Part shown: positions 1 to 18,397 of the stretch, one piece after another
Layout: each line of letters opens with the position of its first letter
Position numbering within the stretch: the stretch's first letter is position 1
Assembly (NCBI GenBank): GCA_030824835.1
Contig: JAPJRA010000013.1
Coordinates: forward strand, 1 to 18,397
DNA length: 18,397 bases
Source: Geminicoccaceae bacterium
GTDB lineage: Bacteria; Pseudomonadota; Alphaproteobacteria; Geminicoccales; Geminicoccaceae
Direction: 5' to 3'
Made by a program: the position numbers and the translations under genes
Notes under the pieces: model-generated
Seen by the model: only the letters and a program-made list of their open reading frames with translations
The model's database searches: none
Told to the model about the DNA's origin: nothing

Positions 1-313
1 GATTCGTGGCGTACCGATTGGCGGCGCAGTCGGACAGGCTGCCACCGCTTCTGGGAAACAGCCCGACACCCAGACTGACGTTCGAGGACAGCGAGCGCAG
101 CTTGCGTGGATTGGTGCCACTCATGTAGTTCAGCATGTTGCTCCAGTTGTCCCATGGCGCCCAGCCGGTCACCATCCCGAGCGGCGTGCCGCGCCATGCG
201 GCGAACTTGTCGGCTTCGACGCCGTTGGCTCCGGACCGCCAGGTAGGTTCCGCCGAGACCGTCTGGGCTGTCAGGCAGAGCAGCATGAAGGCTGCCAATA
301 TCGCGCGCATCAT
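1..313 (-). CDS. Secreted GH26-like glycoside hydrolase, N-terminal part (gene continues off the window)
   Basis: The first 104 codons are visible and the gene leaves the window at base 1. It starts at tandem ATG codons (313 and 310) preceded by a GGGGG ribosome binding site. Residues 1-21 form a signal peptide: a short n-region, the hydrophobic run AILAAFMLLCL and a likely cut after TVSA. The mature part begins TWRSGANGVEADKFAAWRG. It then has Trp-rich stretches (TGWAPWDNW) and a segment with LGVGLFPRSGGSLSDCA. This order (SG..G...F..WRG, then a strand, then a 'pLlP..gG.L..CA..' stretch) is what I remember from secreted GH26-type mannanase/endoglucanase-like proteins. The catalytic glutamates would lie outside the window, so activity cannot be judged. 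Likely role: hydrolysis of an extracytoplasmic polysaccharide. The family call is from remembered similarity only. Confidence 0.65.
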   Translation of the reverse strand, partial: MMRAILAAFMLLCLTAQTVSAEPTWRSGANGVEADKFAAWRGTPLGMVTGWAPWDNWSNMLNYMSGTNPRKLRSLSSNVSLGVGLFPRSGGSLSDCAANRYATN

Positions 314-738
314 CGGTTCCCCCGTCATAATGGAGCCGGTACATCTTCATGCACCTAAGTAGACCGACGGGCAGACTGGCTATTTCTTCCAGAAATTCAT
401 GAATAAAAAAGCCATTCTCTGAGGATATACTACTGTACGTATACAATAATTGGTTTGATATTAGGTAGAGCATACATCTTCAGATAATCAAGCTATCGGT
501 GTATTTCATGGAAGCTTCTGAGCTGTACCATAATACTGTCAAAGCAATCGAACGCATCCATGGCGAATTTTCGTCAATACCCGCTTGCCTCGCGGCCGCC
601 ATCGGAAGCCGGTATTCGGACAAGGTAACTTCGGATCGGTGCTATCCCGCTCAGCGCACCACCGACCGTCGGCACGGATGCCGCATGGACCCGGTATGCT
701 TGGCTCGTCCTCGTTGGGGAGGCGCGATGGAGCGGACT
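314..738. other. Intergenic stretch with AT-rich core
   Basis: This 425-base gap lies between the end of the Mrp operon and the start of the secreted hydrolase, both on the minus strand. Bases about 380-560 are much richer in A+T than the surroundings. They include a 10-base palindrome ATTCATGAAT at 395-404. The promoter of the hydrolase should lie here, but I cannot pick out a convincing -35/-10 pair. I see no clear terminator hairpin for the Mrp operon and no convincing gene; a plus-strand frame from 499 runs antisense into mnhG and has no recognisable content. Confidence 0.5.
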
Positions 739-1107
739 CTACTCGTCCGTCGCCCCATCCAGCGTCGCCCACCCCACCGGCCGGCCGGTCGCCGGCAGAG
801 AGCTCGCCTCGCGCTGCCGCCGCAGCAGGTTCGCCTTGGCGATCATGTGCGCGGTGATCGGGGCGGTGAGGAACAGGAAAAGCGTGATCAGCAGCTCATG
901 GAACGAGATATGCCCCTTCACGGCCCAGAAATAGAGCATTGACGCCAGCAGCAGACCGCCGGCGCCGAGAGTCGCGGCCTTGGTCGGGGCATGCAGGCGC
1001 TGGATCAGGGACGGCAGCTTGGCCAAGCCATACGAGCCCACCAGAAGGAAAAAGCTGCCCGCCAGGATCAGCAGGGCCACCATTAGCTGGAGCAGGAAGT
1101 CGATCAT
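739..1107 (-). CDS. mnhG: Mrp-type cation/H+ antiporter subunit G
   Basis: Small membrane subunit of the Mrp (Mnh/Pha) multisubunit cation/proton antiporter; last gene of the operon. It has 122 aa and three hydrophobic segments (about residues 5-26, 44-63 and 70-93). The family signature is visible in GSYGLAKLPSLIQRLHAPTKAATLG, quoted here in two parts: GSYGLAKLPSLIQRLH then APTKAATLG. The C-terminal 30 residues are polar and probably cytoplasmic. MnhG is required for assembly of the complex but has no known catalytic residue of its own. It starts 4 bases after the mnhF stop, so it is almost certainly co-translated. Assignment rests on the signature, the length and its place after mnhF. Confidence 0.95.
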   Translation of the reverse strand: MIDFLLQLMVALLILAGSFFLLVGSYGLAKLPSLIQRLHAPTKAATLGAGGLLLASMLYFWAVKGHISFHELLITLFLFLTAPITAHMIAKANLLRRQREASSLPATGRPVGWATLDGATDE

Positions 1108-1111
1108 CGCG

Positions 1112-1381
1112 CTACTCGATCACATCGCCGCGTAGGATGTACTTGCACAAGGCCACCGTGGATACGAAGCCCAGCATGGCGATCAGGAGTGCCGCCTCGA
1201 AGTACATGTCGGTGCCCAGACCGATGCCGATCAGCACGATGAGCGCCACGGCATTGATCGACAGCGTGTCGAACGCCAGCACTCGATCGACGATGTCCGG
1301 CCCCAGTGCCATCCGGTATAGATTGAGCAGCATGGCCAGGCCCACGGCGATGCCGCCGATCGTCACCGCCACCTGGATCAT
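1112..1381 (-). CDS. mnhF: Mrp-type cation/H+ antiporter subunit F
   Basis: An 89-aa subunit with three predicted transmembrane helices (about residues 4-22, 37-56 and 61-80). The family motif GPDIVDRVLAFDTLSINAV sits between the first two helices; its conserved Asp residues are typical of MnhF/PhaF. The start ATG at 1381 overlaps the mnhE stop as ATGA, a translational-coupling arrangement. A longer reading of this frame extends upstream into mnhE, but the extension is Arg/Gly-rich antisense-like sequence and should be ignored. It works only as part of the Mrp complex with the other subunits of this operon. Confidence 0.95.
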   Translation of the reverse strand: MIQVAVTIGGIAVGLAMLLNLYRMALGPDIVDRVLAFDTLSINAVALIVLIGIGLGTDMYFEAALLIAMLGFVSTVALCKYILRGDVIE

Positions 1382-1866
1382 GCGAAGATCTCCATCAGCC
1401 TGGCCTCGTAGCGGGTCTTGATCTCCGCCACGAGGGCGTCGGGATCGGGCACGTCGAGGCCGTGGACGAGAAGTGCCCCGCCGTCGGCGGAGAGCTCCGC
1501 ACTGAGCGTGCCGGGGGTCATGGTGATGGTGCCGGCGAGCACCGTGATGGCTTCGGGCGAGGTGAGCTCCAGCGGGATGGTGACGTAGCGGGAACGCAGC
1601 TCGTCGCTCGGCACGAAGAGAACCAGCCGGGCCACCTGCAGATTGGCCACGACGATGTCGTAGAGCACCACCAGCACATACTCGACGACCTTGAGTGGAC
1701 GGCCCACCCGTGGCCGGTCCGTCCAGAAGGCGGCGGTGCCGATCGGTATCAGCACGCCCATTACCAGCCCCATGACGAGCGATCCCGCGCTGATCTCGTT
1801 GGCCAGAGCCATCCAGACAAGCGTCAGGGTCAGGGTCAGCAGCGGGTGGGGAAGGACTGCGCGCAT
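1378..1866 (-). CDS. mnhE: Mrp-type cation/H+ antiporter subunit E
   Basis: A 162-aa subunit. Hydrophobic segments cover roughly residues 8-45 and 62-75. A soluble C-terminal part follows, with the family-typical core: NLQVARLVLF, then a P-L.L.S.EAI.vLA..ITMTPGTLS stretch, and then the HGLDVPDP segment. The TMTPGT motif is a strong MnhE/PhaE hallmark. The gene starts 9 bases after mnhD and overlaps mnhF by 4 bases. MnhE is a structural and assembly subunit in the best-studied Mrp complexes; I see nothing truncated here. Confidence 0.95.
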   Translation of the reverse strand: MRAVLPHPLLTLTLTLVWMALANEISAGSLVMGLVMGVLIPIGTAAFWTDRPRVGRPLKVVEYVLVVLYDIVVANLQVARLVLFVPSDELRSRYVTIPLELTSPEAITVLAGTITMTPGTLSAELSADGGALLVHGLDVPDPDALVAEIKTRYEARLMEIFA

Positions 1867-1875
1867 GGCCGTATC

Positions 1876-3405
1876 CTACCTTACCGCCAGCTGCGTACTG
1901 CTGCCGAGCACGGCCTCGATGTAGAGGGCCGGCTTGAACAGCTGCCGTGCCGTTGCGTCCATGCCCGTCATCGTCGGGCCGGCGAACAGTGCCAGCAGCA
2001 CCGGTGCCGCGACCAGCGCGACGGTGGCGCATATTGCGGCCGTATCGTGCAGAGGGCGATCAGGCTCTGGTGTGCCGGGCTCGGCCTCGCACTTCCAGAA
2101 GACGATGCTGCCGGCACGGGCAAATCCCACCAAGGCGATCAGGCCGCCGACCAGCACCACTGCCCACAACCACGCCCATGCCGGCTGCCCGATGAGCGTC
2201 TCAAGGACCAGCAGCTTGCCGATGAAGCCCGATAGCGGCGGCAGCCCCACCGTGGCAATGGCCGCCAGGAAGAACAAGCCTGCCAACAGATCGAGCTGGG
2301 CGAAGCGCGGCGCCGCCGCCAGCCGGTCACCGGCACCGCCACGGCGGCGGGCGACCAGATCGGCCAACAGGAACAGCGCCCCACCGGCCAGCGTACTGTG
2401 GGCCATGTAGTAGAGGGCGGCAGCGGTGCTGGTCTCGGTGAACACGCCCACGGCCATCAGCAGCGTGCCGACAGATCCGATCAGCGCGTAGCTCGCGAGC
2501 GAGGTGAGGGTACGGCTGGCCAGCACCCCGATCATGCCCACGGCCAAGGTCACGGTTGCCGCTGGCAGGATGTAGGGCGCCGCGATCCATGCGGCGGCAC
2601 CGGCGTCGCCGCCGAAAATCAGGATATAGACACGCAGGATGGCATAGACGCCGACCTTGGTCATGATGGCAAACAGGGCCGCCACCGGTGGCGAGGCGGC
2701 GCCGTAGGTACCTGGCAGCCACAAATGCAGCGGCACGAGAGCGCCCTTGATCGCAAAGACGATCAGCAGCAGGGCCGCACCCAGGCGCAGCAGCGCCTGA
2801 TCGGCCTCGGGTACCATGGGTACCTTGAGTGCCAGGTCGGCCATGTTGAGCGTGCCGGTGACCGCATAGATCAGCCCGACGGCGAACAGGAACAGGGTCG
2901 AGCCGGCGAGGTTGATCGCCACGTATTTCAGGCCCTCGGTGATCCGCCGGGGCCCGGCGCCGTGCAGCATGAGGCCGTAGGAGGCGATCAGCAGCACCTC
3001 GAAGAAGACGAACAGGTTGAACAGGTCGCCGGTGAGGAAGGCCCCGTTGACACCCATGAGCTGGAACTGGAACAGCGCATGGAAGTGGCGTCCTCGCTTG
3101 TCCCAGCCGCTGGCGGCGTAGATCACCACCACCACGGCGAGGATCGCGGTCAGCAGCAGCATCAGCGCCGACAGCCGGTCCAGCACGAGAATGATGCCGA
3201 AGGGTGCGGGCCAGTTGCCCAGCGCGTAGGCGCGGGGCATGCCGTCCGAGGCGAGCCCGTACAGCCCGATGGCGATGGACAGCAGCGCCACCGAGGCCGC
3301 GATCGACAGGACGCGTTGCAGCACGATGTCGTGGCGAGCGGCGGTGATGATGAAGGGCGCCATCACCGCGGGCAGGATGACGGGCGCGATGAGCCAGTGG
3401 TTCAA
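1876..3405 (-). CDS. mnhD: Mrp-type cation/H+ antiporter subunit D (NuoN/NuoM-like ion channel subunit)
   Basis: A 509-aa polytopic protein related to the proton-pumping subunits of respiratory complex I. Conserved ionisable residues are in place: Glu136 in FVFFEVLLIASYGLMLHG, Lys220 in FAIKGALVPLHLWLP and Lys250 in IMTKVGVYAILR. These match the MrpD glutamate and lysines needed for transport. I chose the TTG start at 3405: it overlaps the mnhC stop as TTGA and gives the family-typical N-terminus NHWLIAPVILP. The next ATG would remove most of the first helix. MnhD and MnhA together are thought to carry the ion path in the inner membrane. The gene is intact. Confidence 0.96.
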   Translation of the reverse strand: MNHWLIAPVILPAVMAPFIITAARHDIVLQRVLSIAASVALLSIAIGLYGLASDGMPRAYALGNWPAPFGIILVLDRLSALMLLLTAILAVVVVIYAASGWDKRGRHFHALFQFQLMGVNGAFLTGDLFNLFVFFEVLLIASYGLMLHGAGPRRITEGLKYVAINLAGSTLFLFAVGLIYAVTGTLNMADLALKVPMVPEADQALLRLGAALLLIVFAIKGALVPLHLWLPGTYGAASPPVAALFAIMTKVGVYAILRVYILIFGGDAGAAAWIAAPYILPAATVTLAVGMIGVLASRTLTSLASYALIGSVGTLLMAVGVFTETSTAAALYYMAHSTLAGGALFLLADLVARRRGGAGDRLAAAPRFAQLDLLAGLFFLAAIATVGLPPLSGFIGKLLVLETLIGQPAWAWLWAVVLVGGLIALVGFARAGSIVFWKCEAEPGTPEPDRPLHDTAAICATVALVAAPVLLALFAGPTMTGMDATARQLFKPALYIEAVLGSSTQLAVR

Positions 3406-3746
3406 GGGCCCTCCTCCGGGCGGCCGGCGAGGCCGTCGACATGATCCCGCCCGGTTTCGAGATAGCCACGCAAGGCCAGCACGACGAGCAGGGCGGTCAT
3501 CCCGAAACCGATGACGATAGCGGTCAGCACCAGTGCCTGGGGCAGGGGATCGGTATAGGCGTCGGCGCTCTTGCTGATGATCGGCGGCAGATTGACCTCG
3601 AGCCGGCCCATGGCGAACAGGAACAGGTTGACGGCGTAGGACAGGAAGGTCAGGCCCAGCACCAGGGGGAAGGTCTGGGCGCGCAGTGCCAGGTAGATAC
3701 CGACCGCGGTCAGCACCCCGACGCCGCTGGCGAGCAGCAGCTCCAT
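3402..3746 (-). CDS. mnhC: Mrp-type cation/H+ antiporter subunit C (NuoK-like)
   Basis: A 114-aa membrane subunit homologous to NuoK of complex I. It has three helices (about residues 3-22, 27-47 and 70-92). The family-defining DPLPQALVLTAIVIGFG stretch leads into helix three. The start ATG at 3746 lies one base downstream of the mnhAB stop. An upstream in-frame extension would run into the mnhAB coding region and is Arg/Pro-rich, so it is rejected. Its own stop overlaps the TTG start of mnhD. It sits between the two large ion-channel subunits in Mrp complexes. Confidence 0.95.
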   Translation of the reverse strand: MELLLASGVGVLTAVGIYLALRAQTFPLVLGLTFLSYAVNLFLFAMGRLEVNLPPIISKSADAYTDPLPQALVLTAIVIGFGMTALLVVLALRGYLETGRDHVDGLAGRPEEGP

Positions 3747-3747
3747 C

Positions 3748-6588
3748 TCAGGTCTCCCGTGCTGCTGCGGGCAGGATGATGTCCATGGCCGTCTCGGGGC
3801 TCGTGACCGGCTCGGCCTTGCGACCAACCCGGGACAGGTTGGCCAATGTCAGCATCACCACGCCCACCACGGTGAGGAAGACGCCAAGGTCGAACGCCAT
3901 CGCCGACGCGATCTCGACCTCGCCGATCAGCGGGATATGCACGTAGCCGTAATTGCTGGTGAGGAACGGCACATGGCCGAACCAAGCGCCGATACCCGTG
4001 ATGCCCGCTACGAGCACGCCCCAGCCGATCAGCACGTGATAGTCGAAGCGCAGCTGATGCTCGGCCCAGGCGAAACCACTGGCCATGTACTGCATGATCA
4101 GGGCGATGCCGACGACCAACCCGGCGATGAAGCCCCCGCCCGGCATGTTGTGTCCACGCAGCATGATGAAAATGCCTACCGTCAACGCCAGCGGCAGCAG
4201 CACGCGGGTGGCCACGACCAGCATCAGCGGATGTCGGTCGCCGGCCTCCCGGCGGTGCGGCATCGACCCCAGCCGCCGGCCGGAAGCGCCGACCAGGGCG
4301 CTGTCGAGCAGCGCGAAGATCGTCAGGGCGGCGATCCCCAGCACGATGATCTCACCGAACGTGTCGTAGCCGCGGAAGTCGACGAGGATGACGTTGACGA
4401 CATTGGTGCCGCCGCCGTCCGGCTTGGAATGGGCCAGGTGGTAGGTGGCGATGGTCTGGGCAAGGTCACGCGTGAGCACGGCGTAGAGGGCAAGGGCAAT
4501 GCCCACCCCGCCCGCCGTAGCGATCCCCAGATCCCGCCAATGCCGAAACCGCGACGGCTCGTGCGGGGTCTTCTGCGGCAGGTAGTTGAGGGCGAGCAGC
4601 ATCAGGATCGTGGTCACCACCTCGACCGAGAGCTGGGTCAGCGCCAGATCGGGTGCCGAGAAATAGACGAAGGTCAACGACACCACGAGGCCGACAATGC
4701 CCGTGAGCAGCAGCGCCAGCAGGCGATGCCGATGCCACGCACACACGGCCCCAGCGGCGGTCACCACCAGCAGCCACAGCACCATGGCCGGCATATTCGG
4801 GAGGATCATGCTCCGATCACCGCCGGCATGGCTGCCGCTCTGGAACGCCGTGACGCCGACCCCGAGCATGACCAGGATTGCCAGCAACAGGCCACGTTGC
4901 AGCGAGCCATTGTGGACGGCGTCGGTGAAGCTGCGCGCGGCATGTACCATGGCGTCGACCGCGGCCTCAAACATGTCCTTGGCCTCCGGTCGCCACCGGC
5001 GCAACCGGAAGGCACATACCGGATGATAGGCCAACAGCAGGAGGGCACCGCCCGCCACCGCCACGACGGTCATGAACAAGGCTGGGGTGAGGCCATGCCA
5101 AAGCGCCAAGTGATACTCTGGCAGCTGGCCGCCCGTCACAGCGTTGGCGGCGATGTCGACCAGCGGCTTGGCCAGGCCCGGCATGATGCCGATCAGGATC
5201 ACGGGGACGACCAGCACGCCAACCGGCAGCCACATGCCGACCGGGGGATCGTGCGGATGATGGGGGTAATTGTCGCGGACGCGGCCGAGAAACACGCCGA
5301 TGACGAACCGGAAGGCGTACGCCACCGAGAACAGCGAGCCGACCGTAGCCAGCACCGGGACGAGCCAAGCCTGGCCCAGATACTCGGTATGGGCCGCAGC
5401 CTCCAGCATCATCTCCTTGGAGAGGAAGCCGTTGAGCAGCGGCACGCCGGCCATCGACGCCGCGGCGAGCATGGCCAGCGTGCCCGTGATCGGCATCAAC
5501 CACAGCAGCCCGCCCAGGCGGGTGGCGTCGCGGGTGCCGGTCTCGTGGTCGACGATGCCGGCGGACATGAACAGCGACGCCTTGAAGGTGGCGTGGTTCA
5601 GGATGTGGAAGACAGCAGCCACGGCGGCGATGGGCGTGCTCATGCCGAACAGCATGGTGATCAGGCCCAGATGGCTCACCGTCGAGAACGCGAGGAGTGC
5701 CTTGAGGTCGTCCTTGAACAGCGCGATCCAGGCGCCGATCACCAGGGTGACGAGCCCGGTGCCGGTGACGATCAGGAACCAGGGCTCGGTGCCCGAGAGC
5801 ACGGGCCACAGCCGACCTAGCAGGAAGATGCCTGCCTTCACCATGGTGGCCGAATGCAGATAGGCCGACACCGGCGTCGGGGCCGCCATCGCGTGCGGCA
5901 GCCAGAAGTGGAACGGGAACTGGGCCGATTTGGTGAACGCGGCGCCCAGCACCAGCAGCAGGATCGGCACATAGAGCGGCGACGCCTTGATCTGCTCGCC
6001 GCGGGTCAAGATCTCGCTGAGCTCATAGGAGCCCGCGGCCTGACCCAGCAGCAGCATACCGGCGATCAGGGCAAGACCGCCGGCCCCGGTGACGACGAGG
6101 GCCATCCGCGCGCCCTCGCGGCCCGCCGCCAGGTGCCGCCAATAGCCGATGAGCAGGAACGAGGTGAGGCTGGTCAGCTCCCAGAACACGATGAGCACCA
6201 GCACATTGTCCGAAAGGACGATGCCCAGCATCGCTCCCTGGAACAGCAGCAGGTAGCTGTAGAAGCGACCGACCGGATCCTCGCGGCTGAGGTACCACCG
6301 CGCGTAGGTGATGATCAGTAGGCCGATGATCAGGATCAGGCAGGCGAAGAAGAACCCGTAACCGTCGACGAAGAGGTCCAGGCCCAGGCCGAGCTGTGGT
6401 ACCCAGTCGATGTGGGCCACCACTGTCTCGCCGCGAAATACCGCCGCCGTGTTGCTCAGCAGCAGCGCCAACGAGGCGACGCTGACCGCTCCTGTGACCA
6501 TGGCGCAGGTATTGCGTCCAGCCCGCATCATCAGCGGAGGCAGAATCGCACCGAGGAACGGCAGAAGGACAATCAGGGCAAGGCGCAT
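3748..6588 (-). CDS. mnhAB: Fused Mrp-type cation/H+ antiporter subunits A and B
   Basis: A 946-aa fusion. Residues about 1-500 are the NuoL-like MrpA channel, with Glu137 in FWELTSLTSFLLIGYW, Lys220 in FTKSAQFPFHFWLP and Lys251 in TMVKAGIFLLG. Residues about 560-770 are the MrpA C-terminal helices (PDLALTQLSVEVVTTILML, then DFRGYDTFGEI). Residues about 787-946 are the whole MnhB domain (RGHNMPGGGFIAGLVVG near 811-827). Separate MnhA and MnhB proteins are usual in Firmicutes; a fused form is known in alphaproteobacterial Pha systems. I start at ATG 6588, giving MRLALIVLLPFLGA; the 22 residues upstream are polar and unlike the family. The ribosome binding site is weak. It is first in a six-gene operon encoding one membrane complex that exchanges Na+ or K+ for H+. 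The preferred cation cannot be read from sequence. Confidence 0.96.
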   Translation of the reverse strand: MRLALIVLLPFLGAILPPLMMRAGRNTCAMVTGAVSVASLALLLSNTAAVFRGETVVAHIDWVPQLGLGLDLFVDGYGFFFACLILIIGLLIITYARWYLSREDPVGRFYSYLLLFQGAMLGIVLSDNVLVLIVFWELTSLTSFLLIGYWRHLAAGREGARMALVVTGAGGLALIAGMLLLGQAAGSYELSEILTRGEQIKASPLYVPILLLVLGAAFTKSAQFPFHFWLPHAMAAPTPVSAYLHSATMVKAGIFLLGRLWPVLSGTEPWFLIVTGTGLVTLVIGAWIALFKDDLKALLAFSTVSHLGLITMLFGMSTPIAAVAAVFHILNHATFKASLFMSAGIVDHETGTRDATRLGGLLWLMPITGTLAMLAAASMAGVPLLNGFLSKEMMLEAAAHTEYLGQAWLVPVLATVGSLFSVAYAFRFVIGVFLGRVRDNYPHHPHDPPVGMWLPVGVLVVPVILIGIMPGLAKPLVDIAANAVTGGQLPEYHLALWHGLTPALFMTVVAVAGGALLLLAYHPVCAFRLRRWRPEAKDMFEAAVDAMVHAARSFTDAVHNGSLQRGLLLAILVMLGVGVTAFQSGSHAGGDRSMILPNMPAMVLWLLVVTAAGAVCAWHRHRLLALLLTGIVGLVVSLTFVYFSAPDLALTQLSVEVVTTILMLLALNYLPQKTPHEPSRFRHWRDLGIATAGGVGIALALYAVLTRDLAQTIATYHLAHSKPDGGGTNVVNVILVDFRGYDTFGEIIVLGIAALTIFALLDSALVGASGRRLGSMPHRREAGDRHPLMLVVATRVLLPLALTVGIFIMLRGHNMPGGGFIAGLVVGIALIMQYMASGFAWAEHQLRFDYHVLIGWGVLVAGITGIGAWFGHVPFLTSNYGYVHIPLIGEVEIASAMAFDLGVFLTVVGVVMLTLANLSRVGRKAEPVTSPETAMDIILPAAARET

Positions 6589-6658
6589 CCAAGGTCCGCT
6601 GTTTTTTTGTGTTCGCCGCGTCCAGGCCGGTAGGTGGACCCGTCCCCTTTCCACAACT

Positions 6659-6686
6659 CTGATAGGCTGGTTCGCCCGGAGGTCAA
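6659..6686 (-). promoter_or_regulatory. Candidate sigma-70-type promoter of the Mrp operon
   Basis: Read on the minus strand, TTGACC (6686-6681) and TATCAG (6664-6659) are separated by 16 bases. They match the -35 and -10 consensus at 5/6 and 4/6 positions. The -10 lies about 70 bases upstream of the mnhAB start. The site sits in the only gap ahead of the operon. It is a by-eye match. Confidence 0.45.
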
Positions 6687-6710
6687 ACCTTATCGCGTCG
6701 CGCCGGGCCG

Positions 6711-8297
6711 TCAGAAGCCAAGCGCCAGGCCATCCTTGCGAGGATCGGAGCCGCCGATCAGCACGCCGCGCCGCCGGTCGATGACGATGGCTTGGCCGCC
6801 GCCCAGGGGCGAGGGCGCATCGACAACACGATGGCCACGCTGCATCAGGCCCAGCCGCGCGGCCCGACCGATTCCGGTCTCGGCCTGCAGGTCGCTCGGG
6901 TAGGACATGATCCGGGGCGCGTCCAACGCCTGCTGCGGGTCGAGTCCGTCATCGATCAGTCTCGTCAGCAGATGTGCCTGGCCGACCGGTTGGTAGTCAC
7001 CCCCCATGACCCCGAAGCTGCACCACACATCGCCGTCCCTGAAGGCCAGGCCCGGGATGATTGTGTGCATCGGTCGCTTGCCCGGCGCCACGACGTTGGG
7101 ATGCGCCGGATCAAGCCGGAATGACCTGCCCCGGCTGTGAAACAGCACGCCCGTATCGGGGCAGACCAGACCCGAGCCGAAGCCGTCATAGATCGAATTG
7201 ATCAGCGAGACCGCGTTGAGGTCGCGATCCACCACCGTCAGGTAGACCGTGTCGGGGTGAGGCTCAAGCAGGGGCGGTGGCAGATCGGTCATGGCACGGT
7301 CGGGATCGATCCGCTCGGCCAAGCTCTTGGCGTAGGTCTTGTCCAGCAGGCGTGCCGTCGGGACATCCACGTGCACAGGATCGGCCAGAACCGCGTCCCG
7401 ATCGCGGAATGCCAGCCGTGTGGCCTCCGCCAGCACATGCAGGCGGGACGCGGTATCCCGCCCAAGCTGGCGCATGTCGAACCGCTCGAGGATGTTGAGC
7501 AGCAGCAGGACGACGATGCCCTGCCCATTAGGCGGGCACTCATAAACCGTGGTATCGCGGTAGAGGGAATGGATCGCTGGGACGAACTCGGCCGTGGCGG
7601 CTGCGAAATCGGCCTCGGTATGCACACCGCCGAATGCGCGCAGCGAGGCCGCCATGCGCTGGGCCAGTTCACCTTCGTAGAACGCGCGGGCACCGCCTTC
7701 CGCGATCCGGCGCAACGTCCGCGCCAGTGCTGGGAAGCGCATGACGCGACCTTCTTCCGGCGCACGACCGCCGGGCAGGTAGTAGTCACGTCCGCCGTCG
7801 CTGCGCTCCAGCACGTCCAGCTGGCGGCTCCAGTCGAATGCCACCCTTGGCGTCACCGGGAAGCCGCCCTCGGCGTAGCCGATGGCGGGCCGCAGCAGCT
7901 CGGCCAGGTCGCGTGTGCCGTACGCCTCCAGAATGGCCGCCCAGCCGGCTACCGCCCCGGGCACGGTGACCGCGTGGGGGCTACCGGCATCCAACGTCGT
8001 GATCCCGCGGCCGACCAACGTCTCCGGGGTCAGCGCCAGGGGGCTTCGTCCCGAGCCGTTCAAGGCCACCACGCCACCCGATGCGGGGGCGAGCAGCACA
8101 AAGCAGTCGCCGCCGATCCCTGTCATGCCCGGCTCGACGACCGCCTGTACGGCGGCGGCGGCGATCGCCGCGTCGACGGCATTGCCGCCGTCTCGCAGCA
8201 CGTCCAAGGCGGCCAGGGTCGCCAGTGGATGCGACGTTGCCGCCATGCCCTGCTGACCATAGGCCGTCGAGCGGCCCGGTAGCTCGAAATCGCGCAT
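6711..8297 (-). CDS. Gamma-glutamyltransferase-family protein (YwrD-like, no signal peptide)
   Basis: An N-terminal-nucleophile hydrolase of 528 aa, made as a proenzyme that cleaves itself before a Thr. Thr350 in HPDTVYLTVVDRDLNAV aligns with the catalytic Thr of E. coli GGT (TTHYSVVD). Arg84 in NGSGRSP probably aligns with the substrate-carboxylate Arg of the large subunit. Other family landmarks are GGNAVDAAIA (37-46), GIGGDCF (60-66) and GVMGGDYQPVGQ (429-440). The start ATG at 8297 has an AAGGAG site; upstream in-frame sequence is unlike the family. There is no signal peptide, unlike periplasmic GGT. Length and the MGGDYQP motif recall the Bacillus YwrD subgroup. Likely substrates are glutathione or other gamma-glutamyl compounds; a cephalosporin-acylase-like amidase is the main alternative. 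It is divergent from the exported gene at 8722 and 122 bases upstream of the Mrp operon. Confidence 0.92.
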   Translation of the reverse strand: MRDFELPGRSTAYGQQGMAATSHPLATLAALDVLRDGGNAVDAAIAAAAVQAVVEPGMTGIGGDCFVLLAPASGGVVALNGSGRSPLALTPETLVGRGITTLDAGSPHAVTVPGAVAGWAAILEAYGTRDLAELLRPAIGYAEGGFPVTPRVAFDWSRQLDVLERSDGGRDYYLPGGRAPEEGRVMRFPALARTLRRIAEGGARAFYEGELAQRMAASLRAFGGVHTEADFAAATAEFVPAIHSLYRDTTVYECPPNGQGIVVLLLLNILERFDMRQLGRDTASRLHVLAEATRLAFRDRDAVLADPVHVDVPTARLLDKTYAKSLAERIDPDRAMTDLPPPLLEPHPDTVYLTVVDRDLNAVSLINSIYDGFGSGLVCPDTGVLFHSRGRSFRLDPAHPNVVAPGKRPMHTIIPGLAFRDGDVWCSFGVMGGDYQPVGQAHLLTRLIDDGLDPQQALDAPRIMSYPSDLQAETGIGRAARLGLMQRGHRVVDAPSPLGGGQAIVIDRRRGVLIGGSDPRKDGLALGF

Positions 8298-8466
8298 TGG
8301 AAACTCCTTAGACCCCGCGCCGTCGGGTGCGACCCTAGCGGAATATGCCAAGCGCAGGCGAGAGCGGAAGTCCCGAGGTCGCTGCGGAACTCGGACCACA
8401 GACCTGGCCGGGGTGAAGAACCGGCAGCGCAACAGAGGATCTCTGCAAGATATCTCCTAATAATAA

Positions 8467-8495
8467 TTGAAAAATGTCGACGTAACTGATTTAAA
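8467..8495 (+). promoter_or_regulatory. Candidate sigma-70-type promoter for the first exported paralog
   Basis: TTGAAA (8467-8472) and TTTAAA (8490-8495) are 17 bases apart, matching -35 at 5/6 and -10 at 4/6. It lies inside the AT-rich island. If used, it would leave a leader of about 220 bases before the GTG start at 8722. AT-rich DNA gives chance matches, so this is tentative. Confidence 0.35.
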
Positions 8496-8561
8496 TTGGC
8501 AACATGGATAAAATAAAAAAGAAACCGATCTTCATATCAAGTCTAAATTAACTGTATGCAT

Positions 8562-8598
8562 GTCTATGACGTCTTATAGACTCGGTCGAATAATTCGA
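8562..8598. repeat. Two adjacent inverted repeats, possible operator
   Basis: GTCTAT (8562-8567) pairs with ATAGAC (8576-8581) across 8 bases. Four bases further on, TCGAAT (8586-8591) pairs with ATTCGA (8593-8598) around a single A. Both dyads are perfect 6-base arms. They lie in the leader of the exported gene at 8722, where a dimeric regulator could bind. No known regulator motif is recognised. Confidence 0.4.
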
Positions 8599-8707
8599 GA
8601 AATCGACAGACCGTGCGTTTGCTGCTGTGGCACTCGGCGGCGTTGCTTGATAGCGGCGTGCCCATGGGTAAATGCAAGTGCTTCAGCTCTGGCGAGAAAC
8701 AGATCGC

Positions 8708-8713
8708 AGAGGA
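8708..8713 (+). promoter_or_regulatory. Ribosome binding site that fixes a GTG start at 8722
   Basis: AGAGGA lies 8 bases upstream of GTG 8722. No in-frame ATG between here and the signal peptide core is equally placed. The resulting protein is 175 aa, exactly the length of the paralog at 11015, which supports this start. Confidence 0.7.
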
Positions 8714-8721
8714 AACAAGCA

Positions 8722-9249
8722 GTGCAAACCGGGGTCGACGTTCGTCCATCACCATCCGCGTCAGCTCTGGCGCGGAAGATCGTCATCGGTGCCCTGTGCA
8801 TCGGGGCGCTGGCTCTCGTGTCACCCATCGCTTCAACCGCAGCCATGGCCGATCAGGGTCTGGAGGGCCAAGAAGCCGTCGCGGCCGCGACCGACACGAG
8901 CGCCGAGCTGGAGAACAGCGTCGCGAGCGAGGCGGTGGCCGGCGTCACGCCGCAGGCCGTGGTGCGCAGCGCCTGCTTGCTGCCGTTCTTCAAGGTCACC
9001 TATCCGATATTCCTGAACGGCAAGGGCATTTTCCGCTTCGTGACGACGCCGAGGGCGCCGCCGAAAGGCTTCAACGTCGTGATGACGCTGAAATTTCCCG
9101 GGCTCAGCAGGAAGGTGAACAATTTTGGACCGGGCAAGGCCGAGACGTTCAACGTCAGGAAGACCTTTTCCGCCAAAGTCAACGGCAAGGTCACCATCTC
9201 GGGCGTCGACGGCTCCTATGGCTGCTTCGTTTTGAAGATCACGCCGTAA
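8722..9249 (+). CDS. Exported two-cysteine protein of unrecognised family, paralog 1
   Basis: I do not recognise this family. The GTG start gives 175 aa. Residues 1-43 look like a signal peptide: basic n-region ending RK at 18-19, core IVIGALCIGALALV, and AxA-type cut after AMA. Residues 44-73 form an acidic Ala/Glu/Thr-rich linker. From GVTP (74-77) to the end is a compact domain with Cys85 and Cys168 and short motifs LPFFKV, LNGKGIF, FPGL, VNGKVTISG and SYGCFVLK. It matches the protein at 11015-11542 at about 64 of 99 aligned positions by eye, with one 3-residue gap. The two cysteines could join the ends of the domain by a disulfide. Alternating hydrophobic residues suggest a beta-rich fold (inference). 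It faces rlmH and lies divergent from the ggt-family gene. Confidence 0.85.
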   Translation: MQTGVDVRPSPSASALARKIVIGALCIGALALVSPIASTAAMADQGLEGQEAVAAATDTSAELENSVASEAVAGVTPQAVVRSACLLPFFKVTYPIFLNGKGIFRFVTTPRAPPKGFNVVMTLKFPGLSRKVNNFGPGKAETFNVRKTFSAKVNGKVTISGVDGSYGCFVLKITP

Positions 9250-9264
9250 CGCGGTGGCGCCGCG
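9250..9264. terminator. Short GC hairpin between converging genes
   Basis: CGCGG (9250-9254) and CCGCG (9260-9264) form a perfect 5-base stem with a 5-base loop, directly after the TAA of the exported gene. The gap is only 57 bases and also holds the end of rlmH from the other strand. There is no T-run, so terminator function is a weak guess. Confidence 0.25.
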
Positions 9265-9306
9265 CGACCGGCGCCCCACCCCAGACCGCCGGCAACGGTC
9301 GGCTGG

Positions 9307-9765
9307 TCACCCGCGATGATAGGGGTGGCCGGCCAGGATCGTGGTCGCACGATAGAGCTGCTCGGCGAGCATCACGCGGACCAGACGGTGCGGCCACGTC
9401 AATCGGCCAAAGGCGATGCTGGCATCGGCCGCGGTCACGAGGTCGGGCGCCAGCCCGTCCGGGCCGCCGATCAGGAACGCCGCGGTCCGGCGGCCGCTGT
9501 CGCGCCACCTGCCGAGCTGACCGGCGAACTCCTCGCTCGAAGGATCCCGGCCGCGTTCATCCAGGGCCACGAGGGCGGCGCCGGCGGGCACCGCGCCGCG
9601 TAGCAGGCTGGCTTCGGCTTCCTTGCGGCGCTCTGGGGGGACGTTGCCGCGCGGCTGCACCTCGATCAGCCGGATCGGCCACGGACAGCGGCGGACATAG
9701 TCCGCAAAGAGGCTGTCGACCGGTGCGTCGCGACTGCGGCCCACCGCCACGACGAGCAGCTCCAA
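9307..9765 (-). CDS. rlmH: 23S rRNA (pseudouridine-1915 N3)-methyltransferase RlmH
   Basis: A 152-aa SPOUT-class methyltransferase that uses S-adenosylmethionine to methylate pseudouridine 1915 in helix 69 of 23S rRNA on assembled 70S ribosomes. Diagnostic elements are ALVALDERG (64-72), the cofactor-loop FLIGGPDG (97-104), the trefoil-knot helix around LTWPHRLVRVMLAEQLYRA (122-140), and the conserved end HPYHR (147-151). Length fits the family (about 155). It starts 6 bases after the rsfS stop and is the last gene of a nadD-rsfS-rlmH operon, a common order in alphaproteobacteria. It converges with the exported gene at 8722-9249. Confidence 0.97.
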   Translation of the reverse strand: MELLVVAVGRSRDAPVDSLFADYVRRCPWPIRLIEVQPRGNVPPERRKEAEASLLRGAVPAGAALVALDERGRDPSSEEFAGQLGRWRDSGRRTAAFLIGGPDGLAPDLVTAADASIAFGRLTWPHRLVRVMLAEQLYRATTILAGHPYHRG

Positions 9766-9771
9766 GCCGGC

Positions 9772-10200
9772 TCAGCCGGATGCCGCAGCCCGTCGCGGCG
9801 GCGCCACCGACCAGAGCTTCTCGATGTCGTAGAAGGACCGGGTCTCGGCGCGGAACAGGTGGACCAGAATGTCCCCGGCGTCGATCAGGATCCAGGTGCT
9901 GGCGGCATCCTCGAGGCCTTCGGCCTGCACGTAGGAATGACCGGAGGCCTTGACGCGCTCGATCAGCTTCTCGGCCATGGACGCGATATGGCGCTGCGAC
10001 GTTCCGGTGGCCACGACCATGAACTCGGCAAGCGTGGTCTTGCCGGCAAGATCGATGACCGCAGGATCGAGTGCCTTGTCGTCGTCGAGCGAGGCCAACA
10101 CGACTTGCAGCAACGGGCTCGGTGGATTGGCCGGCTCCGGCACGGTGCCGGTCGGTTCGGGCTCGGTAATGGTCCAGTCTCCTGTGCCGGTCTCAGCCAC
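9772..10200 (-). CDS. rsfS: Ribosomal silencing factor RsfS
   Basis: RsfS binds ribosomal protein uL14 and blocks subunit joining when nutrients are scarce. The conserved domain spans about residues 29-130 of 142: LLQVVLASLDDDKALD, VVATGTSQRHIASMAEKL, then WILIDAGDILVHLF and the closing FYDIEKLW. I set the start at GTG 10200. It has a GAGG six bases upstream and overlaps the nadD stop by 8 bases, suggesting coupling. Alternatives are GTG 10143 (123 aa) and an ATT following an AGGAG sequence near 10184; all keep the full domain. The longer open frame reaching into nadD is antisense-like and rejected. The first ~28 residues (Pro/Glu-rich) are outside the family domain. Confidence 0.93.
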   Translation of the reverse strand: MAETGTGDWTITEPEPTGTVPEPANPPSPLLQVVLASLDDDKALDPAVIDLAGKTTLAEFMVVATGTSQRHIASMAEKLIERVKASGHSYVQAEGLEDAASTWILIDAGDILVHLFRAETRSFYDIEKLWSVAPPRRAAASG

Positions 10201-10861
10201 CGCCGGCCTCGGTGCGTGCCCGGATAGCGGTCGCGGAGGCCGGGTGTGGACGCAGCCGGACAAAAGTCCAGGCTGGCAACGGACTGCCGACCAGCGTCCC
10301 GGCCTGTTGCTCCGGTACTCTCGCCGCACCAAACCCCCGCGCCACTGGTCCTGCCAGCGCAGCATAAGAATAGGGTTGCCGCTCGAAAACCGCAACTGGG
10401 CATGCGGCCAGGATATGCCGCCAGTGCCGCCAACGGGGCAATTGCGCGAGATTGTCGGCACCCATGAGCCAGACGAACCGATGGTCTGGCCACGCTGCCA
10501 GCCGTCGTAGCGTGTCCGCCGTGTAGCGTGTGCCGAGGCGGGCTTCCAATGTCAGCACCCGGATGCGCGGATGACGTGCGAGGTCAGCGGCCAGCGCAAC
10601 CCGCCTTGCCATGGGTGCCATGCCGGCGGTGGTCTTGAGCGGGTTCTGCGGCGACACCAGCCACCAGATCTGATCCAGCCCCAGCCGTTTGAACGCCTCC
10701 AGGCTGATATAGCGATGACCCGCGTGGGCCGGATTGAACGAGCCTCCGAGGAGACCAACCCGCAGCCGCTTCCGCCCCGCCTCCACGGGTTGGAGGTCAT
10801 CGGTTGGGACGAGGCGTGCGACCGGGCGGCGTAACATCCTGGGCTCGCACAGCGCAGTCAT
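10193..10861 (-). CDS. nadD: Nicotinate-mononucleotide adenylyltransferase NadD
   Basis: Makes deamido-NAD from nicotinate mononucleotide and ATP, a step of NAD synthesis. Residues 35-49 hold the nucleotidyltransferase motif: VGLLGGSFNPAHAGH, with the two catalytic-site histidines. PQNPLK (71-76), MGADN (133-137) and the C-terminal ATP-binding SATAIR (209-214, replacing the usual ISSTxIR) follow. The protein ends only 8 residues after this motif, a little shorter than many homologs. ATG 10861 gives 222 aa but has no good ribosome binding site. ATG 10837 is possible; either leaves an N-terminal extension of 25-33 residues before the core. It is first in the nadD-rsfS-rlmH operon. In many relatives it directly follows proA; here an oppositely oriented exported gene intervenes. 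Confidence 0.95.
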   Translation of the reverse strand: MTALCEPRMLRRPVARLVPTDDLQPVEAGRKRLRVGLLGGSFNPAHAGHRYISLEAFKRLGLDQIWWLVSPQNPLKTTAGMAPMARRVALAADLARHPRIRVLTLEARLGTRYTADTLRRLAAWPDHRFVWLMGADNLAQLPRWRHWRHILAACPVAVFERQPYSYAALAGPVARGFGAARVPEQQAGTLVGSPLPAWTFVRLRPHPASATAIRARTEAGGG

Positions 10862-11014
10862 GGGCTGCGCTGCGGGCACATCGCCCGGGTGATGCGTGGG
10901 ACAGATGCAATACTCGTCGCGGCTGACGACACAGTAACGAAACACGACGGCCACATGTTTGCGCGGTCGCCGGTGATCGGCGCCAACGACTTGAAATGTA
11001 AAGGATAGTCAGTC

Positions 11015-11542
11015 ATGTCGAGCAAGATCCTCGCATTGCGTGCCCATGCTCGTTGGGCTTCGCTCGTGGCGTTGACCGCCGTGGCCGTAGCGACAATGCC
11101 GTCGGCTGCCGGTGCCGCCGGCAAGGAGGCCCAGGTTCTGAAGGGCGAGGGGAACAACTCGACCGTCAAGCTGCCGGCCAAGTCGCTCGGCCCCGAGAGC
11201 TTCAAGGAACTCGCCAACGGGGCCGAGACCGAGGCAACCGGCGGTGTCACACCCATGGCGGTCACCCGCGCCGCCTGCATTCTGCCTTTCAGCAAGGTGA
11301 AGTATCCGATCAGCCTCAATGGCAAAGGCATCTTCGCGTTCACCACGACACCATCGCGCAAGTTCGATGTGGTGATGACGATCGATTTCCCCGGCCTTCA
11401 TAAGCGGGTGGATAACTACTATGCGGGCGGTATCGAGCGCTACCTGGTCAAGAAGAACTTCACCGCGAGGGTCAACGGCAAGGTTACGATCTCTGGTTTC
11501 GGCAACTCCTACGGCTGCTTTGTGCTGAAGGTCACCCCCTGA
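11015..11542 (+). CDS. Exported two-cysteine protein of unrecognised family, paralog 2
   Basis: Sister of the gene at 8722 and likewise 175 aa; family unknown to me. ATG 11015 has an AAGGA site 10 bases upstream. Residues 1-35 form a signal peptide: basic start (K4, R9, R13), hydrophobic core LVALTAVAVA, likely cut near AAGA. A polar linker of about 40 residues (36-76) shares almost nothing with its paralog. From GVTP (77-80) the conserved domain begins: Cys88, LPFSKVKYPI, LNGKGIFAF, VVMTIDFPGL, VNGKVTISG and SYGCFVLK with Cys168. The domain is 3 residues shorter than in paralog 1. The gene is divergent from nadD (153-base spacer) and converges on proA, so it interrupts what is normally a proA-nadD run. 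Confidence 0.87.
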   Translation: MSSKILALRAHARWASLVALTAVAVATMPSAAGAAGKEAQVLKGEGNNSTVKLPAKSLGPESFKELANGAETEATGGVTPMAVTRAACILPFSKVKYPISLNGKGIFAFTTTPSRKFDVVMTIDFPGLHKRVDNYYAGGIERYLVKKNFTARVNGKVTISGFGNSYGCFVLKVTP

Positions 11543-11573
11543 CGCCGGCCTGGCTCCGCTGCACCGACGAGCT

Positions 11574-11587
11574 GGCCAGAGCTGGCC
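11574..11587. terminator. Hairpin between converging genes
   Basis: GGCCAG (11574-11579) and CTGGCC (11582-11587) form a perfect 6-base inverted repeat around AG. It lies in the 47-base gap between the end of the second exported paralog (+) and the end of proA (-), where it could serve both strands. The loop is too tight for the full stem to form and there is no T-run. Confidence 0.3.
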
Positions 11588-11589
11588 CA

Positions 11590-12870
11590 TCAACCGGGCC
11601 GGGTCTGGCCGGTGCCCCGCACCACATACTTGTAGCTGGTGAGCTGCTCGACGCCGACCGGCCCACGGGCATGGAGCCGGCCGGTTGCGATGCCGATCTC
11701 CGCACCCATGCCGAACTCGCCGCCATCGGCAAACTGAGTGCTGGCATTGTGGATGACGATGGCACTGTCGACCTCGCGCAGGAACCGGCCCGCCGCATCG
11801 CCGTCGGCCGCGACGATCGCGTCGGTGTGGTGCGAACCGTAGTGGTTGACGTGAGCGATGGCCTCGTCGAGCCCAGCCACCGTCTTCACCGCCAGGACAG
11901 CATCGAGATACTCGGTGTACCAATCCTGCTCGGTGGCTGCCGCAGCGTGAGGCTCGAGCCGTCGCACCACGTCGTCGCCACGGATCGCGCAGCCGGCAGC
12001 GATCAGAGCCTGCAGAATAGGCGGCAGCAGACGCTCTGCGGCGTCGCGGTCGACCAGCAGCGTCTCCGTTGCGCCGCATACTCCGGTCCGCCGCATCTTG
12101 CCATTGACGGCGAGCTCGACGGCCATGGTGGAATCGGCCGTGCCGTGCACGTACAGATGGCAGTTGCCTTCGAGATGCGCCAATACCGGCACCCGGCTCT
12201 CGGCCAGGACCCGCTCTATCAGCGAGCGGCCGCCCCGGGGCACGATGACGTCGATATGCTCGCTCATCCGCAGCAGCATCCCGACAGCGGCACGGTCGGT
12301 GGTCGGCACGAGTTGGATCGCCGTCGATGGCAGGTCAGCCACCGAGAGGCCGTGCGCCAGCGCGGCGCCGATCGCCTGCGCGGAATGGAAGCTTTCCGAG
12401 CCGCCCCGCAACACGGCAGCGTTGCCGGCCTTGAGGCACAAGGCACCGGCATCGGCGGTGACGTTCGGACGGCTTTCATAGATGATCCCGATGACGCCCA
12501 GGGGGACGCGTACCCTGGCGATGTCCAGCCCGTTCGGCTGGCTCCAGCGGGCGAGCTCGGTGCCGATCGGGTCGTCCAGCGCGGCGATCGTCTCCAGGCC
12601 TACGGCCATGGCTTCGACGCGCTTGGGATCGAGCTGCAGTCGATCGAGCATGGCGCCGGCCAGGTTTTTGGCGCGGGCAGCCGCCATGTCGCGGGCGTTG
12701 GCCGCCAGGATAGTGGATGCACCGTCACGCAACGCCGCAGCCGCGGCCCGAAGGGCCGTGTCCTTGGCTGACCGTGGCGCCTGGGCCAGTATTTGCGCCG
12801 CAGCCCTGGCCGCATCGCCCAGGGCCTGCATTTCCTTCTCGAGCTCGACTTTCAATACGGTCGCCATCAT
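11590..12870 (-). CDS. proA: Gamma-glutamyl phosphate reductase ProA
   Basis: Second enzyme of proline synthesis: NADPH-dependent reduction of glutamyl-5-phosphate to glutamate-5-semialdehyde in the cytoplasm. It has 426 aa (E. coli about 417). Landmarks are VPLGVIGIIYESRPNVTADA (122-141), KAGNAAVLRGGSE (147-159), PRGGRSLI (211-218) and the catalytic Cys265 in RTGVCGATETLLVD. GGEFGMGAEIGIATGRLHARGP is present near 383-404, quoted here only as a landmark region. ProA is a member of the aldehyde dehydrogenase superfamily. I use the first of two ATGs (12870/12867), which has GGGA six bases upstream; ATG 12882 is possible. The usual partner proB is not adjacent. It converges with the second exported paralog. 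Confidence 0.97.
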   Translation of the reverse strand: MMATVLKVELEKEMQALGDAARAAAQILAQAPRSAKDTALRAAAAALRDGASTILAANARDMAAARAKNLAGAMLDRLQLDPKRVEAMAVGLETIAALDDPIGTELARWSQPNGLDIARVRVPLGVIGIIYESRPNVTADAGALCLKAGNAAVLRGGSESFHSAQAIGAALAHGLSVADLPSTAIQLVPTTDRAAVGMLLRMSEHIDVIVPRGGRSLIERVLAESRVPVLAHLEGNCHLYVHGTADSTMAVELAVNGKMRRTGVCGATETLLVDRDAAERLLPPILQALIAAGCAIRGDDVVRRLEPHAAAATEQDWYTEYLDAVLAVKTVAGLDEAIAHVNHYGSHHTDAIVAADGDAAGRFLREVDSAIVIHNASTQFADGGEFGMGAEIGIATGRLHARGPVGVEQLTSYKYVVRGTGQTRPG

Positions 12871-12916
12871 CGATCGTCCCATGCCGCCATGCTGCAGCGG
12901 GCCTGGATGTAGCAAA

Positions 12917-12952
12917 GGCCCGCCCTAGGGCCAAGCGCTTCACCGGCGGGCC
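12917..12952. repeat. Inverted repeat upstream of proA
   Basis: GGCCCGCC (12917-12924) and GGCGGGCC (12945-12952) are perfect 8-base arms 20 bases apart. A 10-base palindrome GCCCTAGGGC (12922-12931) overlaps the first arm. Both lie within 50-85 bases of the proA start, in the spacer shared with cytochrome b561. They could be an operator or a leader hairpin; nothing identifies a regulator. Confidence 0.35.
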
Positions 12953-13014
12953 AGCTCTTCGTTGGGCTGTCGCCGGGTCGATCCTTCGGGGTCGCACCGC
13001 GTTTGTTGCGCATC

Positions 13015-13042
13015 TTGATAAGGCAAGCGGGCAAGCTATGAC
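13015..13042 (+). promoter_or_regulatory. Candidate sigma-70-type promoter of the cytochrome b561 gene
   Basis: TTGATA (13015-13020) and TATGAC (13037-13042) are 16 bases apart, matching -35 at 5/6 and -10 at 4/6. The -10 ends 44 bases before the ATG at 13087. Position and sequence both fit, but it is a by-eye call. Confidence 0.5.
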
Positions 13043-13086
13043 CAATCATAGGGCCGGTGCATGGCTCTGTGGGTTCTGGAGGGCGC

Positions 13087-13644
13087 ATGCTGGGAAATAC
13101 GACGGAACGCTGGGGCAGTCTGCAGATCGCGTTGCACTGGACGGTGGCAGCCCTGATCCTGATCCAGGTCCCCGCGGGATGGGGCATGGTGCTTTCCGGG
13201 CCGGGGCCCACGCAGGACCTGCTCTATGCCGTGCACAAGAACGTGGGCCTGATCGTCCTTATCCTGGCCTGCATCCGCCTGGTCTGGCGCCTGCGGCATC
13301 CCGTGCCTTACCTGCCGGCGGACCTCGCTCCCTGGCAGTCGGGCGCGGCGCGGGCCACACACTTCCTGCTCTATCTGCTGTTGTTTCTCATGCCGCTGAC
13401 CGGCTTTCTGTACACCACGCTGAGCGGCTATCCGGTGCCGTTCCTGATGGTTTGGGAATTGTCCCAGTATGTCCCAGTGAACAAGCCCCTTGGGGAGCTG
13501 TTCAAGGTGGCCCACCTGACGCTGCAGTGGCTACTTTATGCGACCGTGATACTGCATGTGGCGGGAGCGCTGCAGCATCATTTCGTGCGCAAGGACGGCG
13601 TGCTGCGCCGGATGCTGTCGTCGCGAGCGGCGTCTCTGGTCTAG
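13087..13644 (+). CDS. Cytochrome b561 family protein (CybB-like)
   Basis: Di-heme cytochrome b of the inner membrane that passes electrons between quinol and other acceptors; E. coli CybB has been shown to act as a superoxide:ubiquinone oxidoreductase. The 185-aa protein has four helices (about residues 15-36, 50-68, 90-112 and 141-162). His17 (ALHW), His50 (AVHKNVG), His143 (AHLTLQ) and His157 (ILHVAG) match the CybB heme ligands, including the 14-residue spacing in helix four. ATG 13087 follows GGAGGG; an upstream start at 13057 would add Gly/Ser-rich residues and is rejected. It stands alone, with a promoter at 13015-13042 and a strong hairpin at 13660-13693. The partner protein is unknown. 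Confidence 0.93.
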   Translation: MLGNTTERWGSLQIALHWTVAALILIQVPAGWGMVLSGPGPTQDLLYAVHKNVGLIVLILACIRLVWRLRHPVPYLPADLAPWQSGAARATHFLLYLLLFLMPLTGFLYTTLSGYPVPFLMVWELSQYVPVNKPLGELFKVAHLTLQWLLYATVILHVAGALQHHFVRKDGVLRRMLSSRAASLV

Positions 13645-13659
13645 GTGCCAGCCTCCTGA

Positions 13660-13693
13660 CCCGTCCGAGCAAGCGGATGCACGCTCGGACGGG
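13660..13693. terminator. Strong bidirectional hairpin terminator candidate
   Basis: CCCGTCCGAGC (13660-13670) and GCTCGGACGGG (13683-13693) form a perfect 11-base, GC-rich stem with a 12-base loop. It sits 16 bases after the cytochrome b561 stop and 34 bases beyond the stop of the converging DUF1127 gene. There is no T-run on either side. The position between converging genes makes terminator function likely. Confidence 0.65.
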
Positions 13694-13727
13694 CCGAGGA
13701 CTCGCGGGCTGGCGCGTCCGCATTCGC

Positions 13728-13937
13728 TCAGCGAAACCAGCCGCGAACGGCACGCTCGACCTCGCTACGGTTGATCCCGAGATCGTGAAGCGTCCGATCA
13801 TCCTGTTGCCTCAGGAAGCTGATCTCGCGCCTGGTGCGGTACTCGCGCACGACGGCTGCGGCTAGTCCGTGGAAGAATCGAGACAAGCCGGTGGCTACTC
13901 GGCTTTTCGAGCCGGCAGCCAGAAGCAGGGCAGACAT
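13728..13937 (-). CDS. DUF1127 (YjiS-like) small protein
   Basis: A 69-aa basic protein with the DUF1127 pattern at its C-terminus: FLRQQDDRTLHDLGINRSEVERAV (positions about 41-64; key elements D-R-x-L-x-D-L-G-I-x-R-x-E). ATG 13937 is preceded by GGAG at good spacing. Short alphaproteobacterial DUF1127 proteins have been linked to RNA handling, phosphate and C1 metabolism, but this member could do something else. The first 35 residues are Ala-rich and amphipathic. It is probably a single-gene unit, with 130 bases upstream to the SelW-like gene and the hairpin at 13660-13693 downstream. Confidence 0.85.
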   Translation of the reverse strand: MSALLLAAGSKSRVATGLSRFFHGLAAAVVREYRTRREISFLRQQDDRTLHDLGINRSEVERAVRGWFR

Positions 13938-14067
13938 GTTGGTCTCCTATCGACGCAGCAAGGACGCAATTGCCCTCGCGCTGGTAGGAGCATGGCCGCA
14001 ACCGGTTTCGAGCCGATGTCATCGCGGCTGCCGTCTGTTTCAATTTCGTTGCGGTGTCCGCGCCAAC

Positions 14068-14343
14068 CTACCGGTCGGTGTGACCCAGGTCGCGGTTCGG
14101 ATCGAGCTGGTCCCGGATACGCTGCTTCAGTGCCTTGGCGTCGGGAAAACCCCCATCGCGCCGGCGTTCCCAGATGGAGATGTCGTCGTAGCGGATCTCG
14201 AAAGCGCCACCGGTGCCGGGTAGGAGGGCGACCTCCCCCAAATCCTCGGCGAAAGTGGTGAGCAGCTCCTGCGCCATCCAGGCCGCGCGCAGTAGCCAAT
14301 TGCATTGACGACAGTAGAGGATGGTTACCCGGGGCTTGCTCAT
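14068..14343 (-). CDS. SelT/SelW/SelH (Rdx) family thioredoxin-like protein
   Basis: A 91-aa protein beginning VTILYCRQCNWLLRAAWMAQEL, read here as two parts: VTILYCRQCNW (6-16) and LLRAAWMAQELL. It has the CxxC redox motif at Cys11-Cys14, where animal SelW carries Cys-x-x-Sec. FEIRYDDISIWERRRDGGFPDA, near residues 51-72, is the other family landmark (sequence ending with the GFP(D/E)xKxLKQR helix). Bacterial members have no settled function; a thiol-redox role is inferred from the fold. ATG 14343 gives the standard family N-terminus. An upstream extension is Arg/Ala-rich and rejected. The ribosome binding site is weak. It lies downstream of the SRPBCC gene on the same strand with a 105-base gap containing a hairpin. 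Confidence 0.92.
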   Translation of the reverse strand: MSKPRVTILYCRQCNWLLRAAWMAQELLTTFAEDLGEVALLPGTGGAFEIRYDDISIWERRRDGGFPDAKALKQRIRDQLDPNRDLGHTDR

Positions 14344-14398
14344 CGCTGAAGTCCAGGCGCCAAAAGCATCGTGCGGTGCTGCCTGCGCACGAGGTGCG

Positions 14399-14430
14399 GC
14401 CTCTCGCGCTCGCCCATGAACGCGCGAGGC
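14399..14430 (-). terminator. Imperfect hairpin after the SRPBCC gene
   Basis: GCCTCTCGCG (14399-14408) pairs with CGCGCGAGGC (14421-14430) over 9 of 10 positions, with a 12-base loop. It lies 18 bases beyond the SRPBCC stop on the minus strand and before the SelW-like start. There is no clear T-run. Confidence 0.4.
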
Positions 14431-14448
14431 CGGCACGATAGGGCGAGC

Positions 14449-14874
14449 TTAGGTCCTGATCCCGTAGAGTTTGGTGATATTGTCGAGACCGGCCTGATAG
14501 ACCTCCTGGACGGTCTTCACGACGTCGTTCTCGTTGCCAGTCTTGACGTTGAAATCACTCGACCACTCGACGGTGCTGGTTCCATCGCCGTTGTCCTTGA
14601 CCCGAATCTCCGAGAAGTAGTCGCTGATCGGCAAGGGACTCTCAAGAATGGAATAGCGGTACAGGCGCTCGGTCGGGCTGATCTCCTCAAGCCGCTCGAC
14701 CAGCTTTGCTCCACCGATGAGTTGCAGCGTCCGGATGGAGCCCTTGTTCTCGCCCTCGGACTCCACCTTTTCCATCATCGGATGCCATTTGCCGATCGCG
14801 GCGAAGGATCCCATTGCCTGCCAGAGCTTGTCGGCGTTCATGGCCACTGGCGTGGACATGGTGACTTTGGGCAT
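14449..14874 (-). CDS. SRPBCC (START/polyketide-cyclase-like) family protein
   Basis: A 141-aa protein with the SRPBCC helix-grip fold pattern. It opens with a strand and then an ADKLWQAMGSFAAIGKWHP (21-39) helix. Next come GSIRTLQLIGGAKLVERLEE, split in the fold as strands (about 50-69), ERLYRYSILESPLPISDYFSEI (about 74-95) and a WSSDFNV strand. A long C-terminal helix ends the protein. Such proteins bind small hydrophobic ligands in a deep pocket; the ligand cannot be predicted. The start ATG 14874 has a strong GGGAGG site six bases upstream, which rules out the longer frame. There is no signal peptide. It is divergent from rpiB. Confidence 0.9.
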   Translation of the reverse strand: MPKVTMSTPVAMNADKLWQAMGSFAAIGKWHPMMEKVESEGENKGSIRTLQLIGGAKLVERLEEISPTERLYRYSILESPLPISDYFSEIRVKDNGDGTSTVEWSSDFNVKTGNENDVVKTVQEVYQAGLDNITKLYGIRT

Positions 14875-15044
14875 CACTGAACCTCCCTTGGCGGCTGGCT
14901 GTGGCCAGCGTTCTTCCAGCGCACGGCTAAGACCCTTCTCCATCCGTGGCAAGCGGCCTGTTAGCACACGCCGTCGTACTCGTTTCCGATTGCAGATGAA
15001 TGGTCTAGGCTAACCAACAACAGAGTTGTCGAAAAGAGCCCAGC

Positions 15045-15479
15045 ATGCCCAAAAATACCTTGGCCCTTGCCGCCGATCATGCCGGCTTCGAGCTGAAGAA
15101 CGCGCTCAAGGCGGTGCTGGAGAAGCTTGCGGTCGACATGCTGGATCTGGGTACTCACGACGGGGCGTCCGTCGACTATCCGGACATGGCGGGTGCTCTG
15201 GCAGCGGCGTTGGGCGAGGGTCGCGCCGGTCGGGGAGTCCTGGTCTGCGGCACCGGGATCGGAATCAGCATCGCGGCCAACCGCCACCGACATGTTCGAG
15301 CCGCATTGTGCCATGATGTCACGACCGCGCGGCTGGCGCGGCAACACAACGACGCCAACGTCCTGGTCCTCGGTGCCCGCACCATCGGCACGGAGGTGGC
15401 GGTCGACTGCGTCGCCGCCTTCCTGGAAACGGGTTTCGAGGGCGGCCGACATCAGCGGCGTGTCGACAAGCTGGGTTGA
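15045..15479 (+). CDS. rpiB: Ribose-5-phosphate isomerase B
   Basis: Interconverts ribose-5-phosphate and ribulose-5-phosphate; the latter is also a substrate for riboflavin synthesis. The 144-aa protein has DHAGFELK (11-18), DYPDMA (44-49), the anion-hole loop CGTGIGISIAANR (68-80) with catalytic Cys68, and HND (101-103). It belongs to the RpiB/LacA family. In many alphaproteobacteria glyA lies between rpiB and nrdR; here a 77-base gap joins them directly. A small dyad (ACAAC/GTTGT, 15017-15029) lies 16 bases before the ATG and could be an operator or chance. RpiB could also act on allose phosphate, but context favours the housekeeping role. Confidence 0.96.
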   Translation: MPKNTLALAADHAGFELKNALKAVLEKLAVDMLDLGTHDGASVDYPDMAGALAAALGEGRAGRGVLVCGTGIGISIAANRHRHVRAALCHDVTTARLARQHNDANVLVLGARTIGTEVAVDCVAAFLETGFEGGRHQRRVDKLG

Positions 15480-15486
15480 CCGGCCC

Positions 15487-15515
15487 CTGTCGCAAATTGT
15501 GGCCGCTGCTATAGT
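15487..15515 (+). promoter_or_regulatory. Candidate promoter of the nrdR-rib gene run
   Basis: CTGTCG (15487-15492) and TATAGT (15510-15515) are separated by 17 bases; the -10 matches at 5/6, the -35 only weakly. The site lies between the rpiB stop and the nrdR start at 15557. I see no FMN riboswitch in this gap or ahead of ribD, ribE or ribH. Confidence 0.4.
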
Positions 15516-15556
15516 CCGGCGCCCCGGACGGGGAGTTGACGGTCCCGGAGTCCTTG

Positions 15557-16018
15557 ATGCGTTGCCCATTTTGCGGGTCGGAAGACACCCAGGTAAAGGA
15601 TTCCCGACCGGTTGACGATGCGTCGGCGATCCGGCGGCGGCGACAGTGCCCCGACTGCGGCGCCCGCTTCACGACCTTCGAACGGGTGCAGTTGCGTGAT
15701 TTACTGGTGGTCAAGAAGGATGGAAGGCGAGCGCCGTTCGATCGAGACAAGCTCGCGCGCTCCATTCGCATCGCAACCCGCAAGCGCGGCATCGGCGAGG
15801 AGCAGATCGAGCGCATCATCAACGGGATCGTGCGTCGGATCGAGACCAGCGGCGAAACCGAGGTTCCGTCGACGAGGATCGGCGAACTGGCCATGGAGAG
15901 CTTGGCGAAGCTCGACGAGGTTGCCTATGTGCGGTTCGCGTCGGTCTACCGCGACTTCGCAACCTTGCGCGACTTCGAGGAATTCATCCGCCATCTGCCG
16001 GAAGATCATGACGCCTAG
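15557..16018 (+). CDS. nrdR: Transcriptional repressor NrdR
   Basis: Zinc- and nucleotide-binding repressor that shuts down ribonucleotide reductase genes when dATP/ATP occupy its ATP cone. The 153-aa protein starts [18 protein letters not shown] and has the zinc ribbon Cys3, Cys6, Cys31, Cys34 (CPFC and CPDC). Arg-rich IRRRRQ and RFTTFERV follow, then the ATP-cone domain (about 49-139) including [19 protein letters not shown] 15557 follows GGAG; an upstream TTG is rejected because all family members begin with this zinc ribbon. The NrdR target genes are not in the window. Its position before ribD is a conserved arrangement. Confidence 0.97.
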
Positions 16019-16042
16019 CCGCCTTCCTGCCCCGAGACGGTC

Positions 16043-17152
16043 GTGACCCAGGAGTCGGATCGGCGGTTCATGGCCATGGCGTTGGCTCTGGCCGAGCGTG
16101 GCCTGGGCAATGTGTGGCCAAACCCGGCCGTGGGTTGCGTCCTGGTCAAGGATGGCCGGGTCGTTGGCCGGGGTTGGACGCAACCCGGCGGACGACCCCA
16201 CGCCGAGACTGAGGCCATCGCCCGCGCTGGCGCCGACGCTCGCGGCAGCACCGCCTACGTAACGTTGGAGCCGTGCAACCACCATGGCCGCACGCCTCCA
16301 TGCGTCGACGCCATGTTGGAGGCCGGCATAGCACGCACAGTCATTGCCGCTGTCGACCCCGACCCACGCGTGAACGGCATGGGCATCTCCCGGCTGCGCG
16401 CGGCCGGCATGTCGGTGGTCGTCGGCTGTCGTGAGATCGAGGCCTGCCGCTTGAACACCGGCTTCTTCCTGCGCATGCAGCATCGACGGCCGTTGGTGGC
16501 GCTCAAGCTGGCGACCAGTTCCGATGGGCGGATCGCCACGGTCTCGGGCGACAGTCAGTGGATCACCGGTGCGGCGGCGCGCGCTGAAGGGCACCGTCTG
16601 CGCCTGCGCCACGACGCGATCCTGGTCGGGAGCGGCACGGCCCTGGCCGACGATCCGATGCTCACCTGCCGACTACCTGGACTTGCCGGCTGCTCGCCCG
16701 TGCGCGTCGTGCTCGACCGCCGTCTGCGCCTCGGTGCCGATAGCCGTCTGGCCCGGTCGGCCCGGGACCTGCCAGTCTGGCTGTTTACCAGTGCGGCGGA
16801 CGGCGCCCGCGCCGCGGAGCTGCGGGCGGCAGGGGTGATGGTGGTCCAGCTACGCGAAACCGGCTCCGGCCCCGTGCTGCGCGAGATGTTGGCGACGCTG
16901 GCGGAGCAGGGTATCACGCGCCTCCTGGTCGAAGGTGGTGCCACCCTGGCGACCGCCTTCCTGCGTGAATGTCGTGTCGACAGGCTCTATCAGTTCGAGG
17001 CTCCGATGCTGATCGGCGCCGACGGCGTGCCCGCGACCCACGCACTGGACGTAATCCGGCTGCAGGACGCGGCCCGGTGGCGTCGGGTCGAGGAGCGCTT
17101 GCTCGGTGCCGACCGACTGGGCGTGCTCGAGCCGCTGCCGAACGCGGGGTGA
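16043..17152 (+). CDS. ribD: Bifunctional riboflavin biosynthesis deaminase/reductase RibD
   Basis: Carries two consecutive steps of riboflavin synthesis: deamination of the pyrimidine (N-terminal) and NADPH-dependent reduction of the ribosyl chain (C-terminal). Zinc ligands His53 (in HAE, with Glu55 as proton shuttle), Cys78 (EPCNH) and Cys87 (PPC) are present. The reductase domain begins near residue 150 with RPLVALKLATSSDGRIA and includes SGDSQWITG (168-176), VGSGTALADDPMLTCR and LLVEGGATLATAFL. Length 369 aa is standard. The start is GTG 16043, with a weak site; the internal ATG 16070 would remove conserved residues. It lies 24 bases after nrdR and 6 bases before ribE. Confidence 0.97.
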   Translation: MTQESDRRFMAMALALAERGLGNVWPNPAVGCVLVKDGRVVGRGWTQPGGRPHAETEAIARAGADARGSTAYVTLEPCNHHGRTPPCVDAMLEAGIARTVIAAVDPDPRVNGMGISRLRAAGMSVVVGCREIEACRLNTGFFLRMQHRRPLVALKLATSSDGRIATVSGDSQWITGAAARAEGHRLRLRHDAILVGSGTALADDPMLTCRLPGLAGCSPVRVVLDRRLRLGADSRLARSARDLPVWLFTSAADGARAAELRAAGVMVVQLRETGSGPVLREMLATLAEQGITRLLVEGGATLATAFLRECRVDRLYQFEAPMLIGADGVPATHALDVIRLQDAARWRRVEERLLGADRLGVLEPLPNAG

Positions 17153-17158
17153 GAGCGA

Positions 17159-17758
17159 ATGTTCACAGGTATCATCAGCCATGTCGGCGAGATCGCGGCC
17201 GTTCGGGAGATCCCGGGGGGACGTGAGCTTGTCGTTGCCAGCGCTCTGCCGCTGGCCGCCATCGACCTCGGCGCGTCGGTTGCCCATGCCGGAATCTGCC
17301 TCACGGTGGTGGCCAAGGACGGAGCGACCCATACGGTCCAGGCCTCCCATGAGACGCTGGCACGGACCAGCCTCGGCACTTGGCGCCAGGGTCATCGGCT
17401 CAATCTCGAGCAGTCGCTTCGGCTGGGTGACGAGCTGGGCGGGCATCTGGTTTTCGGCCACGTCGACGCCGTGGGCGAGATCGCCCGGATCACCCCGGAC
17501 GGCGAGTATTATCGGCTTGAGATTCTGGCGCCGGCCGCGCTGGCGCCGCTGTTTGCCGTCAAGGGCTCGATCGCAGTCGACGGGATCTCGTTGACCGTCA
17601 ACGAGGCTGGACCAGATCGCTTTGCCGTCACCATCATCCCGCATACCTGGACGCATACGACGCTGGGTGACCGCCGGGTGCGTGACCCGGTGAACCTCGA
17701 GGTCGACATGCTGGCTCGCTACGTCGCGCGGCAGCTCGCTTTCGCGCCGAAGGCTTGA
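17159..17758 (+). CDS. ribE: Riboflavin synthase alpha subunit
   Basis: Dismutes two 6,7-dimethyl-8-ribityllumazine molecules into riboflavin and a pyrimidine. The 199-aa protein has two lumazine-binding beta-barrel halves. The first opens MFTGIISHVGEI and carries AGICLTVV with Cys47. The second (from about residue 97) has FGHVDAVG with His101, GSIAVDGISLTVN (136-148) and PHT (161-163), and ends in a trimerisation helix. The gene is intact. In several relatives ribBA follows directly; here ribH follows after 59 bases. The symbol is ribE in alphaproteobacterial usage and ribC in E. coli. Confidence 0.97.
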   Translation: MFTGIISHVGEIAAVREIPGGRELVVASALPLAAIDLGASVAHAGICLTVVAKDGATHTVQASHETLARTSLGTWRQGHRLNLEQSLRLGDELGGHLVFGHVDAVGEIARITPDGEYYRLEILAPAALAPLFAVKGSIAVDGISLTVNEAGPDRFAVTIIPHTWTHTTLGDRRVRDPVNLEVDMLARYVARQLAFAPKA

Positions 17759-17817
17759 GCGGAGCCCGGAACCGCCTACCTCTGGAGCGGTCCGCTACAC
17801 ACTGAGGAGTTCGTTCG

Positions 17818-18294
17818 ATGGCCGGAGTCGGGGCTGATGCCGACGTGCCCCGTTTGCCGGGCGTGAAGATCTTGGTCGTCGAAGCTCGGTTTTATGCCCA
17901 GATCAACGATCTGCTCGTCGGTGGGGCGCAGGCAGTGCTGAGGACGTCCGGAGCCGAGGTGGTGCACGCGGTGGTTCCGGGCGCACTGGAAATCCCGGCG
18001 GCCATCGCCATGGCCCACGCCGCGGGGCAATTTGATGGCTATGTGGCGCTGGGGTGCGTGATCCGCGGCGAGACCACGCATTACGAGCTGGTTTCCGGGG
18101 AAAGCTGCCGTGGCCTCATGGAGCTGAGCGTCCGCGAGCGATTGGCCATCGGCAACGGCATTCTGACGGTGGAGAACGAGGTCCAGGCTCTGGAGCGGGC
18201 CGACCCATCTCGACAGGACAAGGGCGGCGGCGCGGCCGCCGCCGCATTGGCGCTGGTGGCATGGCGCCGCCGGCTGGCAGAGAACGTCTTATGA
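17818..18294 (+). CDS. ribH: 6,7-dimethyl-8-ribityllumazine synthase
   Basis: Joins the RibD product (dephosphorylated) with 3,4-dihydroxy-2-butanone-4-phosphate to form the lumazine used by RibE. The 158-aa protein shows ARFYAQIN (23-30), PGALEIP (54-60) and GCVIRGETTHYELVSGES (79-96) with catalytic His88. GNGILTVENEVQALERA (112-128) completes the active-site interface. ATG 17818 follows GAGGAG at 8 bases. Its TGA overlaps the nusB ATG as ATGA, the classic ribH-nusB coupling. The butanone-phosphate donor enzyme (ribB/ribBA) is not in the window. Confidence 0.97.
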   Translation: MAGVGADADVPRLPGVKILVVEARFYAQINDLLVGGAQAVLRTSGAEVVHAVVPGALEIPAAIAMAHAAGQFDGYVALGCVIRGETTHYELVSGESCRGLMELSVRERLAIGNGILTVENEVQALERADPSRQDKGGGAAAAALALVAWRRRLAENVL

Positions 18295-18397
18295 GCCGCC
18301 CGGGTGTGAAGCCGGTTCTAAATCGCCGCCGGGCCGCGCGCTTCGCCGCCGTGCAGGCGCTCTATCAGATCGATCTCCTCGGCGAGCGGCCCGAGGT
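18291..18397 (+). CDS. nusB: Transcription antitermination factor NusB, N-terminal fragment (continues off the window)
   Basis: The first 35 codons are visible. After a basic lead (MSRPGVKPVLNRRR) comes ARFAAVQALYQIDLLGE, the first helix of NusB, which binds boxA RNA together with S10 (NusE) during rRNA transcription. The start overlaps the ribH stop by 4 bases. The short fragment and the ribH context both point to nusB. Confidence 0.93.
   Translation, partial: MSRPGVKPVLNRRRAARFAAVQALYQIDLLGERPE

Follow-up and report, generated by a model that had tools for sequence, protein, structure and literature searches.

Two genes in an 18,397-nucleotide stretch of DNA from a Geminicoccaceae bacterium (contig JAPJRA010000013.1; the window) encode proteins, here called A and B, that represent the two old branches of a rarely seen, narrowly distributed and undescribed family. 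The duplication that separates these branches is most simply placed before the divergence of the lineages sampled here. Our leading reading, which we hold tentatively and somewhat short of even confidence, is that A and B are long-diverged exported paralogues, each a disulphide-tied, PPC-like sandwich that binds polyanions without being an enzyme, and that the two act as a complementary pair. The features of both genes are collected in Table 1.

Table 1. Features of genes A and B in the window; signal peptides and cores are predicted, and strand positions of cysteines are taken from structure models.
Feature	Positions	Strand	Description
Gene A (A-type paralogue)	8722..9249	+	175 aa and stop, GTG start
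Likely Sec signal peptide of A	8722..8850	+	Residues 1-43, AMA|DQ, by inspection
Acidic low-confidence tail of A	8851..8940	+	Residues 44-73
Probable beta-sandwich core of A	8941..9246	+	Residues 74-175, net charge +13
Cys85 of A	8974..8976	+	First core strand, model
Cys168 of A	9223..9225	+	Last core strand, model
Gene B (B-type paralogue)	11015..11542	+	175 aa and stop, ATG start
Likely Sec signal peptide of B	11015..11116	+	About residues 1-34, AGA|AG, by inspection
Probable beta-sandwich core of B	11243..11539	+	Residues 77-175, net charge +10
Cys88 of B	11276..11278	+	First core strand, model
Cys168 of B	11516..11518	+	Last core strand, model

Relatives were sought in about 5.8 billion proteins with one single-sequence search and two profile searches, yielding 12, 17 and 18 clusters, respectively, all of one family and none carrying a precomputed Pfam label. 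The profile rounds scored roughly 8,000 candidates, namely those sharing most words. The protein search covered lengths of 0.55-1.75 times the query, a range in which larger fused relatives could not appear. The resulting alignment (A2) comprises 18 rows, made up of A and B from the window plus 16 relatives, with nine rows each of A type and B type. Two sequences were set aside: P0012, a call of the window's own gene A that begins further downstream, and P0020, which repeats P0018 with a frameshift. P0019, which has an internal deletion, counts towards the cysteines and the pairwise identities but not towards the tree or the conserved charges. Clusters are not genomes, and sharing of a contig was read from equal longest-contig values; these are found for P0010/P0018 (87523), P0007/P0016 (6044) and P0006/P0014 (5842), which suggests, but does not prove, that one A and one B lie together on each of three further contigs.

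Two scans of GTDB r220 species genomes (193 and 100 pattern stretches) gave no relative at E 1e-3, 31 pattern stretches from viral contigs contained none, and a tblastn search of plasmids with P0010 returned no match. Single hits of the A2 profile in six plasmid records (E 0.22, profile positions 12-68) and of a 13-row profile (A1) in PDB sequences (E 0.16) were taken as chance, as were the six families (best E 0.069) from a Pfam scan of the 18 members. Nothing significant came from hmmscan of the two window proteins against Pfam and NCBIfam, PHROGs and PADLOC returned no hit at E up to 1 for four members, and two motif strings had no occurrence in the openly licensed papers searched.

Translation gives A and B the same length, as a first-pass annotation of this DNA had reported. 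That annotation also put the identity of their last 100 or so residues at about 65%, with two invariant cysteines and the motifs LNGKGIF, VNGKVTISG and SYGCFVLK. A recount from A74 onwards agrees exactly (64/99 aligned residues), all three motifs are present in both proteins, and the two cysteines are conserved in 18/18 aligned members. Over the whole proteins, BLASTP aligns 82 identical residues out of 169 (E 5e-49).

The same annotation had suggested local duplication and, possibly, a growing family; neither a recent duplication nor an expansion is supported here. In an unrooted tree of 17 cores (P0019 left out), eight A rows and nine B rows fall on either side of one branch with support of 100/99; of the 14 inner branches, only one other is well supported. 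Core identity averages 0.78 within A (36 pairs) and 0.75 within B (36 pairs), compared with 0.60 between A and B (81 pairs), and four A/B pairs from the same contig or window are just 0.55 to 0.65 identical. In their coding DNA, the cores of A and B show 28 differences at first, 26 at second and 48 at third codon positions. Their DNA similarity (66%, 8914-9263 against 11216-11559) extends over the coding sequence of the core and ends shortly beyond the stop codon, after a few bases; the remaining matches between 8301-9700 and 10801-12000 reach E 0.72 at best, so that no duplicated flanks are seen. Because of the A/B split, the low identities of neighbouring copies and the confinement of DNA similarity to the core, the duplication is best dated before the sampled lineages, and a recent event is rejected. 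Among the clusters sampled, an expanding family is likewise unsupported, given nine members of each type and contigs that probably carry one A and one B apiece. The midpoint of the tree served just to draw it and lies within B. Were that the true root, A would be an offshoot of the B branch. Since A and B clusters seemingly share contigs, A would even then be older than those lineages.

Both genes resemble their surroundings in third-position GC (0.82 in A and 0.81 in B; 0.77-0.85 in six neighbouring genes counted in frame), whereas first-position GC is lower in A (0.57) and B (0.54) than in neighbouring genes (0.72-0.77). AGAGG lies nine bases upstream of gene A (8708-8712) and AAAGGA upstream of gene B (11000-11005). 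The start of gene A is supported because the N-terminus of P0011 aligns from the same residue in A2. Automatic gene calls of A-type members differ at the start: the database's gene model of A (P0012, 134 aa) takes a later ATG as its start, leaving out 8722-8844 and with it the signal peptide, and that of P0014 (213 aa) is seemingly too long. A scan of 8300-11700 found one promoter-like site, upstream of A within an AT-rich segment (8460-8600), against 0.3 expected, and two terminator-like sites against 2.4 expected. Rfam has no match within the window.

Around the pair lie genes for a gamma-glutamyltransferase, RlmH (a SPOUT methyltransferase), RsfS, a NadD-type cytidylyltransferase and a member of the aldehyde-dehydrogenase family, read here as ProA; annotated matches are the basis for calling the last two NadD and ProA. 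Further out are an MnhG-type antiporter subunit, a protein matching antiporter subunit A, a b-type cytochrome, and Rdx-family, polyketide-cyclase-like and DUF1127 proteins. The Rdx-family protein (14068-14436, minus strand) has a CRQC motif and is a relative of SelT/SelW/SelH-type proteins. At the window's edge (2-328, minus strand), an open frame whose N-terminus is of export type begins and is cut off by the window boundary. Gene B sits between proA and nadD, antisense to both. Among ten records listed for proA, eight were also listed for nadD, and in 8/8 of these proA and nadD are direct neighbours, 83 to 113 bases apart, although the records (four Sinorhizobium, two Rhizobium, one Shinella and one Methylobacterium) are not independent. 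As the corresponding gap in the window is 854 bases, the best reading is that gene B was inserted into a proA-nadD pair that is compact elsewhere. By genus, nine of the ten rows listed for proA and 8/8 of those listed for the antiporter subunit A match are alphaproteobacterial, in keeping with a probable alphaproteobacterial origin of the window.

Both proteins start with a basic stretch followed by a hydrophobic segment (Kyte-Doolittle 15-residue maximum 2.64 at residue 20 in A and 1.87 at residue 14 in B), and AMA|DQ and AGA|AG, read by inspection, are putative signal peptidase I sites. The earlier description of the two as exported paralogues stands as likely. The tail that follows the signal peptide carries a net charge of -6 over residues 45-73 of A and -1 over residues 36-76 of B, is modelled with low confidence in B as in A, and has three columns that are acidic in at least 80% of 17 rows. 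One further cysteine occurs in 7/18 members, within or before the stretch read by inspection as signal peptide. Between that stretch and the core, 0/18 members have a cysteine, with the signal boundary set by inspection and the N-terminus partly or wholly missing from P0013, P0018 and P0019 as called.

These tails bear on the idea that A and B are subunits of a surface layer or fibre, in which the conserved N-terminal tail of one subunit would pair with the next sandwich. The balanced 9:9 presence and the likely same-contig pairs would suit such an assembly, as would the L-x-G-like and E-L-x-N-like positions kept in the tail and a short predicted strand at residues 47-51 of A. Bacillus endospore appendage (Ena) subunits are also among the Foldseek matches, although at query TM values of only 0.19-0.25 and rmsd of 9-13. 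Ena subunits have an N-terminal connector with a cross-linking cysteine; such a connector cysteine is absent from 18/18 family members, so that the tail offers no cysteine for cross-linking, and the models give the tail low confidence. We consider a surface layer or fibre quite unlikely.

The core is probably an eight-stranded beta-sandwich of the PPC/collagen-binding/GOLD type, according to the structure models. The predicted structure has the eight-stranded fold of the PPC domain (PF04151), and a BFVD fold search gave ten matches at E 0.001 or less with query TM values of 0.31-0.39. By sequence, no kinship was recovered. The PF04151 profile found 0/18 members at E up to 10, a range in which HMMER filters drop most matches above E about 0.1. 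Aligned with hhalign to 18 PPC domains (from four plasmid records; several come from a single protein, and two score below the Pfam cut-off), the family scored 12.7, compared with 13.9-19.0 for the top five of 100 column shuffles (median 10.1) and 12.2 for a reversed profile, near the real score. A 12-sequence PPC subgroup, chosen after looking, scored 12.9, a value reached by 20/200 shuffles, with one aligned column reported. Membership of the PPC family by sequence was rejected, as both hhalign comparisons were negative. Since only the fold agrees and the hhalign scores lie within the shuffles, we speak of a PPC-like fold rather than of the PPC family. The first-pass view of an unrecognised family accordingly holds for sequence, where no known family matches, and needs qualifying for the predicted fold, which is a known one.

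The PPC subgroup itself (L004, L005, L021, L025 and L027-L034; L005 and L025 are the two under the PF04151 cut-off) shares a DFDLxL ... YSGSGxYxL-like pattern seen in Deinococcus, Pseudoalteromonas and actinomycetes; in Eleftheria (E 0.04) and Halococcus (E 0.2) it is weaker. Where annotated, its members are peptidases or hydrolases.

Several properties separate the A/B family from PPC domains besides the missing sequence match. PPC domains usually sit at the C-terminus of a secreted peptidase, whereas A and B are stand-alone 175-residue genes with no peptidase, and the A/B family differs further in its two invariant cysteines, one in the opening and one in the closing strand of the core. GOLD domains, as in p24/TMED and ACBD3, belong to eukaryotic trafficking proteins; they show 3-11% identity to A and B in matched rows and have no functional link to them. 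Some PPC domains bind collagen or other insoluble polymers. The C-terminal segment of a Grimontia collagenase binds triple-helical collagen, although its primary structure is described as bearing no resemblance to the Hathewaya domains (PMC6168687). Binding domains of a PPC-like kind can lose sequence similarity.

A signal peptide followed by a single small beta domain is also the layout of the periplasmic lysozyme inhibitors PliG, PliI and MliC/PliC and of the Neisseria ACP protein. In ACP and MliC/PliC, according to PMC5507604, a disulphide joins the first and last strands, and lysozyme inhibitors carry an SxSGAxY motif in the inhibitory loop. A and B might similarly inhibit peptidoglycan-cleaving enzymes by plugging a lysozyme-like active site, each for a different target enzyme. 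That motif is not found in the family, where A2 instead has SG-x4-Y, its S, G and Y conserved in every one of the 18 rows; we regard the inhibitor reading as unlikely.

Charge sets the family apart as well. The pI of the 17 full cores is 9.9 to 10.7, whereas 16/18 fetched PPC domains have a pI below 7 and the other two 8.66 and 9.46. A pI above 10 is also found in 3/18 other proteins of the window, which calls for caution about the basic character. Among core columns with a charge conserved in at least 80% of 17 rows, eight are basic and one is acidic. This pattern, with no evident catalytic set, speaks against secreted enzymes or toxins built on a common beta-sandwich scaffold; proteins of that kind do occur among the fold matches, at 4-14% identity and ranked below the best PPC rows, and we find this explanation very improbable.

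Under the long-diverged, polyanion-binding reading that we prefer, A and B would each leave the cytoplasm by the Sec route and be cleaved by signal peptidase I; the mature protein would consist of a flexible tail and a core about 100 residues long. This core is predicted to fold as the eight-stranded PPC/collagen-binding/GOLD-type sandwich, and the invariant cysteines of its first and last strands would be joined in one disulphide, fastening the two ends of the sandwich to each other. Less surely, the conserved lysines and arginines may bind an anionic polymer of the envelope or the surroundings, with lipopolysaccharide, peptidoglycan, acidic polysaccharide and extracellular DNA as candidates. 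Each protein would then be a free-standing binding domain and not an enzyme, and the two may be kept as a pair because their jobs are different or complementary. In a bolder form, which we think improbable, A and B would be obligate partners in an exported system of two parts. Each would be a cationic sandwich held by its disulphide and specialised differently from the other; the acidic tail of one would dock on the basic face of its partner, and together they would build a surface layer or a complex that binds polymers. Such a system would be limited to a single, little-sampled lineage, apparently of Alphaproteobacteria.

A family without annotation thus gains a likely fold and a set of likely properties (cationic, exported and with a single disulphide), and the picture of recent expansion gives way to that of an old, balanced pair. 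If A and B do bind a polymer of the envelope, they would show a PPC-like domain at work on its own, not as the appendage of an enzyme.
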